A stretch of 64,000 nucleotides of DNA. It comes from Nordella sp. HKS 07. GTDB taxonomy: Bacteria; Pseudomonadota; Alphaproteobacteria; Rhizobiales; Aestuariivirgaceae. The translations under genes were made by a program, and so were the position numbers. Shown here piece by piece: positions 1 through 64,000 of this stretch. Under the pieces are notes generated by a model, which did no database searches, was not told the origin of the DNA, and worked only from the letters and a program-made list of their open reading frames with translations. The first letter of the stretch is position 1. Every line of letters starts with the position of its first letter. The DNA lies in assembly GCF_011046735.1 (NCBI RefSeq), contig NZ_CP049258.1, positions 2,870,001 to 2,934,000 on the forward strand, given 5' to 3'.

Positions 1-1
1 G

Positions 2-907
2 CTGCGCTTTGCCAATGCGCTCTTCGAGCCGGTCTGGAACAATGCCCATATCGATCACGTGCAGATCACCGTGGCGGAAACGCTGGGCGTCGAGGGCCGC
101 GCCGGCTATTACGACACCGCCGGCGCGCTGCGCGATATGGTGCAGAATCATATGCTGCAGCTGCTCTGCCTCGTCGCCGTCGAACCGCCGACCTCGATCG
201 AGGCCGATGCGCTACGCGACGAGAAGCTGAAAGTCCTGAAATCGCTGAAGCCGTTGATCGCCCATAACGGCGCCAACTTGACGGTGCGCGGCCAGTATCG
301 CGCTGGGGCTTCGGCGGGTGGTGCTGTGCCGGGTTATCTCGACGAACTGGGCTCGCCCACCAGCAAGACCGAGACTTTCGTGGCGCTCAAGGCCGAGATC
401 GGCAACTGGCGCTGGAATGGCGTGCCCTTCTATCTGCGCACCGGCAAGCGTCTGCCCGACCGCCTTTCCGAGATCGTCGTCACTTTCCGGCCCATTCCCT
501 ATTCGGTCTTCGATGATTCGGCCGGACCCATCGAGGCCAATCGCCTGGTCATCCGCCTGCAGCCCGATGAGGGGGTGAAGCTCTGGCTGATGATCAAGGA
601 TCCGGGCCCCGGCGGCATGCGCCTTCAGCATGTGCCCCTCGATATGAGCTTCGCGGAAGCCTTTGGCGTGCGCAATCCGGATGCCTATGAGCGCCTCATT
701 CTCGATGTCGTGCGCGGCAACCAGACTCTGTTCATGCGCCGCGACGAAGTCGAGGCGGCCTGGAGCTGGATCGATCCCATCCTGGACGCCTGGGCCGAAT
801 CCGCGGATTTGCCCAAGCCTTATACGGCCGGAACCTGGGGTCCCGCCGCGGCGGTGGCGCTGATCGAGCGCGACGGCCGCACCTGGCATGAGGATGGTAC
901 GAATTGA
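2..907 (+). CDS. zwf: Glucose-6-phosphate 1-dehydrogenase, C-terminal part (5' end outside window)
   Basis: The enzyme oxidises glucose 6-phosphate to 6-phosphogluconolactone with NADP and feeds the Entner-Doudoroff and pentose phosphate routes. The reading frame is open from the first bases of the window, so the N-terminal Rossmann domain and start codon are missing; about 301 residues remain. Family signatures seen are RTGKRLP followed by EIVVTFRP in the middle and the segment [20 protein letters not shown] near the C-terminus, both in the dimerisation/substrate domain. The stop overlaps the TTG start of the next gene (pgl) by four bases, which points to translational coupling in a zwf-pgl-edd-eda cluster. 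Nothing unusual is seen in the visible part. Confidence 0.95.
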
Positions 908-1560
908 TTGCCGAGCGGAAGCTGTTCGAGAGCAAGAAGAAGCTGGCCATGGGCTTGGCCGGCGATGTGGCCGCCTGCCTGTCCAATGCCATCACCGATC
1001 GCGGCAAGGCGCTGCTGGCGGTCTCGGGCGGCACCACGCCGACCTTGTTCTTCAATTTCCTCGCTCGCGCCAAGATCGACTGGGCGCGCGTCACCATCAC
1101 GCTCGTGGATGAGCGCTGCGTGCCGGAAAGCGATGAGCGCTCCAATGCCAGACTGGTGCGCCAGAACCTGCTCGAGGCCGAAGCGGCGGCCGCCACCTTC
1201 GTGCCGCTCTTCGGCAAGGGCCATGCCGACAGGCTCGGCCCCTTCGATGTGGTGACCCTCGGCATGGGGCTCGACGGCCATACCGCCTCTTTCTTCCCGG
1301 GCGGCGACAATCTGGCGGCGGCGCTGGAACTCGAAGGCACGAAGCGGATTGTGACCATGTCGGCGCCGAGTGTGCCTGAGAAACGCATGACGTTCACCTT
1401 GCCGGTGCTGCTCGACAGCGGCTTCATCGCCCTCCATATCGAAGGTGCCGAGAAGCAGAAGGTGCTCGCCACGGCGGAACTTCCCGGGCCTGTCCTCGAC
1501 ATGCCCATCCGCGCCGTGCTCAGGGCGCGCGAGCCTGTCATTTTATACTGGTGCCCCTGA
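904..1560 (+). CDS. pgl: 6-phosphogluconolactonase
   Basis: It hydrolyses 6-phosphogluconolactone to 6-phosphogluconate, the step between Zwf and Edd. The protein is 218 residues, slightly short for the family (about 230-240). It shows the sugar-isomerase-like motif [14 protein letters not shown] near residue 38, the VDERCVP motif near residue 72 and [14 protein letters not shown] near residue 120, all hallmarks of Pgl. The chosen start is TTG, four bases inside the end of zwf (TTGA overlap); no ATG lies upstream in frame without deep overlap with zwf. edd follows after 29 bases. Confidence 0.93.
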
Positions 1561-1589
1561 TCTGACCTGACCTGACGAGGAGATGTATC

Positions 1590-3409
<1,820 letters not shown>

Positions 3410-3410
<1 letters not shown>

Positions 3411-4048
3411 TGAGCGAACGCCAAGCAGGTCTCGAGGCGATACTGAAGCAGGCGCCCGTCGTTCCGGTGCTGGTGATCGATGATGTGGCTGAGGCCGTGC
3501 CGCTGGCCCGGGCCCTGGTCACGGGCGGCCTGCCGGTGCTCGAGATCACCTTGCGCACCAAGGCGGCGCCCGATTGCATCCGCGCCATCCGCGCCGAGGT
3601 GAAAGACGCCATCGTCGGCTCGGGCACGGTGCTCGATGCGGAAGGCTTGAGGCTCAGCGAGGAACTGGGCTGCGCCTTCGCCGTGTCGCCGGGTGCCACA
3701 GCGACGCTGCTCGATGCCGCGAAACAGAGCCGCACACCCTTGCTGCCGGCCGCGCGCTCGCCCAGCGAGACGATGCTTCTCCTCGAGCGTGGCTATCGCC
3801 TGCAGAAATTCTTCCCCGCCGAGCAGTCGGGCGGGGCGGCCTATCTCGGCGCACTCGCCTCGCCTTTGCCGCAGGTCCGCTTCTGCCCCACCGGCGGCAT
3901 CACCGCCGAGATCGCGCCTTCCTATCTGAAGCTCGCCAATGTCATCACCGTTGGCGGCTCATGGATGGCGCCGAAGGCGCTGCTGGCGGCCAGGGACTGG
4001 GCCGGGATCACGAAGCTCGCGGCCGCCGCCGCCCAATTGAAAGGCTAG
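3410..4048 (+). CDS. eda: KDPG aldolase (2-dehydro-3-deoxyphosphogluconate aldolase)
   Basis: It cleaves KDPG into pyruvate and glyceraldehyde 3-phosphate and completes the Entner-Doudoroff pathway. The product has 212 residues from ATG 3410; a GTG at 3407 is an alternative start one codon earlier, and both overlap the edd stop. Visible motifs are [17 protein letters not shown], the Schiff-base lysine in [11 protein letters not shown] and CPTGGI. The loop that usually reads PGxxTxSE is PAARSPSE here, a mild divergence. The gene is the last of the zwf-pgl-edd-eda set. Confidence 0.95.
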
Positions 4049-4098
4049 TTGCGCCCATAAGCAGGGCAAACTACCATCGCCCTTCGTGAGGAGTGATA

Positions 4099-5091
4099 AT
4101 GTCTGTAGCGATCCTGCCATTAGTGAAATCGGGGCACAATGCTTCGCCCCGCAATGAGGGCATGCCGCTCGCCCTCGATGTGATCGACGACATCCGTCTG
4201 AATTTCCCGGCCGCCGAGCGCCGCATTGCCGCTCTTCCCGGCCGCCGGTCGGTGAAGAAGGACGCTCAGGCCGCCTGGCTGCTCAAGGCCGTCACCTGCA
4301 TCGACCTCACCACCTTGTCCGGCGACGACACGGCGGCGCGCGTCGAGAGGCTCTGCGCCAAAGCGCGAAGCCCGGTGCGTCCCGATATCCTCGCAGCACT
4401 CGGCATGGCCGACCGCCGGATCACCACCGGCGCCGTCTGCGTCTATCACCGTTTCGTCGCCACCGCCGTCGCGGCGCTGAAAGGAAGCGAGATTCCGGTC
4501 GCCGCGGTCTCGACCGGCTTTCCGGCCGGCCTCGTGCCGCATGACGTGAAGCTGCGCGAGATCGAGGCTTCGGTCGCCGATGGCGCGCGCGAGATCGACA
4601 TCGTCATCACGCGCGAGCATGCGCTCACCCAGAACTGGCGGGCGCTGTATGACGAGATGCGTGATTTCCGCGCCGCCTGCGGCGATGCCCATGTCAAGGC
4701 GATCCTGGCGACCGGCGATCTCAAGACCCTGCGCAATGTCGCCAAGGCGGCGATGGTTTGCATGATGGCGGGCGCCGATTTCATCAAGACCTCGACCGGC
4801 AAGGAGACGGTGAACGCGACCTTGCTCGTCACCCTGGCCATGCTGCGCATGATCCGCGCCTATCAGTCGCTCACCGGCTTCAAGGTCGGTTTCAAGCCGG
4901 CGGGCGGCATCTCCGCCGCCAAGGACATCCTCAATTACCAGATCCTCATGAAGGAGGAACTCGGCCGCGAATGGCTCGAGCCCGATCTCTTCCGCATCGG
5001 CGCGTCGTCATTGCTCGCCGATATCGAGCGCCAGCTCGAGCATCATGTCACCGGCCGGTATTCGGCCTTCAACCGCCATCCGGCCGGGTAG
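4099..5091 (+). CDS. deoC: Deoxyribose-phosphate aldolase
   Basis: It cleaves 2-deoxyribose 5-phosphate to acetaldehyde and glyceraldehyde 3-phosphate, for use of deoxynucleosides. From ATG 4099 the protein has 330 residues, longer than the roughly 260-residue E. coli enzyme, with an extra N-terminal segment. The Schiff-base motif is ADFIKTSTGKE (about residue 230), and VGFKPAGGI follows. GAGGAG at 4088-4093 lies five bases before this ATG, better placed than the in-frame GTG at 4093. The following aldehyde dehydrogenase starts three bases after the stop, so acetaldehyde made here can be oxidised by its neighbour (inference from gene order). Confidence 0.95.
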   Translation: MSVAILPLVKSGHNASPRNEGMPLALDVIDDIRLNFPAAERRIAALPGRRSVKKDAQAAWLLKAVTCIDLTTLSGDDTAARVERLCAKARSPVRPDILAALGMADRRITTGAVCVYHRFVATAVAALKGSEIPVAAVSTGFPAGLVPHDVKLREIEASVADGAREIDIVITREHALTQNWRALYDEMRDFRAACGDAHVKAILATGDLKTLRNVAKAAMVCMMAGADFIKTSTGKETVNATLLVTLAMLRMIRAYQSLTGFKVGFKPAGGISAAKDILNYQILMKEELGREWLEPDLFRIGASSLLADIERQLEHHVTGRYSAFNRHPAG

Positions 5092-5094
5092 AGT

Positions 5095-7473
5095 ATGAGC
5101 GTCGCGCATTATTTCGACACGATGGACTATGGTCCAGCACCCGAGAGCGATGTGGAAGCGCGCGCTTGGCTCGCCAAGCACGACAAGGGCTTCCGCCATT
5201 TCATCGGCGGTGAGTGGATCAACGGTAAAAGCCATTTCGATACGCTGGAGCCGGCTACGGCCAAGGTGCTGGCGAAGCTGTCGCAAGGCTCGAGCCATGA
5301 TGTCGATGCGGCGGTGAAGGCGGCGCGCAAGGCGCAAAGTGGCTGGGCGAAACTCGGCGGCCATGGCCGCGCCCGCTATCTCTATGCGCTGGCGCGTCTC
5401 ATCCAGCGCCATGCCCGTCTCTTCGCGGTGATCGAAAGCCTCGACAATGGCAAGACGATCCGCGAGACGCGCGATCTCGACGTGCCGCTGGCGGCGCGCC
5501 ATTTCTACCATCATGCCGGCTGGGCGCAGCTGCAGGAGACGGAATTCGCCGACTATCAGCCGGTCGGCGTCGTGGGCCAGATCATTCCCTGGAACTTTCC
5601 TTTCCTGATGCTTGCCTGGAAAGTGGCGCCGGCTCTGGCGCTCGGCAATACGGTGGTCCTGAAACCTGCAGAATTCACCTCGCTTTCGGCATTGCTGTTC
5701 GCCGAGCTCGCCGACCAGGCGGGCCTGCCCAAGGGTGTTCTGAACATCGTGACCGGCGACGGCGAGACCGGCGCGGCCCTCGTCAAGCACAAGGATGTCG
5801 ACAAGGTCGCCTTCACCGGCTCGACCGAGGTCGGCCGTCTCATCCGCAAGGAGACCGCCGGCACGGCCAAGTCGCTCACCTTGGAGCTGGGCGGCAAGTC
5901 GCCTTACATCGTCTTCGACGATGCCGATATCGACGGCGCCATCGAGGGACTGGTCGACGCCATCTGGTTCAATCAGGGCCAGGTCTGCTGCGCCGGATCA
6001 CGCCTGCTGGTGCAGGAAGGCATTGCCGAGACCTTCATCGCCCGCCTCAAGGCGCGCATGGCGAAGCTGCGCGTCGGTCCTCCGCTCGACAAGGCGATGG
6101 ATATGGGCGCCATCGTCGATAAGGTGCAGCTCGAGCGCATAGAAAGACTCGTGAAGCAGGGTGTCGCCGAAGGTGCGCACTGCCATCAGTCCGCGGATAC
6201 GGTGTCCGACAAAGGGTTCTTCTACCCGCCGACCTTGCTCACCAATGTCCATCCGGCCTCCACCGTGGCCAGCGAAGAGATATTCGGCCCGGTTCTGGTT
6301 TCGATGACCTTCCGCACGCCGGACGAGGCGGTGATGCTCGCCAACAACACGCGTTATGGCCTGGCGGCGAGTGTGTGGAGCGAGACGATCGGCCTCGCCC
6401 TCGACATCGCGCCCAAATTGCAGGCGGGCGTGGTCTGGGTGAATTCCACCAATCTCTTCGACGCCAGCGCCGGTTTCGGCGGCTATCGCGAATCGGGTTT
6501 CGGCCGCGAGGGCGGCCGCGAAGGTGTTTATGAGTATCTCAAGCTTAAGGCGTGGGCGAAGCGCAAGCCACGCGCTGCGGCGAAGCCGCTGCCTGCGGCG
6601 AAAGCCAGGGCCGATGCCGACCTGCCGACGATCGACCGTACCGCCAAACTCTTCATCGGTGGCAAGCAAGCGCGGCCGGATGGCAATTATTCGCGGCGGG
6701 TGCTTTCACCCAAGGGCGACATTCTGGGCGAAGTGGGCGAGGGCAACCGTAAGGACATCCGCAATGCGGTAGCGGCCGCCCGAGGCGCCGAAGCCTGGTC
6801 CAAGGCGACGGCCCATAACCGCGCGCAGATTCTCTATTACATCGCCGAAAACCTGAGCGGGAGGCGCGCCGAATTCGCGGGTCGCATCGCCGCGATGACG
6901 GGAGCCCGCACCGCCGCGGCGCTGGCCGAGGTCGATGCCGCCATCAGACGGCTTTTCACCTATGGCGCCTGGGCCGACAAGTTCGAGGGCGACATCCACA
7001 CGCCGCCCCTGCGCGGCCTCGCTCTGGCGCTGAAGGAGCCGATCGGCGTCGCAGGCGTCGTCTGTCCGGATGAAGCGCCGCTTCTCGGTTTCGTCAGCCT
7101 AGTGGCGCCGCTCATCGCCATGGGCAACCGCGTCGTCGCCGTGCCGAGCGAGCGCCATCCGCTCGCCGCCACCGATTTCTATTCGGTGCTCGAGACCTCG
7201 GACGTGCCGGCGGGTGTCGTCAATATCGTCACCGGCGATCGCCTGAGCCTCAGCAGGACGCTCGCCGAGCATGACGATGTCGATGCCCTCTGGGTCTTCG
7301 GCTCGGACAAGGCCTCGGTCGAGGCCGAGCGGCTCTCGGCCGCCAATCTCAAACGCACTTTGGTCGATCATGGCCTCATGACCGACTGGTTCGATCCGGC
7401 GCAAGGCGAGGGGCCGGTCTTCCTGCGTCACGCGACGCAAGTGAAGAATGTCTGGATACCCTATGGCGAGTAA
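5095..7473 (+). CDS. Aldehyde dehydrogenase with a second, truncated ALDH-like domain
   Basis: This is an NAD(P)-dependent aldehyde dehydrogenase of 792 residues, against about 480-500 for a normal ALDH. The first part (about 35-490) is complete: PWNFPFLM near residue 165, FTGSTEVG near 242, the general base in LELGGKSP near 265 and the nucleophile in NQGQVCCAG near 297. After an Ala/Lys-rich linker (about 490-520), residues 525-792 resemble the N-terminal, cofactor-binding half of a second ALDH (GGKQARPDG, PIGVAGVVCPDEAP, VVNIVTGD), with no catalytic cysteine. It lies three bases after deoC, so its likely task is oxidation of acetaldehyde from deoxyribose. This fused form next to deoC is, to my knowledge, known in rhizobia; the role of the half-domain is not obvious. 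Confidence 0.9.
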   Translation: MSVAHYFDTMDYGPAPESDVEARAWLAKHDKGFRHFIGGEWINGKSHFDTLEPATAKVLAKLSQGSSHDVDAAVKAARKAQSGWAKLGGHGRARYLYALARLIQRHARLFAVIESLDNGKTIRETRDLDVPLAARHFYHHAGWAQLQETEFADYQPVGVVGQIIPWNFPFLMLAWKVAPALALGNTVVLKPAEFTSLSALLFAELADQAGLPKGVLNIVTGDGETGAALVKHKDVDKVAFTGSTEVGRLIRKETAGTAKSLTLELGGKSPYIVFDDADIDGAIEGLVDAIWFNQGQVCCAGSRLLVQEGIAETFIARLKARMAKLRVGPPLDKAMDMGAIVDKVQLERIERLVKQGVAEGAHCHQSADTVSDKGFFYPPTLLTNVHPASTVASEEIFGPVLVSMTFRTPDEAVMLANNTRYGLAASVWSETIGLALDIAPKLQAGVVWVNSTNLFDASAGFGGYRESGFGREGGREGVYEYLKLKAWAKRKPRAAAKPLPAAKARADADLPTIDRTAKLFIGGKQARPDGNYSRRVLSPKGDILGEVGEGNRKDIRNAVAAARGAEAWSKATAHNRAQILYYIAENLSGRRAEFAGRIAAMTGARTAAALAEVDAAIRRLFTYGAWADKFEGDIHTPPLRGLALALKEPIGVAGVVCPDEAPLLGFVSLVAPLIAMGNRVVAVPSERHPLAATDFYSVLETSDVPAGVVNIVTGDRLSLSRTLAEHDDVDALWVFGSDKASVEAERLSAANLKRTLVDHGLMTDWFDPAQGEGPVFLRHATQVKNVWIPYGE

Positions 7474-7535
7474 CGCAGTGATCCGGAAAATTGGATGCCG
7501 GATGCGCAAGCCAAAATGACAACGCGGGAAATCTC

Positions 7536-7991
7536 ATGCTGAAATCGATCGATCCGGCGCTCAATGCCGATGTCCTCTATGCGCTGCGCGCCATGGGCCA
7601 TGGTGATGACGTCATCATCTGCGACACGAATTTTCCGGCCGACTCGGTGGCGCGCCAGACGGTGCTGGGCAAGCTGCTGCGCATCGACAACGTGACGGCG
7701 GCGCGCGCCGCCCGCGCCGTGCTCTCTGTCATGCCGCTCGACAGCTTCGTCGAGCATCCGGCGCTCAGGATGGAGATCGTCGGCAAGCCGAACGACGTCC
7801 CGCCGGTCCAGGCCGAGGTGCAGGCGGAGATCGACCTTGCCGAGGGGCGCTCCTGGCCGATGGGCTCGATCGAGCGCTTCGCCTTCTATGACCTGGCGCG
7901 CAAGGCCTATTGCGTCATCGTCACCGGCGAGCGCCGCTTCTATGGCTGCTTCGCCTTCAAGAAGGGCGTCATCGCGCCCGATCAGGCGTGA
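7536..7991 (+). CDS. RbsD/FucU family sugar mutarotase
   Basis: RbsD and FucU proteins interconvert anomers of ribose or fucose. The 151-residue product matches FucU-type proteins in length and in the N-terminal pattern LNADVLYALRAMGHGDDVIICDTNFPA: the GHGD region holds the catalytic histidine, and DTNFPA is typical. The sugar cannot be decided from the sequence. The start is ATG 7536 with a GGGAA-like ribosome site; a TTG at 7491 would add 15 residues with no family counterpart. It follows deoC and the aldehyde dehydrogenase by 62 bases and probably belongs to the same pentose/deoxysugar cluster. Confidence 0.85.
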   Translation: MLKSIDPALNADVLYALRAMGHGDDVIICDTNFPADSVARQTVLGKLLRIDNVTAARAARAVLSVMPLDSFVEHPALRMEIVGKPNDVPPVQAEVQAEIDLAEGRSWPMGSIERFAFYDLARKAYCVIVTGERRFYGCFAFKKGVIAPDQA

Positions 7992-8058
7992 CATTAAAGT
8001 CTCGTCAAGAGTGCACAAACTCCTGGCACAATCGGGTAAGCCTGACTAACTGATTGCC

Positions 8059-8661
8059 ATGCCATCACGCCAGAAACTGATCTTCGCCATCGTCGTTCTC
8101 CTCATCGCCATGGTGACGGGGGCCGGCGCCTTGTGGCTTACCCGCGTTGGCCCGGGCGGTAGCGGCGAGGCGTTGATCGGCGGGCCTTTCGCTTTGACCG
8201 ATCAGAACGGCAAGCGGGTCACCGATCAGGACTTCCGCGGCAAATACATGCTGATCTTCTTCGGCTTCACCTATTGTCCGGATGTATGTCCGAGCGAGCT
8301 GCAGGTGATGACGGCAGCCCTCGATCAGCTGGGGCCCGCGGGCGACAAGATTCAGCCGGTCTTCATCACCATCGACCCGGAGCGCGACACGCCCGATGCG
8401 ATGAAACTCTATGTGGCGAATTTCCACCCCCGTATGGTGGGCCTCACCGGCTCGCCCGACGATATAGCGGCGGTGGCCAAGGCCTATCGCGTCTATTACG
8501 CCAAGGCCAAGGCGTCCGAGGGTGCGGCCCCCGGCGACTATCTCATGGACCACTCGACCATCCTCTATCTCATGGGTCCGGACGGCAGATTCGTGAAACA
8601 TTTCACCTATGGCACCGACGTCAAGACGCTGACCGACGGCTTGCGAGGGGTTGTTCAATAG
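8059..8661 (+). CDS. Sco1/SenC family copper chaperone
   Basis: SCO proteins deliver copper to, or reduce, the CuA site of cytochrome c oxidase in the periplasm. The 200-residue product begins with a basic residue stretch and one hydrophobic helix (about residues 8-27, IFAIVVLLIAMVTGAGALW), a signal anchor. The thioredoxin-like domain carries the copper motif CPDVCPSE after FFGFTY and the distal histidine in MDHSTILYLMGPDG, and it has the family-typical ITIDPERDTP. No oxidase genes lie next to it. It appears to be a single-gene unit. Confidence 0.93.
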   Translation: MPSRQKLIFAIVVLLIAMVTGAGALWLTRVGPGGSGEALIGGPFALTDQNGKRVTDQDFRGKYMLIFFGFTYCPDVCPSELQVMTAALDQLGPAGDKIQPVFITIDPERDTPDAMKLYVANFHPRMVGLTGSPDDIAAVAKAYRVYYAKAKASEGAAPGDYLMDHSTILYLMGPDGRFVKHFTYGTDVKTLTDGLRGVVQ

Positions 8662-8837
8662 GCGCTTCCCCAAAGGAAATTTCATTAACATCAATGTGAT
8701 ATCGTCTATTTCGCGCGCCTGTCGGCTGCCCGCTTTTTGCATGGCTATTGGATATTGGTCGGGTTGCCCGGCGCAGCGAGCCTTGTTAACGTGCCTGTAA
8801 TGTTGCGGCGCACCCTTACCCTCAAGGAAAATGGGAA

Positions 8838-10070
8838 TTGCTCTACTATCTTTATGAGATGAATCACGCCGCCATCGCGCCTTGGCGGGCGGCGGCGGAT
8901 ACCGCGAATTTCTTCTGGAAGAACCCGGGCAATCCTTTCGCACAGACCTATATGGGCCGCTCCATGGCGGCCTCGCTCGATCTTTTCGAGCGCGTCACAA
9001 GACGCTACGGCAAGCCCTCTTTCGGCATCGATTACACGGTCGTGGCCGGCGATGAAGTCCCGGTCGTCGAAGAGCGCGTTTTCGACAAGACCTTCTGCTC
9101 GCTCATTCATTTTTCCAAGAGCTGGGCCGACGAGAAAACGAAGGTCGCGCAGCCCAAGCTCCTCATCGTGGCGCCGATGTCGGGCCATTATGCGACGCTG
9201 CTGCGCGGCACCGTCGAGGCGATGCTGCCGCATGCCGATGTCTATATCACCGACTGGGTCGACGCTCGCCAGGTTCCCCTGAGCAGCGGCGCTTTCGATC
9301 TCGACGATTACATCGACTACGTCATCGAGATGCTGCAGTTCCTGGGGCCCGACACGCATGTCATGGGGGTGTGCCAGCCCTCCGTGCCGGTGCTCGCGGC
9401 GATCGCGCTGATGGCGAAGCGGCAGGACCCCAATCAGCCGAAGTCCATGATACTGATGGGCGGCCCGATCGACACGCGCCGCAACCCCACCGTCGTCAAC
9501 CGCCTTGCGGTGGCGCGCGGCGTCGACTGGTTCCGCAAGAATGCCGTGGTGAAGGTGCCCTTCCCGCATCCGGGCGCGCTGCGCGATGTCTATCCGGGCT
9601 TCCTGCAACTCACCGGATTCATGACCATGAATCTCGATCGCCACATGAACGCCCATCGCGAATTGTTCTGGCACCTGATCGAGGGCGATGGCGATGCGGC
9701 CGACAAGCACACGGATTTCTACGACGAATATCTCTCGGTGATGGACCTCACGGCCGAGTTTTATCTGCAGACGGTCGAGAAGGTCTTCGTCAATCACGAG
9801 CTGCCGCGCGGTATTTTCCGCCATCGCGGCGAGTTGGTGGATCCTGCGGCGATCACCAGAACGGCGCTGATGACCATCGAAGGCGAGCGCGACGATATTT
9901 CGGGTGTCGGCCAGACCGAGGCGGCGCATGATCTCTGTTCGTCCCTGGCGTCGGAGAAGAAGCTGCATCTCCTGCAGCGCGGCGTCGGCCATTATGGTGT
10001 GTTCAACGGCTCGCGCTTCCGCGCCGATGCCGTGCCGCGTATCGTCGACTTCATCCATAAGCAGGCGTGA
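8838..10070 (+). CDS. phaZ: Intracellular polyhydroxyalkanoate depolymerase
   Basis: The enzyme mobilises stored polyhydroxybutyrate inside the cell. The 410-residue length is typical of the intracellular alpha/beta-hydrolase type. The nucleophile region reads VMGVCQPSVPVLA, with cysteine in place of the usual lipase-box serine, as in PhaZ1-type depolymerases. GGPIDTRRNPTVVN and the C-terminal histidine region RGVGHYGVFNGSRF fit the family. The start is TTG 8838, preceded by AAGGA at 8824-8828, because the family N-terminus (LYYLYEMNHAA) begins here; the in-frame ATG at 8859 would remove seven conserved residues. No phasin or synthase gene is adjacent. Confidence 0.92.
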   Translation: MLYYLYEMNHAAIAPWRAAADTANFFWKNPGNPFAQTYMGRSMAASLDLFERVTRRYGKPSFGIDYTVVAGDEVPVVEERVFDKTFCSLIHFSKSWADEKTKVAQPKLLIVAPMSGHYATLLRGTVEAMLPHADVYITDWVDARQVPLSSGAFDLDDYIDYVIEMLQFLGPDTHVMGVCQPSVPVLAAIALMAKRQDPNQPKSMILMGGPIDTRRNPTVVNRLAVARGVDWFRKNAVVKVPFPHPGALRDVYPGFLQLTGFMTMNLDRHMNAHRELFWHLIEGDGDAADKHTDFYDEYLSVMDLTAEFYLQTVEKVFVNHELPRGIFRHRGELVDPAAITRTALMTIEGERDDISGVGQTEAAHDLCSSLASEKKLHLLQRGVGHYGVFNGSRFRADAVPRIVDFIHKQA

Positions 10071-10087
10071 GCCGGATGCTCGAAGGA

Positions 10088-10200
10088 GATCACGATCACT
10101 CCAAGTCGAATCGACCTGAAGTGATGAACGTGATCGCATTCTTGCATTGGCGCGCGATCGGACAGAAAACCGGTGCCCACTTTTCTTGATCGCGCGTTGG
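10088..10200 (+). repeat. Composite intergenic repeat, copy 1 (family A)
   Basis: This stretch opens with GATCACGA, contains AACGTGATCGCATT in the middle and ends with GAAAACCGGTGCCCACTTTTC. The same order of blocks recurs near 13833, 20213 and 33823. The GATCACG and CGTGATC blocks are inverted with respect to each other, so the first half can fold into a hairpin. The 3' block reaches into the next gene and contains the GTG used as its start. Confidence 0.7.
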
Positions 10201-10952
10201 GATTGGCGAGGCGATCGAAGCCGATCGAGCCGGCGAAGCAACCGAAACCGATCGAGCCGGCGCTTCTCGCCATTGATGGCAGATCGATCTCCGTCACATT
10301 CAGGCGCCATGCCAAGGCCCGCCGCCTGGTCTTGCGGCTGTCGCGCGACCGCTCCGGCGTCATCGTCACCTTGCCGCCCCGTGTCGGGCGCAAGGAAGCG
10401 CTCGATTTCGCCCAGCGATCGTCCAATTGGATTGCCGAGCGACTCGCCGCGGAACCCGCGGCCCGGCCCGTCGTTGCGGGCTCGACGATCCTGCTGCGCG
10501 GCGAAGAGCACCGGATCGTGCAGTCCGGAAGCCGCCGCGGCACGGTAAACCTGCAGGACGATGCCATCCTGGTGGCGGGCGATGCGGCCCATCTCGAACG
10601 CCGTCTCGTCGATTGGCTGAAGGTAGAAGCGCGCCACGACCTGGTTCGGGCAAGCGAAGCCTATGCCATGGCCATGGGCGTGAAGTTCCACCGTCTCACG
10701 GTGCGCGATCAGAAGAGCCGCTGGGGCTCATGTTCCTCCGACGGCACGCTGTCCTATTCCTGGCGGCTGGTGCTGGCGCCGCCCTTCGTCCTCGATTATG
10801 TGGCCGCCCACGAAGTGGCGCATCTCAAGCACATGAATCACGGGCGTCAGTATTGGCGGCTGGTGCTCACGCATTGTCCGCATGCGGCGCGCGCCAAGAC
10901 CTGGCTTAAGCAGCACGGCGCCCGTTTGCACGCCTATGCGGCGGGGCCGTGA
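10173..10952 (+). CDS. YgjP-like (DUF45/M48-type) zinc metalloprotease
   Basis: The protein has the layout of YgjP-like metallopeptidases: an N-terminal beta-rich part with RRLVLRLSRDRSGVIVTLPPR, the motif DQKSRWGSCSSDGTLSYSWRL, and the zinc motif HEVAHLKHMNHG followed by WRLV near the C-terminus. The physiological substrate of this family is not well defined. The start is uncertain: the upstream-most GTG (10173) lies inside a dispersed repeat and gives 259 residues, TTG codons at 10197 and 10203 are alternatives, and no ATG occurs before residue 160. Residues 1-30 contain an imperfect KPIEPA repeat and are probably not part of the fold. Confidence 0.85.
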   Translation: MPTFLDRALGLARRSKPIEPAKQPKPIEPALLAIDGRSISVTFRRHAKARRLVLRLSRDRSGVIVTLPPRVGRKEALDFAQRSSNWIAERLAAEPAARPVVAGSTILLRGEEHRIVQSGSRRGTVNLQDDAILVAGDAAHLERRLVDWLKVEARHDLVRASEAYAMAMGVKFHRLTVRDQKSRWGSCSSDGTLSYSWRLVLAPPFVLDYVAAHEVAHLKHMNHGRQYWRLVLTHCPHAARAKTWLKQHGARLHAYAAGP

Positions 10953-11021
10953 AGTTTCATATATTCGCCCGCCAGTAATGGCGTAATGTTTCGCCCGAGT
11001 GATGACATGAGGAGAACCGGC

Positions 11022-11534
11022 ATGAAAGCGGGAAGAGTCCGCCTGTTCCGCTCTCGGCGGAGGCTCATAGGTCTCGTCGCTTTAGCGCTGGCTTTGCCTG
11101 CGGCACCCTTGGAAATGCGGCTTGTCGATGTCTCGCTCGCCGACGCTGCGGTGCGGGGCCCGGCGGTCGAGCTCGTCGGGTCTGCCAGTGCGGCTCCCGC
11201 CGCGCTGATCGGCCGCTGGATTGCCGAGTCGATCCGCAATCGCGGCGTCATCGACAATGTGCAGACGGTGATCGACATCACCGCCGATGGAAAAGTAACC
11301 GGAAGCGGCGGCTGCAACCGCATCAGCGGCGGAGCGACGGTGAGCGAGGCTCGGATCAGCTTCAGCCCGATGATTTCGACCAAAATGACCTGCGCGCCGG
11401 CAATTCTTGATCAAGAGAGCGAATTCCTGTTGGCGCTCGGTGATGCGCGCCTATGGCGCATCGATGAGCAGCGCGACAAGCTCATCCTCGTCGATGCGAA
11501 AGGCGTCACCATCCTGCGTCTGCTCAGGATGTGA
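11022..11534 (+). CDS. Exported META-domain protein (HslJ-like)
   Basis: META domains occur in exported or lipoprotein-like proteins such as HslJ; the molecular function is poorly known. The 170-residue product has an Arg-rich n-region and a hydrophobic stretch (about 15-35), then a META-like core with GRWIAESI, GKVTGSGGCNRISGG and the closing pattern FSPMISTKMTC. The start is ATG 11022, with AGGAG at 11009-11013. An upstream in-frame ATG at 10986 is less well placed. The gene ends 20 bases before the convergent penicillin-binding protein gene. Confidence 0.85.
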   Translation: MKAGRVRLFRSRRRLIGLVALALALPAAPLEMRLVDVSLADAAVRGPAVELVGSASAAPAALIGRWIAESIRNRGVIDNVQTVIDITADGKVTGSGGCNRISGGATVSEARISFSPMISTKMTCAPAILDQESEFLLALGDARLWRIDEQRDKLILVDAKGVTILRLLRM

Positions 11535-11554
11535 GGCGCGCCTCGGCCGATGCT

Positions 11555-13696
11555 CTATTTGCTGTTGCCGCGTTCGCGCAGCCTTTGCGCTGAATTTCCG
11601 CTGTCTTCGTTCCGGCGCTGGCGTGGCGTGTACTCGTCGTCGGACGAACTGCCGAACAGGCTCTCGAAGAAGCCGCGCCTCTGCCGCGGCCGCGGCAGAT
11701 ATTCCTGGTCGTCGCCGGCATTCTGATAGGTCTCCGAATAGGAGGCCATGGCGCCGGACCCGTCGCCATAGGGATTGTTGTCGCCCGGCAACGGCAGATT
11801 GGAGAGTCCGGCATGGGCCTGCTCCATCACATCCTTCCAGATCGCGGCCGGGATCGATCCGCCGGTCATTTTCTTGGTAGGCGAGTTGTCGTCATTTCCG
11901 GCCCAGACGCCGGCGATGTAATGCGCCGTATAGCCGACGAACCAGGCGTCGCGGTAATCCTGGCTGGTGCCGGTCTTGCCGGCGATCTCGTAGTCGCTGA
12001 ACTGGGCGCTGCGTCCGGTGCCGTCGGTGATCACCGCGCGCATCATCCGGTTCATGGAGCCGAGATCGTAAGCGGAGACGACCTGGCCAAGCCCATCGCC
12101 CGAGCGCTCGTAGAGGAGGGCGCCGTCGCGCGTCGTGATGCGTGAGACGATATAGGGCTGCACCGGGGCGCCGCCATTGGCGAAGGGCGTGAAGGCGGAG
12201 ACGAGCTCGAGCAGGGTAACTTCCGACGTGCCGAGCGCGATCGAGGCATTGTCGGCGAGGTCGGAGGTGATGCCGAGGCGATGCGCGGTGGCGATGACGG
12301 CGGCGGGCGACACGTTGAAGGCGAGCTTGGCCGCGATCGTGTTCAGCGAGAGCGCCAGCGCCTTGGTCAGGGTGACCGGGCCCATATACTGGCGCTTGTA
12401 GTTTTCCGGCTCCCAATCGCCGATACGCACCGGTTCGTCGACCTCGACCGAATCGGGACCATAGCCCTGTTCGATCGCCGCCAGATAGACGAATGGCTTG
12501 AAGGCCGAGCCGGGCTGGCGCTTCGCCTTGGTCACGCGGTTGAACTGGCTTTTGACATAGGACTTGCCGCCGACCATCGAAATGATGGCGCCCGTTGGAT
12601 CGAGCATCACGAAGGAGGCCTGCGAGACGTTGAATTTTGGCCCGTCCTGATTGAGCCGCTTGCGCAGCGAGCGTTCGGCGAGCGCCTGGATGTCCGGATT
12701 GATCGTCGTCTGGATGACGATCGACTGATCGTAGTTGCGCACCAGTTGTGGCAGAATTTCGCCGACATAATCGACGATATATTGCGTCGCGGGCACGTAG
12801 TCGGAAGCCTTCACCGTGGCCGGCGCGGTAAGCGCCATCTGTGCGTCGCCCGCCTCGATGAAGCCGGCATCGACCATGTCGTTCAGCACTTCATTCGCGC
12901 GCTTGTTGGCGGCCTCGGGGTTGGTGATCGGATTGTAAGTGGTGGGCGCCTTCAGCACGGCCGCCAGTATGGCGGCCTCGGCGATCGTCACCTCGCGCGC
13001 CGATTTGCCGAAATATTTCTGCGCCGCTTTCTCGATGCCGGTGGCGCCGGCGCCGAAATAGACGCGGTTCATGTAGAGCTGCAGGATCTCGTCCTTGCTG
13101 AATTGCGTCTCGAGCCAGATGGCGAGCACAGCTTCCTGCGCCTTGCGGCCCATGGTCCTGTCGGGTTTCAGAAACAGATTCTTGGCGAGCTGCTGGGTGA
13201 GCGTCGAGCCGCCCTGAACCACGCGTCCGGCGCGCAGATTTTCGACCATGGCGCGGATCAGGCCGATGGGGTCGACGCCGAAATGCGAGCGGAAGCGGCG
13301 GTCCTCGATGGCGATGATCGCCTGCGGCACATAGGCCGGCAGATCGGCGATTCGCACATCGTCACCGAAGAAGGCACCGCGTTCGGCGAGAACCGAGCCA
13401 TCGGCCGCCAGCACCATGATGCCGGGCTCGCGAGCCGGGATCTGGAACAGGCCCTTCTGGTCGAGCGTCAGCCACAGATAGCCGAAGCCGGCGGCGCCGG
13501 CGAAGATGCCCCAGAAGACGAGGGTGAGGAAAAGGCTGACGAAGCGGAAGCCGGAGCGGCGCTTGCGCCGCGGCACGCGGCCATGCGGAACCTGCCTGCC
13601 GCCACCACTACTGCTACTCTGGCGGCCGCCGAAAAGCGACGGTTCCCGGCGCTCCTGCCGCTGGCCGCGCTTCCCACCCCTGCCGTTGCTTCCCAT
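11555..13696 (-). CDS. Class A penicillin-binding protein (PBP1A type)
   Basis: This is a bifunctional peptidoglycan glycosyltransferase and transpeptidase of 713 residues, anchored in the inner membrane with most of it periplasmic. A basic, Gly/Ser/Arg-rich cytosolic tail (1-45) precedes one transmembrane helix (about 50-75). The glycosyltransferase domain shows AIIAIEDRRFRSHFGVD, the GGSTLTQQLAKNLFL motif and RKAQEAVLAIWLE. The transpeptidase domain has SAFK at Ser397 (after KRQPG), SLN in LALSLNTIAAKL and KTGTSQDYRDAWFVGYT. The C-terminal 60 residues are low complexity, rich in Arg, Gly, Asp and Asn. It is transcribed alone and converges on the META-domain gene. Confidence 0.95.
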   Translation of the reverse strand: MGSNGRGGKRGQRQERREPSLFGGRQSSSSGGGRQVPHGRVPRRKRRSGFRFVSLFLTLVFWGIFAGAAGFGYLWLTLDQKGLFQIPAREPGIMVLAADGSVLAERGAFFGDDVRIADLPAYVPQAIIAIEDRRFRSHFGVDPIGLIRAMVENLRAGRVVQGGSTLTQQLAKNLFLKPDRTMGRKAQEAVLAIWLETQFSKDEILQLYMNRVYFGAGATGIEKAAQKYFGKSAREVTIAEAAILAAVLKAPTTYNPITNPEAANKRANEVLNDMVDAGFIEAGDAQMALTAPATVKASDYVPATQYIVDYVGEILPQLVRNYDQSIVIQTTINPDIQALAERSLRKRLNQDGPKFNVSQASFVMLDPTGAIISMVGGKSYVKSQFNRVTKAKRQPGSAFKPFVYLAAIEQGYGPDSVEVDEPVRIGDWEPENYKRQYMGPVTLTKALALSLNTIAAKLAFNVSPAAVIATAHRLGITSDLADNASIALGTSEVTLLELVSAFTPFANGGAPVQPYIVSRITTRDGALLYERSGDGLGQVVSAYDLGSMNRMMRAVITDGTGRSAQFSDYEIAGKTGTSQDYRDAWFVGYTAHYIAGVWAGNDDNSPTKKMTGGSIPAAIWKDVMEQAHAGLSNLPLPGDNNPYGDGSGAMASYSETYQNAGDDQEYLPRPRQRRGFFESLFGSSSDDEYTPRQRRNEDSGNSAQRLRERGNSK

Positions 13697-14007
13697 TACC
13701 GAGCGTTGCCCTAAGTGATCCGAACCGGCAGCTTCGCCGAGCCGGCTTAAGCTCGTCTAAATGCCGCGTCCCGGCAGAAATGACGTTCAATCATGTCGTC
13801 ATGATGGCTTGATTTTTGCTGATTTCCTGCTCGATCACGATCTGTTTGGGGCGAATCGATCCAAACCCACAAACGTGATCGATTCTTATTATTTCAGCTC
13901 GGGGGCTGCAAAAAACGGCACCCACTTTCTCGCATTCCGCGCTGATCGTTGCGGTGACTTTCGGCGCGTGTCAAGATTGGGGCGGGGCGCGATACCGAGG
14001 CCGACTT
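13697..14007. other. Divergent promoter gap holding a family A repeat
   Basis: The 311 bases lie between the divergent penicillin-binding protein and MarR genes. No open reading frame with family features was seen. The right-hand half (13833-13948) is a copy of the composite repeat described at 10088: it opens GATCACGA, contains AACGTGATCGATTCTT and ends in CACCCACTTTCTCGCATTCCGCGCT. The left half (13697-13832) must hold the promoter of the PBP gene, but no clear hexamers were found. Confidence 0.6.
13833..13948 (+). repeat. Composite intergenic repeat, copy 2 (family A)
   Basis: It has the same block order as the copies near 10088, 20213 and 33823: GATCACGA, a spacer with a short inverted segment, AACGTGATCGATT, an AT-rich patch, then CGGCACCCACTTTCTCGCATTCCGCGCT. 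The copy at 33823 is the closest match in the middle part (CCAAACTCATAAAC against CCAAACCCACAAAC). Confidence 0.7.
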
Positions 14008-14589
14008 ATGGTAAAGACAGAGGCCGAATCCAGGGAGATCGCCTACGCGCTCGAACGCCTTTCACGGCTCATGCGCGGCGGCGAATTCGGCGAGGGGCTC
14101 AATCCCGCCCAGTGGGAGGCCTTGCGCTTCCTGGCCCGCGCCAACCGCTTCTCCAATTCGCCGGGGGCTCTGACACGCTATCTCGGCGCCACCAAAGGCA
14201 CGATCTCGCAGACGGTGAAGGCACTCGAGCGCAAGAAGCTCATCGTCAAGTCGGAGCGGCCGGGCGAGAAGCGTTCGATCGTGCTCGAGCTGACCGAGGC
14301 CGGCCACGCGATGATGGCGAAGGACCCATGGATGGCGCTGGCCGCGGCGTGCGGAGAGCTCGGCGGCAAGACGCGCCGGCGCATGGACAAGGGGCTTGCC
14401 GAATTGCTGGCGGGCGAGACCGCCCGCCGCCAGAGCCCGTCCTTCGGCGCCTGCGACTCTTGCCGCTTCTGGCGCGAGCAGGGCCGCGGCGACGATGCGC
14501 TGGGCCCGCATCTGTGCATGCTGTTCGATTTGCCGATCAGCACCACCGAAGTGGCGCAGATCTGCATCGCGCACGAGCCCGCGAATTAG
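14008..14589 (+). CDS. MarR-family regulator with a four-cysteine C-terminal extension
   Basis: The 193-residue protein has the MarR winged-helix: LNPAQWEALRFLARANRF, the recognition region YLGATKGTISQTVKALERKKLI and the wing KSERPGEKRSIVLELTEAG. The start is ATG 14008; an upstream frame open to 13954 adds residues unlike the family. Beyond the winged helix, the last 45 residues carry Cys149 and Cys152 (CDSC), Cys170 and Cys186, a pattern able to bind a metal or cluster or to sense redox state (inference). The gene stands alone between the PBP gene and convergent pckA, so its targets are not evident. Confidence 0.88.
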   Translation: MVKTEAESREIAYALERLSRLMRGGEFGEGLNPAQWEALRFLARANRFSNSPGALTRYLGATKGTISQTVKALERKKLIVKSERPGEKRSIVLELTEAGHAMMAKDPWMALAAACGELGGKTRRRMDKGLAELLAGETARRQSPSFGACDSCRFWREQGRGDDALGPHLCMLFDLPISTTEVAQICIAHEPAN

Positions 14590-14590
14590 C

Positions 14591-14650
14591 GCCTGCTGGG
14601 GAAAAGTGGATACCACGTCAGACCGAACCGGTCTGACGTGGTCGTGATCT
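14591..14650. repeat. Inverted repeat between convergent marR-like gene and pckA
   Basis: CCACGTCAGACC (14613-14624) and GGTCTGACGTGG (14630-14641) form a perfect 12-bp stem with a five-base loop. The flanks GGGGAAAAGTGGATA and GTCGTGATC resemble, in reverse orientation, the ends of the family A repeat (CACTTTTCC and GATCACGAC), so this looks like a shortened or internally replaced copy. It lies exactly between two convergent genes and reaches into the pckA stop codon, so it may also end transcription in both directions. Confidence 0.65.
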
Positions 14651-16244
14651 AGGCACTCATCGCCGGCGCCGAGGCGCGCACATCGTCGCCGACATACTCC
14701 TCGAACCTGGCGAAATTCTTGATGAACATCTGCACCAGCCGGTGCGCCTGCGCGTCATAGGCCGCTTTGTCGGTCCAGGTGTCGCGCGGGCTGAGCAGCT
14801 TCGCATCGACGCCCGCGACGGCGAGCGGCACTTCGAAACCGAAATGCGCGTCCTTGCGCATCGCCGCCTTATCGAGCGTGCCCGACAGCGCCGCATCGAG
14901 AAGCGCGCGGGTGACCGCAATCGGCATGCGCTGGCCCTGGCCGTAAGCGCCGCCGGTCCAGCCGGTATTGACCAACCAGCATTGCGCCTTATGACGTGCG
15001 ATGAGTTCGCGCAGCAGCGCGCCATAGACACTCGGATGGCGCGGCAGGAATGGGGCGCCAAAGCAGGACGAGAAGGTGGCCTGCGGCTCGACGACGCCGC
15101 GTTCGGTGCCGGCGACCTTTGCCGTATAGCCGGAGAGGAAGTGATACATCGCCTGTGACGGCGTGAGCCTGGCGATCGGCGGCATGACTCCGAAGGCGTC
15201 GGCGGTCAGCATCACGATCGTCTGTGGAATGGGCGCGCGTCCGCTCGCGCTGGCATTGGGAATGTAAGGCAAGGGATAGGCCGCGCGCGTATTTTCGGTG
15301 AGCGAGCCGTCGTCGAGATCGAGCCGGCGGGTCGCCTCGTCCATCACGACATTCTCGAGCACCGTGCCCCAGCGCTGCGTGGTGGCGTAGATATCGGGCT
15401 CGGCCTTCTGCGACAGGCGGATCACCTTGGCATAGCAGCCGCCCTCGAAATTGAAGATGCCGTCATTCGACCAGCCATGCTCGTCGTCGCCGACCAGCGT
15501 GCGTGCGGGATCGGCGGAAAGCGTCGTCTTGCCGGTGCCGGAAAGACCGAAGAACACGGCACTGCGGTCCTGGGCGTCGACATTGGCCGAGCAATGCATC
15601 GGCATCACGCCCTTGTCGGGCAGCAGATAGTTGAGCGCGGTGAAGACGGACTTCTTCATCTCGCCGGCATATTGCGTGCCGCCGATGAGGACGAGACCTT
15701 GCGTCAGGTCGCAGGCGATGACCGTTTCGCTGCGCACGCCATGGCGCTTCGGATCGGCCTTGAAGCTCGGCAGGTCGATGATCGTTAGTTGCGGAACGAA
15801 GCCGTCGAGGTCCTGCGTCTCGGGGCGGATCAGAAGATGGCGGATGAACAGCGCATGCCAGGCATATTCGCACACCACGCGCACCGAGAGGCGATGGGCC
15901 GGATCGGCGCCGCCATGGAGATCCTGCACATAGAGGTGCTTGTCCTTGGCGTGCGCCAGGAAGTCCTGCTTGAGCGTGGCGAAATGCTCGGGCGAGATGG
16001 CTTTGTTGTTGTCCCACCAGATCGTCTTTTCGGTGGTCTTGTCGCGCAGGATGAATTTGTCGTTGGGCGACCGGCCGGTATGGGCGCCGGTCGAGACGAC
16101 CAGAGCGCCACCATCGGCGACGCGTCCCTCGCCCCGGCGCAGCGCCTCTTCATAGAGCTGGGCGGCGCCGGAGTTGAAAGCGACGGAGCGCGGCTCCTTC
16201 ACGATAAGAGAGATATTCGCGTTAAATCGGCCCGTATGATGCAC
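14649..16244 (-). CDS. pckA: Phosphoenolpyruvate carboxykinase (ATP)
   Basis: It converts oxaloacetate and ATP to phosphoenolpyruvate, the entry to gluconeogenesis. The 531-residue length is standard for the ATP-type enzyme. Signatures seen are [15 protein letters not shown] near residue 50, the P-loop [16 protein letters not shown] near residue 232, the metal site [21 protein letters not shown] and [11 protein letters not shown]. It is oriented away from chvI-chvG with one gene between; in related bacteria ChvI/ChvG influences pckA expression, which agrees with the linkage. The 128-base gap upstream (16245-16372) must hold its promoter; no clear hexamers were seen. Confidence 0.97.
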
Positions 16245-16372
16245 ACAATCCTCCCACAGATTATCGCCGGAATGGCTTAGCCGGGAGGGAGTATAACAGC
16301 AAACGAGCCGGAAAGATGGTATTAAATCACAGTTTTTGCGGTATCGAACCTCATTTCACTGATGTATTCACA

Positions 16373-17101
16373 TCAGGAATTTCTGGCTTTGTGGGCTAGA
16401 GTGACGAAGGCTTTCCTGAGCCCGTCCGCGCCTGTCACCGGTTCCTCGAAGTCGAGCCTGAGGACCTTGTCGGCGAGACAGAGATGGGCGCCGTCGGGGT
16501 CGATGCCGGTGATTCGCCACTTCCCCGGCTCTGCCGCCAGGAGCTTCGTCGCATAGAGCTCGATCGAATCGGCGTGATCCTCGTTCATATGGGCGATGGC
16601 GCCGGGGACACCAGCCATGACTGCCGCCCCTGTACTTTCTGGCAGGAAGACCTCATCGGGTTCCATCGTCTCGATGCGCCCGAAGCCCGCTACAGCGTGA
16701 ATTTTCGTCGGAACCAGCCGCCAGAAGGAGAAATCCGGGAAATCGAGGTAGAATCGGGCCGCCGGATGCTGCGCGGCATAGCGTTCCGCGACCTCCGCCG
16801 CAGGAACCGGCTGAAAAGCGCCCATGATGGTGACCCGCTGCCCCGTCAGGGCGTCGCCCGCGGCCGGTATTTCGCTCGCCATGAGGCTGCCTGTAGGGTC
16901 GGCCAGGATATTGCGGGTATGCCAGGCCAGTTTCGAGATGAAGATGATGGGGTAGCCGCAACCGTCGGTCGCGATATTGGCGAGTGAGATATAAGGTCCC
17001 GAAGGGTCAAGATTGCTGGTTCCAAGTGCTGCCGTTCGGGCTCGTCGCAGCAGCTGACGGGCCTCGGTTCCAGTGAAGCTGCGCCGCGCAGGAGTTGTCA
17101 T
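16373..17101 (-). CDS. HugZ-like pyridoxamine-phosphate-oxidase-fold protein with DUF2470 domain
   Basis: The 242-residue protein has a split-barrel flavin/haem-binding fold in the first 150 residues (RTAALGTSNLDPSGPYISLANIA, ISKLAWHTRNILADP) and a C-terminal DUF2470-type domain with the motif AIAHMNEDHADSIELYA. Members of this group include haem utilisation protein HugZ and uncharacterised FMN-binding proteins; which cofactor is used here cannot be decided. It is divergent from chvI with a 113-base gap and ends 128 bases before the pckA start. Confidence 0.85.
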   Translation of the reverse strand: MTTPARRSFTGTEARQLLRRARTAALGTSNLDPSGPYISLANIATDGCGYPIIFISKLAWHTRNILADPTGSLMASEIPAAGDALTGQRVTIMGAFQPVPAAEVAERYAAQHPAARFYLDFPDFSFWRLVPTKIHAVAGFGRIETMEPDEVFLPESTGAAVMAGVPGAIAHMNEDHADSIELYATKLLAAEPGKWRITGIDPDGAHLCLADKVLRLDFEEPVTGADGLRKAFVTLAHKARNS

Positions 17102-17214
17102 TGAGAGATGATTTCCCTAATAGAAGGGCCTTGGGCTGGGAACGGCGCGCCATACTTTACGCTAGTTCCGTGGCTAGAGCCGCAATAGTGTTAACCACAG
17201 ACGTATAGGGCCAC

Positions 17215-17913
17215 ATGCCGACGATCGCTCTTGTCGATGACGACCGCAACATTCTGACCTCCGTCGGGATCACTCTGGAGGCCGAAGGCTATCAGGTCCA
17301 GAAATATTCCGACGGCGCCGCCGCCCTGCAAGGCCTGCAGGACACGCCGCCCGACATGGCGATCTTCGACATCAAGATGCCGCGCATGGATGGCATGGAG
17401 CTTCTGCGCCGCATTCGCCAGAAATCCGATCTGCCGATCATCTTCCTCACCTCCAAGGACGACGAGATCGATGAGCTTTTCGGCCTCAAGATGGGCGCCG
17501 ACGATTTCATCAAGAAGCCGTTCTCGCAGCGCCTTCTGGTCGAGCGCGTGAAAGCCGTGCTGCGCCGCGCCACCCCGCGCGACGGTACGGTGCAGCCGCA
17601 GGAAGCTGCCAAGACCATTGACCGTGGCAAACTCTCGATGGATCCCGATCGTCATTCCTGCACTTGGGACGCGAAGCCGGTGACCCTGACGGTGACCGAG
17701 TTCCTCATCCTGCAGTCCCTCGCCCAGCGTCCCGGCATCGTCAAGAGCCGCGATGCGCTCATGGACGCGGCCTATGACGATCAGGTTTATGTCGATGACC
17801 GCACCATCGACAGCCACATCAAGCGGCTGCGCAAGAAATTCAAACTCGTCGACGATGATTTCGATGGCATCGAGACGCTCTATGGCGTCGGCTATCGATT
17901 CAAGGAGGCGTGA
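17215..17913 (+). CDS. chvI: Response regulator ChvI (OmpR family)
   Basis: This is the DNA-binding partner of sensor ChvG, controlling acid and envelope-stress responses, exopolysaccharide and central carbon genes in Hyphomicrobiales. The 232-residue protein has a receiver domain with the acidic pocket VDDD (8-10), phospho-acceptor Asp52 in [10 protein letters not shown] and the lysine in KKPFSQRLL, then an OmpR-type winged helix ([39 protein letters not shown]). chvG follows after 19 bases. Identity is supported by the neighbours pckA, hprK and PTS genes. Confidence 0.96.
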
Positions 17914-17932
17914 CCGATAGGCTGGGCACGGC

Positions 17933-19738
17933 ATGGTTACGGGCGTCGAAACACCCGATCGGATCGAGGTCGATGACACTGCCGCATCCGAAGCGGTCGT
18001 CGAGCGTGATCGGGGCCTGGCCTGGTGGATACACCGCCTGGCGCCGGCGAGCCTTACCAGCCGCATCGTCCTTCTCAATATCGCCGGCCTGATCGTCCTC
18101 GTTCTCGGCATCCTCTATTTCAATCAGTTCCGACAGGGCCTGATCGACGCCCGCGTGCAGAGCCTGATGCCGCAGGCGAATATCATCGCCGCCGCGGTGG
18201 CGGGCTCGGCAACGGTCGACACGGGCTCGATCGTCATCGATCCCGATGCGCTGATGAATTCGCAGGACGACACCGCCGCCGACGCGGAGCAGTTGCGCGA
18301 TCTCGATTTCCCGATCAACCCCGAGAATGCCGGACCCATTCTGCGCCGCCTTCTCGCCGCGACCTCGATCCGCGCCCGCATCATCGATCCCGACGGCAAC
18401 CTGGTCGTCGACAGCCGCTATCTCTATGGCCGGGGCGAGATCACCCAGCGCGAGTTGCCGCCTTTCGACGCCAAGCCGGACACCATCTGGATGCGCTTGT
18501 GGAAGCGCCTCAACGACTGGCTGTTCACCAACGACTATCCGCATCAGAAAGATTACGGCGTCGACAACGGCAAGGAGTTCCCGGAGATCCTCGCCGCGCT
18601 TAACGGCGCCTCGGTGTCGATCGTGCGCGTCAACGACCAGAATGAGATCATCGTCTCGGTCGCGGTGCCGATCCAGCGCTTCCGCGCCGTGCTGGGCGCG
18701 CTCGTGCTCTCGACCTCGGGCGGCGAGATCGACAATGTTCTCCTGGCCGAGCGCAAGATCGTGCTGTTCACCTTTGGCTTCGTGGCCCTCGTCACCATCC
18801 TGCTCTCGGTGTTTCTCGCCGGCACCATCGCCGAGCCCATCCGGCGGCTGGCGGGTGCCGCCGAGCGGGTGCGCCGCGGTGTCAACAAGCGTGTCGAGAT
18901 TCCCGACTTCACGCAACGGCGCGACGAGATCGGTCATCTGTCGGGTGCGCTGCGCGACATGACGACGGCGCTCTACAACCGTATCGAGGCGATCGAGGCC
19001 TTTGCCGCCGACGTCTCGCATGAACTCAAGAACCCGTTGACTTCCCTCCGCAGCGCCGTCGAGACGCTGCCTTTCGCCAAGACCGACGAGCAGCGCACCC
19101 GCCTCATCGAGGTGGTGAAGGACGATGTGCGCCGGCTCGATCGCCTCATCACGGATATTTCCGGCGCCTCCAGGCTTGACGCCGAGCTGGCACGCTCCGA
19201 GGCCCAGCCCATCAATGTCGCCGAGGTGCTCGACACGCTGGTGTCCTTCGCCAACGAGACGCGCAAGGATAATCAGGCGGCGATCACGCTCGACGTGCAG
19301 CCGCCCCCCGCGGCGATCCCGCGCGACCGGGCCTTCGTCATTCTTGGCCACGACACCAGGCTCGGCCAGGTCGTGCGCAATCTCATCGACAATGCGCGCT
19401 CCTTCGCGCCGCCGAGCTCGACGGTCAGGGTGCGCGTGCGGCGCCTGCAATATTACATCGAGTTCCGCGTCGAGGATGAAGGTCCGGGCATTCCGCCCGA
19501 AAACCTCGAGCGCATCTTCGAACGCTTCTATACCGATCGTCCGGAAGGCTCCTTCGGGAAGAATTCGGGCCTCGGACTTTCGATCTCGCGCCAGATCGTC
19601 GAGGCGCATAAGGGGCGCATCTGGGCCGAGAACCGCTACGGCAAGGCGCCTTCAGGCGGCGAGCGCCCGATCCTTGGCGCCCGTTTCATCGTCCGCATTC
19701 CCGCCATTCCGCAGGACTGGGTCGCCCCCGATGCCTGA
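17933..19738 (+). CDS. chvG: Sensor histidine kinase ChvG
   Basis: This is the membrane sensor kinase for ChvI, 601 residues. An N-terminal transmembrane helix (about 40-63) and a second one (about 277-300, LFTFGFVALVTILLSVFLAG) enclose a periplasmic sensor domain of about 210 residues. A HAMP segment (EPIRRLAGAAERVRRG) leads into the kinase core: His363 in DVSHELKNPLTSLRSAVETL, N-box VVRNLIDNARSFAPP, G1 EDEGPGIPPENLERIFERFY and G2 NSGLGLSISRQIVEAH. The stop overlaps the hprK start by eight bases, so sensor and HPr kinase are probably translated together. Confidence 0.96.
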   Translation: MVTGVETPDRIEVDDTAASEAVVERDRGLAWWIHRLAPASLTSRIVLLNIAGLIVLVLGILYFNQFRQGLIDARVQSLMPQANIIAAAVAGSATVDTGSIVIDPDALMNSQDDTAADAEQLRDLDFPINPENAGPILRRLLAATSIRARIIDPDGNLVVDSRYLYGRGEITQRELPPFDAKPDTIWMRLWKRLNDWLFTNDYPHQKDYGVDNGKEFPEILAALNGASVSIVRVNDQNEIIVSVAVPIQRFRAVLGALVLSTSGGEIDNVLLAERKIVLFTFGFVALVTILLSVFLAGTIAEPIRRLAGAAERVRRGVNKRVEIPDFTQRRDEIGHLSGALRDMTTALYNRIEAIEAFAADVSHELKNPLTSLRSAVETLPFAKTDEQRTRLIEVVKDDVRRLDRLITDISGASRLDAELARSEAQPINVAEVLDTLVSFANETRKDNQAAITLDVQPPPAAIPRDRAFVILGHDTRLGQVVRNLIDNARSFAPPSSTVRVRVRRLQYYIEFRVEDEGPGIPPENLERIFERFYTDRPEGSFGKNSGLGLSISRQIVEAHKGRIWAENRYGKAPSGGERPILGARFIVRIPAIPQDWVAPDA

Positions 19739-20189
19739 TGCCGTCACGATCCACGCCAGCTGCGTGGCGCTTGGCGATGCGGGCATATTGATCGAGGGGC
19801 CTCCGGGGTCGGGCAAGTCGGATCTGCTGTTGCGCCTCCTCGATGAGCCGGGCTACGGTCTCGGCAATCTCGAATTGCGCGGCCGGCTCGTCTCCGACGA
19901 TCAGACCATCATCGAGAAGCGGGGAACCGCTCTGTTCGCCACGAGCCCGAAGCCGATCGCCGGCCTTTTGGAGATCAGGGGGCAGGGCGTCGTGAAGGTG
20001 ACCCACTTGCCGGAAGTGAAGCTTGCTCTTGCGGTAAAGCTCTTGCCGGCGGCTGAAATCGAGCGGATGCCCGAACCGGCCTTCCGCCACATCGCCGGCA
20101 TCGCGTTGCGCGAGATCGGGATCGACCCCCGCAAGGCCTCGGCCCCGGCGCGCATCCGCGCCGCTCTGACGGCGGTGCCTCATTCGTGA
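19731..20189 (+). CDS. hprK: HPr kinase/phosphorylase, short alphaproteobacterial form
   Basis: It phosphorylates HPr on a serine. The 152-residue product is the short form that lacks the N-terminal domain of the Firmicutes enzyme (about 310 residues). It starts with IHASCVALGDAGILIEG and a Walker A motif GPPGSGKSDLLLRL (Lys29), followed by the acidic segment LVSDDQ and the family motif GLLEIRGQGVVKV. The start is ATG 19731, inside the end of chvG. PTS IIA and HPr genes follow after a 212-base repeat-bearing gap; together they form a regulatory rather than sugar-uptake PTS (inference, since no membrane EIIC is here). Confidence 0.93.
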   Translation: MPDAVTIHASCVALGDAGILIEGPPGSGKSDLLLRLLDEPGYGLGNLELRGRLVSDDQTIIEKRGTALFATSPKPIAGLLEIRGQGVVKVTHLPEVKLALAVKLLPAAEIERMPEPAFRHIAGIALREIGIDPRKASAPARIRAALTAVPHS

Positions 20190-20212
20190 AGTGCGGCAAA
20201 TTCCGCAGGCCC

Positions 20213-20308
20213 GATCACGTCAAATCGCCCTGTCTTGATAAACGTGATCGAAATCCTAGATTTGACGTGCGATCCGACGGAGAACCGGTGGCAAAACGCG
20301 CGCCGATC
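20213..20308 (+). repeat. Composite intergenic repeat, copy 3 (family A)
   Basis: Block order is GATCACGTCAAAT, AAACGTGATCGAAAT, ATTTGACGTG and GAGAACCGGTGGCAAAACGCGCGCCGATCC, a diverged copy of the repeats near 10088, 13833 and 33823. In this copy CACGTCAAAT pairs with ATTTGACGTG, giving a longer hairpin than in the others. It lies between hprK and the PTS IIA gene and would be part of a read-through transcript. Confidence 0.6.
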
Positions 20309-20401
20309 CTTGGTGTTGCATATGTCGAGAGTTCCCGGCACATTCGCGGCCCCTGTAATCACATAAGTATGTAGGTATGTTCCGGTGGAGCATTTGAATT
20401 C

Positions 20402-20800
20402 ATGATCGGACTTGTTCTGGTCACCCATGGACGGCTGGCGGAGGAATTCCGGTCTGCGTTGGAGCATGTGGTCGGCCCCCAGGAACATCTGGTCACCGTA
20501 TCGATCGGTCCCGATGACGAACTCGAGAAGCGGCGCGCCGATATCATGGCCGCCATCCAGACGGCGGATACGGGAAAGGGCGTCATCGTGCTGACCGACA
20601 TGTTCGGCGGCACACCCTGCAACCTCGCCATCTCGCTGCTCGAGAATGGCCGCGTCGAGGTGCTGGCCGGTGTGAATCTGCCGATGCTGGTGAAGCTTGC
20701 CCGCATTCGCGACGATTCCAGCCTCGAGACCGCCGTGGTCAAGGCGCAGGAGGCTGGACGCAAATATATCAATATCGCCAGCCAGATTCTGAGCGGTTAG
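20402..20800 (+). CDS. PTS IIA component, mannose/fructose (EIIA-Man) type
   Basis: This is a phosphocarrier of the regulatory PTS, 132 residues. It shows the EIIA-Man fold start IGLVLVTHGRLAEEF with active-site His9, then VVGPQEHLVTVSIGPDD and GVIVLTDMFGGTPCNLAIS. Its stop is directly followed by the ATG of HPr (no gap). In Hyphomicrobiales this protein (often called ManX or EIIA-Man) takes phosphate from HPr without feeding a transporter; its regulatory target is not shown by the sequence. Confidence 0.93.
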   Translation: MIGLVLVTHGRLAEEFRSALEHVVGPQEHLVTVSIGPDDELEKRRADIMAAIQTADTGKGVIVLTDMFGGTPCNLAISLLENGRVEVLAGVNLPMLVKLARIRDDSSLETAVVKAQEAGRKYINIASQILSG

Positions 20801-21076
20801 ATGGTCGAGCCCCACACCCGAAATTTCATGATCGTCAACAGCCGCGGCCTTCATGCGCGGGCGTCGGCCAAATTTGTGAAATGCGCCGAGCAGTTCGACG
20901 CCGATATCCAGGTCAGCCGCGACAGCCAGACCGTTCCCGGCACCTCGATCATGGGGCTGATGATGCTGGCCGCCACCCCGGGTTCCTCCATCCAGGTCAC
21001 CGCCGCGGGGCCCCAGGCGCTGGCCGCTCTGGAGGCGCTCGGCACCCTGATCGCCGAAAAATTCGGCGAGGAATGA
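20801..21076 (+). CDS. ptsH: Phosphocarrier protein HPr
   Basis: HPr is the central phosphate shuttle between enzyme I and EIIA proteins. The 91-residue protein has the active-site His18 in VNSRGLHARASAKFV and the regulatory serine region PGTSIMGLMML (Ser49), the expected target of the HPr kinase two genes upstream. Enzyme I (PtsP) is not in the window. The TGA stop lies within the first bases of the palindrome that precedes ahcY. Confidence 0.95.
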   Translation: MVEPHTRNFMIVNSRGLHARASAKFVKCAEQFDADIQVSRDSQTVPGTSIMGLMMLAATPGSSIQVTAAGPQALAALEALGTLIAEKFGEE

Positions 21077-21096
21077 TATAAAGATTTCTTTATGTC
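21075..21096. promoter_or_regulatory. Palindrome upstream of ahcY, possible SahR/SamR-type operator
   Basis: GATATAAAGA-TT-TCTTTATGTC is an inverted repeat with nine of ten positions paired (21075-21084 and 21087-21096). It lies just upstream of the probable -35 element of ahcY. From memory, ArsR-type regulators of the methionine cycle (SahR/SamR) in Proteobacteria bind AT-rich palindromes with ATAAAGA half-sites in front of ahcY and met genes; this match is a suggestion, not a verified assignment. Confidence 0.5.
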
Positions 21097-21097
21097 C

Positions 21098-21126
21098 TTG
21101 TGGACATGCCGGGTCGCCCCTGCTAT
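21098..21126 (+). promoter_or_regulatory. Probable ahcY promoter
   Basis: TTGTGG (21098-21103) and TGCTAT (21121-21126) are separated by 17 bases, close to the alphaproteobacterial housekeeping pattern. The palindrome at 21075-21096 ends one base upstream of the -35, a position suited to regulation. Confidence 0.45.
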
Positions 21127-21162
21127 AGGGGCGCCATTCCAATAACGATGCAGGGTTTGAAC

Positions 21163-22566
21163 ATGGCGAGCTCCAAGGACTTTCACGTTGCCGATCTCGG
21201 CCTGGCCGACTGGGGCCGCAAAGAGATCGAGATGGCCGAGGTCGAGATGCCGGGCCTGATGGCGACCCGCGAGGAGCTGGGGCCCAAGCAGCCGCTGAAG
21301 GGCGCGCGCATTTCGGGCTCGCTCCACATGACCATTCAGACCGCCGTGCTCATCGAGACGCTCGTGGCGCTCGGCGCCGAGGTCCGCTGGGCCTCCTGCA
21401 ACATCTACTCGACCCAGGATCATGCCGCCGCCGCGATCGCCAAGCGCGGCATCCCCGTCTTCGCCTTCAAGGGCGAGAGCCTCAAGGAATACTGGGAATA
21501 CACCGGTCGCATCTTCGACTGGCCGGGCGAGCCCGCCAATATGATCCTCGACGATGGCGGCGACGCCACGCTGTTCATTCTCCTGGGCTCCAAGGCGGAG
21601 ACGGATCCCTCCCTCATCGCCAACCCGAAGAACGAGGAAGAGGAGTGCCTCTTCGCCGAGATCAAGAAGCGCCTCGCCTCGAGCCCCGGCTGGTTCTCCA
21701 AGATCAAGGCCTCGATCAAGGGCGTCTCGGAAGAAACGACCACCGGCGTTCATCGTCTTTATGATCTCCAGAAGAAGGGGGAGCTTCCCTTCCCGGCGAT
21801 CAACGTCAATGACAGCGTCACCAAGTCGAAGTTCGACAACAAATATGGCTGCCGCGAATCGCTCGTCGACGCGATCCGCCGCGGCACCGACGTGATGATG
21901 GCCGGCAAGGTCGCCGTCGTCTGCGGTTATGGCGATGTCGGCAAGGGCTCGGCCCAGTCGCTGAAGGGCTCCGGCGCCCGCGTCGTCGTCACCGAGATCG
22001 ACCCGATCTGCGCGCTGCAGGCCGCGATGGACGGCTTTGCCGTGTCGACCATCGAGGACGCACTGCCGACCGCCGACATCTTCGTGACCGCGACCGGCAA
22101 CAAGGACGTCATCACCGTCGATCACATGCGCCAGATGAAGGACATGGCGATCGTCTGCAACATCGGCCATTTCGACAACGAGATTCAGGTCGCCGATCTC
22201 AAGAACTACCAGTGGACCAACATCAAGCCGCAGGTCGACATGATCCATTTCCCCAAAGGGAACCGGATCATCCTCCTGTCGCAGGGCCGCCTGGTCAATC
22301 TCGGCAATGCCACCGGTCATCCGAGCTTCGTGATGTCGGCGTCCTTCACCAACCAGACGCTGGCCCAGGTCGAGCTCTTCGCCAATGCCGGCAATGGCAA
22401 ATATAAGAACGAGGTCTATGTCCTGCCCAAGGCGCTGGACGAGAAGGTCGCCCGTCTCCACCTCGCCAAGCTTGGGGTCAAGCTGACCGAGCTCAAGGAA
22501 GAGCAGGCGGCCTATATCGGCGTCACCAAGCAGGGACCCTACAAGCCCGACTACTACCGCTATTAA
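21163..22566 (+). CDS. ahcY: S-adenosylhomocysteinase
   Basis: It hydrolyses S-adenosylhomocysteine to adenosine and homocysteine with bound NAD, keeping methylation reactions running. The protein has 467 residues from ATG 21163 ([21 protein letters not shown]). An ATG at 21148 would add five residues and is less likely by comparison with the family. Signatures are [14 protein letters not shown], the NAD site [17 protein letters not shown] and the C-terminal KPDYYRY that closes over the cofactor. A strong stem-loop follows at 22619-22651. Confidence 0.97.
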
Positions 22567-22618
22567 GTTCGCGGTGCCGGGATTCCGGTGCCGCATGTTT
22601 GCTTGTATATCTGCCTGT

Positions 22619-22651
22619 CAGCGGGCGGCCGGTGATTCGGCCCGCCCGCTG
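22619..22651. terminator. Stem-loop after ahcY, possible terminator
   Basis: CAGCGGGCGG (22619-22628) pairs perfectly with CCGCCCGCTG (22642-22651) around a 13-base loop. No run of T follows, so it may act as an intrinsic terminator only weakly, or as an mRNA 3' stabiliser, between ahcY and divL. Confidence 0.45.
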
Positions 22652-22729
22652 AGATGTTAGTGGGCATGCGTCACAGAGCGGGTTGGCGGACGGGCCCGAC
22701 CCTACCCAAGAGGATAATCGGAAGAAACG

Positions 22730-25225
22730 ATGCGGATAGATGCTGCCTCCACATCCGGGTTTGCCTGCAATTGGGCAACGGGGTTTGTGGTCCTGGCTTT
22801 GTCTGCCGCGCCGGCTCATGCCGAAGAGATCCTGGGCAGCCAGCTCGTCACGAGCTTTGCCGATGATCCGCTGACCTTCACCGCTATCTTCGCCGCGGTG
22901 GCGGTGTTCTTCTGGGCGTTCTTCGTCATCCGCAAGCTCGTCCGCGAGGAGCAGGCGGCGGAGCGGCGCGCCCGCGAGCTCGAAAGCGAGCTCAATGAGA
23001 GCCAGGCGATACTCACGGCCGAGCCCACCATCCTCGTGATCTGGCATGGCCGCGACGGAGCGCCCAACAAGATCGCAGGCGACATGAAGGGCGTTGTGAA
23101 GGTGCCCACCGACGCCGATGCCCTTCTCGATTTTCGCTCCTGGCTCGATTCCGAATCGGCCGACGCGCTCATCGCGGCAGTGACCGTGATGCGCGACCAG
23201 GGCACGCCCTTCAATATCGGCATCCAGACCCTGGACGGCGAGTTGCTCGAGGCCGACGGCCGCACCGCCGGCGGCTCCACCACTTTGCGTCTGCGCCCGC
23301 TCTCCGGCGAGCGTCGCCAGCTTAGCGAATTCGCCTATGATGCGCGCCGTCTCGGCAAGCAGGTCGAGCGTCTGAGCGCCGTGCTCGATGCCGCGCCCTT
23401 TCCGATCTGGCTCAAGGACACCTCCGGCGAGACGATCTGGGTGAACGAGTCCTATATCAAGGCGGTCGAGGCGCCGGATGTCGACACCGTCATCGCCAAC
23501 CGCATCGAGATCGTCGATGATGCGAAGATCGAGCCGCCGCGCGAGGGCGCGCGCGCCGCCAGTCTCAGGGGCCGCAGCCATTCGGTCATCGCCGGTACCA
23601 AATGCGCGCTCGACGTGCACGAGATCAAGCTCGCCGACGGCTCCGCCCGCTTCGCCATCGACGTCACCGCCATCGAGACGGCGCGCAAGGAATTGAAGCG
23701 CCATATCCAGGGCCACGCCAACACGCTCGACAAGCTCGACACGGCGATCGCCATCTTCGGTCCTGATCAGCGCCTCAGATTCCACAATTCGGCCTATGCC
23801 GAGCTTTGGTCCCTCGACCCCGACTGGCTGGCGCATGGGCCGACCGACGGCGAAATCCTCGACCGCCTGCGCGAATTGCGCCGCCTGCCAGAACAAGCCA
23901 ACTACCGCGACTGGAAGGCCAAGCAATTGCAGGCCTATACGACGCTCGAGACACGCGAGAGCTGGTGGTATCTGCCGGATGGCCGTTCCTTGCGCGTCAT
24001 CTGCGAGCAGCACCCCTTCGGCGGCACCACCTATCTCTATGAGAATGCGACCAAGGAGATCCAGCTCGAAAGCCGCTATAACGAGTTGATCGACGTGCAG
24101 CGCGAGACGCTCGACAATTTGCACGAAGGCGTCGCTCTCTTCGGCACCGATGGCCGTCTCAAGCTGCATAATCCGGCCTTCGCCCGTTTCTGGTCGCTCG
24201 ATCCCGCTTTCCTCGACCGCCAGCCCCATATCGACCCGGTGATCGACCAGTGCCGCAAGCTCTTGGCCGACGACATCGTCTGGGACGAGCTCAAATACGG
24301 CATGACCAGCCTCGATACCGGCCGCAAGCCGCAAAAGGGCAGGTTGAACCGGCCCGACGGACTGGCGCTCGAATATGCTTTCGTGCCTTTGCCGGACGGC
24401 AACACGCTGCTCACTTATGTCGACGTGACGGATTCGTCGCGCATCGAGAATGCGCTGCGCGAGCGCGCCGAGGCCCTCGAGGCTGCCGACCGGCTGAAGA
24501 CCGGCTTCATGTCGAACGTCTCCTATGAATTGCGCACGCCGCTCACCAATATCCTGGGCTTCGCCGAAAGCCTGTCACTCGGCATCGCCGGCGAGCTCAA
24601 GCCCAAGCAGCAGGAATATCTGCGCGACATCCAGGATTCATCCCAGGACCTGCTCGTCATCATCGACGCCATTCTCGACCTGACGACCATCGACGCCGGG
24701 GCCATGGAGTTGAAGCTTTCCGAAATCGACGTCGTCGCCACCATGCAGGAATCGGGGGAAGCCCTCGGCCAGTGGATGACCAAGCGCGATCTGACCCTCA
24801 ATATCGAGGTCGCCGACGATGCCCAGCATTTCATCGGCGATCCCAAGCGCGTGGCGCAGATCCTGCATAATCTCCTGACCAATGCCATCGGCTTCTCCTC
24901 GCAGGGCGGCATCATCCGCATGGGGGCGGCGCATGACGGCGACGACATCCTGCTGTGGGTCGCCGACACCGGCCGCGGCATCGAACCCGAGTTCCAGAAG
25001 CGTGCCTTCGACCGCTTCCAGTCGAAACCCATGCCGGGCGGCCATCGCGGCCCTGGTCTCGGCCTCGCCATCGTCAAGAGCTTCGTGGAGCTGCATGGCG
25101 GAAGAGTCTCCTTGCGTTCCCAGGTCAACAAGGGCACGACCGTCATCTGCCGCTTCCCGATGCGTGGCCCCCACGCCCAGGACCGCGGTTCCCTTCAGGA
25201 GCACAGGCGCGTCGTCGCCGCCTAA
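22730..25225 (+). CDS. divL: DivL-type PAS pseudo-histidine kinase (tyrosine at the phospho-acceptor site)
   Basis: In alphaproteobacteria DivL links cell-pole signals (DivK, PleC/DivJ) to the CckA-CtrA cell-cycle relay. The 831-residue protein has an N-terminal hydrophobic stretch and a transmembrane helix (about 50-70, FTAIFAAVAVFFWAFFVI), a coiled segment, several PAS-like modules (about 85-590) and a kinase-like core. At the H-box the sequence is NVSYELRTPLTNILGF: Tyr599 replaces the phospho-accepting histidine, the defining feature of DivL. The ATPase domain looks complete (HNLLTNAIGFSSQGG, ADTGRGIEPEFQKRAFDRF, GPGLGLAIVKSFVELHGG). The position between ahcY and tsaE supports the assignment. 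Confidence 0.92.
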   Translation: MRIDAASTSGFACNWATGFVVLALSAAPAHAEEILGSQLVTSFADDPLTFTAIFAAVAVFFWAFFVIRKLVREEQAAERRARELESELNESQAILTAEPTILVIWHGRDGAPNKIAGDMKGVVKVPTDADALLDFRSWLDSESADALIAAVTVMRDQGTPFNIGIQTLDGELLEADGRTAGGSTTLRLRPLSGERRQLSEFAYDARRLGKQVERLSAVLDAAPFPIWLKDTSGETIWVNESYIKAVEAPDVDTVIANRIEIVDDAKIEPPREGARAASLRGRSHSVIAGTKCALDVHEIKLADGSARFAIDVTAIETARKELKRHIQGHANTLDKLDTAIAIFGPDQRLRFHNSAYAELWSLDPDWLAHGPTDGEILDRLRELRRLPEQANYRDWKAKQLQAYTTLETRESWWYLPDGRSLRVICEQHPFGGTTYLYENATKEIQLESRYNELIDVQRETLDNLHEGVALFGTDGRLKLHNPAFARFWSLDPAFLDRQPHIDPVIDQCRKLLADDIVWDELKYGMTSLDTGRKPQKGRLNRPDGLALEYAFVPLPDGNTLLTYVDVTDSSRIENALRERAEALEAADRLKTGFMSNVSYELRTPLTNILGFAESLSLGIAGELKPKQQEYLRDIQDSSQDLLVIIDAILDLTTIDAGAMELKLSEIDVVATMQESGEALGQWMTKRDLTLNIEVADDAQHFIGDPKRVAQILHNLLTNAIGFSSQGGIIRMGAAHDGDDILLWVADTGRGIEPEFQKRAFDRFQSKPMPGGHRGPGLGLAIVKSFVELHGGRVSLRSQVNKGTTVICRFPMRGPHAQDRGSLQEHRRVVAA

Positions 25226-25248
25226 AAGAGACCCACGATACGGACAGC

Positions 25249-26766
25249 ATGACCTCCCTGCACAGATCCCTGAAAAACGCCGAAGCGACCGCCGCCCTGG
25301 GCACCGAACTGGCCCTGATGGCCAAGGCCGGCAGCGTCATCTGCCTTCATGGCGACCTGGGGGCCGGCAAGACGACGCTGGCGCGCAGCTTCATCCAGGC
25401 GCTGGCCGGGGAGGAGATCGAGGTTCCCTCACCGACCTTCACATTGGTGCAGACCTATGATGCGACCCGAATCCCGGTCGCGCATGTCGACCTCTATCGA
25501 TTGGCATCGGCGGGGGAGCTCGACGAGCTCGGCCTCGATGAGCTGCTCAAGTCCCATCAGCTCATTGTCGAATGGCCGGAGCGTCTGGAGGGCAGCCTGC
25601 CGGCTGATCGCCTTGATGTCCGCCTGACCTCCAAGGGCAAGGCGCGCGAGGCCGAGCTTCAGGGGCATGGCGCCTGGGCGCTCGCTTTGCGGCGCCTCGC
25701 CGCCATTGCCGATTTCCTCAAGGACACCGACTGGGCCCGCGCCACTCGCCTGTTCCTCGAAGGCGATGCCTCGTTCCGGCGCTATGAACGCCTGATGCTC
25801 GACGGAAAGACCGCCGTTCTCATGGACATGGCGGAGCGCCCCGACGGTCCCGTCGTCAAGAACGGCAAGCCCTACAGCGCCATCGCCCATCTCGCCGAGA
25901 ACATCAATGCGGTGCTCGCGGTGAACAGTTTCCTGGTCGAGCGCGGCTACAGCGCGCCCCGCATCCTGGCGGCGCGCGCCAAGGAAGGGCTCGCCGTCAT
26001 CGAGGACATGGGCTCCGATGTCTATGGCCGGATGATGCTGCGCGGCGACGACATGACGGCGCCCCTCGACGAGGCGATGCGTCTCCTGGTCGACATGGCA
26101 CGCCGGGAATGGCCGGCCAAGGCGCCGATCCCGAACGACGACTGGCATCATGTGTCGGGCTACGACCGCGAGGCGATGACCATCGAGGTCGAGCTGATTC
26201 TCGATTGGTTCTGGCCCTTCGCCAAGGCCTCGACGCCATCCGACAAGGATCGCCGCGAATTCCTCGATATTTGGCACGAGCTCTTCGCGCTGAGCGACAC
26301 GGCGCAGCCGGTCTGGATCATGCGCGACTATCATTCTCCCAATCTCATGTGGCTGCCGGAGCGTTCCGGCATAAAACGCGTCGGTCTGATCGACACGCAG
26401 GACTGCGTGCTCGGCCATCCAGCTTTCGATCTGGCCTCGCTGCTCCAGGATGCCCGCGTCGATATCGACTTCACGCTCGCCGATGAGCTGCTCGATCGCT
26501 ATTGCGCGCTGCGCAAGGATGATCCGGGTTTCGACGAAGCCGGCTTCCGGTCGGCCTATGCCTTTTTCGGCGCCCAGCGCTCCTCGAAGATCCTCGGCAT
26601 TTTCGCCCGCCTCTTCAAGCGCGACGGCAAGCGCGGCTATCTGCGCCACATCCCGCGGGTGTCGCGCTATCTCGAACGCAATCTCGGCCATCCAAGGTTG
26701 GCGCGCCTGCGCCAATGGTACGACCGTCATCTGCCGCCGTCGCTCAGGGAATCGCTGCCGCAATGA
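25249..26766 (+). CDS. TsaE/AmgK fusion: t6A biosynthesis ATPase joined to an amino-sugar kinase
   Basis: The 505-residue protein joins two enzymes. Residues 1-150 are TsaE (YjeE), the ATPase of the tRNA threonylcarbamoyladenosine complex, with Walker A GDLGAGKTTLARSF and VPSPTFTLVQTYD, HVDLYRL and EWPERLEG. Residues 170-505 are an aminoglycoside-phosphotransferase-fold kinase with GDASFRRYERL, catalytic DYHSPNLMWLPER and metal site LIDTQDCVLGHPAFDLASL, as in AmgK, the anomeric kinase for N-acetylmuramate and N-acetylglucosamine. The start is ATG 25249, 23 bases after divL. Its stop overlaps the start of murU (ATGA), and AmgK and MurU act in successive steps of cell-wall sugar recycling. Confidence 0.9.
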   Translation: MTSLHRSLKNAEATAALGTELALMAKAGSVICLHGDLGAGKTTLARSFIQALAGEEIEVPSPTFTLVQTYDATRIPVAHVDLYRLASAGELDELGLDELLKSHQLIVEWPERLEGSLPADRLDVRLTSKGKAREAELQGHGAWALALRRLAAIADFLKDTDWARATRLFLEGDASFRRYERLMLDGKTAVLMDMAERPDGPVVKNGKPYSAIAHLAENINAVLAVNSFLVERGYSAPRILAARAKEGLAVIEDMGSDVYGRMMLRGDDMTAPLDEAMRLLVDMARREWPAKAPIPNDDWHHVSGYDREAMTIEVELILDWFWPFAKASTPSDKDRREFLDIWHELFALSDTAQPVWIMRDYHSPNLMWLPERSGIKRVGLIDTQDCVLGHPAFDLASLLQDARVDIDFTLADELLDRYCALRKDDPGFDEAGFRSAYAFFGAQRSSKILGIFARLFKRDGKRGYLRHIPRVSRYLERNLGHPRLARLRQWYDRHLPPSLRESLPQ

Positions 26767-27476
26767 CCGGTCTCGGACAGCGGGCGATGATCATGGCGGC
26801 GGGCTTGGGCCAGCGCATGCGCCCCTTGACCAATGGCAAGCCCAAGCCGTTGGTGGAAGTGGCGGGCACGCCCCTCATCGACTACGGCCTGTCGCGCCTG
26901 ACGGAGGCGGGCTGCGATTTCGCGGTCGTCAATGTCCATTATCTCGCCGATCAGATCGAGGCCTGGGCCAAGGCCAAGTCGTCGCCGCGCATCGTCGTGT
27001 CGGATGAGCGCCGGGAGCTTCTCGACACGGGCGGCGGCATCGTCAAGGCCCTGCCGCTCCTGGGTGAAGCGCCCTTCTTCGTGGTGAACAGCGACTCGAT
27101 CTGGATCGACCAGGAAAAGCCGGCACTCGCGCGCCTCAAGGAAGGCTGGGACGAAACCCGCATGGATTGCCTGCTTCTGCTCTGCCATCCGGCGCGCACC
27201 ATCGGCTATGACGGCCACGGCGATTTCAACCTGGAGGGTGATGGCCGCATCACGGGCAGGTCGGCAAAGGGCGCGGCGGGACTTGCCTATATCGGCGCCT
27301 ATCTTGTGCATCCGCGCCTCTTCGCCGATATAAGCGTGTCGAAATTCTCCGTGAACCTTCTGTGGGACAAGGCTATTGCGCAAGGACGCCTCTTCGGGAT
27401 CGAGCATCAGGGCCTGTGGCTGCATGTCGGCACGCCTGAGGCCATCCCTCTGGCCGAATGCGCGCTGCGCGCATGA
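26763..27476 (+). CDS. murU: N-acetylmuramate alpha-1-phosphate uridylyltransferase
   Basis: It makes UDP-MurNAc from MurNAc 1-phosphate in the recycling bypass that avoids de novo (fosfomycin-sensitive) synthesis. The 237-residue nucleotidyltransferase starts IMAAGLGQRMRPLTNGKPKPLVEV, the nucleotide-binding signature, and has VNSDSIWID with the metal-binding aspartates. It overlaps the kinase part of the TsaE/AmgK gene by four bases, and this pairing is what separates MurU from the many related sugar-nucleotide transferases. addB follows after 12 bases. Confidence 0.9.
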   Translation: MTGLGQRAMIMAAGLGQRMRPLTNGKPKPLVEVAGTPLIDYGLSRLTEAGCDFAVVNVHYLADQIEAWAKAKSSPRIVVSDERRELLDTGGGIVKALPLLGEAPFFVVNSDSIWIDQEKPALARLKEGWDETRMDCLLLLCHPARTIGYDGHGDFNLEGDGRITGRSAKGAAGLAYIGAYLVHPRLFADISVSKFSVNLLWDKAIAQGRLFGIEHQGLWLHVGTPEAIPLAECALRA

Positions 27477-27488
27477 TGAGGGCGCGGC

Positions 27489-30488
27489 GTGAGCCTTCGC
27501 CTTTTCAACATTCCACCCGACGTTGCGTTTCTGCCCGCTTTGACGCGCGCGATCCTCGCCGGGAATTTCCCGGCCGACCTGCCGCCGCCATCGCTTGACG
27601 AGCTGCCGCGCTGGACCATTCTTCTGCCGACGCGGCGCGCCGTGCGCATCCTGCAGCGCAGCTTTCTCACCGTGGCGGGGCGCGAGGCGATGCTCCTGCC
27701 GCGCATCCGTCCGATCGGAGATGTGGAAGAAGACCTGCTGGTGCCCGATGACTCATCACCCGCCGATGATCTCTTGGCGCCCGCCATCTCGGCGCTGGAG
27801 CGGGAGGCGCTGCTCATCCGTCTCATCGACGAGTGGGTCGTGGCTTATCCCGACGAGCGCCTGTCGCGCGAGATCGCCGGCTCCCCTTCACAGGCCATCG
27901 CTCTGGCCGAAAGCCTCAGCGAGCTCGTCGACACTTTCGAGACGGAAGAGGCCGATCTCGCGAAGCTGTCCGATCTCTTCGCCGCCGATCTCGCAGAGCA
28001 CCGCACGGCGATATTGGGTTTTCTGGCGATCGTCCGCGAGAGGCTGCCCCACGAGCTCGAAACGCTCGGCCTCCTCGGCCCCATGGAAAGGCGCAGCCGT
28101 CTCTTGCGGCTCGAAGCGAAGCGGCTGGCCGAGTTGCGCCCCGAAAGCCCGATCATCGTGGCGGGCTCCACCGGCTCCATTCCGGCGGCGTCGGAGCTTA
28201 TGAAGACGATCGCCGCGCTGCCCAACGGCGCGGTGGTCCTGCCGGGCCTCGATCAGACGATGAGCGAGGAAGCCTGGCAGCATGTCTCTCCGCAGCATCC
28301 ACAATTCGGCCTGAAGCGCCTTCTCGACTCATGGAACCAGGGACGCAGCGACGTGCGGCCCTTGCCCGGTATCGACGATAGTCCGCGTAACCCGGCGCGC
28401 AGCTGGCTCGCTTCCGAGATCATGCGGCCGACGGCGGCGGCCGGCAGCTGGCGCGAGGCTCTTTTCGCCGGGCGCGACGAGATCGTCCGCGGCATGGCGG
28501 GCGTCAGCCTGATCGAGCGTGCCGATCACCATCAGGAGGCGCAGACCATCGCCCTCATCATGCGCGAGGTTCTGGAGGAGCCGGGCAAGACCGCCGCACT
28601 GGTGACGCCCGACCGCGATCTGGCGCGCCGCGTCGTCAGCGCGCTGAAGCGCTGGGGCGTCGAGATCGACGATTCGGCCGGTGTGGCCTTGAACAGGCGG
28701 CCAATGGGCTCGCTGCTGTCCGCCCTCATCGATTACCGGCTCTCCGATTTCGCCATCCACGAATTCGCCAAACTGCTGCATCATCCGCTGGCCATATTCG
28801 GGCAGCCGCCCGAGGCGGCGCGCAAGGCGGCCGGCATCATCGACCTGGCGCTGTTGCGCTCAGGGCTGGATCGATTGGCGCCCGATGCCATCGTCGACGC
28901 TCTGGTGAAAGCGCGGCGCGAGGCCGAGACGGACATCCACACCCTTATGGCGCTGAAGCGCCTGAGCGAGCCGGACTGGGCGCTGGCGCAAGATCAGGCG
29001 CGCGCCGCCAGCGCCGCGCTGGCAAGCCTGATGCCAGGCGGCGAGGCCTCGCTCGCCCAGCATGCCGGCGTCTTCACCGCCGCACTGGAGCATGTCGCCG
29101 ACAGGACTGCCGATGCCCCGGCGGCGGAAGCGATCGATCTGCTCGTCCAGTCGCTGGCAGCCGCGGAGCGCTTCCTGCCGGAGTGCGGGCCGGAACGCGC
29201 AGCACTCTTCCTGGCCGGGTGGCTGCGCCGCCTGCCGGTGCGGCTCTCCGTCCATCATCCGCGCCTTTCGATATTGGGACTGCTCGAAGCGCGCCTGATC
29301 AATCCCGACGTCGTCATCATGGGCGGCCTCACCGAGGCGAGCTGGCCGGCCCAGCCCGATCCCGGCCCGTGGATCAACCGGCCGATGCGCGAGAGCCTGG
29401 GCATGACGCCGCCCGAGCGCAGCATCGGCCTCACCGCGCATGACTTCGCGCAAGGTCTCGGCGCGCCCAAGGTGGTGCTCACCTGGTCGAAGCGCGTCAA
29501 GGAGCAGCCCGCCGTCGCCTCGCGCTGGATCCTGCGCCTCAGGATGATCCTCGAGGCGACCGGCACGGCTTTCGACGACGGCGCCGCCTGGCGTCAGTGG
29601 GCGAGGACGTTCGACGACGCGCGCGGTGATCGACGTGTCGTGATGCCGAGGCCAAGGCCGCCGGTCGCCGCCAGACCGCGCTCCTTGAGCATTACCCAGG
29701 TCGAGAAGCTGATGCGCGATCCCTATCGCATCTATGCGGAGAAGGTGCTGCGCCTCGAGCCCTTGCCGCCGATCGGCGCCGCCGCCGATCTGGGGCTCAG
29801 AGGCAATCTCATCCATGACACGCTCAATCTGTTCTCCAGCGCCTATCCGGTGACCTTGCCCGTGGACGCGGAAAGCGAGCTGAAGCGGCTCGGGTCGGAG
29901 GTTTTCGCGCCCCATATGGCCGACGCCGATGTGGCGGGCTTCTGGTGGCCGCGCTTCCTGCGTATCGTGCCCTGGTTCGTCGCCGAGGAGCGGAATCTGC
30001 GCCAGGGCCTCCTGCGCATTCATGCCGAGGTCGCGGCCGCCCACGAGTTCGACGGCTTCACGCTGACCGGCCGCGCCGACCGCATCGACATCATGGCGTC
30101 CGGCAAGGCCAGGCTCATCGACTATAAGACCGGACGCATTCCCACCGGCTCCCAGGTCAAGACCGGGCTTGCCCCGCAATTGACCCTCGAGGCCGCACTT
30201 CTCGCGGCAGGCAGCTTCAAGGGCGTCGAGCCCGCCGAGACTGAGGCGCTCCTCTATATCAAGCTCTCCGGCGGGGCGCCGCCGGGTCTGCTGCAGCCCA
30301 TCGCCGATCTCGAGATCATGGAGAAGGCGCAGGAGCATCTGGAGAAATTCAAGGCGCTGATCCGCGCCTATGACGATGTCACCAAGGGCTATCTGCCGCG
30401 CGCAGCGATGGAGAAGGAGCAGGATACATCGCCCTTCGACCATCTCTCGCGATGGCGCGAATGGTCGCTCGCCGAGGACGCGTCATGA
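27489..30488 (+). CDS. addB: Double-strand break repair protein AddB
   Basis: This is the non-motor helicase-like/nuclease subunit of the AddAB complex, which resects DNA ends and prepares recombination at Chi-like sites. The product is 999 residues, typical of alphaproteobacterial AddB. The N-terminus has a degenerate helicase-like segment (WTILLPTRRAVRILQRSF). The C-terminal PD-(D/E)XK nuclease shows GRADRID and LIDYKTGRIP near residue 880. The start is GTG 27489 preceded by a GAGGGCG-like site. The stop overlaps the addA start by four bases. Confidence 0.94.
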   Translation: MSLRLFNIPPDVAFLPALTRAILAGNFPADLPPPSLDELPRWTILLPTRRAVRILQRSFLTVAGREAMLLPRIRPIGDVEEDLLVPDDSSPADDLLAPAISALEREALLIRLIDEWVVAYPDERLSREIAGSPSQAIALAESLSELVDTFETEEADLAKLSDLFAADLAEHRTAILGFLAIVRERLPHELETLGLLGPMERRSRLLRLEAKRLAELRPESPIIVAGSTGSIPAASELMKTIAALPNGAVVLPGLDQTMSEEAWQHVSPQHPQFGLKRLLDSWNQGRSDVRPLPGIDDSPRNPARSWLASEIMRPTAAAGSWREALFAGRDEIVRGMAGVSLIERADHHQEAQTIALIMREVLEEPGKTAALVTPDRDLARRVVSALKRWGVEIDDSAGVALNRRPMGSLLSALIDYRLSDFAIHEFAKLLHHPLAIFGQPPEAARKAAGIIDLALLRSGLDRLAPDAIVDALVKARREAETDIHTLMALKRLSEPDWALAQDQARAASAALASLMPGGEASLAQHAGVFTAALEHVADRTADAPAAEAIDLLVQSLAAAERFLPECGPERAALFLAGWLRRLPVRLSVHHPRLSILGLLEARLINPDVVIMGGLTEASWPAQPDPGPWINRPMRESLGMTPPERSIGLTAHDFAQGLGAPKVVLTWSKRVKEQPAVASRWILRLRMILEATGTAFDDGAAWRQWARTFDDARGDRRVVMPRPRPPVAARPRSLSITQVEKLMRDPYRIYAEKVLRLEPLPPIGAAADLGLRGNLIHDTLNLFSSAYPVTLPVDAESELKRLGSEVFAPHMADADVAGFWWPRFLRIVPWFVAEERNLRQGLLRIHAEVAAAHEFDGFTLTGRADRIDIMASGKARLIDYKTGRIPTGSQVKTGLAPQLTLEAALLAAGSFKGVEPAETEALLYIKLSGGAPPGLLQPIADLEIMEKAQEHLEKFKALIRAYDDVTKGYLPRAAMEKEQDTSPFDHLSRWREWSLAEDAS

Positions 30489-33400
30489 AGCTCTCGGTGG
30501 CGAGTTACGATCAGCGCCGTGCTTCCGATCCGCAACGCTCGGTCTGGGTGGCGGCCAATGCCGGCTCGGGCAAGACGCATGTTCTGGTCGACCGCGTCAT
30601 TCGGCTGATGTTGTCGGGCACGCCGCCCGACAAGATCCTGTGTATTACCTTCACCAAGGCGGCCGCCGCCGAAATGGCGAGCCGCCTGCATGGCCGTCTC
30701 GGTAAATGGGTTGTGCTGGAGGACGCCGATCTCGTCCAGCATATCCGCGCCATGGGGCATGCCGACGTGACCGCCGAGACGCTCAGGCGCGCCCGCGAGC
30801 TCTTCACATTGGCGCTCGAAACGCCGGGCGGCCTCAAGATCCAGACCATTCACGCCTTCTGCGAAAGGCTGCTGCAGCTTTTCCCGGTGGAGGCCGGCGT
30901 GGTGCCGGGCTTCGAGGTGATGGATGAGAGGAGTGCGGCCGAGCTGCTCGATCAGGCGCGCCGGCGCATCATCGCCGAGGCCGAGACGGCGGACGACCCG
31001 GCGCTGAAGCGCATCGTGGCACGCGCCCAGGCGGAAGCATTCGACGAGCTGCTGCGCACCATCCTGATCAAGCGCTCCGATCTGTCCCTCGATCTCGACT
31101 ATCTGCGCCGCGAACTGGGCTTGGGAGTTGAGGATACGGCGGCGAGCCTCGAGGCAGAGCTGATGGAAGTCGATGCGCCGCTCTATGAGCGGATGATCGA
31201 GACCCTGGAGTGCTCCGCCGCGGCGACCGACCGGAAATCGGCGCTGGCGCTCAGGCGCGTCAAGGCGGGCGACCGCGAGACTCTCAGGGACCTGTTCCTC
31301 AAGAAGGACCTCAAGCCCAAAGCACTGTCCTCGGTCGTCGGCAAGAAGATGCAGACGGCCGAGCCGTGGCTCGCCGAGGCGCTCGAGTGCGAGATGGATC
31401 GCGTCGTCACGCTGCTCGGCAAGCTCGCGACCGACGAGATGATGCTCGCGACCGAGGCGCTCGTCACGCTGGCGGCCGGCATCATCAACGACTATGAGCG
31501 GCTGAAGCGTCTTTACGGCCGCTATGACTTCGAGGATCTCATCCTGCGCACCAGACGGCTCCTGGTCGAACAGGTTTCCGCCGCCTGGGTTCTGTTCAAG
31601 CTCGACGGCGGGATCGACCACATACTGGTCGATGAGGCCCAGGATACCAGCCCGGCGCAATGGCAGATCGTCAAGGCGCTGGCGCAGGAATTCTTCTCGG
31701 GCGCGGGCGCGCGTGGCGAAGCCGTCCGCACGCTCTTCGTCGTCGGCGACCGCAAACAGTCGATCTTCAGCTTCCAGGGCGCCGATCCCGCCGCCTTCGA
31801 GGAGACGCGGACCTATTTCGAATCCCGTCTCAGCGGGGCCGATGGCCTCGATACGGTGTCGCTCAGCATTTCCTACCGCTCGACCCGGACGGTTCTGGAA
31901 GCGGTCGATGCGGTCTTCGCGGGCGGCGTCGCGCGTCAGGGACTCATCAGCGAAGGCGACAGCGATGTCCTGCACCAGGCGGTTCGCAAGGGTCATGCCG
32001 GGCTCATCGAGCTGTGGCCGGTCACGCGCAAGGACGACAAGCCCGACTACGATCCCTGGCTCGTGCCGGTCGACCGTATCGACCGCAATCATCCGGCCCG
32101 CAAGCTCGCGCAGCGCATCGCCGAGACCATCGCCCAATGGCTGCGCGAGAAGCGCATCATCACGGCGCTCGGCCGGCCGGTCACGCCGGGCGATATCCTG
32201 ATCCTGGTCAGGAGCCGGAACGACTTCTTCTCCAGCATGCTGCGCGAGCTCAATCGCTGCCGCGTGCCGGTGGCGGGCGCCGATCGCGTCACGCTGAACG
32301 ACCATATCGCCATCCAGGATCTCCTGGCGCTCGGCCAGTTCATCGTGCTGCCGGAAGACGATCACGCGCTCGCCTGCCTCTTGAAGAGCCCGCTGATCTC
32401 GCATCCGGATGGCCGCGCTTTCGATGACGACGATCTCTTCGCTCTTGCTTTTGGCCGCGGCCGGCGCAGCCTCTGGCAGTGTCTCGCCGAGAACGCGGCG
32501 CTGCACACAATCGTCGCGAGACTCCGCCGCTGGATCGACTGGGGCGGCAAGGAGACCCCGTTCGGCTTCTATGCCCGGGTGCTGGGCGAGGACATGCCGA
32601 GTGTCAGGCAGAACATCCTGTCGAGGCTCGGGCCCGAGGCCGTCGATCTCATCGACGCCTTTCTCAATCTGGCGCTCGATTACGAGCAGCGCGAGACGCC
32701 GAGCCTGCAGGGCTTTCTGCACTGGTTCACCTCCGCCGACACCGAGATCCGCCGCGACATGGACCAGAGCGGCGATGTGGTGCGCATCATGACCGTGCAT
32801 GGCGCCAAGGGGCTCGAGGCCAATATCGTCTTCCTGCCCGATACCTGCGCGCCACCCGACGACCGCAATGAGGTGCAGCCGCTGATGTTGCCGGCGCCCG
32901 AGGGCAAGCTCATCCCCTTCTGGCGCTTCGGCGGCGGCGTCGAGGCGCCGCAGGTGACGGCCAAGCGCGAACTGCTGCGCGTCCAGCGTCTCGACGAATA
33001 TCGCCGTCAGCTCTATGTGGCGCTGACCCGGGCGCGCGATGAACTCTATATCTGCGGCTATACGAGCGATGACGAGCCCAAGGCCGGCAGCTGGTATGCG
33101 CTGGTCGAGGCGAGCCTCGCGGGCGAGCGCGATGGCGACGGTCTCCTGCGCATCGCGGATGTCCAGGCGGTGCCGCCCGCAGCAGCAGTGAAAAGCGCGC
33201 CCGAGCCTGAGGCCGCGACGGAGAGTCCGGCCTGGCTCACGGAGAAGCCGCCGCGCGAGCTCGCCGGCCATGACTGGATCAACCCGTCGCGTCTGGTCCG
33301 CAAGGGGCCGGTGGCGCCGTCGGCCGCCATGGAGCAGGGGCGGGCCCTGCACCGCCTGTTCCAGCTTCTCCCCGACCTGCCGCCCGAGCGGCGGAAGGAC

Positions 33401-33820
33401 GCCGCCCTCGAGATTCTCGACCGTCGCGGCATCACCGGAGCGGCGGCGCAGAGCCTGGCGGACAAGGTGGCCGCCATCATCGAGGATCCGGCATATGCCC
33501 GCTATTTCGTCGGCAATGGCTTTGCCGAGATCCCTTTGATGGCGGAACTCGGGACGCAGGGCCTCCTGGCCGGCCAGGTCGATCGGCTTGTCGTTGGGGA
33601 AGAAGAAGTTCTGATTCTCGACTACAAGAGCGACCGTGTCCCGCCGGCTGAGCTTTCGGCCGTGCCCGAAGCCTATATCGCCCAGCTCGCGGCCTATCGG
33701 GCCGCACTCACCCGGATGTTCCCGGAAAGGCGGGTCACGGCGGCCTTGTTGTGGACCGAGGCTCCCCGGCTGATGGTCATCCCGTCGGAGATGCTCGACC
33801 GGGTCATGCCTGCCATGTAG
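30485..33820 (+). CDS. addA: ATP-dependent DNA helicase/nuclease AddA
   Basis: This is the UvrD-like motor and nuclease subunit of AddAB. The product has 1111 residues. Motif I is VAANAGSGKTHVLVDRV, motif II region ILVDEAQDTSPAQW, motif III VVGDRKQSIFSFQGAD, motif V IMTVHGAKGLEA and motif VI LYVALTRARDELYICG. The C-terminal nuclease has AGQVDRL and LILDYKSDR. The start is ATG 30485 (ATGA overlap with addB). The gene is closed by a family A repeat at 33823, after which trxA has its own promoter. Confidence 0.96.
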   Translation: MKLSVASYDQRRASDPQRSVWVAANAGSGKTHVLVDRVIRLMLSGTPPDKILCITFTKAAAAEMASRLHGRLGKWVVLEDADLVQHIRAMGHADVTAETLRRARELFTLALETPGGLKIQTIHAFCERLLQLFPVEAGVVPGFEVMDERSAAELLDQARRRIIAEAETADDPALKRIVARAQAEAFDELLRTILIKRSDLSLDLDYLRRELGLGVEDTAASLEAELMEVDAPLYERMIETLECSAAATDRKSALALRRVKAGDRETLRDLFLKKDLKPKALSSVVGKKMQTAEPWLAEALECEMDRVVTLLGKLATDEMMLATEALVTLAAGIINDYERLKRLYGRYDFEDLILRTRRLLVEQVSAAWVLFKLDGGIDHILVDEAQDTSPAQWQIVKALAQEFFSGAGARGEAVRTLFVVGDRKQSIFSFQGADPAAFEETRTYFESRLSGADGLDTVSLSISYRSTRTVLEAVDAVFAGGVARQGLISEGDSDVLHQAVRKGHAGLIELWPVTRKDDKPDYDPWLVPVDRIDRNHPARKLAQRIAETIAQWLREKRIITALGRPVTPGDILILVRSRNDFFSSMLRELNRCRVPVAGADRVTLNDHIAIQDLLALGQFIVLPEDDHALACLLKSPLISHPDGRAFDDDDLFALAFGRGRRSLWQCLAENAALHTIVARLRRWIDWGGKETPFGFYARVLGEDMPSVRQNILSRLGPEAVDLIDAFLNLALDYEQRETPSLQGFLHWFTSADTEIRRDMDQSGDVVRIMTVHGAKGLEANIVFLPDTCAPPDDRNEVQPLMLPAPEGKLIPFWRFGGGVEAPQVTAKRELLRVQRLDEYRRQLYVALTRARDELYICGYTSDDEPKAGSWYALVEASLAGERDGDGLLRIADVQAVPPAAAVKSAPEPEAATESPAWLTEKPPRELAGHDWINPSRLVRKGPVAPSAAMEQGRALHRLFQLLPDLPPERRKDAALEILDRRGITGAAAQSLADKVAAIIEDPAYARYFVGNGFAEIPLMAELGTQGLLAGQVDRLVVGEEEVLILDYKSDRVPPAELSAVPEAYIAQLAAYRAALTRMFPERRVTAALLWTEAPRLMVIPSEMLDRVMPAM

Positions 33821-33822
33821 TG

Positions 33823-33934
33823 GATCGCGACGAGTTTGGATTGCATCAGTCCAAACTCATAAACCTGATCGATTTCAATATTTAGGGCGGAATACCCGCA
33901 AAGGACCGGGACCCGCTTTTCCGCATCCCGCGCT
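33823..33934 (+). repeat. Composite intergenic repeat, copy 4 (family A)
   Basis: Block order is GATCGCGACGAGTTTGGATT, AGTCCAAACTCATAAACCTGATCGATTT, an AT-rich patch, and GGACCGGGACCCGCTTTTCCGCATCCCGCGCT. AGTTTGGATTG pairs with the later CAGTCCAAACT. It begins two bases after the addA stop and ends just before the trxA promoter. Confidence 0.7.
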
Positions 33935-33942
33935 CGCCGCCC

Positions 33943-33971
33943 TTGACCCTTGGGGTCCCGGTCCCTACCTT
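33943..33971 (+). promoter_or_regulatory. trxA promoter
   Basis: TTGACC (33943-33948) and TACCTT (33966-33971) are spaced by 17 bases and lie 38 bases upstream of the trxA start. This is the clearest housekeeping-type promoter in the window and explains why trxA is not dependent on addBA transcription. Confidence 0.6.
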
Positions 33972-34008
33972 TTGATCAACCGATTCCTATTTTCCCCACG
34001 AGGTTTCC

Positions 34009-34332
34009 ATGGCTACCCACAAGGTCTCCGACTCTTCCTTTGACGCCGATGTCCTGAAAGCGGACGGCCCGGTGGTCGTCGATTTCTGGGCCGAATGGTG
34101 CGGGCCGTGCAAGATGATCGCCCCGGCGCTCGAGGAGATCGCCAAGGAGCTCGGGCCGAAGGTCAAGGTCGTCAAGATCAATATCGACGAGAACCCGAAG
34201 ACGCCGTCGCAATATGGCGTACGCGGCATCCCGACCCTCATGCTGTTCAAGGGCGGCAAGGTCGCCTCCACCAAGGTCGGTGCGGCGCCCAAGGGCCAGC
34301 TCCAGTCCTGGATCGAGCAATCGATCGTCTGA
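34009..34332 (+). CDS. trxA: Thioredoxin
   Basis: This is a cytosolic dithiol reductant for ribonucleotide reductase, peroxidases and others. The 107-residue protein carries the active site [18 protein letters not shown], the cis-proline loop [15 protein letters not shown] and the C-terminal helix. GAGG at 33999 precedes the ATG. It has its own promoter and a strong terminator. In related genomes folC often follows; here 12 kb of other genes intervene. Confidence 0.97.
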
Positions 34333-34654
34333 GCCCACGAACATTTCAAGACTCAGGTAGGCACGGCCCGGTTTTCCGGGCCGTGTTTTTTTGCAGGGAA
34401 TTTACAGGGAATTTCGGCGGATTTCGCGAAAGCCCCAAGAACACCGGAATTCCAGTTGGGGCGATCCAGGCGCGTGATGTGCAAATGGAATGGATATGGA
34501 CTCCCTCTTCGAACTGATCGCGACCTAGCCATGGCGCCCGCGCGGCCGCGATTGCAACAAAAAATTCTCGAGCACGTTGTCGAAATCGCGAGGCGTCCTT
34601 CGTCGTGTGGGTGAAGCCCGGCATTGAGCCGCGCATAGACGAGGAGAGATACCG
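34333..34654. other. Gap at the start of the accessory region
   Basis: After the trxA terminator (34362-34392) the sequence has two close copies of CAGGGAATTT (at about 34395 and 34406) and then 200 bases in which no gene could be supported. Base composition becomes more mixed than in the core genes. It marks the left boundary of the region that separates trxA from folC. GAGGAGAGA at 34640-34648 serves the next gene. Confidence 0.5.
34362..34392 (+). terminator. Rho-independent terminator of trxA
   Basis: CACGGCCCGG and CCGGGCCGTG form a perfect 10-bp GC-rich stem around TTTT and are followed by seven T residues. It lies 30 bases past the trxA stop. Confidence 0.9.
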
Positions 34655-35521
34655 ATGTTCCGAACAACGCTGATCGCCTGGATCCTGCTGTTCCTGGCAG
34701 GCCCGGCGCTCGCCCAGCCCGAAGCCAAAGGCGACCGGGTCGAGGTCAACGGCATGCAGATGTATTACGAGGTCTCAGGCGAGGGCGAGCCGCTGGTCGT
34801 GCTGCACGGCGCCTATATGAATATCGAGACGATGGGGGCGATCATCCCCAAGCTAGCCGAGACTCACAAGGTCTATGCGCTGGAATTCCAGGGCCATGGC
34901 CGCACCACCGATATCGACCGGCCGATCACCTATCCCAATCTGGCCGACGATGTCGCCGTCTTCATGGACAAGGTGGGGCTCAAGAAGGCCGATGTCTTGG
35001 GCTACTCCATGGGCACTGCCGCCGGTCTCCAGCTCGCCATCCGTCATCCCGATAAGGTGAACAAGCTCGTCGCGGCCTCCGCCGCCTATGATGCCGCGGG
35101 CTGGCAGCCGGAATTCACCGCCTTCAAACCGCAGATGACGGTCGAGATGTTCGTCAACATGCCGTTCGCTCAAGACTATAAGAAGCTCGCCGCCAATCCC
35201 GACGGGTTCCCGGCTCTGGTCAAGAAGCTGATCGCGCTCGAGCATGAGCCGATGGCCTGGGGCGCTGAGGTCAAGGCGCTGAAGACGCCGGTGCTGATCA
35301 TCGCCGGCGATGCCGATGTGGCGACGCTCGAACATGCGGTCGCAATGTTCCGCCTGCTCGGCGGCGGCGGTATGGGCGACATGGGCAAGCCCTTGCCTGC
35401 CTCGCGCCTCGCCATCCTGCCGGCGACCTCGCATACCGCCGTCATCGGCCAGACGGAGTTGCTCATGGGCATCATCGAACCGTTCCTGAAAGGCGAGACG
35501 CCGAAGGGGATGTTCCAGTAG
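34655..35521 (+). CDS. Exported alpha/beta hydrolase
   Basis: The 288-residue protein begins with a signal peptide (FRTTLIAWILLFLAGPALAQ, cleavage near residue 20) and has a complete alpha/beta-hydrolase fold: oxyanion HG in VVLHGAYMN, nucleophile elbow GYSMGTAAG, acid GDADVATLEHA and histidine in LPATSHTAVIG. It is therefore likely periplasmic. The substrate is unknown. AGGAGAG lies six bases before the ATG. It is the first gene of the accessory region and is followed by a short stem-loop. Confidence 0.85.
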   Translation: MFRTTLIAWILLFLAGPALAQPEAKGDRVEVNGMQMYYEVSGEGEPLVVLHGAYMNIETMGAIIPKLAETHKVYALEFQGHGRTTDIDRPITYPNLADDVAVFMDKVGLKKADVLGYSMGTAAGLQLAIRHPDKVNKLVAASAAYDAAGWQPEFTAFKPQMTVEMFVNMPFAQDYKKLAANPDGFPALVKKLIALEHEPMAWGAEVKALKTPVLIIAGDADVATLEHAVAMFRLLGGGGMGDMGKPLPASRLAILPATSHTAVIGQTELLMGIIEPFLKGETPKGMFQ

Positions 35522-35535
35522 TACTGCAAGGCTTG

Positions 35536-35566
35536 CGCCGCTTCGATTACGTCGGAGCGGCGTTTC
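35536..35566 (+). terminator. Weak terminator after the exported hydrolase gene
   Basis: CGCCGCT (35536-35542) pairs with AGCGGCG (35556-35562) and is followed by TTTCCC. The stem is short and the T tract brief, so function is uncertain. Confidence 0.35.
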
Positions 35567-35603
35567 CCTACTGCCAGAGGATAAATTGTGGCTATTGAAC
35601 GAT

Positions 35604-35642
35604 CCCCTCTCCCCCGCGGATGAGCGTCAGGGCGAGGGGGGA
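35604..35642. repeat. CTCTCCC-type inverted repeat (family C)
   Basis: CCCCTCTCCCCCGC followed by GCGAGGGGGG forms a hairpin of the same kind as those at 48711, 48809, 52386, 52524, 54528 and 57711. It lies between the hydrolase and the convergent protease gene. Confidence 0.55.
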
Positions 35643-35712
35643 CCAGCGGCACAATCCTGATGCAATGCCAGAGCGATTGCTGTCACAAGCACGCCCCGGC
35701 TCCCCACCAAGA

Positions 35713-36888
35713 TTAGTTTTTACATTCTATCAGGAACGTAAAAGCTCTTGCCTTCTCTGCAATTGCAGGAACATCCAATTTGGTCTGACCCGCTTGGGTT
35801 TCAAAGGAGATCCCGTTACTCTCGAGAAAATTGACCGCCACGCTTCCTTTGATCGCGAAATTAATGTTCTGGGGAATATCGCTGGTCACTTTTGCCGCTT
35901 TTATGGCGTTCAACTTGGAGAAAACGACGGCAACCACTTCTCCCTTATTGTTCAATACCGGGCCGCCGCTATTCCCCGGCTGCACAGGCGCAGAAATTTG
36001 GTAATGCCGGCTGTCATTTTCTAAGCCTGCAAGCGCTGCAATATTTCCGGCTACAATGTTTCCGCTTGACGCCAAAGCACCGGCCAGAGGGAATCCGTAC
36101 ACGGCGATCTCCTCGCCCGCTTTTGGCGCGGCGCCATTGTTGAACTTGGCAACGCTACCAGAGAGCGGCGATTTCGTTTTTATCAGGGCCAGATCATTTG
36201 TGGGATCTGATGCAACCAATTCGGCATCTACCGGAACATCGCCCGGTCTTGAGACCGTTAACCGTCCGCAATTGCCGGCTACATGTTCATTTGTAAGTAC
36301 GTGATTGTCAGAAGTAATCCTGAAGCCAGTTCCACTCCAACTCTTGGGTTTCTCCTGAGAGTCAGACGTGTCACCGGCAGGCTCGATATGGGTCGGCTGC
36401 CACGGCTGGGCGACTTGCGTCACGGGATATGTCGGCGAGTTGTTGTCGCGCTCCCATGCCCGTCCCTCGGTGCCGCACACGCCCTGCGAAACCAGAACCG
36501 AGCGGCCGTTGATGTTCTTCCACACCACGGCATCGCTATAGCGCCAGCCATTGGTGATCGGCCCGAGCTTGGTGGCAACTAGCTGATAATCGGGGTTGCT
36601 GTCCGGGACGATCCAGAACTTGGTGTTGTCCCAGTTGGCGCCCCAGCCCGGCAGGTTGGGATACTGATGGTTGATGCGATTGCCCTGCGGTGTGATCACA
36701 CTGTACTCGTGGATCGAATTGTCAGTACCCTTGACGAAGCCGTAGGTCATCTTGCCGCCCTTGGTGTCGGTCATCACGCAGGTGAGCGCGCTGTCGGCAT
36801 GGGCGGGTTGCTCACTGAGCAACATCGAAACTCCGGCGATGGCAAAGACGCTGACCATCGCGCGGTTTAAGGCGCGAGCGTTGGCCAT
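35713..36888 (-). CDS. Exported trypsin-like serine protease with an unassigned N-terminal domain
   Basis: The 391-residue protein has a signal peptide (cleavage after about residue 31, QPAHA). Residues 32-150 form an unassigned domain with two cysteines (LTCVMTDTKGGKMTYGF and SQGVCGTEGRAW). Residues 175-370 are a trypsin/HtrA-like protease: His in LTNEHVAGNC, Asp in SDPTNDLALIKT and Ser in QPGNSGGPVLNN. There is no PDZ domain, unlike DegP. By eye the protease half is clearly less GC-rich (a 60-base sample at 36001 has about 47% GC) than the N-terminal half and the flanking genes, which suggests a mosaic origin. The start is the ATG after GAAAGGGCCACC; the leader holds two stem-loops. Confidence 0.82.
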   Translation of the reverse strand: MANARALNRAMVSVFAIAGVSMLLSEQPAHADSALTCVMTDTKGGKMTYGFVKGTDNSIHEYSVITPQGNRINHQYPNLPGWGANWDNTKFWIVPDSNPDYQLVATKLGPITNGWRYSDAVVWKNINGRSVLVSQGVCGTEGRAWERDNNSPTYPVTQVAQPWQPTHIEPAGDTSDSQEKPKSWSGTGFRITSDNHVLTNEHVAGNCGRLTVSRPGDVPVDAELVASDPTNDLALIKTKSPLSGSVAKFNNGAAPKAGEEIAVYGFPLAGALASSGNIVAGNIAALAGLENDSRHYQISAPVQPGNSGGPVLNNKGEVVAVVFSKLNAIKAAKVTSDIPQNINFAIKGSVAVNFLESNGISFETQAGQTKLDVPAIAEKARAFTFLIECKN

Positions 36889-36927
36889 GGCGGTGGCCCT
36901 TTCGTGGTTGGTGGTGGGTTAAGCATT

Positions 36928-36964
36928 CCCCCATGCTCAGCAGGTTAGCGGCTGCGCATGGGGG
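36928..36964 (-). other. Stem-loop in the leader of the protease gene
   Basis: CCCCCATGC (36928-36936) pairs perfectly with GCATGGGGG (36956-36964) over a 19-base loop, 40 bases upstream of the protease start codon. It lies between a possible leader peptide and the gene and could control translation or transcript length. Confidence 0.5.
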
Positions 36965-36990
36965 ATTGCTCTAGAGGCCGTCGTGGCTTC

Positions 36991-37044
36991 CTAAGCCTCG
37001 TTCCTGTTCCGCCGTAGACCGGGCGCGCTCGCGTGGTTGTTCAT
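36991..37044 (-). CDS. Possible 17-residue leader peptide upstream of the protease gene
   Basis: ATG 37044 is preceded at short distance by GAGGA and opens a 17-codon frame (MNNHASAPGLRRNRNEA). It lies between the hairpins at 37083-37111 and 36928-36964 in the same transcript sense as the protease. The arrangement resembles a leader with attenuator-like structures, but no known leader peptide is recognised and the spacing of the ribosome site is tight. Confidence 0.25.
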   Translation of the reverse strand: MNNHASAPGLRRNRNEA

Positions 37045-37082
37045 TGTTCCTCGTCCTGCAAGGGGTAAGCACCGACAAGAAA

Positions 37083-37111
37083 CGGGCCGGTGTGCCGTTA
37101 CCACCGGCCCG
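37083..37111. terminator. Strong hairpin with T-rich flanks in the protease leader
   Basis: CGGGCCGGTG (37083-37092) and CACCGGCCCG (37102-37111) form a perfect 10-bp stem with a nine-base loop. On the minus strand it is followed by TTTCTTG and on the plus strand by CTCTTTA. It could end transcription from either side, or act as an attenuator before the protease gene. Confidence 0.5.
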
Positions 37112-37262
37112 CTCTTTACGGCCTGGGTACAACCTTCCAGACAACGTCAATGACCCGCGATGTTGCGTTGCCGCGACCCAACGCGAGTAGCAATCGACGC
37201 TTACAATCAAATAAGCGCTCCTTATCAGAAACGCTTACGGCTATCCGCCAATTTCCTGCGAT

Positions 37263-37808
37263 TTGCTGCCAGCGCCGTCTTCATGGGCTTCTGCCCGACG
37301 ACCACGTCGTCCCCATGACCATGACGATGCGGCCGTGATGCCTGGCGACGAGCGGCTGCAGGATGGCCCGGCTTCGCTCCTTCAAGGTCGCCCGCGTGCC
37401 CGCCTCATCCTGTTTAATGAGCGAGCTATGTCCAAGGGCCAGGATCGCGGCGAGGCGGCGTTACATTTCAATCTCCTGCTGCCGGTAATGCCCGGTCGTC
37501 GTCAGGGCTCAGCCACAATGATTGCCATGCGCCACAATGGCGCTTGCCGCTGCTGGACTGAAGAGGAGCCCGATATTGGCGCCAAACTGATTTGTCGGGA
37601 GCAGGGTATGCGGTCGTTCACCACGTACAACGCCGAGCTGATGCTCACCAACGAAATCTGCGCCCCGCAGTCCGGCTTCGTACAGGAACTGGCGGTCCAT
37701 ACCGTCGGCGGCGTCATCGCTCCCGGCGCGGGCCGCCGAAATATTCACCGCCCGCTGCCACGGGATACTCGCGAGGGCTACGGGGGAGACACGCACCCAG
37801 GCGCCTAG
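37263..37808 (+). other. Unassigned stretch with open frames on both strands; no gene supported
   Basis: A 181-codon frame is open on the plus strand and shorter ones on the minus strand (37509-37796), but neither gives recognisable motifs, a convincing ribosome site or a clear codon preference. The segment PDIGAKLICREQGMRSFTTY on the plus strand reads most like coding sequence. The stretch sits directly left of the folC relic and may be remains of a degraded gene. Upstream, CGCTTA/TAAGCG hexamers alternate at 37198, 37212 and 37232. Confidence 0.3.
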
Positions 37809-37816
37809 CCGGCGGC

Positions 37817-37945
37817 CTAGCGCCGGCCGGCGCCCTGCACATGCGACATCGCATCGCCGTAGTGGCCGGCGAGATAGAGCGAGCCCACAATCAGGATCCT
37901 TGATGCCAGGGGTGATGCCCTCCAGGCTGTCGACGATGCGAGAAA
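37817..37945 (-). pseudogene. Relic of the 3' end of folC, frameshifted
   Basis: On the minus strand the last codons read RILIVGSLYLAG, then YGDAMSHVQGAGRR and a stop, against RILILGSLYLAG and SGEPMSQVSGAGRR at the end of intact folC (46371-46500). DNA similarity includes GCCGGCGAGATAGAGCGAGCC and ATCACCCC-GACAGCCTGGAG blocks. Compared with folC there is a 12-base gap after SLYLAG, a one-base insertion near the ITP codons that shifts the frame, and a missing block of about 20 bases between DSLE and ITP. Similarity ends near 37945, next to the stop of the barrel gene. It cannot code for a functional enzyme. Confidence 0.85.
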
Positions 37946-37968
37946 GGCCGCTCTCACATCAGCAAAGC

Positions 37969-38766
37969 CTAAAAGTGGGCCGTCAGTCCGGCGATAGGGC
38001 CTTGCTGCACCACGTCGAAGCGAAAGCCGTCGTTGCTGTAATCCACGCCGAGCGCGCGGTAGCCGAGCGTCGCCGAGAAAGTGTCGTTGATGCGGTATCC
38101 AACGCCAGCTGCTACATCCCAATCGAGATCCGCTCCGCCGGCGCCGACAAGCCCCCAGCCCATAAGGTGGAATTGCGGCGTGAGCGCATAGTTGCCGCGC
38201 ACGCCGACCAGGGCGTCCACCCAGGTTGCGCCATCACCGCGCGTTTTGTCGTGGAGGATTCCCCCGCTGAAGGAAATCTCGGAATTAACTGACCAAACCC
38301 GCAGGCCGGCGACGACGTCCAATCGGCCCGACGCGCCTTCGAGGACAGAATAGCCGGCGCCCGCCAGTGCGGCGAAAGTCGAGGACTGCACATCCACGCT
38401 TTCCGCGACGATGCCATAAGGCGTTGCGCTGCCGCTGGAAAGTTTGGTGTAGATCAGGTCCCCGACCAGGCTGAAGCGCCCGTTGCGTGCCTCACCGATC
38501 GCCATTGCAGCAAAATCCAGGTTATCCAGAATGTCGCTGAAGCTCGCATCGACATCAACGGTCGGCGAATTGAACTGCGCAATCTCGCCGGAAAGCATCG
38601 CAGCCCAGAAATATGGCGTGACGGAATACGTCCAGCCGTTCTGTTCAGTGGTCTGTGCTTCGGGCGCCAGGAACGAAACCGTGTCGGCAGCGCGCGCAGG
38701 TGAACTCAATGCCACAATGGCCAGCAGTGCGGCCCCAGCGGTCATATTCTTCATTGAAATCATCAT
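37969..38766 (-). CDS. Outer-membrane beta-barrel protein
   Basis: The 265-residue protein has a signal peptide (cleavage after ARA, about residue 27) and then alternating amphipathic strands typical of an 8- to 12-strand barrel: WTYSVTPYFWAAMLSGEIAQ, GRFSLVGDLIYTKLSSG, FAALAGAGYSVLEG, LDVVAGLRVWSVNSE, ATWVDALVGVRGNYALT, and a final strand ending in phenylalanine (GLTAHF), the usual signal for the BAM machinery. The function is unknown. It is the leftmost complete gene inside the folC-bracketed segment and reads toward the folC relic. Confidence 0.82.
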   Translation of the reverse strand: MMISMKNMTAGAALLAIVALSSPARAADTVSFLAPEAQTTEQNGWTYSVTPYFWAAMLSGEIAQFNSPTVDVDASFSDILDNLDFAAMAIGEARNGRFSLVGDLIYTKLSSGSATPYGIVAESVDVQSSTFAALAGAGYSVLEGASGRLDVVAGLRVWSVNSEISFSGGILHDKTRGDGATWVDALVGVRGNYALTPQFHLMGWGLVGAGGADLDWDVAAGVGYRINDTFSATLGYRALGVDYSNDGFRFDVVQQGPIAGLTAHF

Positions 38767-38846
38767 GGCGCTCTTTCTGCGGCACGCGAGCAGCTCTTGG
38801 CGTCGCCGGCCCCGACAAAAACCCGATTTCTCATATGACCTGCCCG

Positions 38847-38889
38847 TTAGAGCGTCGGACGCTCACATAGAATCGCTCCGGCGCTCTAA
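38847..38889. repeat. Short inverted repeat
   Basis: TTAGAGCG (38847-38854) pairs with CGCTCTAA (38882-38889); the inner part CGGACGCTCA and TCGCTCCGG adds partial pairing. It lies between the barrel gene and the small exported protein gene, directly before a family B repeat. Confidence 0.5.
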
Positions 38890-38902
38890 CTCTTTGATTT
38901 AC

Positions 38903-38947
38903 GCATCGGATTATCCGAAAACCGCTTCGCACTTTTCGGTCCGATGC
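38903..38947. repeat. Family B palindromic repeat (GCATCGG...CCGATGC)
   Basis: GCATCGGATTATCCGAAAACCGCTTCGCACTTTTCGGTCCGATGC has inverted ends (shown here in two parts: GCATCGG...CCGAAAA and TTTTCGG...CCGATGC). The same element occurs in tandem at 60287-60495 and as a diverged copy at 50949. Confidence 0.7.
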
Positions 38948-38960
38948 TGTAGCCGCACAT

Positions 38961-39281
38961 TCAGTCGACATAGACGACGACGTAACGACCATCATAGGGC
39001 TGGTAGTAGGCGCCACCGCAGCTCCACACCACGACGCCATTGAAGCTGGTGCTGATGCAGCCGGCGGGCAGAGCGGCGACATATATGGTGGAACGACGGA
39101 TCGCGCGGCGCGTGGTGCGGCGGGCAACGCCGGCTACGCTGACCACGGTCAGGGGCCGCCCAATGACCGCCTGCGCCTCGGACACGAAGGGGCCGAGCGG
39201 CAGCGGGACGACACGGTCAACAGCGAGCACGGCGAGTGTGGCGATCGCGGCCAGAGCGAATTTGCGGTACAGCTTGCGCAT
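38961..39281 (-). CDS. Small exported protein of unknown function
   Basis: The 106-residue protein has a basic start (RKLYRKFALAAIATLAVLAV) and a hydrophobic signal segment, cleavage probably near residue 38 after SEAQA. The mature part is short and rich in Val, Arg and Tyr, with two cysteines (AGCISTSFNG and WSCGGAYYQPYDGRYVVVYVD) that could form a disulphide. It starts two bases before the stop of the upstream DUF2092 gene (39284-40096), so the two are co-transcribed. No family is recognised with confidence. Confidence 0.75.
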   Translation of the reverse strand: MRKLYRKFALAAIATLAVLAVDRVVPLPLGPFVSEAQAVIGRPLTVVSVAGVARRTTRRAIRRSTIYVAALPAGCISTSFNGVVVWSCGGAYYQPYDGRYVVVYVD

Positions 39282-39283
39282 CT

Positions 39284-40096
39284 TTATTTCCCCGTATCGA
39301 GTGACAGTTCGCCAGTGATGTCGGCATTCACCTGGTCGAGCTTCTTCATGCCCGCAGGCGGCGAGAAGGAGAACTGGGCGACATCGATCCCATTGGTCTT
39401 CCAGTTACTCAGCCGCAGTGAGTATTCTGGCGCGCCGGTCACCCATTTGGTCGTGATGACGTATTTGAGCGGCAACGGCTTGTCGCCCTTGCTGATCCAG
39501 ATTTGCCAATCGACGACATTGGTCCTGAACGCGAGGTGATGGGATTCGACCCCGCCGACAAGGGCCGATCCAACCACGGCCCCTTTGGTCACGCCGTCGG
39601 TGAGGACCGAATAGGGATCGCTTGCCAGCAGGTCGGCACCGGGGGCATCGAGGCCGGTAGAGGTGCGAAACTCCTCGGTTGCTTCTTCGATGCTGGGCCC
39701 GGGGCTTGCGATCTGCGCGTAGACGTTCTTTGCCTTGCCAACAAGCGATACCGTCTTGCCGTCGAATATCACTTCCACGTCGGCAAAAGGCCCTTTGCGA
39801 GTCAGCCGGAAACCCTTGCTGCGGTCGAGCGCGATGGAACCCGATGCGCTGTATTGGATCTTCTGGCCCTCATGGGTGATGATCTCTTGATCGGCGTCGT
39901 AGTCGGCGCTGAGCGTCGGAAGCGCCTTCAGATTTTCGGTCATGGCGGCGAGAATCTTGTGCGCCTCCGGGTCGATCGCAACCTGCGCCGAGGCCGACCA
40001 CGGCGCCAGCGCCACGCCGGCAGCCATGCTCAACGACAATACGCGCATGCGCGACGTCGACACTGTACGCAGCCGTCCAAATATCCACCTGTTCAA
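39284..40096 (-). CDS. Exported DUF2092-type protein
   Basis: The 270-residue protein has a long n-region and a signal peptide (VLSLSMAAGVALAPWSASAQ) followed by a lipoprotein-carrier-like (LolA-related) beta fold: HKILAAMTENLKALPTLSADY, YSASGSIALDRSKGFRLTRK, VIFDGKTVSLVGKAKNVYAQ. This matches DUF2092 proteins, whose function is unknown. The start is TTG 40096, because GAGGAG lies seven bases upstream (40104-40109); the first ATG (40048) is a weaker choice. Upstream at 40175-40193 is a 19-bp palindrome shared with the Crp/Fnr and DUF1254 promoters. Confidence 0.82.
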   Translation of the reverse strand: MNRWIFGRLRTVSTSRMRVLSLSMAAGVALAPWSASAQVAIDPEAHKILAAMTENLKALPTLSADYDADQEIITHEGQKIQYSASGSIALDRSKGFRLTRKGPFADVEVIFDGKTVSLVGKAKNVYAQIASPGPSIEEATEEFRTSTGLDAPGADLLASDPYSVLTDGVTKGAVVGSALVGGVESHHLAFRTNVVDWQIWISKGDKPLPLKYVITTKWVTGAPEYSLRLSNWKTNGIDVAQFSFSPPAGMKKLDQVNADITGELSLDTGK

Positions 40097-40174
40097 AGTG
40101 AAACTCCTCGATAACTGAAACGTTGGGAGATACCGCTTACTTGCGGCACAGAAATACAGGGTGCGCGGAATGAG

Positions 40175-40193
40175 ATTGTCCCAATGGAACAAT
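40175..40193. promoter_or_regulatory. Palindromic operator upstream of the DUF2092 gene
   Basis: ATTGTCCC-AAT-GGAACAAT, seven of eight half-site positions paired. Its reverse complement differs at one of 19 positions from the site at 42036-42054. Similarity continues on the gene side (GGGACAATCTCATT here, GGGACAATCTTATT there). It lies 79 bases upstream of the TTG start of the DUF2092 gene. Confidence 0.75.
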
Positions 40194-40222
40194 CCGCAAA
40201 AAAATCCTGCTACGTGCGCTTA

Positions 40223-40344
40223 GAGCGCTTCCCGCGAAAGTTGCTCGACTTTCGCGAGGAGGAAGCGCTCCAGATTATGTAATCGAGCCTTTTTATCCCG
40301 TTTTGATCGAATCGAATAATTCGATCAAAACGGGAAAGGCTCGA
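40223..40344. repeat. Two consecutive large hairpins
   Basis: GAGCGCTTCC...GGAAGCGCTC (40223-40270) encloses an inner stem CGCGAAAGT/ACTTTCGCG. TCGAGCCTTT...AAAGGCTCGA (40283-40344) encloses CCCGTTTTGATCGAAT and ATTCGATCAAAACGGG. Both look like dispersed intergenic repeats of Hyphomicrobiales. They lie between the DUF2092 promoter and the end of the broken MFS gene and could insulate the two. Confidence 0.65.
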
Positions 40345-40388
40345 GTGGACACGGCATTGGGCAAAGGAGACGCGGCGTAGTTGGATGT

Positions 40389-41156
40389 TTAGCGCGCATC
40401 ACGGCGAAGTTGAGTTACTTCGCCGATAGGGATCCGCGCCAAATCAGTAGGTTGCGGGATTCGCCCTGGCCCGCCTGGTCGATCTCCGTGATCAGGAGAA
40501 GGGGCCATATCCTGGCAAGCGGCAGGCGGGCGTCGGCCGACATAGTTCGGCGCTCCGCGGGCAGGCTCCCTGGCCAGCAGGAGGACGCTCGCGAAGGCGG
40601 AGATGGCGAGCGCGGCCACGATGGCGAAAGCCAGGGCAGGATCGGTGGGGGCGACTTGCCAGGCGAGCGCAGCGCCAAGGATGGCGCCTAAGCCAATAGC
40701 CGCCCCGAGGATGCCCATTCCGCCGGCCCGCTGCGCCGGCGTTGTGATGTCAGCCATGTACGCCTGCGCGGCAGGTAAGATGCCGCCGCAGGCAATGGAC
40801 TGCGCAGCCCTGATCAGTATGAACAGGCCGAGCGTCAAGACAGCACTCATGGTTCCCGCCAAGCGGAGGTCTACAATCGCGCCGAACCCGGCAGCCGCAA
40901 TGGCGGCTCCGGCGAGCGCCGTCAGCAGGACTGGTCTGCGCCCTATCCGTTCGCTGAGATATCCCCAGACTGGTGCCGACGCCATGAGAAGCAGCGCGGA
41001 GATGCTGAGGATTATGCCAGTCTGGATATCTGTGAAGCCAAGGCGGCGACCTAGAGGTGGCAGCACGACGAGAAGGAATGTTTGTCCGGTGGTATTGATG
41101 GTCAGGCTCAGAGACAGTGCGAACTGTGCTTTCGTCGTGCGCGATCGGGCTTCCAT
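40389..41156 (-). pseudogene. MFS transporter, C-terminal half lost (frameshift and truncation)
   Basis: The frame encodes six transmembrane helices of a drug-resistance-type MFS permease (GRRLGFTDIQTGIILSIS, the loop motif GYLSERIGRRPVLLTALAG, AYMADITTPAQRAGGMG). After LLLAREPARGAPNYVG near residue 205 the sequence becomes nonsense. Continuation is visible in another frame (ARLPLARIWPLLLITEIDQA) up to about 40415 and then ends, where six more helices would be expected. So a frameshift and a missing 3' half make this a pseudogene. It is the only clearly broken coding gene of the module apart from the folC relic. Confidence 0.8.
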
Positions 41157-41316
41157 ATTCTCCCCATGACGTGCCGCCTCAGTGCTTGAACTGGGCCACG
41201 CATTTTTTAGTCCGAATCGTCTTCCAGCGCTGAAATTGTGGCCCGCTGTGGCGTCACATCACTTCGCCGTCAAGCACCGAACCAAGGCTGGCCCGCAACT
41301 CTTCCGCTGCGTACGC

Positions 41317-42006
41317 TCAATCATCCTCTGCCGCGAAGCGCCGCAGCTCTTCGGCATGGAGGACAATGATGGAGCGATAGCTGGTCTTCACCCATCCGTT
41401 CTCCACAAACCGCTTCAATGCAGCATTGACTTGCCTGCGTGAGACGCAGGCCATGGTGCCGATCTCGGTCTGCGTCAATGGGATAGGCTGTTCTGCGGTC
41501 CATGTAATGCGTTGCAGGACGGAAGCTATCCGGCGATCAGGATCGGGCTTCTGCAGGTCGTGGATGACCCTGATGAGGACCTCGACGGCGTTCATGAGAA
41601 TGTGGCTGAAGTTACGAATGACCGTCGGATCGGCGCTGGCCATCTGGTCCATCTGGTCCAACGGAAGATGTATCAGACAGGCCTCCGAAACCGCGCGCAG
41701 TTCGACCCGCCGCGGTTGGCGAGTCAGAAAGCAGTTTTCTCCGGTCCAGCCGCCAGGCTTGCCCATGTGAATCAATCGCGGGGCACTGTCCGGCGGAGCG
41801 ATATTTACCGTCACTATGCCGTCCACGAGACCATGGATGCCGCCCAGATCGTCGCCGAAGCGATAGATCACCTCTCCGGGTGAGTAATACAGCAGGATGG
41901 ACCGTCGCAGGACCTCGTTCTGGAAGTCCTCAGGTTGATGAGACAGCCATCCGTTCTGCCGCAGGACGGCCTCGGCTGCATCTCTTTTGATCAATGTTGT
42001 GCTCAT
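41317..42006 (-). CDS. Crp/Fnr-family transcription regulator
   Basis: The 229-residue protein has a cyclic-nucleotide-binding-like beta-roll (YYSPGEVIYRFGDDLGGIHGLVDGIVTV, GGWTGENCFL), a dimerisation helix (RNFSHILMNAVEVLIRVIHDL) and a winged helix-turn-helix (LTQTEIGTMACVSRRQVNAALKRFVENGWV). It lacks the N-terminal cysteine cluster of Fnr. It is divergent from the DUF1254 gene; a 19-bp palindrome 30 bases upstream of its start covers the likely -35 and spacer of its own promoter (TTGTCC then GATAAT, minus strand), suggesting autoregulation. The same site occurs before the DUF2092 gene, so it is the natural candidate regulator of this module. Confidence 0.88.
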   Translation of the reverse strand: MSTTLIKRDAAEAVLRQNGWLSHQPEDFQNEVLRRSILLYYSPGEVIYRFGDDLGGIHGLVDGIVTVNIAPPDSAPRLIHMGKPGGWTGENCFLTRQPRRVELRAVSEACLIHLPLDQMDQMASADPTVIRNFSHILMNAVEVLIRVIHDLQKPDPDRRIASVLQRITWTAEQPIPLTQTEIGTMACVSRRQVNAALKRFVENGWVKTSYRSIIVLHAEELRRFAAEDD

Positions 42007-42035
42007 AGGCGACTGTAGCCCAAATTATCTTACGA

Positions 42036-42054
42036 ATTGTTCCATCGGGACAAT
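42036..42054. promoter_or_regulatory. Palindromic operator between Crp/Fnr and DUF1254 genes
   Basis: ATTGTTCC-ATC-GGGACAAT. The half-sites pair at seven of eight positions, and the whole matches the reverse complement of 40175-40193 at 18 of 19. Two CAA/TTG ends are 11 bases apart, wider than the classical Fnr spacing. The conserved flank CTTATT faces the DUF1254 gene. Confidence 0.75.
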
Positions 42055-42238
42055 CTTATTTTGTGAGTCGGGTATTTCTCTGCTGCAACCACAGCTGCAA
42101 CCGCCGCTACGGCCGCCACTGTTTCTGCCACTGGCAATGGTGTTTCGGAGAGGAATTGCTGTAGCCCGGAAGGTCCGCGCTCGGAAAAGCCCAAGGCCGG
42201 GAAATTCGAGTGACGTTTCGCATCATCGAGGAGTTTTA

Positions 42239-43270
42239 ATGTCATACTTGCCTGCAATCTGTATTGTTGCCGCGTCCCTGGCGGCGCTTGGGAGTGCGAA
42301 CGCACAGACTTCCTCCGATGCCGCGATCCCGGTCGGCGTCGAGAATTTCGTCCGCGCCGAGTCCGATCTCTATATCGGCAAGATGGTGAAGGATGGCAGC
42401 CTCGGCAAGTTCATCCATAGTCGCGAGCCGGTCTCGATCGACAACCAGAACGTCATCCGCATGAATCGCGACACGGTCTATTCATCGGCGGTGTTCGATC
42501 TCGATGCCGGCCCGGTCACGGTCACGCTCCCCGATGCGGGCAAGCGCTTCATGTCGACGATGGTGGTCAGCGCGGATCACTACGTGCCTGCGGTCTTCTA
42601 CGGCGCCGGCAGCCACACCCTGACGAAGGAGAATGTCGGCACGCGTTACGTGTTTGTCGCGGTGCGCACCCTCATTGATCCGGCCGATCCGAAGGACATC
42701 GAGCAGGTCCATCAGCTTCAGGACGCGATCAAGGTCAGCCAGGCGGGCGCCGGAAAATTCGAGGTGCCGAACTGGGACCAGGTGAGCCAGACAAAGGTGC
42801 GTGAAGCGCTGTCCGTGCTTGGCGCGACGATTCCCGATTACAACAAGGCCTTCGGCACGAAGGAGACCGTCGATCCGATCCAGCATTTGCTTGGGACCGC
42901 CACCGGCTGGGGCGGAAATCCCGCCAAGGATGCGATCTATCTCAGCGGCGCGGTGCCTAAGAACGACGGCACGGCCGTCTACACGCTCAAGGTCGGTGAC
43001 GTTCCGGTCGACAGCTTCTGGTCGATCAGTGTCTACAACGCCGACGGCTACTTCCAGAAAAACCCATACGATGCCTACTCGCTGAACAACCTGACGGCGA
43101 AGAAGAGCGACGATGGCTCGATCGTCATCCAGTTCGGCGGCTGCGACGGCAAGGTAGTCAATTGCCTGCCGACCGTGCCCGGCTGGAACTATACGGTGAG
43201 GCTTTACCAGCCGCGCGCCGAGATCCTGAGCGGCCAGTGGAGTTTCCCGCAGGCCCAGCTCCTGCCGTAA
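42239..43270 (+). CDS. Exported DUF1254/DUF1214-domain protein
   Basis: The 343-residue protein has a signal peptide (ICIVAASLAALGSANAQ, cleavage near residue 22). An N-terminal DUF1254-like domain follows (VENFVRAESDLYIGKMV, NQNVIRMNRDTVYSSAVFDL, VVSADHYVPAVFYGAG), then a C-terminal DUF1214-like domain (TLKVGDVPVDSFWSISVYNADGYF, WNYTVRLYQPRAEILSGQW). Members are periplasmic proteins without an agreed function. The start is ATG 42239, with GAGGAG five bases upstream; an upstream in-frame extension overlaps the operator region and lacks a signal peptide. A 185-base leader separates it from the shared palindrome. A clear terminator follows. Confidence 0.88.
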   Translation: MSYLPAICIVAASLAALGSANAQTSSDAAIPVGVENFVRAESDLYIGKMVKDGSLGKFIHSREPVSIDNQNVIRMNRDTVYSSAVFDLDAGPVTVTLPDAGKRFMSTMVVSADHYVPAVFYGAGSHTLTKENVGTRYVFVAVRTLIDPADPKDIEQVHQLQDAIKVSQAGAGKFEVPNWDQVSQTKVREALSVLGATIPDYNKAFGTKETVDPIQHLLGTATGWGGNPAKDAIYLSGAVPKNDGTAVYTLKVGDVPVDSFWSISVYNADGYFQKNPYDAYSLNNLTAKKSDDGSIVIQFGGCDGKVVNCLPTVPGWNYTVRLYQPRAEILSGQWSFPQAQLLP

Positions 43271-43302
43271 GGCACGACGGTCCTGGACTCACAAACCCTG
43301 CG

Positions 43303-43333
43303 GGGGCGGCGCCCAAAGGCCGCCCCTTAATTT
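43303..43333 (+). terminator. Terminator of the DUF1254 gene
   Basis: GGGGCGGC (43303-43310) pairs perfectly with GCCGCCCC (43319-43326), followed by TTAATTT. It lies 32 bases after the stop codon. Confidence 0.7.
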
Positions 43334-43384
43334 CCAATCACACCAATTTGGCATACGCGCTGACCGACATGCTTTGGGCAATCG

Positions 43385-44596
43385 ATGCCAGATAATTCGC
43401 AATTCTCCCAGGGTCTCGGCCCAGGCCCGGACGAGGCGATCCGGGATTTTGATGCATCGCATGGCGGGCCTTTCTACGAGCTTCAACGCCGGTTGAGATT
43501 GCTGCGCGCAAACGCGCTCAATGCGGGTCGCAGAGCGGTGATTTTCATCGCGATTGCTTGGGCGGTTCCCTTCCTGCTGGCATTGCCCGGCAGCCTGTCA
43601 ATCGCAGATGCAGGAGCTTATCTCCGCGATCTCAACGCCTGGGCGATGTTTTTTGTCGCCATCGGAGCATTCATTCTGGTCGAGCAGCAGGTCGAAAGCG
43701 GCCTGCGCATCAAGCTCCGGCAATTCTCGAGAGCGCCGATCATTGCTCCCGCCTCGATTGAGAGAGCTGCCGGGGCGGCCGTGACGGCGCTCAAACAGCG
43801 CGATTCCAGATTGGCTGAGATCCTGTGCCTGGCGTTGGCGGCCGCTTCCGCGTTGCTCTACTGGATGCGTCTCGATTTTACCCCCTCGGCGTCCTGGGCC
43901 GTCAATGTCGCGCCTGAAGGCGACGGCATCACCATGTCAGGCTGGTGGTCTGTGGTCGTAAGCGTGCCCCTCTTCTGGTTCCTGATGTTGCGCGTGCTGT
44001 GGCGTCACTTCGTCTGGTCGCGATTACTCCGGAAGGTGGCAAGGCTGGAACTGAGGCTGGTCGCGATACATCCCGACGGACAGGGCGGGCTCGCCTTCAT
44101 CTCGGAATATCCCAATGCCTATATGACGTTTGTTTTCGGTGTCAGTGCCGCTGTGGCGGTGGCCGCCGGCAGGCATTTCGACATGGAGACCCTTGATGCG
44201 ACCAGCCTCACCGCCACCATGGCCGGATGGCTGGTGGTGGTGCTTGCGGTGTTTGCATGCCCGCTTTACGCCTTCTCAAGACCGCTTGCCGATTTGAAGG
44301 CGGCCACACTCCTCGCGCTCTCAGCCCAGGCGACGCGCTACCAGAGGCTCGCCGAACGCCAGGTTCTTGGTCGCAACGTGGTCGCCAACAACGATGAGGA
44401 AACCGCAAGCCAGCGAGCGATCGTTGATCCCTCGAAGCAACACGAGGTGGCGAAAAAACTCTCGACAATGCTTGTCAGCCGCAAAGCGGCTTTACCCGTC
44501 GCTTTGGCGGCGCTCCTTCCCTTCGCCATCGAGGGAGCAACCCGGTTGCCCTTCAAAGACATCGTTTCGATCCTGAAAAAGCTGCTGTTGCTCTAG
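43385..44596 (+). CDS. Polytopic membrane protein of unknown function
   Basis: The 403-residue protein has about six hydrophobic helices: AVIFIAIAWAVPFLLALPG (about 52-70), AWAMFFVAIGAFILVEQQ (about 86-103), ILCLALAAASALLYWM, WWSVVVSVPLFWFLML, FVFGVSAAVAVAAG and GWLVVVLAVFACPLYAF. A soluble N-terminal 50 residues and a cytosolic stretch near residue 320-370 are rich in charged residues. No catalytic motif is seen and the family is not recognised. It follows the DUF1254 terminator and precedes the acid phosphatase in the same direction. Start ATG 43385 has only a weak ribosome site. Confidence 0.75.
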   Translation: MPDNSQFSQGLGPGPDEAIRDFDASHGGPFYELQRRLRLLRANALNAGRRAVIFIAIAWAVPFLLALPGSLSIADAGAYLRDLNAWAMFFVAIGAFILVEQQVESGLRIKLRQFSRAPIIAPASIERAAGAAVTALKQRDSRLAEILCLALAAASALLYWMRLDFTPSASWAVNVAPEGDGITMSGWWSVVVSVPLFWFLMLRVLWRHFVWSRLLRKVARLELRLVAIHPDGQGGLAFISEYPNAYMTFVFGVSAAVAVAAGRHFDMETLDATSLTATMAGWLVVVLAVFACPLYAFSRPLADLKAATLLALSAQATRYQRLAERQVLGRNVVANNDEETASQRAIVDPSKQHEVAKKLSTMLVSRKAALPVALAALLPFAIEGATRLPFKDIVSILKKLLLL

Positions 44597-44653
44597 GACG
44601 AAGTGGCGTTGGCGCTGGCAGATCCGATCAGAATTTTTATGAGGGCTTCCCAT

Positions 44654-45484
44654 ATGTCTAGGTTATCGATGCTGAATAAATCCGCGGCGCTTGCTGTATT
44701 GTCGCTTTGCATCTCGACCGCTGGTGCGTTTGGCGACGAAGTGCCGGCCGCCAAAGTGACCGACCCGCATTTCCAGCTGGCCCCAGGTTACCTGAACAAG
44801 GCGGATCTCCCCGACAGCCTGCAGCTTTTGGGATCGCCCCCTTCAGCGGGCAGTGCCGCGCTCGCGCGCGACGAAGAGGCCAGGCAAAAGACGATTCCTC
44901 TGCGCGGAACCGCGCGATCGGATCTGGCGAGGCGTGATGCCGATCTCAATTTCCCGCAGCCGGCGGAGAATTTCTCCTGTGCGATGGGCGTGCAGATCGA
45001 TGAGCAGAAGACACCTTACACCTACAAGCTGATGCAGAGAGTTCTGACAGATGCCGGACTGTCGACATATGGTGTGAAGAATAAATACAACCGGGTCAGG
45101 CCTTTCGTTGTTCACAACGAAGGAACGTGCTGGCCCGATCAAGAGCCGCTTTTGCGAAGCGACGGGTCTTATCCTTCAGGCCATACTGCGGCGGGATGGG
45201 CTTGGGGCCTTGTTCTGGCGGAAATCAATCCGCAGCGTTCAAATGAACTGCTGAGCCCTGGCATTTCGTTCGGGCAAAGTCGCGTGATCTGCAATGCGCA
45301 TTGGCAGAGCGACGTTGATGCAGGACGAATCATGGGGGCCGCCACAGTAGCCAGACTTCATGCCGACCCTGTCTTCCTCGCAGACGTCGAAGCTGCCCGT
45401 GAGGAAGTGAAGAAGGCCAAGGCGGCAGGCGAAACCCCAAAAACTGACTGTTCCGCCGAAGCTGCCGCCCTCTCTGAAAAATAG
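44654..45484 (+). CDS. Class A non-specific acid phosphatase (PAP2 superfamily)
   Basis: This is a periplasmic phosphatase of broad specificity. The 276-residue product has a signal peptide (SAALAVLSLCISTAGAF, cleavage near residue 25) and the full PAP2 signature in order: KNKYNRVRP (KX6RP), SYPSGHTAAGWAW (PSGH) and QSRVICNAHWQSD (SRX5HX3D). Four or more cysteines (SCAMG, GTCWPD, VICNAH, KTDCSAE) suggest disulphides. The start is ATG 44654, with GAGGG eight bases upstream; ATG 44639 is an alternative. It follows the membrane protein gene by 57 bases and precedes the second barrel gene by 55. Confidence 0.9.
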   Translation: MSRLSMLNKSAALAVLSLCISTAGAFGDEVPAAKVTDPHFQLAPGYLNKADLPDSLQLLGSPPSAGSAALARDEEARQKTIPLRGTARSDLARRDADLNFPQPAENFSCAMGVQIDEQKTPYTYKLMQRVLTDAGLSTYGVKNKYNRVRPFVVHNEGTCWPDQEPLLRSDGSYPSGHTAAGWAWGLVLAEINPQRSNELLSPGISFGQSRVICNAHWQSDVDAGRIMGAATVARLHADPVFLADVEAAREEVKKAKAAGETPKTDCSAEAAALSEK

Positions 45485-45539
45485 AGACGTTGGACATACG
45501 CTTTCGCGATATCATTTGTGTTATACAAGAAACGGAAAA

Positions 45540-46340
45540 ATGAATCAGTATCGTTACTTTCTGGCCGCCTGTGCGGTTTTGTTGCCGACATCTGCTTTCG
45601 CCGAAGGCGACAGCCATTACCTCGCCAAGCAACTATCCAATCCGGTGGCGGCGCTCATCAGCGTCCCGTTCCAATTCAACTACGACGAAGGATACGGGCC
45701 GAGCAATGGCCACAGGGCTGTGCTCAACATCCAGCCCGTCGTGCCTTTTTCGTTGAACGACGATTGGACCGTGATCTCCCGCACCATCCTGCCGGTGATC
45801 TCGCAGAAAGACATAGCCGGCCCGTCCGGTGAACAATCCGGCCTTGGCGACATCACTCAAAGCCTGTTCTTCTCGCCCAAGAACCCCGGCCCGTCGGGCA
45901 TCGTCTGGGGCGCGGGTCCGGTGTTTCTCGTTCCGACCGCCACCGACGATCTGCTCGGCGGCGAGAAATGGGGGGCGGGTCCGACCGCCGTGGTCCTGAA
46001 ACAGATGGGCGGCTGGACGGTCGGCGCGCTGGGAAACCACATCTGGTCCTTTGCGGGCGACGACCACCGCTCGGACATCAGTTCGACATACCTGCAGCCT
46101 TTCGTCTCCTACACGACAGCCGACGCATGGACCTTCGGCCTCAACACGGAAAGCACCTATAACTGGGAAACCAGCGAGTGGTCGGTTCCGGTCAATTTCA
46201 CGGTCGGCAAGCTGGTCCAGATCGACAAGCAGCCGGTGAGCTTCACGGTCGGCGTCCGCTATTGGGCCGAGAGCCCCGACGGCGGCCCTGACGGACTGGG
46301 CTTCCGTGGCGGGGCGACGCTTTTGTTCCCGGCGAAATAG
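45540..46340 (+). CDS. Outer-membrane transporter-like beta-barrel protein
   Basis: The 266-residue protein has a signal peptide (FLAACAVLLPTSAFAEGD, cleavage near residue 21) and strand-rich sequence typical of the family annotated as 'transporter' or phenol-pathway MetA-like outer-membrane proteins: LISVPFQFNYDEGYGPSNGH, LNIQPVVPFSLNDDWTVISR, SGLGDITQSLFFSPKNPGPS, WGAGPVFLVPTATDDLLGGE and a final strand GFRGGATLLFP. It may form a small pore, but its substrate is unknown. It is the last gene before intact folC, with which it converges, and has a distinct sequence from the barrel at 37969. Confidence 0.83.
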   Translation: MNQYRYFLAACAVLLPTSAFAEGDSHYLAKQLSNPVAALISVPFQFNYDEGYGPSNGHRAVLNIQPVVPFSLNDDWTVISRTILPVISQKDIAGPSGEQSGLGDITQSLFFSPKNPGPSGIVWGAGPVFLVPTATDDLLGGEKWGAGPTAVVLKQMGGWTVGALGNHIWSFAGDDHRSDISSTYLQPFVSYTTADAWTFGLNTESTYNWETSEWSVPVNFTVGKLVQIDKQPVSFTVGVRYWAESPDGGPDGLGFRGGATLLFPAK

Positions 46341-46370
46341 GCCGGCGGCCAGGTGTCCCTTCGCCGGGCC

Positions 46371-47711
46371 TCAGCGCCGTCCGGCGCCCGATACTTGCGA
46401 CATCGGCTCGCCGGAATGGCCGGCGAGCACGCGGCCGGCGAGATAGAGCGAGCCGAGAATGAGGATCCGCGGCGCCGGGGTGATATGGGCCGCCTGCTTC
46501 AAGGCGTCCTCCAGGCTGTCGGCGGTCTCGGCGCTCAAGCCCTGGCGGCGCGCCGTCTCGGCGAGATCGCGCGCCGGAACCGCATTCTCCTCCTCCGGGA
46601 TGGTGAGCGTCACCACGCGATGCGTGATGCCGGAGAAGGGCGCGATGAAATCATCGGTCGCCTTGGTGTTGAGCATGCCCCAGATGAGCACGAGAGGGCG
46701 CGACACGCGCTCATTGAGCTCGCTGAAGGCGCGCGCCAGAGCGCGTCCGGCTGAAGGGTTGTGTCCGCCATCGAGCCAGAGCTCTGATTCCTTCGGGATC
46801 AGGGACCAGAGCTCGCCAGGCCCGAGCCTTTGCATGCGCGCCGGCCAGGAGGCCGTCTTCAATCCCTGCGCGATATGGCTTTCGCCGATACGCGCATCGT
46901 CAAGGCTGCGCAAGGCAGCGATGGCGGTGCCGGCATTGTCGATCTGATGGCGGCCCGGCAATTGCGGCAGCGGCAGATCGAGAAGCCCGCTCTCGTCCTG
47001 ATAGACAAGCCGGCCATGCTGCTCATAGACCTGCCAGTCCTGATTGGCGATGAGGAGAGGCGCCCCGACTTGCGCGGCGCAGTATTCGATCTCGTCGCGC
47101 GCCTCGTCGGGCTGGGGAGCGATGACCGCTGCCACGTCGCGCTTCAAGATGCCGGCCTTCTCGCGCGCGATCTCGGTCAGGGTGTTGCCGAGAAATTGCT
47201 GATGGTCGTAGTCGATCGTGGTGATGATGCTGATCGCCGGCTTGGCGATCACATTGGTGGCGTCGAGCCTTCCGCCGAGGCCAACTTCCAGCACCAGATA
47301 GTCGGCCGGATGGCGCGCGAAAGCGAGAAAGGCCGCCGCCGTGGTGATCTCGAAGAAGGTGATCGGTTCGCCGCCATTCGCCGCTTCGCATTCCTCGAGC
47401 AGCGTATTGAGCGCTGATTCCGAGATGAGATCGCCGCCGCCCGTCTTGCCGAGCCTTATACGCTCGTGGAATTTGACCAGATGCGGCGAGGTGTAACAAT
47501 GGACGGCAAGCCCCGCCGCTTCCATGGCCGAGCGCAGATAGGTGACGGTCGAGCCTTTGCCGTTGGTGCCGGCGACATGCAGCACCGGCGGCAGCTTCTC
47601 CTGCGGATCGCCGAGCCGCGCCAGGATCCGCCACATGCGCTCGAGGCTGAGATCGATGATCTTCGGGTGAAGCGAGAGCAGCCGCTTCAGGATGGCATCG
47701 CTGACGGCCAT
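46371..47711 (-). CDS. folC: Bifunctional folylpolyglutamate/dihydrofolate synthase
   Basis: It adds glutamate to dihydropteroate and to folates. The 446-residue protein has the P-loop HVAGTNGKGSTVTYLRSAMEAAG near residue 48, FEITTAAAFLAFA, LEVGLGGRLDATN and HQQFLGNT. It starts with ATG 47711, four bases after accD, in the order pyrF-trpF-trpB-trpA-accD-folC. The 3' end is intact here, while a diverged copy of its last 100 or so bases remains at 37817-37945 in the same orientation. Confidence 0.96.
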   Translation of the reverse strand: MAVSDAILKRLLSLHPKIIDLSLERMWRILARLGDPQEKLPPVLHVAGTNGKGSTVTYLRSAMEAAGLAVHCYTSPHLVKFHERIRLGKTGGGDLISESALNTLLEECEAANGGEPITFFEITTAAAFLAFARHPADYLVLEVGLGGRLDATNVIAKPAISIITTIDYDHQQFLGNTLTEIAREKAGILKRDVAAVIAPQPDEARDEIEYCAAQVGAPLLIANQDWQVYEQHGRLVYQDESGLLDLPLPQLPGRHQIDNAGTAIAALRSLDDARIGESHIAQGLKTASWPARMQRLGPGELWSLIPKESELWLDGGHNPSAGRALARAFSELNERVSRPLVLIWGMLNTKATDDFIAPFSGITHRVVTLTIPEEENAVPARDLAETARRQGLSAETADSLEDALKQAAHITPAPRILILGSLYLAGRVLAGHSGEPMSQVSGAGRR

Positions 47712-47715
47712 GGGA

Positions 47716-48621
47716 TCAGCTGTCGGCCGGAACCAGCGCCGTCTCTTCGCTGCTGTTCTTGAGAATGGGCGGCGCCTTGGCGAGCAGGCGCACCACGCGG
47801 CTCACCGTCTCGCGCATCTGATGGCGATGGATCACCATGTCCACCATGCCGTGTTCCTCCAGATATTCGGCGCGCTGGAAGCCTTCCGGCAGCTTCTCGC
47901 GGATCGTCTGCTCGATCACTCGGGGACCCGCGAAGCCGATCAGCGCGCCCGGCTCGGCGATATGCACATCGCCCAGCATCGCATAGGAGGCGGTGACGCC
48001 GCCGGTCGTCGGATTGGTCAGCACCACCACATAGGGCAGCTTGGACTCGCGCAATTCGCGCACCGCGATGGTCGTGCGCGGCAACTGCATGAGCGAGAGG
48101 ATGCCCTCCTGCATGCGCGCACCGCCGGAAGAGGCGAAGAGCACATAGGGCACTTTGCGATCGACCGCGGCGCGCATCGAGGTGATGAGGCCTTCGCCGG
48201 CCGTCATGCCGAGCGAGCCGCCCATGAAGGAGAAATCCTGGACGGTGATGACGAGGGAAAGCCCGTCGAGCGTGCCGACGCCGGCGAGGATCGCGTCCTC
48301 CGCCCCGGTCTTCTGCTTGGCTTCCTTGAGGCGGTCGGTATAGCGCCGTTCGTCGCGGAATTTGAGCGGATCGATCGCCGCCTGCGGCAGCGCGATCGTC
48401 TCATAGGTGCCACCGTCGAACATCGATTTGAGGCGCACATCGGGTGCCATGCGCATGTGATAGCCCGAGCCCGGAATGACGAACTGGTTGTGCTCGAGGT
48501 CGCGGTAGAACACCATCTGCCCGGTTTCCGGGCATTTGACCCACATATTCTCCGGCGTCTCGCGCTTCGAGCCGAGCAGGCCGCGGATCTTGGGACGGAC
48601 GAAGTTCTTGATCCAGTTCAT
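47716..48621 (-). CDS. accD: Acetyl-CoA carboxylase carboxyltransferase subunit beta
   Basis: This is the beta subunit of the carboxyltransferase that makes malonyl-CoA with AccA. The 301-residue protein has [20 protein letters not shown] in place of the zinc ribbon: only the first of the four cysteines seen in E. coli AccD is kept. The crotonase-like core is normal ([66 protein letters not shown]). Loss of the ribbon cysteines is, to my knowledge, usual in Hyphomicrobiales. A 277-base gap with two inverted family C repeats separates it from trpA. Confidence 0.96.
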
Positions 48622-48710
48622 CGGTGGGTACTCGCTGCTACGCCCTCGCCCCGCGGGGCAGGGCGATCACACATCAATTTTTCCAGATTGGCGAGCCTTG
48701 TCCAATTTTC

Positions 48711-48765
48711 CCCCTCTCCCGCTTGCGGGAGAGGGTGCCCGACAGGGCGGGTGAGGGTGTTGGCT
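48711..48765. repeat. Family C repeat (plus-like orientation)
   Basis: Core CTCTCCCGC-TT-GCGGGAGAG followed by GGTGCCCGACAGGGCGGGTGAGGGTG. Copies of the core are found at 48809, 52386, 52524, 54528 and 57711, all intergenic. Confidence 0.75.
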
Positions 48766-48808
48766 CCAATGTCGAATTCTCTGTCAGGCTCTGCGTCGCG
48801 TCGCAGAG

Positions 48809-48870
48809 ACACCCTCATCCGGCGCTTCGCGCCACCTTCTCCCGCAAGCGGGAGAAGGGGAATGAGGGGG
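48809..48870. repeat. Family C repeat (inverted orientation)
   Basis: CACCCTCATCC followed by a small hairpin (GGCGCTTCGCGCC) and the core CTTCTCCCGC-AA-GCGGGAGAAG, then GGGAATGAGGG. It is the mirror arrangement of the copy at 48711. Confidence 0.75.
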
Positions 48871-48898
48871 GACGCATCGCGATTGTCGAGCCGTGTAA

Positions 48899-49717
48899 TC
48901 ATGACCGCACGCCTTGGGCGATCTCGCTCACCAGCCGGTGCACGGCGGGCGCGGTATCGGCTGTCGCCTGGCCCGAGGGACCAAGGCTCGCTTTCACGGC
49001 ATTGACGAGGGCCGAGCCCACCACGACGCCGTCGGCGCTCCTGGCGATGCTGCGCGCCTGTTCCGCCGTCCGGACACCGAAGCCGACGGCGATCGGCAGC
49101 TTGGTGTGGCCCTTGAGACGGGTGACATTCCGCTCGACGCTCTTGAGGTCGGGCGCCTTGGTGCCGGTGATGCCGAGCACCGAGACATAATAGACGAAGC
49201 CCGACGTGTTCCTGAGCACCGTGGGCGCCCGCTTGTCGTCGGTCGTCGGCGTGGCGAGGCGGATGAAATTGAGCCCGGCCTTGATCGCCGGCAGGCACAG
49301 TTCCTCGTCCTCCTCAGGCGGAAGGTCGACGATGATGAGCCCGTCGACGCCCGCCGCTTTCGCCTCCTTGAGGAAGCGCTCGACGCCATAGATGTAGATC
49401 GGATTGTAATAGCCCATGAGGACGACAGGCGTCGCGTCGTCGTCCTTGCGGAAGTCGCGCACCAGAGCGAGCGTCTTGACCAGCGTCTGGCCGGATTTGA
49501 GGGCACGCAGGCCCGCTTCCTGGATCGCCGGGCCGTCCGCCATCGGATCGGTGAAGGGCATGCCGAATTCGATGATGTCGGCGCCGGCCTTGGGCAGGCC
49601 CTTGATGATCGCGAGCGAGGTCGCGTAATCGGGATCGCCCGCCGTCAGAAAGGTGACAAGCGCGGCTCGGCCTTCCTTCTTGAGGTCGGCGAAACGTTGG
49701 TCGATGCGCGTCGTCAC
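48899..49717 (-). CDS. trpA: Tryptophan synthase alpha chain
   Basis: It cleaves indole-3-glycerol phosphate to indole and glyceraldehyde 3-phosphate, the indole then passing to TrpB. The 272-residue protein has the catalytic Glu in [18 protein letters not shown], Asp in [13 protein letters not shown], and [11 protein letters not shown] near the phosphate site. Its start overlaps the trpB stop (ATGA). Confidence 0.96.
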
Positions 49718-50931
49718 AATTTCACCCCGAGATGATCGGCGACTGTGAAGATGTCCTTGTCGCCGCGCCCTGACATGCAGATGACCATCAGATGGTCCTT
49801 GGGCTTGCTCGGCGCAAGCTTCATCGCATGAGCCAACGCATGCGAGGGCTCGAGCGCCGGAATGATGCCTTCGAGCCTGCAGCAGAGCTGGAACGCCTCG
49901 AGCGCCTCCTGGTCGGTCGCCGAGACATAGCTGACGCGCTTGGTGTCGTTGAGCCAGGCATGCTCGGGCCCGATGCCTGGATAATCGAGGCCGGCCGAGA
50001 TCGAATGCGCCTCGGTGATCTGCCCGTCATCGTCCATGAGGATATAGGTGCGGTTGCCATGCAGCACGCCGGGCCGGCCGCCGGTGATCGAGGCGGCATG
50101 CTTGCCGCTGTGAACGCCGCTGCCCGCCGCTTCGACGCCGTAGATCTCGACGCTTGTATCGTCGAGGAAGGGATGGAACAGGCCCATGGCATTGGAGCCG
50201 CCGCCGATCGCGGCGATGAGCGAATCGGGCAGGCGGCCTTCGTGCCGCAGCATCTGCTTCTTCGTCTCATTGCCGATGACGCATTGGAAGTCGCGCACCA
50301 TTTCGGGATAGGGATGCGGGCCCGCCACCGTGCCGATGCAGTAGAAGGTGTCCTCGACATTGGCGACCCAGTCGCGGAGCGCCTCGTTGAGCGCGTCCTT
50401 CAGCGTGCGCGAGCCCGAAAGGGCCGGCACCACTTCGGCGCCGAGAAGCTTCATGCGGAACACATTGGGCATCTGCCGCTCGATATCGACCTCGCCCATA
50501 TAGACGATGCATTTGAGCCCGAAGCGGGCGCAGGCGGTCGCGGTGGCGACGCCATGCTGGCCGGCGCCGGTCTCCGCGATGATGCGGGTCTTGCCCATGC
50601 GGCGCGCCAGCAGGATCTGGCCCATCACATTGTTGATCTTATGCGCGCCGGTGTGGTTGAGCTCCTCGCGCTTGAAATAGATCTTGGCGCCGCCCAGATG
50701 CTCGGTCAGCCTTTCGGCGAAATAGAGCGGGCTCGGCCGGCCGACATAATGCTCGAGGAACCCATCGAGCTCGGCCTGGAAGGCGGGATCGGCCTTGGCC
50801 TCCTCATAGGCCTTCTCGAGGTCGAGAATGAGCGGCATGAGGGTCTCGGCGACAAAACGGCCGCCATAGATGCCGAACAGCCCCTTTTCATCGGGACCGG
50901 TGCGGTAGGAATTGGGCGCGATCTGGTTCAT
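49714..50931 (-). CDS. trpB: Tryptophan synthase beta chain
   Basis: It joins indole with serine using pyridoxal phosphate. The 405-residue protein has the PLP lysine in [35 protein letters not shown] and the phosphate loop [11 protein letters not shown]. It is followed by trpA with a four-base overlap and preceded by trpF across a 64-base gap that contains a diverged family B repeat (50949-50990). Confidence 0.97.
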
Positions 50932-50948
50932 GGCGGCTTTCTATAGCA

Positions 50949-50990
50949 TCAGGCCGAAAAACAGGAACCGCTTTTCGGACAATCTGAGGG
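50949..50990. repeat. Family B repeat, diverged copy
   Basis: GCATCAGGCCGAAAAACAGGAACCGCTTTTCGGACAATCTGAG: the CCGAAAA and TTTTCGG arms are conserved, the outer ends less so. It lies between trpF and trpB, inside the operon. Confidence 0.6.
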
Positions 50991-50995
50991 GCTAA

Positions 50996-51646
50996 TCAAG
51001 GCGCCGCCTTGGCCGCCGCGACGAATTCCCGAATGAGATTTATGTCTTTGATTCCAGGTGATTTTTCGACGCCTGACGAAACGTCGACAATGCCGGCACC
51101 GGTCGCCTCGATGGCTCTCGCGACATTGTCGGGATCGAGCCCCCCGGAGAGGATGAATGAGGAGGGCGCCCCTCCCGAACCGACGAGCGTCCAGTCGAAG
51201 GCGATGCCGTTGCCGCCGGGGAGGGCGCCCGCGAGTGTCTCCGGCGCCTTTGCGTCAAAGAGGATGAGGGCGGCCACCGATTCATAGGCCTTGGCCCGGA
51301 CGACGTCTGCGTCCGTCCTGACTTTGATCGCCTTGATTACCGGTTTGCCGCTCAGGCGGCTGATCTCGGCGATGCGCGCGGGCGTCTCGGCACCGTGCGC
51401 CTGGAAGAAATCGGGCGCCACTTCGCCGGTTATCTCGTCGATGAGCGTGTCGTCGGCATCGACAATGAGCGCCACGATCTTCGCTTTGCCGCGCGCGATC
51501 CGGGCCAAAGCCTTTGCCGTGGCGACCGAGACATTGCGTGGGCTCTTTGGATAGAAAACGAAGCCGATCAGATCAGCGCCAGAGGCGAGCGCGGCCTCGA
51601 CCGTCTCGGGCGTCGACAGGCCGCAGATCTTGACGTTAGTGGGCAT
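50996..51646 (-). CDS. trpF: Phosphoribosylanthranilate isomerase
   Basis: It isomerises phosphoribosylanthranilate in tryptophan synthesis. The 216-residue TIM barrel begins VKICGLSTPETVEAALASGADLIGFVFYPKSPR, which includes the catalytic cysteine and the family signature, and ends with FILSGGLDPDNVARAIEATG and VDVSSGVEKSPGIKD. It overlaps the end of pyrF by 11 bases. Confidence 0.96.
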   Translation of the reverse strand: MPTNVKICGLSTPETVEAALASGADLIGFVFYPKSPRNVSVATAKALARIARGKAKIVALIVDADDTLIDEITGEVAPDFFQAHGAETPARIAEISRLSGKPVIKAIKVRTDADVVRAKAYESVAALILFDAKAPETLAGALPGGNGIAFDWTLVGSGGAPSSFILSGGLDPDNVARAIEATGAGIVDVSSGVEKSPGIKDINLIREFVAAAKAAP

Positions 51647-52346
51647 GACTCGCCTCGAGGCTGCGGGCGATGTCGCGTGCCGCTGCCGCAGGATCGCTGG
51701 CCCCCGTGATCGGCCGGCCGATCACCAATATATCGGCCCCTTCATCGAGCGCTGCGCGTGGCGTCGCGACGCGCTTCTGGTCCTGGACCGCAGCATCGGC
51801 CGGGCGGATGCCGGGCACCACGGTGATGAAATCGGGCGCCGTCGCCGTCTTGACGGCGCGCACATCGGGGGCGCTGCATACGACGCCATCGAGCCCGCAT
51901 TGGCGCGCCAGCACAGCCAGGGCCGCAGCATGCTCGCGCCCGGTAAGCTCGCGGGCGAAGCCCGCCTGATGGATATCGGCATCGGCAAGGCTGGTCAGGA
52001 TGGTGACGCCGATCAACAAAGCGCGGCCGTCGACGGCGTCGGCGGCGGCACGCATCATGTCGGCGCCGCCCGTCGCATGGATATTGACGATCGCCGGCTT
52101 GGGATCGAGGCGCATCAGCGAGCGCAAGCCCGAGGCGACAGTGTTGGGAATGTCGTGCAGCTTGAGATCGAGGAAGATCGGCAGACCTTCCTTCGCCACC
52201 GTCTCATAGCCCTTCGGGCCATGGGCGTAGAAGAACTCCATGCCGAGCTTGGCATAGCCGGCATGCGGCTTGACGAGGCGGGCGAGCTCCTGGGCGCGCG
52301 CCACGTCCGGCGTGTCGAGGGCGACGCAGATGGGGTTCTTGATCAT
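51636..52346 (-). CDS. pyrF: Orotidine 5'-phosphate decarboxylase
   Basis: It makes UMP from OMP, the last step of pyrimidine synthesis. The 236-residue protein has the catalytic DLKLHDIPNT array (about residue 60), preceded by LGMEFFYAHGP, and VVPGIRPADAA near the phosphate site. It is the first gene of the minus-strand pyrF-trpF-trpB-trpA-accD-folC block. Upstream is a gap with two family C repeats. Confidence 0.96.
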   Translation of the reverse strand: MIKNPICVALDTPDVARAQELARLVKPHAGYAKLGMEFFYAHGPKGYETVAKEGLPIFLDLKLHDIPNTVASGLRSLMRLDPKPAIVNIHATGGADMMRAAADAVDGRALLIGVTILTSLADADIHQAGFARELTGREHAAALAVLARQCGLDGVVCSAPDVRAVKTATAPDFITVVPGIRPADAAVQDQKRVATPRAALDEGADILVIGRPITGASDPAAAARDIARSLEASHAH

Positions 52347-52385
52347 GGCGAAGGCCCCTTACCGCGAAATGGGACAGGGTGCAAA

Positions 52386-52456
52386 TCACCCTCGCCCCGC
52401 GGGAGCGGGGAGAGGGAGGGACCCATTGCGCAGCAATGGGAGGGTGAGGGGCAACC
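52386..52456. repeat. Family C repeat
   Basis: Two hairpins in a row (CCCCGC-GGGAG-CGGGG and CCCATTGC-GCAGCAATGGG) flanked by CCCTCGCC and GGTGAGGG. Confidence 0.65.
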
Positions 52457-52523
52457 GGTCTCTTTGGGCGACGATGGCGAACAAGCACGAACGCTACAGC
52501 GACGAAGAAGAGGTAACAGGGAT

Positions 52524-52600
52524 GCCCCTCACCTTCCCAACGCTGGCGCGTTGGGCCCCTTCCTCTCCCCGCTCCGCGGGCGAGAGGATTTTACGCAGCC
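52524..52600. repeat. Family C repeat, opposite orientation
   Basis: CCCCTCACCTTCCCAACGCTGGCGCGTTGGG followed by CCTCTCCCCGCTCCGCGGGCGAGAGG; mirror arrangement of the copy at 52386. Confidence 0.65.
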
Positions 52601-52653
52601 TTTGCGCTAAAAGAGCTTATGCTCCGCGCGATGAGCGCTGCTGGGGGCGTCCG

Positions 52654-53343
52654 CTACTCCGCCGCCTGGCGCAGGCGCAGCAGATTTATCTCGACGGAAT
52701 GGAGATGCCGGTCCATGGCGGACGCGGCGGCATCGAGATCACGCTCGCCAATGGCGTCGACCAGGGCGTCGTGCTCGGCGAAACTGTGATGGTCGGCGGG
52801 CGGCCTCAGGCTGTTGCTGCGCAGCCGGCCCCAGACGACGGTGCGGCGGACCGCGTTCAGCGTGTCGAACAGGGCGACGAGAACGCTGTTATGCGTTGCT
52901 TCGGCGAGCAGCCGGTGCAGGCGGTTATCGCAATTCTCATATTGCCGCCATGTCGCGGCGAGGCGCGACGCCGTCAGGCACTGGCGCATCTCGGCGATGT
53001 CGGCGGACGTCGCATGAAGCGCCGCCTCGCGGGCGAGGATGGGCTCGAAAGCGCGCCGCGCCTGCATGACCTCGCGCGGATTGCTGCCGGCGGCGATGTC
53101 GGCGACGCTCTTGAATTCATCAACAGGGCGCGATCCGATGAAGGTGCCCTTACCGACATGGCGCCAGAGTTCCCCATTGCCCTCGAGCACGGCCAACGCC
53201 TTGCGCAACTCGCCGCGCGAGACACCCAGGAGGTCGCACAATTCGCGCTCCGGCGGCAGTTGCGCATTCGCCGGCAGATCGAGCTGGGCGAGATAGGCCC
53301 GAAGTTGTGTCAGCGCGCCGCCAACCTCATCGCTCATGTTCAA
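52654..53343 (-). CDS. GntR-family (FadR/FCD subtype) transcription regulator
   Basis: The 229-residue protein has a winged helix (LPPERELCDLLGVSRGELRKALAVLEGNGELWRHVGKGTFIG) and a C-terminal all-helical FCD ligand domain (MQARRAFEPILAREAALHAT, ENCDNRLHRLLAEATHN, EHDALVDAIGERD, AMDRHLHSVEINLLRLRQ) with Asp/His positions that usually hold a metal and an acid ligand. It is divergent from the ABC transporter operon with a 191-base gap, in which a perfect palindrome lies at 53436-53454. The most likely role is local control of that operon by its substrate. Confidence 0.9.
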   Translation of the reverse strand: MNMSDEVGGALTQLRAYLAQLDLPANAQLPPERELCDLLGVSRGELRKALAVLEGNGELWRHVGKGTFIGSRPVDEFKSVADIAAGSNPREVMQARRAFEPILAREAALHATSADIAEMRQCLTASRLAATWRQYENCDNRLHRLLAEATHNSVLVALFDTLNAVRRTVVWGRLRSNSLRPPADHHSFAEHDALVDAIGERDLDAAASAMDRHLHSVEINLLRLRQAAE

Positions 53344-53435
53344 GGTGTCCCAAGCCCGTGGATATATTTGCCGGCAAGCGCATAGAGCCTCAACCTATGG
53401 ACATCAATATCTATACCAATTTACATATCTTGCCA

Positions 53436-53454
53436 AACCAATCAAGAATTGGTT
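53436..53454. promoter_or_regulatory. Palindrome between the GntR regulator and ABC operon, likely operator
   Basis: AACCAAT-CAAGA-ATTGGTT is a perfect 7-bp inverted repeat with a five-base spacer, 93 bases upstream of the regulator start and 81 bases before the binding-protein start. FadR-type regulators favour palindromes of the TTGGT/ACCAA kind, which fits. Confidence 0.6.
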
Positions 53455-53534
53455 AGATGGTGAGGGGGGCCCAGACGCTGAAAGCGCAAGGAGGCTCCTT
53501 GAGATTGCTTGAGGAAGCACACGGGAGGACGTCA

Positions 53535-54518
53535 ATGAATCCAGTTCCGAAATTCCTGTCCGGCCTCGCCGCGGCGGGGCTTATGCTCAGCCTGGCCACG
53601 GCCGCAGCGGCCGCGGAGAAGGTTCGCGTCGCGCTTGGCGATGTCGTCTCGGTCGAGACGCTCGCCTTCGTGGTGGCGCTGGAGCGCGCCAAGGACCGCG
53701 GCGTCGATTATGAGCTCACCTCCTTCGCCAAGGAGGAACTCGCCATCCAGTCGATGATCAACGGCCAGTCCGATCTCGGCGTCGGCACGCCCTATGCGGT
53801 CATCCAGAAATCGAAGCTGCCGCTCAAGAACATCTATCAGATGTCGCGCCTCGTCTTCTTTCCGGTGGCCTCCAAGGAATACAAGACCTGGAAGGACATG
53901 AACGGCCAGCCGATAACTTTCCACGCCCGCGGCACCGGGACCGAGGCCATCGGCAATATCATCGCCAAGCGCGAGGGCATCGAGTTCGGCGATCGCAGCT
54001 ATGTGCCGGGTTCGGAAAACCGCATCATCGCCATGATGAACGGACAGATCAAGGCGACGGTCGTCGATCTCGCCAACAAGAACATGCTCATGGAGAAGGC
54101 CGGCGACCGCTTCCATGTACTGCCCGGCCTCGATGAGCCGGCCAGCGACGAGCTCGTCTTCGCCAGCGACGCCTGGCTCAAGGACAATCGCGAGACGGCG
54201 AATATCGTGGTCGAGGAACTGCAAAAGCTGTGGCGCGAGATGAAGGCCGATCCGACCATCATCGAGACCGAGCGCGCCAAGCGCAATCTGCTCGCCGACC
54301 AGCCGAAGGAAGTGATCGCCGAGGTCGTGCCCTTCTACACCGAGGCGACCAAGGAAGGCGTCTATGCGCCGCTCGAGACGCCGGAAGACGTCGCCAAAGT
54401 CGATTTCCTCTTCTACACCGAAGCCGGAATGATGACCGGACCGGCGGAAACGCTGAAAGTGGAGGAGTTCTGGGATTTGGGCCCTCTCGACGCCGCCAAG
54501 AAGGCGTTGGGCGGTTGA
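53535..54518 (+). CDS. ABC transporter substrate-binding protein, NMT1/THI5-like
   Basis: The 327-residue periplasmic protein has a signal peptide (FLSGLAAAGLMLSLATAAAAAE, cleavage near residue 27) and the type 2 binding-protein fold of the nitrate/sulfonate/taurine/thiamine-precursor group: VRVALGDVVSVETLAFVVALERA, AIQSMINGQSDLGVGTPYA, ITFHARGTGTEAIGNIIAKREG. The substrate cannot be read from the sequence. GGGAGGA at 53523-53529 fixes ATG 53535. It starts the operon binding protein-permease-ATPase-permease-FAH enzyme. Confidence 0.9.
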   Translation: MNPVPKFLSGLAAAGLMLSLATAAAAAEKVRVALGDVVSVETLAFVVALERAKDRGVDYELTSFAKEELAIQSMINGQSDLGVGTPYAVIQKSKLPLKNIYQMSRLVFFPVASKEYKTWKDMNGQPITFHARGTGTEAIGNIIAKREGIEFGDRSYVPGSENRIIAMMNGQIKATVVDLANKNMLMEKAGDRFHVLPGLDEPASDELVFASDAWLKDNRETANIVVEELQKLWREMKADPTIIETERAKRNLLADQPKEVIAEVVPFYTEATKEGVYAPLETPEDVAKVDFLFYTEAGMMTGPAETLKVEEFWDLGPLDAAKKALGG

Positions 54519-54527
54519 CACACACCG

Positions 54528-54572
54528 TTTCCCTTCTCCCGCCCTGCGGGAGAAGGGGCAGCGATGGGTGAA
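54528..54572. repeat. Family C repeat
   Basis: CCCTTCTCCCGCCCTGCGGGAGAAGGGGCAGCGATGGGTGAAA. It lies between the binding protein gene and the first permease gene, and an in-frame ATG inside it (54568) would give a longer but unlikely permease start. Confidence 0.65.
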
Positions 54573-54612
54573 ACTTCCCGAAAGGGGAGAGAGAAGAGAT
54601 GCACGGACCGTC

Positions 54613-55425
54613 ATGACCTTTATCGCCGCGACAAAACTCGCCGCCCGACAGGAGCCCCGCTGGCGAGATCTCCTCGGCCATCCGGCGACATTGTGGCTCC
54701 TCTCGGCGATGATCGTCTTCGGCGCCTGGGAGATCGCCGGGCGCTGGCCGATCAGCCCCGCCTTTCCGCCCTTCTCAGACACGATGGCAGCGCTCGCCGG
54801 GCTCATCGCCGACGGCTCGCTCGCCAAGGCTTTGCTCATCACCCTGGAGCCTCTGGCCATCGGCCTCATCGCATCGGTCCTCGTCGGCGTCGGCCTCGGC
54901 GTGCTGATGGGCCTCAACCGCCTGGCCGAATGGCTCTGCTCGCCGGTCTTCGTCATCGCGCAATCGGCACCGCTCGCAGCGCTCATCCCCATTCTCACCT
55001 TCGCCTATGGCATCGGCCTGACCGCCAAAGTTCTGACCGTCTGCATCATGGCGATGCCGGTCATCGTGCTCAATTCGCTCAACGCCGTGCGCCATACGCC
55101 GGAGAGCCTCATCGACATGGGACATGCCTTCCTCGCCTCGCGGCGCCAGATGGTTCTCAAGATCATCCTGCCGGCGGCGAGCCTGATGATTTTCGCCGGC
55201 CTCCGGCTCGGCTGTGCCGCGGGCTTCATCGGCGTGGTGCTCGCTGAGCTCCTCATCACGCCGACCGGCATCGGCGACATCATCACCTACAACCAGTCGG
55301 TCGCCGAATATGAGAAGATGTATGCCGCGATCTTCGCCATCATCGCTCTGTCGGTGCTGTTCATCTCCTTGCTCGAGATCGTCGAGACCACTCTCTTCCG
55401 CCCCGAAAAGCGAGCCCAATCATGA
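54613..55425 (+). CDS. ABC transporter permease 1
   Basis: This is an inner-membrane permease of the SsuC/TauC type, 270 residues from ATG 54613. Six helices are visible (LWLLSAMIVFGAWEIAGRW, PLAIGLIASVLVGVGLGVLMG, PVFVIAQSAPLAALIPILTFAYG and later ones). The cytoplasmic EAA-like loop is LIDMGHAFLASRRQMVLKIILPAASLMIFAG. An upstream ATG (54568) lies in the family C repeat and would add 15 non-conserved residues. The stop overlaps the ATPase start (ATGA). Confidence 0.88.
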   Translation: MTFIAATKLAARQEPRWRDLLGHPATLWLLSAMIVFGAWEIAGRWPISPAFPPFSDTMAALAGLIADGSLAKALLITLEPLAIGLIASVLVGVGLGVLMGLNRLAEWLCSPVFVIAQSAPLAALIPILTFAYGIGLTAKVLTVCIMAMPVIVLNSLNAVRHTPESLIDMGHAFLASRRQMVLKIILPAASLMIFAGLRLGCAAGFIGVVLAELLITPTGIGDIITYNQSVAEYEKMYAAIFAIIALSVLFISLLEIVETTLFRPEKRAQS

Positions 55426-56216
55426 GCGCCACCGTCGCCCGCAAAACCGCTATCGCGCCACGGCCCATCGTCGAGGTGAGGGGCGTTTCAAAGGTCTATC
55501 CGGGCGGGGTCGAAGCGCTCAACGCCATCTCGGTCGATTTCCCCGAAGGCCAGCTCACCTCGCTGCTCGGGCCCTCCGGCTGCGGCAAGACCACGCTGCT
55601 CAAGATCATCGCCGGCCTCATTCCGGCGACCTCCGGCGAGGTGGTGGTCGATGGCCGGCCGGTGACGGGTCCCGGGCCCGAACGCGCTTTCGTCTTCCAG
55701 GATTTTGCCCTGATGCCCTGGGCCACCGTGATGCGCAATGTCGCCTTCGGGCTCGAGCTCAAAGGTGTCAGCCTCGGCGAACGCGAGGCGGTGGCGGAGA
55801 AATACATCGCGAGCGTGGGTCTCAAAGGTTTCGAGCGCGCCTTCCCGCATGAACTGTCGGGCGGCATGCGCCAGCGCGTCGGCCTTGCCCGCGCGCTTGC
55901 CGTCAACGCCAAGGTGCTTCTCATGGACGAGCCCTTCTCGGCGGTCGACGAGCAGACGCGGCGCAAGTTCCAGGAGGATCTGCTCGAGCTCATCGCGCGC
56001 GAACGCAAGACCTTCCTGTTCGTGACCCATTCGATCGAGGAGGCGGTTTATGTCTCGGACCGCATCGTGATTCTGTCGCGGCGCCCGAGCCAGGTGTCCG
56101 CCATCATCGAACCCGAGATCGGACGCGGCGGCGATCCCGACCAGATCCGCCGCGATTCCGCCTATCTCGATACGGTGGAGTCGATCTGGCAAAGCCTCAA
56201 GCGCTATCTCGATTGA
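55422..56216 (+). CDS. ABC transporter ATP-binding protein
   Basis: This is a 264-residue ATPase of the nitrate/sulfonate/taurine import type. Walker A is LLGPSGCGKTTLLKIIAGL, the Q-loop FVFQDFALMPW, the signature HELSGGMRQRVGLARALA, Walker B VLLMDEPFSAVDEQTRR and the H-loop FVTHSIEEAVYVSDR. It overlaps permease 1 by four bases and is followed by permease 2 after 10 bases. Confidence 0.95.
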   Translation: MSATVARKTAIAPRPIVEVRGVSKVYPGGVEALNAISVDFPEGQLTSLLGPSGCGKTTLLKIIAGLIPATSGEVVVDGRPVTGPGPERAFVFQDFALMPWATVMRNVAFGLELKGVSLGEREAVAEKYIASVGLKGFERAFPHELSGGMRQRVGLARALAVNAKVLLMDEPFSAVDEQTRRKFQEDLLELIARERKTFLFVTHSIEEAVYVSDRIVILSRRPSQVSAIIEPEIGRGGDPDQIRRDSAYLDTVESIWQSLKRYLD

Positions 56217-56226
56217 GGAGGCGGAC

Positions 56227-56982
56227 ATGACCATCGGCAAGTTCCGCCTCCCCATGGCAACGTCGCTCCTCATCTGGGCGCTGCTCTGGGAGATCGTCGG
56301 CCGCACGGGTGCCAGTTTCGTCATCCCGCCTTTGTCGAACATCTTCGCGCGCATCGTGGAGATCGTGCCGACCCCGTTCTTCGGCGAGGCGCTGTGGATC
56401 ACCGGCAAGGCCTTCATCATCGGCAATCTCATCGCCATTCTCATCGGCATACCGTTGGGCGTGCTGATGGGCCGGTCGCAGATCGCCGACCGTATCCTGC
56501 TGCCCTGGGTCAATCTGTTTCTCTCGGCACCGCTGTCGGCGCTCGTGCCGGTCATCATGGTGATCTTCGGCGCCGGACAAACCACGATCATTCTCACCGT
56601 CGTGCTCTTCGCCATCTGGATCATCGTGCTCGACGCCCGCGCCGGGGTGCGCAACATCACGCCCTCGCTCGTCGAAATGGCCTGGAGCTTCGGCGCCACG
56701 CGCTGGCAGGCCTTCACCAAGATTTTTGTCTGGGCGGGACTGCCGGAAATCCTGTCGGGCGTGAGATTAGGCCTCATCCGCGCCGTGAAAGGCGTCGTGA
56801 TCGGGCAGATGCTGGTGTCGATCGTCGGCTTCGGCAGACTGTTCGAGCTCTATTCGTCGCGCTTCCTGATGGAGCACTTCTGGGCACTGCTCTTCGTACT
56901 CTTCGCCTTCGCCTTCACCATCAACGAGGTGCTGGCGTGGCTCGAGCGGCGCGTCGACTATTTCGCCTCATCGCGCAACTGA
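56227..56982 (+). CDS. ABC transporter permease 2
   Basis: This is a second permease of the same family, 251 residues, with six helices and the EAA-like loop LVEMAWSFGATRWQAFTKIFVWAGLPEILSG. It starts 10 bases after the ATPase stop; GAGGAGG at 56216-56222 is a good ribosome site. Two different permeases around one ATPase suggest a heterodimeric channel, whereas most members of this transporter group use one permease gene. Confidence 0.9.
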   Translation: MTIGKFRLPMATSLLIWALLWEIVGRTGASFVIPPLSNIFARIVEIVPTPFFGEALWITGKAFIIGNLIAILIGIPLGVLMGRSQIADRILLPWVNLFLSAPLSALVPVIMVIFGAGQTTIILTVVLFAIWIIVLDARAGVRNITPSLVEMAWSFGATRWQAFTKIFVWAGLPEILSGVRLGLIRAVKGVVIGQMLVSIVGFGRLFELYSSRFLMEHFWALLFVLFAFAFTINEVLAWLERRVDYFASSRN

Positions 56983-57012
56983 AACCATCGGTCCAACAAG
57001 GAGCAGATTTCA

Positions 57013-57696
57013 ATGGACTTCGTCATCGCCCAGCCGCAGCAGGCCAGCCTCAAGATCAAGGGGTCGAAGGCGGCATTTCCGGTGCACCGCATCTATTGCG
57101 TCGGGCGCAACTATGCCGCGCATGCGATCGAGATGGGCGGCGATCCCAATCGCGACGCGCCTTTCTTCTTCCAGAAGAATCCGGACAATCTGGTTCTGGA
57201 CGGGACGTTCCCCTATCCCCCCGCCTCGAACGACGTGCATCATGAGATCGAGCTGGTGGTGGCGCTGAAGGCGGGCGGCAAGGACATTCCGCTCAGCGCC
57301 GCGCTCGACTGCGTCTATGGCTATGGCGTCGGGCTCGACATGACGCGCCGCGATCTGCAGGGCAAGGCGAAGGATGCCGGCAGGCCTTGGGAAGTGGGCA
57401 AGGCCTTCGAATCCTCCGCTCCCGCCTCGGCGCTGGTGCCGGCGGCCGAGATCGGCCACCCCGCGGCCGGCGCGATCTGGCTCGATGTCAATGGCGAGCG
57501 CCGGCAGACCGGCGATCTCAACCAGATGATCTGGAAGGTGCCGGAAATGATCAGCTACCTGTCTGGCCTGTTCGTGTTGCAGCCGGGCGACGTCATCTTC
57601 TCCGGAACTCCCTCCGGCGTCGGACCGGTCAAGCGTGGCGACAAGCTGCTCGGCCATATCGACGGCATCGGCGATCTGGCGGTCAGCGTCGTGTGA
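57013..57696 (+). CDS. Fumarylacetoacetate-hydrolase-family enzyme
   Basis: The 227-residue protein has the FAH C-terminal fold: VHRIYCVGRNYAAHAIEMG, FFFQKNPDNLV, the metal-binding glutamates in DVHHEIELVVALKAGGK, then YGYGVGLDMTRRDLQ and VIFSGTPSGVGPVKRGD. Members cleave C-C bonds in acylpyruvates or fumarylpyruvate, or decarboxylate. The N-terminal layout is closest to fumaryl/acylpyruvate hydrolases (inference). It follows permease 2 by 30 bases with AAGGAG as ribosome site, so the transported compound may be degraded through a keto acid. Confidence 0.88.
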   Translation: MDFVIAQPQQASLKIKGSKAAFPVHRIYCVGRNYAAHAIEMGGDPNRDAPFFFQKNPDNLVLDGTFPYPPASNDVHHEIELVVALKAGGKDIPLSAALDCVYGYGVGLDMTRRDLQGKAKDAGRPWEVGKAFESSAPASALVPAAEIGHPAAGAIWLDVNGERRQTGDLNQMIWKVPEMISYLSGLFVLQPGDVIFSGTPSGVGPVKRGDKLLGHIDGIGDLAVSVV

Positions 57697-57710
57697 TTGC
57701 CTTACCTCTT

Positions 57711-57747
57711 TTCCCTTCTCCCGCAAGCGGGAGAAGGGGAATGAAGG
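57711..57747. repeat. Family C repeat
   Basis: CCCTTCTCCCGC-AA-GCGGGAGAAGGGGAATGAAGG, between two convergent genes, where it could stop transcription from both sides. Confidence 0.7.
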
Positions 57748-57756
57748 TGATGGGGC

Positions 57757-58677
57757 TCAGCTCCGCGAATAGATCAGTGCCGCGGCGGCGAGGTCTTCCA
57801 GCGCGGTGCCGCAGGATTTGAAGAGCGTGATCTCCTCGCGGTTGCGCCGGCCGCCGGTCTTGCCGCGACAGAGGCCGAAGAGATCGCCCTGGATATTTTC
57901 CATGCGGAATTTGCCTTCGGCCTCAGCCTGCAGGAGGTCGCCCGCCTCAGCCTCGGCGCCTTCGCGCGTGTCGACATAGACGCGCGCTTTGGCGATCGTC
58001 TCGCCGTCGGTCTCACGCATGGTCGGCTTGAAGGCGCCGGCGAGGTCGATATGGGTGCCGGGCTTGAGCCACTGGCCGCGCAGGATCGGTTGGGTCGAGG
58101 TGGTGGCGCAGGAGATGATGTCGGCCTTGCCCGTCGCCTGTTCGAGATCGCGGACGATCTCGATGGCGAAGCCGTCGCGGGCGAGATCGCCGGCGAGCGC
58201 CTCCGCCTTGGCGGGGGTGCGGTTATAAAGCAGAACGGTCTTGATCGGGCGCACCGCGGCATGGGCGCGCACGAAATGCGGGGCGAGCGCGCCGGTGCCG
58301 ACCATCAACAGGGTCTCCGCGTCCTGGCGGGCGAGATAATCGGCCGCGAGCGCCCCGGCACAGGCGGTGCGCCGCCGCGTTAGTTCGGTGCCGTCCATCA
58401 TGGCGACCGGAGCGCCGGTGCGGTTGTCGATCAGGAGATAGCTGCCCGTGACGGTGGGAAGTCCGAGCGCCGGGTTGTCGGTCTTGACGACCACCGTTTT
58501 GATGCCGGTGAAAGCTTGCGACCAGGCCGGCATGAGAAGCAGCGTGGCGACCGGCGAGGTGTCATGATGATGGCGCGTCGGAGTCGCGATATCCTCGCGG
58601 AAGCCCTGGCGCAGGGCTTCGACGATATCGCGATAGGAGGCGGCTTCGGCGAGTTGGTCGGCGGAGATGATTTTCAT
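57757..58677 (-). CDS. Ornithine cyclodeaminase/mu-crystallin family protein
   Basis: The 306-residue protein begins [21 protein letters not shown] and shows TPTRHHHDTSPVATLLLMPAW, VVKTDNPALGLPTVTGSYLL, TGAPVAMMDGTELTRRRTACAGALAA and the nucleotide-binding loop LLMVGTGALAPHFVRAHAAV. This family includes ornithine cyclodeaminase, alanine dehydrogenase and 1-pyrroline/1-piperideine-2-carboxylate reductases; the choice is not possible by eye. The start is ATG 58677, which overlaps the lapA stop (ATGA), so it is translated from the lapA-ihfB transcript and converges with the FAH gene. Confidence 0.88.
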   Translation of the reverse strand: MKIISADQLAEAASYRDIVEALRQGFREDIATPTRHHHDTSPVATLLLMPAWSQAFTGIKTVVVKTDNPALGLPTVTGSYLLIDNRTGAPVAMMDGTELTRRRTACAGALAADYLARQDAETLLMVGTGALAPHFVRAHAAVRPIKTVLLYNRTPAKAEALAGDLARDGFAIEIVRDLEQATGKADIISCATTSTQPILRGQWLKPGTHIDLAGAFKPTMRETDGETIAKARVYVDTREGAEAEAGDLLQAEAEGKFRMENIQGDLFGLCRGKTGGRRNREEITLFKSCGTALEDLAAAALIYSRS

Positions 58678-59012
58678 GGAGCGGGAGGCGGGGCGTTGAG
58701 AAGTTCCGGGTGTTCGCGCTTGAAGCGTTGCGCTTCGTCCTGGGCACGCTGGAGGTCTATGCGCGCCTGACGCGCGGCGCGACGCCATTTGGCTTGCGCG
58801 AACCAGCAGGCGATCCATCCGGCGATCAAGCCGAAGAAAATGCCGGCGAAGAACAGCGCCCAGAGCGGCATGAACATCGTGGCCAGGGGCGCAGCCCGCG
58901 AGAAGGGATCGAAGGAGACTTCGATCCATTGCCGATTGGCCACGCAGAAGGCGATGACGATGATGACGATCGGCAGTCCGATCGCCCAGTTGATGGCCCG
59001 GCGGAAAGTCAC
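58674..59012 (-). CDS. lapA: LapA-domain membrane protein (lipopolysaccharide assembly protein A type)
   Basis: The 112-residue protein has two transmembrane helices ([20 protein letters not shown], about 7-26, and [20 protein letters not shown], about 50-70) with [12 protein letters not shown] between them, the DUF1049/LapA pattern. A charged coiled segment rich in Arg and Gln and a Pro-rich tail follow. Its start overlaps the ihfB stop by four bases. In related genomes ihfB-lapA-trpF is a common order; here the ABC/GntR insert separates lapA from trpF. Confidence 0.88.
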
Positions 59013-59296
59013 GGCTCGGTTCGGTTGAGCTGCTCGCGCAATTCCTTGCCGGTCTTGAAGAAGGGCACGTGCTTCGGCTCGACCGTCACCGGCTCGCCGG
59101 TGCGCGGATTGCGGCCCTGCCGGCCTTGTCGCGATTTGACCGAAAAGGCGCCGAAACCGCGCAGCTCCACCCGGTCGCCGCCTTTCATGGCATTGATGAT
59201 CTGGTCGAAGATCGTATTGATGATGCGCTCCACATCCCGGTGATAGAGATGCGGGTTCTTTTCGGCGATCTTCTGGATCAGTTCGGATTTGATCAT
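59009..59296 (-). CDS. ihfB: Integration host factor subunit beta
   Basis: This is a DNA-bending protein that pairs with IhfA. The 95-residue HU/IHF-fold protein starts [20 protein letters not shown] and has [21 protein letters not shown] and [21 protein letters not shown], with the proline-tipped DNA-intercalating arm. It follows sppA by 21 bases and overlaps lapA by four. Confidence 0.96.
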
Positions 59297-59317
59297 GTTA
59301 CTCCCCTCTCGCCCCCT

Positions 59318-60268
59318 TTATTGCAGAGAAGGGTGCCAAACCGAAACGAGACCGTCAAGTTTCTGTAATTGCGCCTGTTCGGCAAGGTCCGGCAGCCCCA
59401 GCGCCTTGAGGGCCCCTGAGGTGATCTTGAGGCCCAGGCCGAACAGCCCCTTGTCCTCGGCCGGCACCGCCCAATCCTTTACCTCTATGCCGTCGGGGAG
59501 CTTCTTTTCCTTCTTGATCCAGTCGACCGCCTTTTCCTCGCCGCCCAGCTCGTCGATGAGCTTTTCGGCCACCGCCTGGCGGCCGGTATAGACGCGGCCG
59601 TCGGAGAGGATCTTGACCTTGTCGAGGGGCAGCTTGCGGCGCTCGGCGACGAGGCCGGTGAACCAGGTGAAGCTGTCCTGCACCATCAGATTGGAGACCT
59701 CGCGGGCTTTCTCGGAAAGCGGCTTGAAGGGCGAGGGCTCGGCCTTGAGATCGCCCGACTTGATTTCCTGCATCTGGACACCGATCGTCTCGAGCAGCTT
59801 CGAGACTTCCGCCCATTGGAAGATCACGCCGATGGAACCGGTGATGGTGTTGCCGCGCGCGACGATATGGTCGGCGGCGATGGCGGTGATATAGCCGCCC
59901 GAGGCCGCGACCGTGTCCATGACCGCGGCCACCGGCTTGTCCTTGGCGATCTTGCGGACCGACTCGTAAATGGCTTCAGAGCCCGCGGTGGTGCCGCCGG
60001 GGCTGTCGATACGCAGGATCAGGCCCTTCACATGGTCGGCCTTGGCGATCTCGTCGAGAAGGTCGAGGGTGGGCTGGTCGCCGGTGATGAGGCCGGTGAC
60101 CCAGACCCGCGCGATATGATCCTTGCGCTTTTCGATATCGAAGCCGCCCGCGGCGGCGGCGAGCGCCAGCAGGGCGCCGATGAAGAGGAGCACGGACGCC
60201 ACGCGCCAGAAGGTGAGGCGGCGCTTCAGCCGCCGGCGGTCGATGATGAGTTCAGCTTCGGTCGCCAT
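59318..60268 (-). CDS. sppA: Signal peptide peptidase SppA (short form)
   Basis: This is an inner-membrane serine/lysine peptidase that degrades cleaved signal peptides. The 316-residue product is the short, single-domain form. One transmembrane helix (about 20-43, VASVLLFIGALLALAAAAGG) is followed by GLILRIDSPGGTTAGSEAIYESV and the catalytic serine in MDTVAASGGYITAIAADHIVA; the lysine lies in the intervening KDKPV region or nearby. It precedes ihfB; the four-copy family B tandem and the rpsA terminator lie upstream. Confidence 0.92.
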   Translation of the reverse strand: MATEAELIIDRRRLKRRLTFWRVASVLLFIGALLALAAAAGGFDIEKRKDHIARVWVTGLITGDQPTLDLLDEIAKADHVKGLILRIDSPGGTTAGSEAIYESVRKIAKDKPVAAVMDTVAASGGYITAIAADHIVARGNTITGSIGVIFQWAEVSKLLETIGVQMQEIKSGDLKAEPSPFKPLSEKAREVSNLMVQDSFTWFTGLVAERRKLPLDKVKILSDGRVYTGRQAVAEKLIDELGGEEKAVDWIKKEKKLPDGIEVKDWAVPAEDKGLFGLGLKITSGALKALGLPDLAEQAQLQKLDGLVSVWHPSLQ

Positions 60269-60286
60269 GGCAGGGGCCCTTTACAA

Positions 60287-60495
60287 GCATCGGTCCGAAA
60301 TATGGAGACCGGCTTTCGGACAAACCGATGCGAATATTAGAGGCATCGGTCCGAAAAGTGGAAACCGGTTTTCGGACAAACCGATGCGAAGGTTGAGGCA
60401 TCGGTCCGTAGTGGATGCCGGTTATCGGACAATTCGATGCGAGAATTAAGGCATCGGGCCGAGAATTAGGGGCCGGCACTCGGATGACCCGACAC
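60287..60495. repeat. Four tandem copies of the family B palindromic repeat
   Basis: Units start at 60287, 60343, 60398 and 60451, with periods of 56, 55 and 53 bases. Each unit has the form GCATCGGTCCG...GTGGAAACCGG...CGGACAAACCGATGC and is itself an inverted repeat. Unit 2 is the best conserved; unit 4 is diverged and has lost the perfect right end. The array fills the space between the rpsA terminator and the sppA start, so it may lie in the sppA leader. Confidence 0.85.
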
Positions 60496-60497
60496 TA

Positions 60498-60531
60498 CAG
60501 GAAAGTGGGGCCGGGCGTTGTCGCCCGGCCC
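60498..60531 (-). terminator. Rho-independent terminator of rpsA
   Basis: On the minus strand GGGCCGGGCG and CGCCCGGCCC form a perfect 10-bp stem around a four-base loop (60508-60531), followed by CACTTTCC. It lies just after the rpsA stop. Confidence 0.6.
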
Positions 60532-60539
60532 GGTTATCG

Positions 60540-62258
60540 TCAGTCCTTCGACTCGGCATCCTTCTTCGCCTTGTTGAGCGCGGCGCCGAGGATGTCGCCG
60601 AGGGAAGCGCCCGAGTCGGAGGAGCCATACTGCGCCACCGCCGCCTTTTCATCGGCGATTTCAAGCGCCTTGATGGAGACGGAGATGCGACGGCTCTTGG
60701 TGTCGATCTGGGTGACCTTGGCGTCGACCTTCTCGCCGACCGCGAAGCGCTCGGGGCGCTGCTCGGAACGGTCGCGGGCCAGATCGGCGCGCTTGATATA
60801 GGCGGTGATCTCGGAACCGGTGATCTTCACATGCAGACCGTTTTCCTCGACGGCGGTGACTTCGCAGGTGACCGTGTCGCCCTTCTTGATGCCGCCCAGG
60901 GTTTCGAGCGGATCGCCCGAGACCTGCTTGATGCCGAGCGAGATGCGCTCCTTCTCGATATCGACGTCGAGAACCTGGGCGCGCACGTGATCGCCCTTCT
61001 TGTACTCCTTGATCGCGTCTTCGCCGGAGCGCTTCCAGTCGAGATCGGAGAGATGCACCATGCCGTCGACATCGCCGTCGAGACCGACGAAGAGGCCGAA
61101 TTCGGTGATGTTCTTGATCTCGCCTTCGACGGTCGAGCCGGCCGGATGCTTGTCGGAGAAGCTCTCCCACGGATTCTGCTGGACCTGCTTGAGGCCGAGC
61201 GAGATGCGCCGCTTGGCCGGATCGACTTCCAGCACCTGCACCTGGATCTCTTCCGAGGTGGAGAGGATCTTGCCGGGATGGACGTTCTTCTTGGTCCAGC
61301 TCATCTCCGAGACGTGCACGAGGCCTTCGATGCCGTCTTCCAACTCGACGAACGCGCCGTAATCGGTGATGTTGGTGACGCGGCCCTTGACCTTGGCGCC
61401 GATCGGGTACTTGGCGGCGACGCCCTCCCACGGATCCTTGTCGAGCTGCTTCATGCCGAGCGAGATGCGCTGCGTCTCCGGATTGATGCGGATGATCTGC
61501 ACCTTCACCGTCTGGCCGACCGACAGGACGTCGGAGGGATGGTTGACGCGCTTCCAGGCGATGTCGGTGACGTGGAGCAGGCCGTCAATGCCGCCCAGAT
61601 CGACGAACGCGCCGTAGTCGGTGATGTTCTTGACCACGCCGTCGACCACCTGGCCTTCGGTGAGGTTCTGCACCAGCTCCGAACGCTGCTCGGCGCGGGT
61701 CTCTTCCATGATGGCGCGACGCGAGACGACGATATTGCCGCGGCGACGGTCCATCTTCAGGATCTGGAAGGGCTGCGTGACATTCATCAGCGCGCCCACA
61801 TCGCGGATCGGACGGATATCGACCTGGCTGCCGGGAAGGAAGGCCACCGCACCGCCGAGATCGACGGTGAAGCCGCCCTTGACGCGGCCGAAGATCACGC
61901 CGTCGACGCGCTCGTTATTGGCCGAGGACTGTTCGAGCCGGGTCCAGGCTTCTTCGCGGCGGGCCTTGTCGCGCGACAGGACGGCTTCGCCGAGCGCGTT
62001 CTCGATGCGCTCGAGATAGACTTCGACCTCATCGCCGACCTTGAGGGTCCCGTCCTTGCCGGGCTGCGAGAATTCCTTGAGCGCGATGCGGCCTTCGGTC
62101 TTGAGGCCGACATCGATGATCGCGAAGTCGTTCTCGACGGCGACCACGCGGCCCTTAACGACGGAGCCTTCCGCGGAGGTCTGGGTGCCGAAGGATTCGG
62201 CGAGCAGGGCTTCGAAGTCGGCGCGGGTCGGATTGAGAGATTCGGCAGCTTTTGCCAT
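60540..62258 (-). CDS. rpsA: 30S ribosomal protein S1
   Basis: This is an RNA-binding ribosomal protein needed to load structured mRNAs. The 572-residue product has six S1 repeats. Repeats 3 to 5 are the clearest, each with [19 protein letters not shown] text ([60 protein letters not shown]) and [10 protein letters not shown]-type ends. The C-terminus is short and charged. It has a probable own promoter and a leader of about 230 bases. Confidence 0.97.
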
Positions 62259-62499
62259 GTGTTTTCGGTTTCCTGAGTAATCGAGGCTGGCCCACGGCTA
62301 TATCCGCAGGACCTCCCGCAAGGCGCCGTCACCAAAATAGGTGCCAGGCGGGCAAACCACGTCATTTCCGGCACACAGGGCCAACCAGGCTTTGAGCTCG
62401 AGTATGGTCCGGAAACAGTTGAGGGCGCACCCGGTTCCAGTTCAACCGAAGGCGCCCCGTGAACGCGCCCGTACGCGCGGGCGGCCTGGAATGCGGGTC

Positions 62500-62527
62500 C
62501 TATAGCGAAAGCAGGGGCTTGCGGCAA
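62500..62527 (-). promoter_or_regulatory. Probable rpsA promoter
   Basis: On the minus strand TTGCCG (62527-62522) and CTATAG (62505-62500) are 16 bases apart. This would give a leader of roughly 230-235 bases before the rpsA start. Confidence 0.45.
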
Positions 62528-62627
62528 GTCTTCTGCGCAGCCGCTACCCCGCGTCATCCCGACGAAAGCCGGGACCAATTGAATGATACCAGTCTGGGCG
62601 GCGTTGCCCGCGTGATAGGAATTTAAT

Positions 62628-62653
62628 GGCCACCGGCTTTCGCCGGGGTTACC
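62628..62653 (-). terminator. Stem-loop after gyrB, possible terminator
   Basis: CCGGC-GAAA-GCCGG with further pairing of GGTAACC/GG(T)GGCC arms, followed on the minus strand by ATTAAATTCC. The T tract is poor. Confidence 0.4.
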
Positions 62654-62665
62654 AGATCATGGAAA

Positions 62666-64000
<1,335 letters not shown>

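Follow-up and report, generated by a model that had tools for sequence, protein, structure and literature searches.

Results

Genes and candidate sites at the locus

The DNA analysed (the window) is a stretch of 64,000 nucleotides from Nordella sp. HKS 07 (contig NZ_CP049258.1, positions 2,870,001 to 2,934,000). It contains a gene for a Crp/Fnr-family regulator, a divergent DUF1254 gene and a DUF2092 gene, together with two near-identical palindromes between which the regulator is encoded. The features are listed below in window coordinates.

37969..38766, minus strand: OUT265, 265 aa, separated by about 195 nt from the 106-aa gene
38961..39281, minus strand: 106-aa protein, directly after the DUF2092 gene; the pair also occurs in loci L070, L072 and L075
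39284..40090, minus strand: DUF2092 protein (PF09865), with weak LolA likeness (NCBIfam LolA models) below cut-off
40151..40156, minus strand: TATTTC, candidate -10 of the DUF2092 gene, position checked
40175..40193, no strand: candidate operator 2, upstream of the DUF2092 gene, with flanks resembling those of operator 1
40389..41156, minus strand: MFS-type protein, 255 aa, aligned with roughly the first half of its Pfam model, downstream of the regulator
41317..42006, minus strand: Crp/Fnr-family regulator, 229 aa (cNMP_binding and HTH_Crp_2), recognition helix SRRQVNAAL
42024..42053, minus strand: sigma-70-like match before the regulator from a consensus scan, TTGTCC, 18 nt, GATAAT
42036..42054, no strand: candidate operator 1 (TGTYC-N5-GRACA), in the intergenic stretch from which the regulator and DUF1254 genes diverge
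42073..42078, plus strand: TATTTC, candidate -10 of the DUF1254 gene, position likewise checked
42239..43270, plus strand: DUF1254/DUF1214 protein, 343 aa (PF06863, PF06742)
43385..44596, plus strand: MEM403, 403 aa, after the DUF1254 gene, no Pfam match; homologues in L033, L068 and L069
44603..45484, plus strand: PAP2-family phosphatase, PhoC-like but under that family's cut-off; homologues in L033, L067, L068 and L069
45516..46340, plus strand: OUT274, 274 aa, homologue in L069; operon membership uncertain

MFS-like pieces, also short or split, lie behind the regulator in L063, L064 and L065 as well. The available part of PMC4520260 assigns DUF2092 to LolA, with which the weak LolA likeness of the window protein is in line. 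A PDB search found no solved structure matching the DUF2092 protein, and the same search with the DUF1254 protein gave one weak match.

The regulator and its relatives

The regulator has an N-terminal cNMP-binding-type domain (PF00027, 44.7 bits, cut-off 27.5) and a C-terminal Crp-type helix-turn-helix (PF13545, 45 bits, cut-off 27), and it scores below the equivalog cut-off for CRP itself (NF008732, 33.4 bits vs 266). The N-terminal cysteine cluster of the Fnr/FnrN type is absent, cysteines being present at positions 92, 110 and 187 only, and within the sensor domain a GE...PR stretch followed by R or S is conserved across the orthologue alignment. The best PDB sequence matches were distant (about 35 bits, E 3e-8 to 1e-7): 3h3u, 3d0s, 4byy, 4cyd and 3r6s, which we take to be mycobacterial CRP and GlxR. 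The helix SRETVNKAL of 3h3u aligns with SRRQVNAAL of the window protein.

The protein is rare. It was matched in 4 of 69 genomes of its own family at E <= 1e-30 (the other three 31-34% identical), in 10 of 397 genomes of an order sample at E <= 1e-50 (own genome included) and, at E <= 1e-60, in one of 385 genomes of a class-wide sample, its own. The family of genome G444 gave matches in 5 of 28 genomes, with every locus already in the collection, and a search of genome contigs gave two relatives. Among 72,556 plasmid records 26 matched, all below 60% identity: Sinorhizobium 14, Agrobacterium 5, Ensifer 3, Methylocystis 2, Bosea 1 and Rhodobacter 1, all but the last belonging to the Hyphomicrobiales by the plasmid records examined. 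Eight of these 26 records were examined in detail, and the set of 24 orthologues used below combines the window protein with 15 proteins of genome loci, two of which are encoded by the second gene of a tandem pair, and with eight of plasmids. The tandem pairs occur in L034 (6711-8128) and L035 (6443-7862), where two paralogous regulators, 64-70% identical to that of the window, lie about 50 nt apart behind a single operator of the form with a five-base spacer (N5, see below); heterodimers of the two are conceivable.

Two near-identical palindromes, rare in the genome

The initial annotation had pointed out near-identical 19-bp palindromes at 40175-40193 and 42036-42054, and both the coordinates and the single-base difference proved exact. 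In the direction of the DUF genes their sequences are ATTGTTCCATTGGGACAAT and ATTGTTCCATCGGGACAAT (18/19 identical), followed by CTCATT and CTTATT, the common flanks that had also been noted. Since one half of each copy reads TGTCCC and the other TGTTCC, each is an imperfect palindrome.

A scan of the window with up to three mismatches returned only these two copies (shuffle mean 0.01; none of 100 shuffles held two), and in the 7,184,314-base genome the 19-bp pattern ATTGTNCCANNGGNACAAT was found at two places, both of them the palindromes described, with 0 for the control. The relaxed 15-bp core TGTYCCNNNGGRACA occurred at three places (reversed-pattern control, 2), the third at 1872564 within a 281-aa open frame that by eye is the end of an ABC-transporter permease. 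Across ten regulator-bearing genomes the strict core with a five-base spacer (N5) occurred at 11 places (reversed control, 4), five being the two window operators and three orthologue promoters and six not at a regulator, and the strict core with a six-base spacer (N6) at eight places, two at regulators and six elsewhere (control, 6). Because these counts about match their controls, the extra places are probably mostly background; except for the copy at 1872564 they were judged by open-frame coverage alone, which does not discriminate since long frames cover most true sites as well. The exact sequence TTGTCCN6GGACAA occurred twice in the ten genomes, as the operator in G358 and at 4712022 in the present genome, a place away from the paralogue of the regulator where the surroundings look coding by eye.

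Co-occurrence of the motif with regulator orthologues

A site with at most one mismatch in 12 was present within 300 bp upstream of 19 of the 24 regulator orthologues and of none of 13 other Crp/Fnr genes (the closest, in L015, had two mismatches), a comparison whose p-values are optimistic because the TTGTYC/GRACAA consensus was relaxed after the sequences had been viewed, and in which several control genes match the query only from residue 10-38, so that their 300 bp are partly coding. Two fairer tests gave the same picture. The N5 form had been defined on the window sequence only, and it was present upstream of the regulator at the three nearest orthologue loci (G390, G444 and G434; proteins 64-75% identical), starting 48-62 bp upstream of the regulator match; the N6 form, first seen at genome loci, was then found at six of the eight plasmid loci. 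The orthologue on pSymA of the laboratory strain Sinorhizobium meliloti 1021 has a perfect palindrome, TTGTCCGAATTCGGACAA. Five orthologues lacked a site (L034b, L035b, L041, L068, L069): two are second genes of tandem pairs, L069 lies behind DUF1254 on the same strand, and L041 and L068 are genuine misses, both with SRKQVN kept.

Seen from the target side, DUF1254 loci with a regulator in the fetched stretch had the site in 5/5 cases (0-1 mismatch) and those without a regulator in 0/25 (best, two mismatches). The DUF2092 gene of the window was alone in having an upstream site among 30 loci (0/29 homologues elsewhere). These counts cover 30 loci for each gene, out of 38 matches listed for DUF2092 and 52 for DUF1254, with L122 (G358) scored as without regulator because its regulator lies outside the fetched stretch, and with L104 ending at a contig end so that about half of its scanned stretch is inside the gene. 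The five plasmid records examined, out of 119 bearing DUF2092, likewise had no site (up to two mismatches) close before that gene.

The expected conservation before orthologues was seen for most regulator genes and for regulator-linked DUF1254 genes and was not seen for DUF2092 homologues at the other loci covered. The tracking of regulator orthologues across genera supports an operator that belongs to the Crp/Fnr regulator and is probably autoregulatory and common to the divergent DUF1254 gene. Autoregulation with at least two targets had been predicted; on the sequence evidence, autoregulation with two target clusters is a well-supported reading, although a site before DUF2092 was seen at this locus only.

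Half-site spacing divides the orthologues

The 19 orthologue sites fall into 14 of the form TGTYC-N6-GRACA and five of the N5 form, which is one base shorter and hence an odd-length palindrome (window, L033, L034, L035 and L019). The TTG-N11-CAA spacing, earlier called unusual with respect to classical Fnr sites, is therefore a property of the window clade and is unusual within its own family, most members of which have the CRP-like N6. In a tree the six proteins of the N5 clade, tandem copies included, grouped together with support of 96/92 within the N6 regulators, and a smaller tree gave 92/94 for the same clade. All six have SRRQVN in the recognition helix, and the other 18 have SRK or SRQ. 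The protein of L019, on a long branch, has an N5-like site outside this clade, which is doubtful. The stretch upstream of the L019 regulator (about 5750-5960) seems repeated and is partly masked (N).

Both spacings coexist in two of the ten genomes, the present one and G434 (C3 with N5, C1 with N6), and at the four loci concerned the other spacing scores 3-4 mismatches against 0-1. The paralogue in the present genome (2182573-2183247, 59% identical to the window regulator) has a neighbourhood with three N6-like sites, each one mismatch from TTGTYC-N6-GRACAA. One stands directly in front of the paralogue, another some 90 nt upstream of its DUF1254 gene, and the third some 75 nt upstream of an outer-membrane-like gene with a patatin-like gene behind it (these last two names by eye). 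The layout is that of the window, one regulator with several promoters.

Neighbourhoods of the regulator in other genomes

Of the 21 loci other than the window, 18 have a DUF1254 homologue in the stretch around the regulator, the exceptions being L034, L035 and L019, and G390 (L033) has kept regulator, site, DUF1254, MEM403 and PAP2, with identities of 65-76%. Nine of the 21 have an OUT265 homologue close to the regulator (L035, L037, L063-L066, L068, L069 and L074; partial in L064), and this homologue is the nearest divergent match in L035, L037, L063, L065, L066 and L074. The DUF2092-106aa pair was found on Ensifer/Sinorhizobium plasmids (L070, L072, L075) with no regulator match in the stretch. 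As OUT265 recurs near the regulator and this pair has no regulator match in those plasmid stretches, operator 2 seems to have recruited DUF2092-106aa together with OUT265 in this lineage, in which the DUF2092 gene appears to have been captured.

Two further arrangements were observed. DUF2092 adjoins a divergent AraC-type regulator gene, not a Crp/Fnr gene, in L070 (3821-5762) and L072 (3754-5693). On the Ensifer canadensis plasmid of L068 (736-6669) DUF1254, MEM403 and PAP2 are 85%, 71% and 68% identical to the window proteins while the regulator is only 50% identical, and a different palindrome, TTGTGTCGAACCGCACAA, is present; targets and regulator thus seem to have separate histories there.

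Flanks and candidate promoters

The likeness between the two sites is wider than first noted, forming an inverted repeat of 65 nt at 75% around both palindromes. On the DUF side 23 of 36 flank bases are identical (0/5000 letter shuffles as good), and the flank away from the DUF genes is more weakly matched (10/24, p 0.03). TATTTC lies on the DUF side at equal distance from the operator at both sites; if it serves as -10, the operator centre would be at about -40 (eye count) of both DUF promoters.

Overlap of one copy with the regulator promoter had also been suggested. Operator 1 does contain the first hexamer (TTGTCC) of the sigma-70-like match and hence the predicted -35, but the match itself is weak because the scan found 3 against 1.9 expected, which is near chance. 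With another candidate, CTACAG at 42018-42013, the start would coincide with the ATG (42006). A perfect 17-nt inverted repeat with a 6-nt gap (40296-40335) separates the MFS gene from operator 2, adjoined by a second hairpin-like stretch (about 40215-40270, by eye); the whole looks like a repetitive extragenic element.

Discussion

The sites, their conservation, the spacing difference, the clade and the co-occurrence can be read from the DNA itself. To explain them we propose that both palindromes serve as operators for the Crp/Fnr regulator whose gene they flank, and for the model in full we would put the probability at about 0.7. The regulator dimer would bind TTGTYC-N5-GRACAA. At operator 1 it would sit on its own promoter, with negative autoregulation the likely result, and at about -40 of the DUF1254-MEM403-PAP2 genes, with likely class-II activation; at operator 2 its position would be about -40 relative to the DUF2092-106aa(-OUT265) cluster. 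The bidirectional promoter with operator 1 was probably duplicated to give operator 2. We favour a regulator that represses its own gene and activates the outward clusters, the sign of regulation and the -10 elements being inferred. The operator TTGTCC as the regulator -35, albeit in a weak match, points to autorepression, which would also suit the six N6 loci (L018, L036, L037, L042, L043 and L065) where the site ends 15-19 nt before the regulator ATG, a layout unlike that of the window.

The same two observations also speak for a regulator that is a plain repressor of all three promoters. We regard this as a serious but rather less probable reading, since the operator centres at about -40 of TATTTC at both DUF genes occupy the usual place of a class-II activator; for class-II CRP promoters the available part of PMC4595672 gives -41.5.

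That operator 2 is a relic of a duplicated intergenic stretch and has no role at DUF2092 seems unlikely to us. Its flanks do resemble those of operator 1 and none of the 29 DUF2092 homologues elsewhere has the site, but the palindrome has stayed 18/19 identical though the flanks drifted, the TATTTC element and its distance were kept, and the OUT265 gene further down is found repeatedly near this regulator in other loci.

We find it more improbable still that another DNA-binding protein recognises the palindromes, with the Crp/Fnr gene as just another target. In favour of such a binder, Crp/Fnr proteins do not typically have odd-length palindromes as their sites; however, the motif tracks the orthologues of this regulator and not DUF1254 or DUF2092, and the two spacings sort with a clade and with a helix residue of the regulator. 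RNA hairpins (a terminator or leader structure) in place of operators are very improbable: 42036-42054 did come up in the scan as a terminator-like element whose tail is T-rich, but such matches are at chance level (7 vs 6.0), Rfam gave no match in 38700-45700, and the site stands before the regulator whatever the divergent gene and changes its spacing as a block among orthologues.

Under the proposed operator model, N5 would have been derived from TGTYC-N6-GRACA by contraction of the spacer by one base and have become fixed in the clade with the SRR helix, the direction of change being the one we infer. To our knowledge operator spacing is usually fixed in the Crp/Fnr family. As an N5 system stands beside an N6 paralogue in two genomes, spacing may insulate paralogues from one another. 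More tentatively, spacing could act as a specificity code, an N6 system having given rise after duplication to an N5 clade with R for K/Q and an almost unchanged half-site, so that the paralogues are insulated; we hold this to be possible rather than likely, and L041 and L068, which keep SRKQVN without a recognisable site, argue against a simple helix code. The half-site itself can be set beside that of CRP, in which an Arg reads the G of TGT and a Glu the next position: R is kept and E is lost in the helix here, which fits TGTGA becoming TGTYC.

The analysis provides a concrete candidate operator for an alphaproteobacterial Crp/Fnr clade that is apparently uncharacterised, and a small candidate regulon whose genes (DUF1254, PAP2, DUF2092, OUT265) are little understood. 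If the N5/N6 difference is functional, it would be a naturally occurring example, and one easy to test, of operator spacing that keeps paralogues insulated.

Among known systems, E. coli CRP, whose operator consensus is TGTGA-N6-TCACA, resembles the window regulator in its two-domain architecture, in the 16-bp geometry shared by 14/19 orthologue sites, and in the Arg after the first Ser of the recognition helix (R180 in CRP). It differs in that the candidate half-sites read TGTYC and not TGTGA, with N5 in the window clade, and in that the present family has R/K/Q and A/T/S/M at the helix positions of E181 and R185 in CRP. According to the available part of PMC4595672, the spacer of CRP sites normally measures 6 or 8 bp, and one of 7 bp could lower the affinity. 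The FixK2/FnrN/NnrR-type regulators of Alphaproteobacteria belong to the same superfamily, and the FixK2 box is given in the available part of PMC6710368 as a 14-bp palindrome, TTGA/C-N6-T/GCAA; the candidate sites here have another half-site, TTGTYC, and the conserved ones do not match the Fnr/FixK operator of TTGA-N6-TCAA type. In the portions available of the literature searched, which included PMC3751524 and PMC4999443, we found no description of this regulator-motif pairing or regulon, and no conserved 5-bp spacer class for Crp/Fnr proteins. The family is a known one; what appears to be new is the operator, the regulon proposed for it and, most of all, a spacer shortened by one base in a setting of coexisting paralogues.
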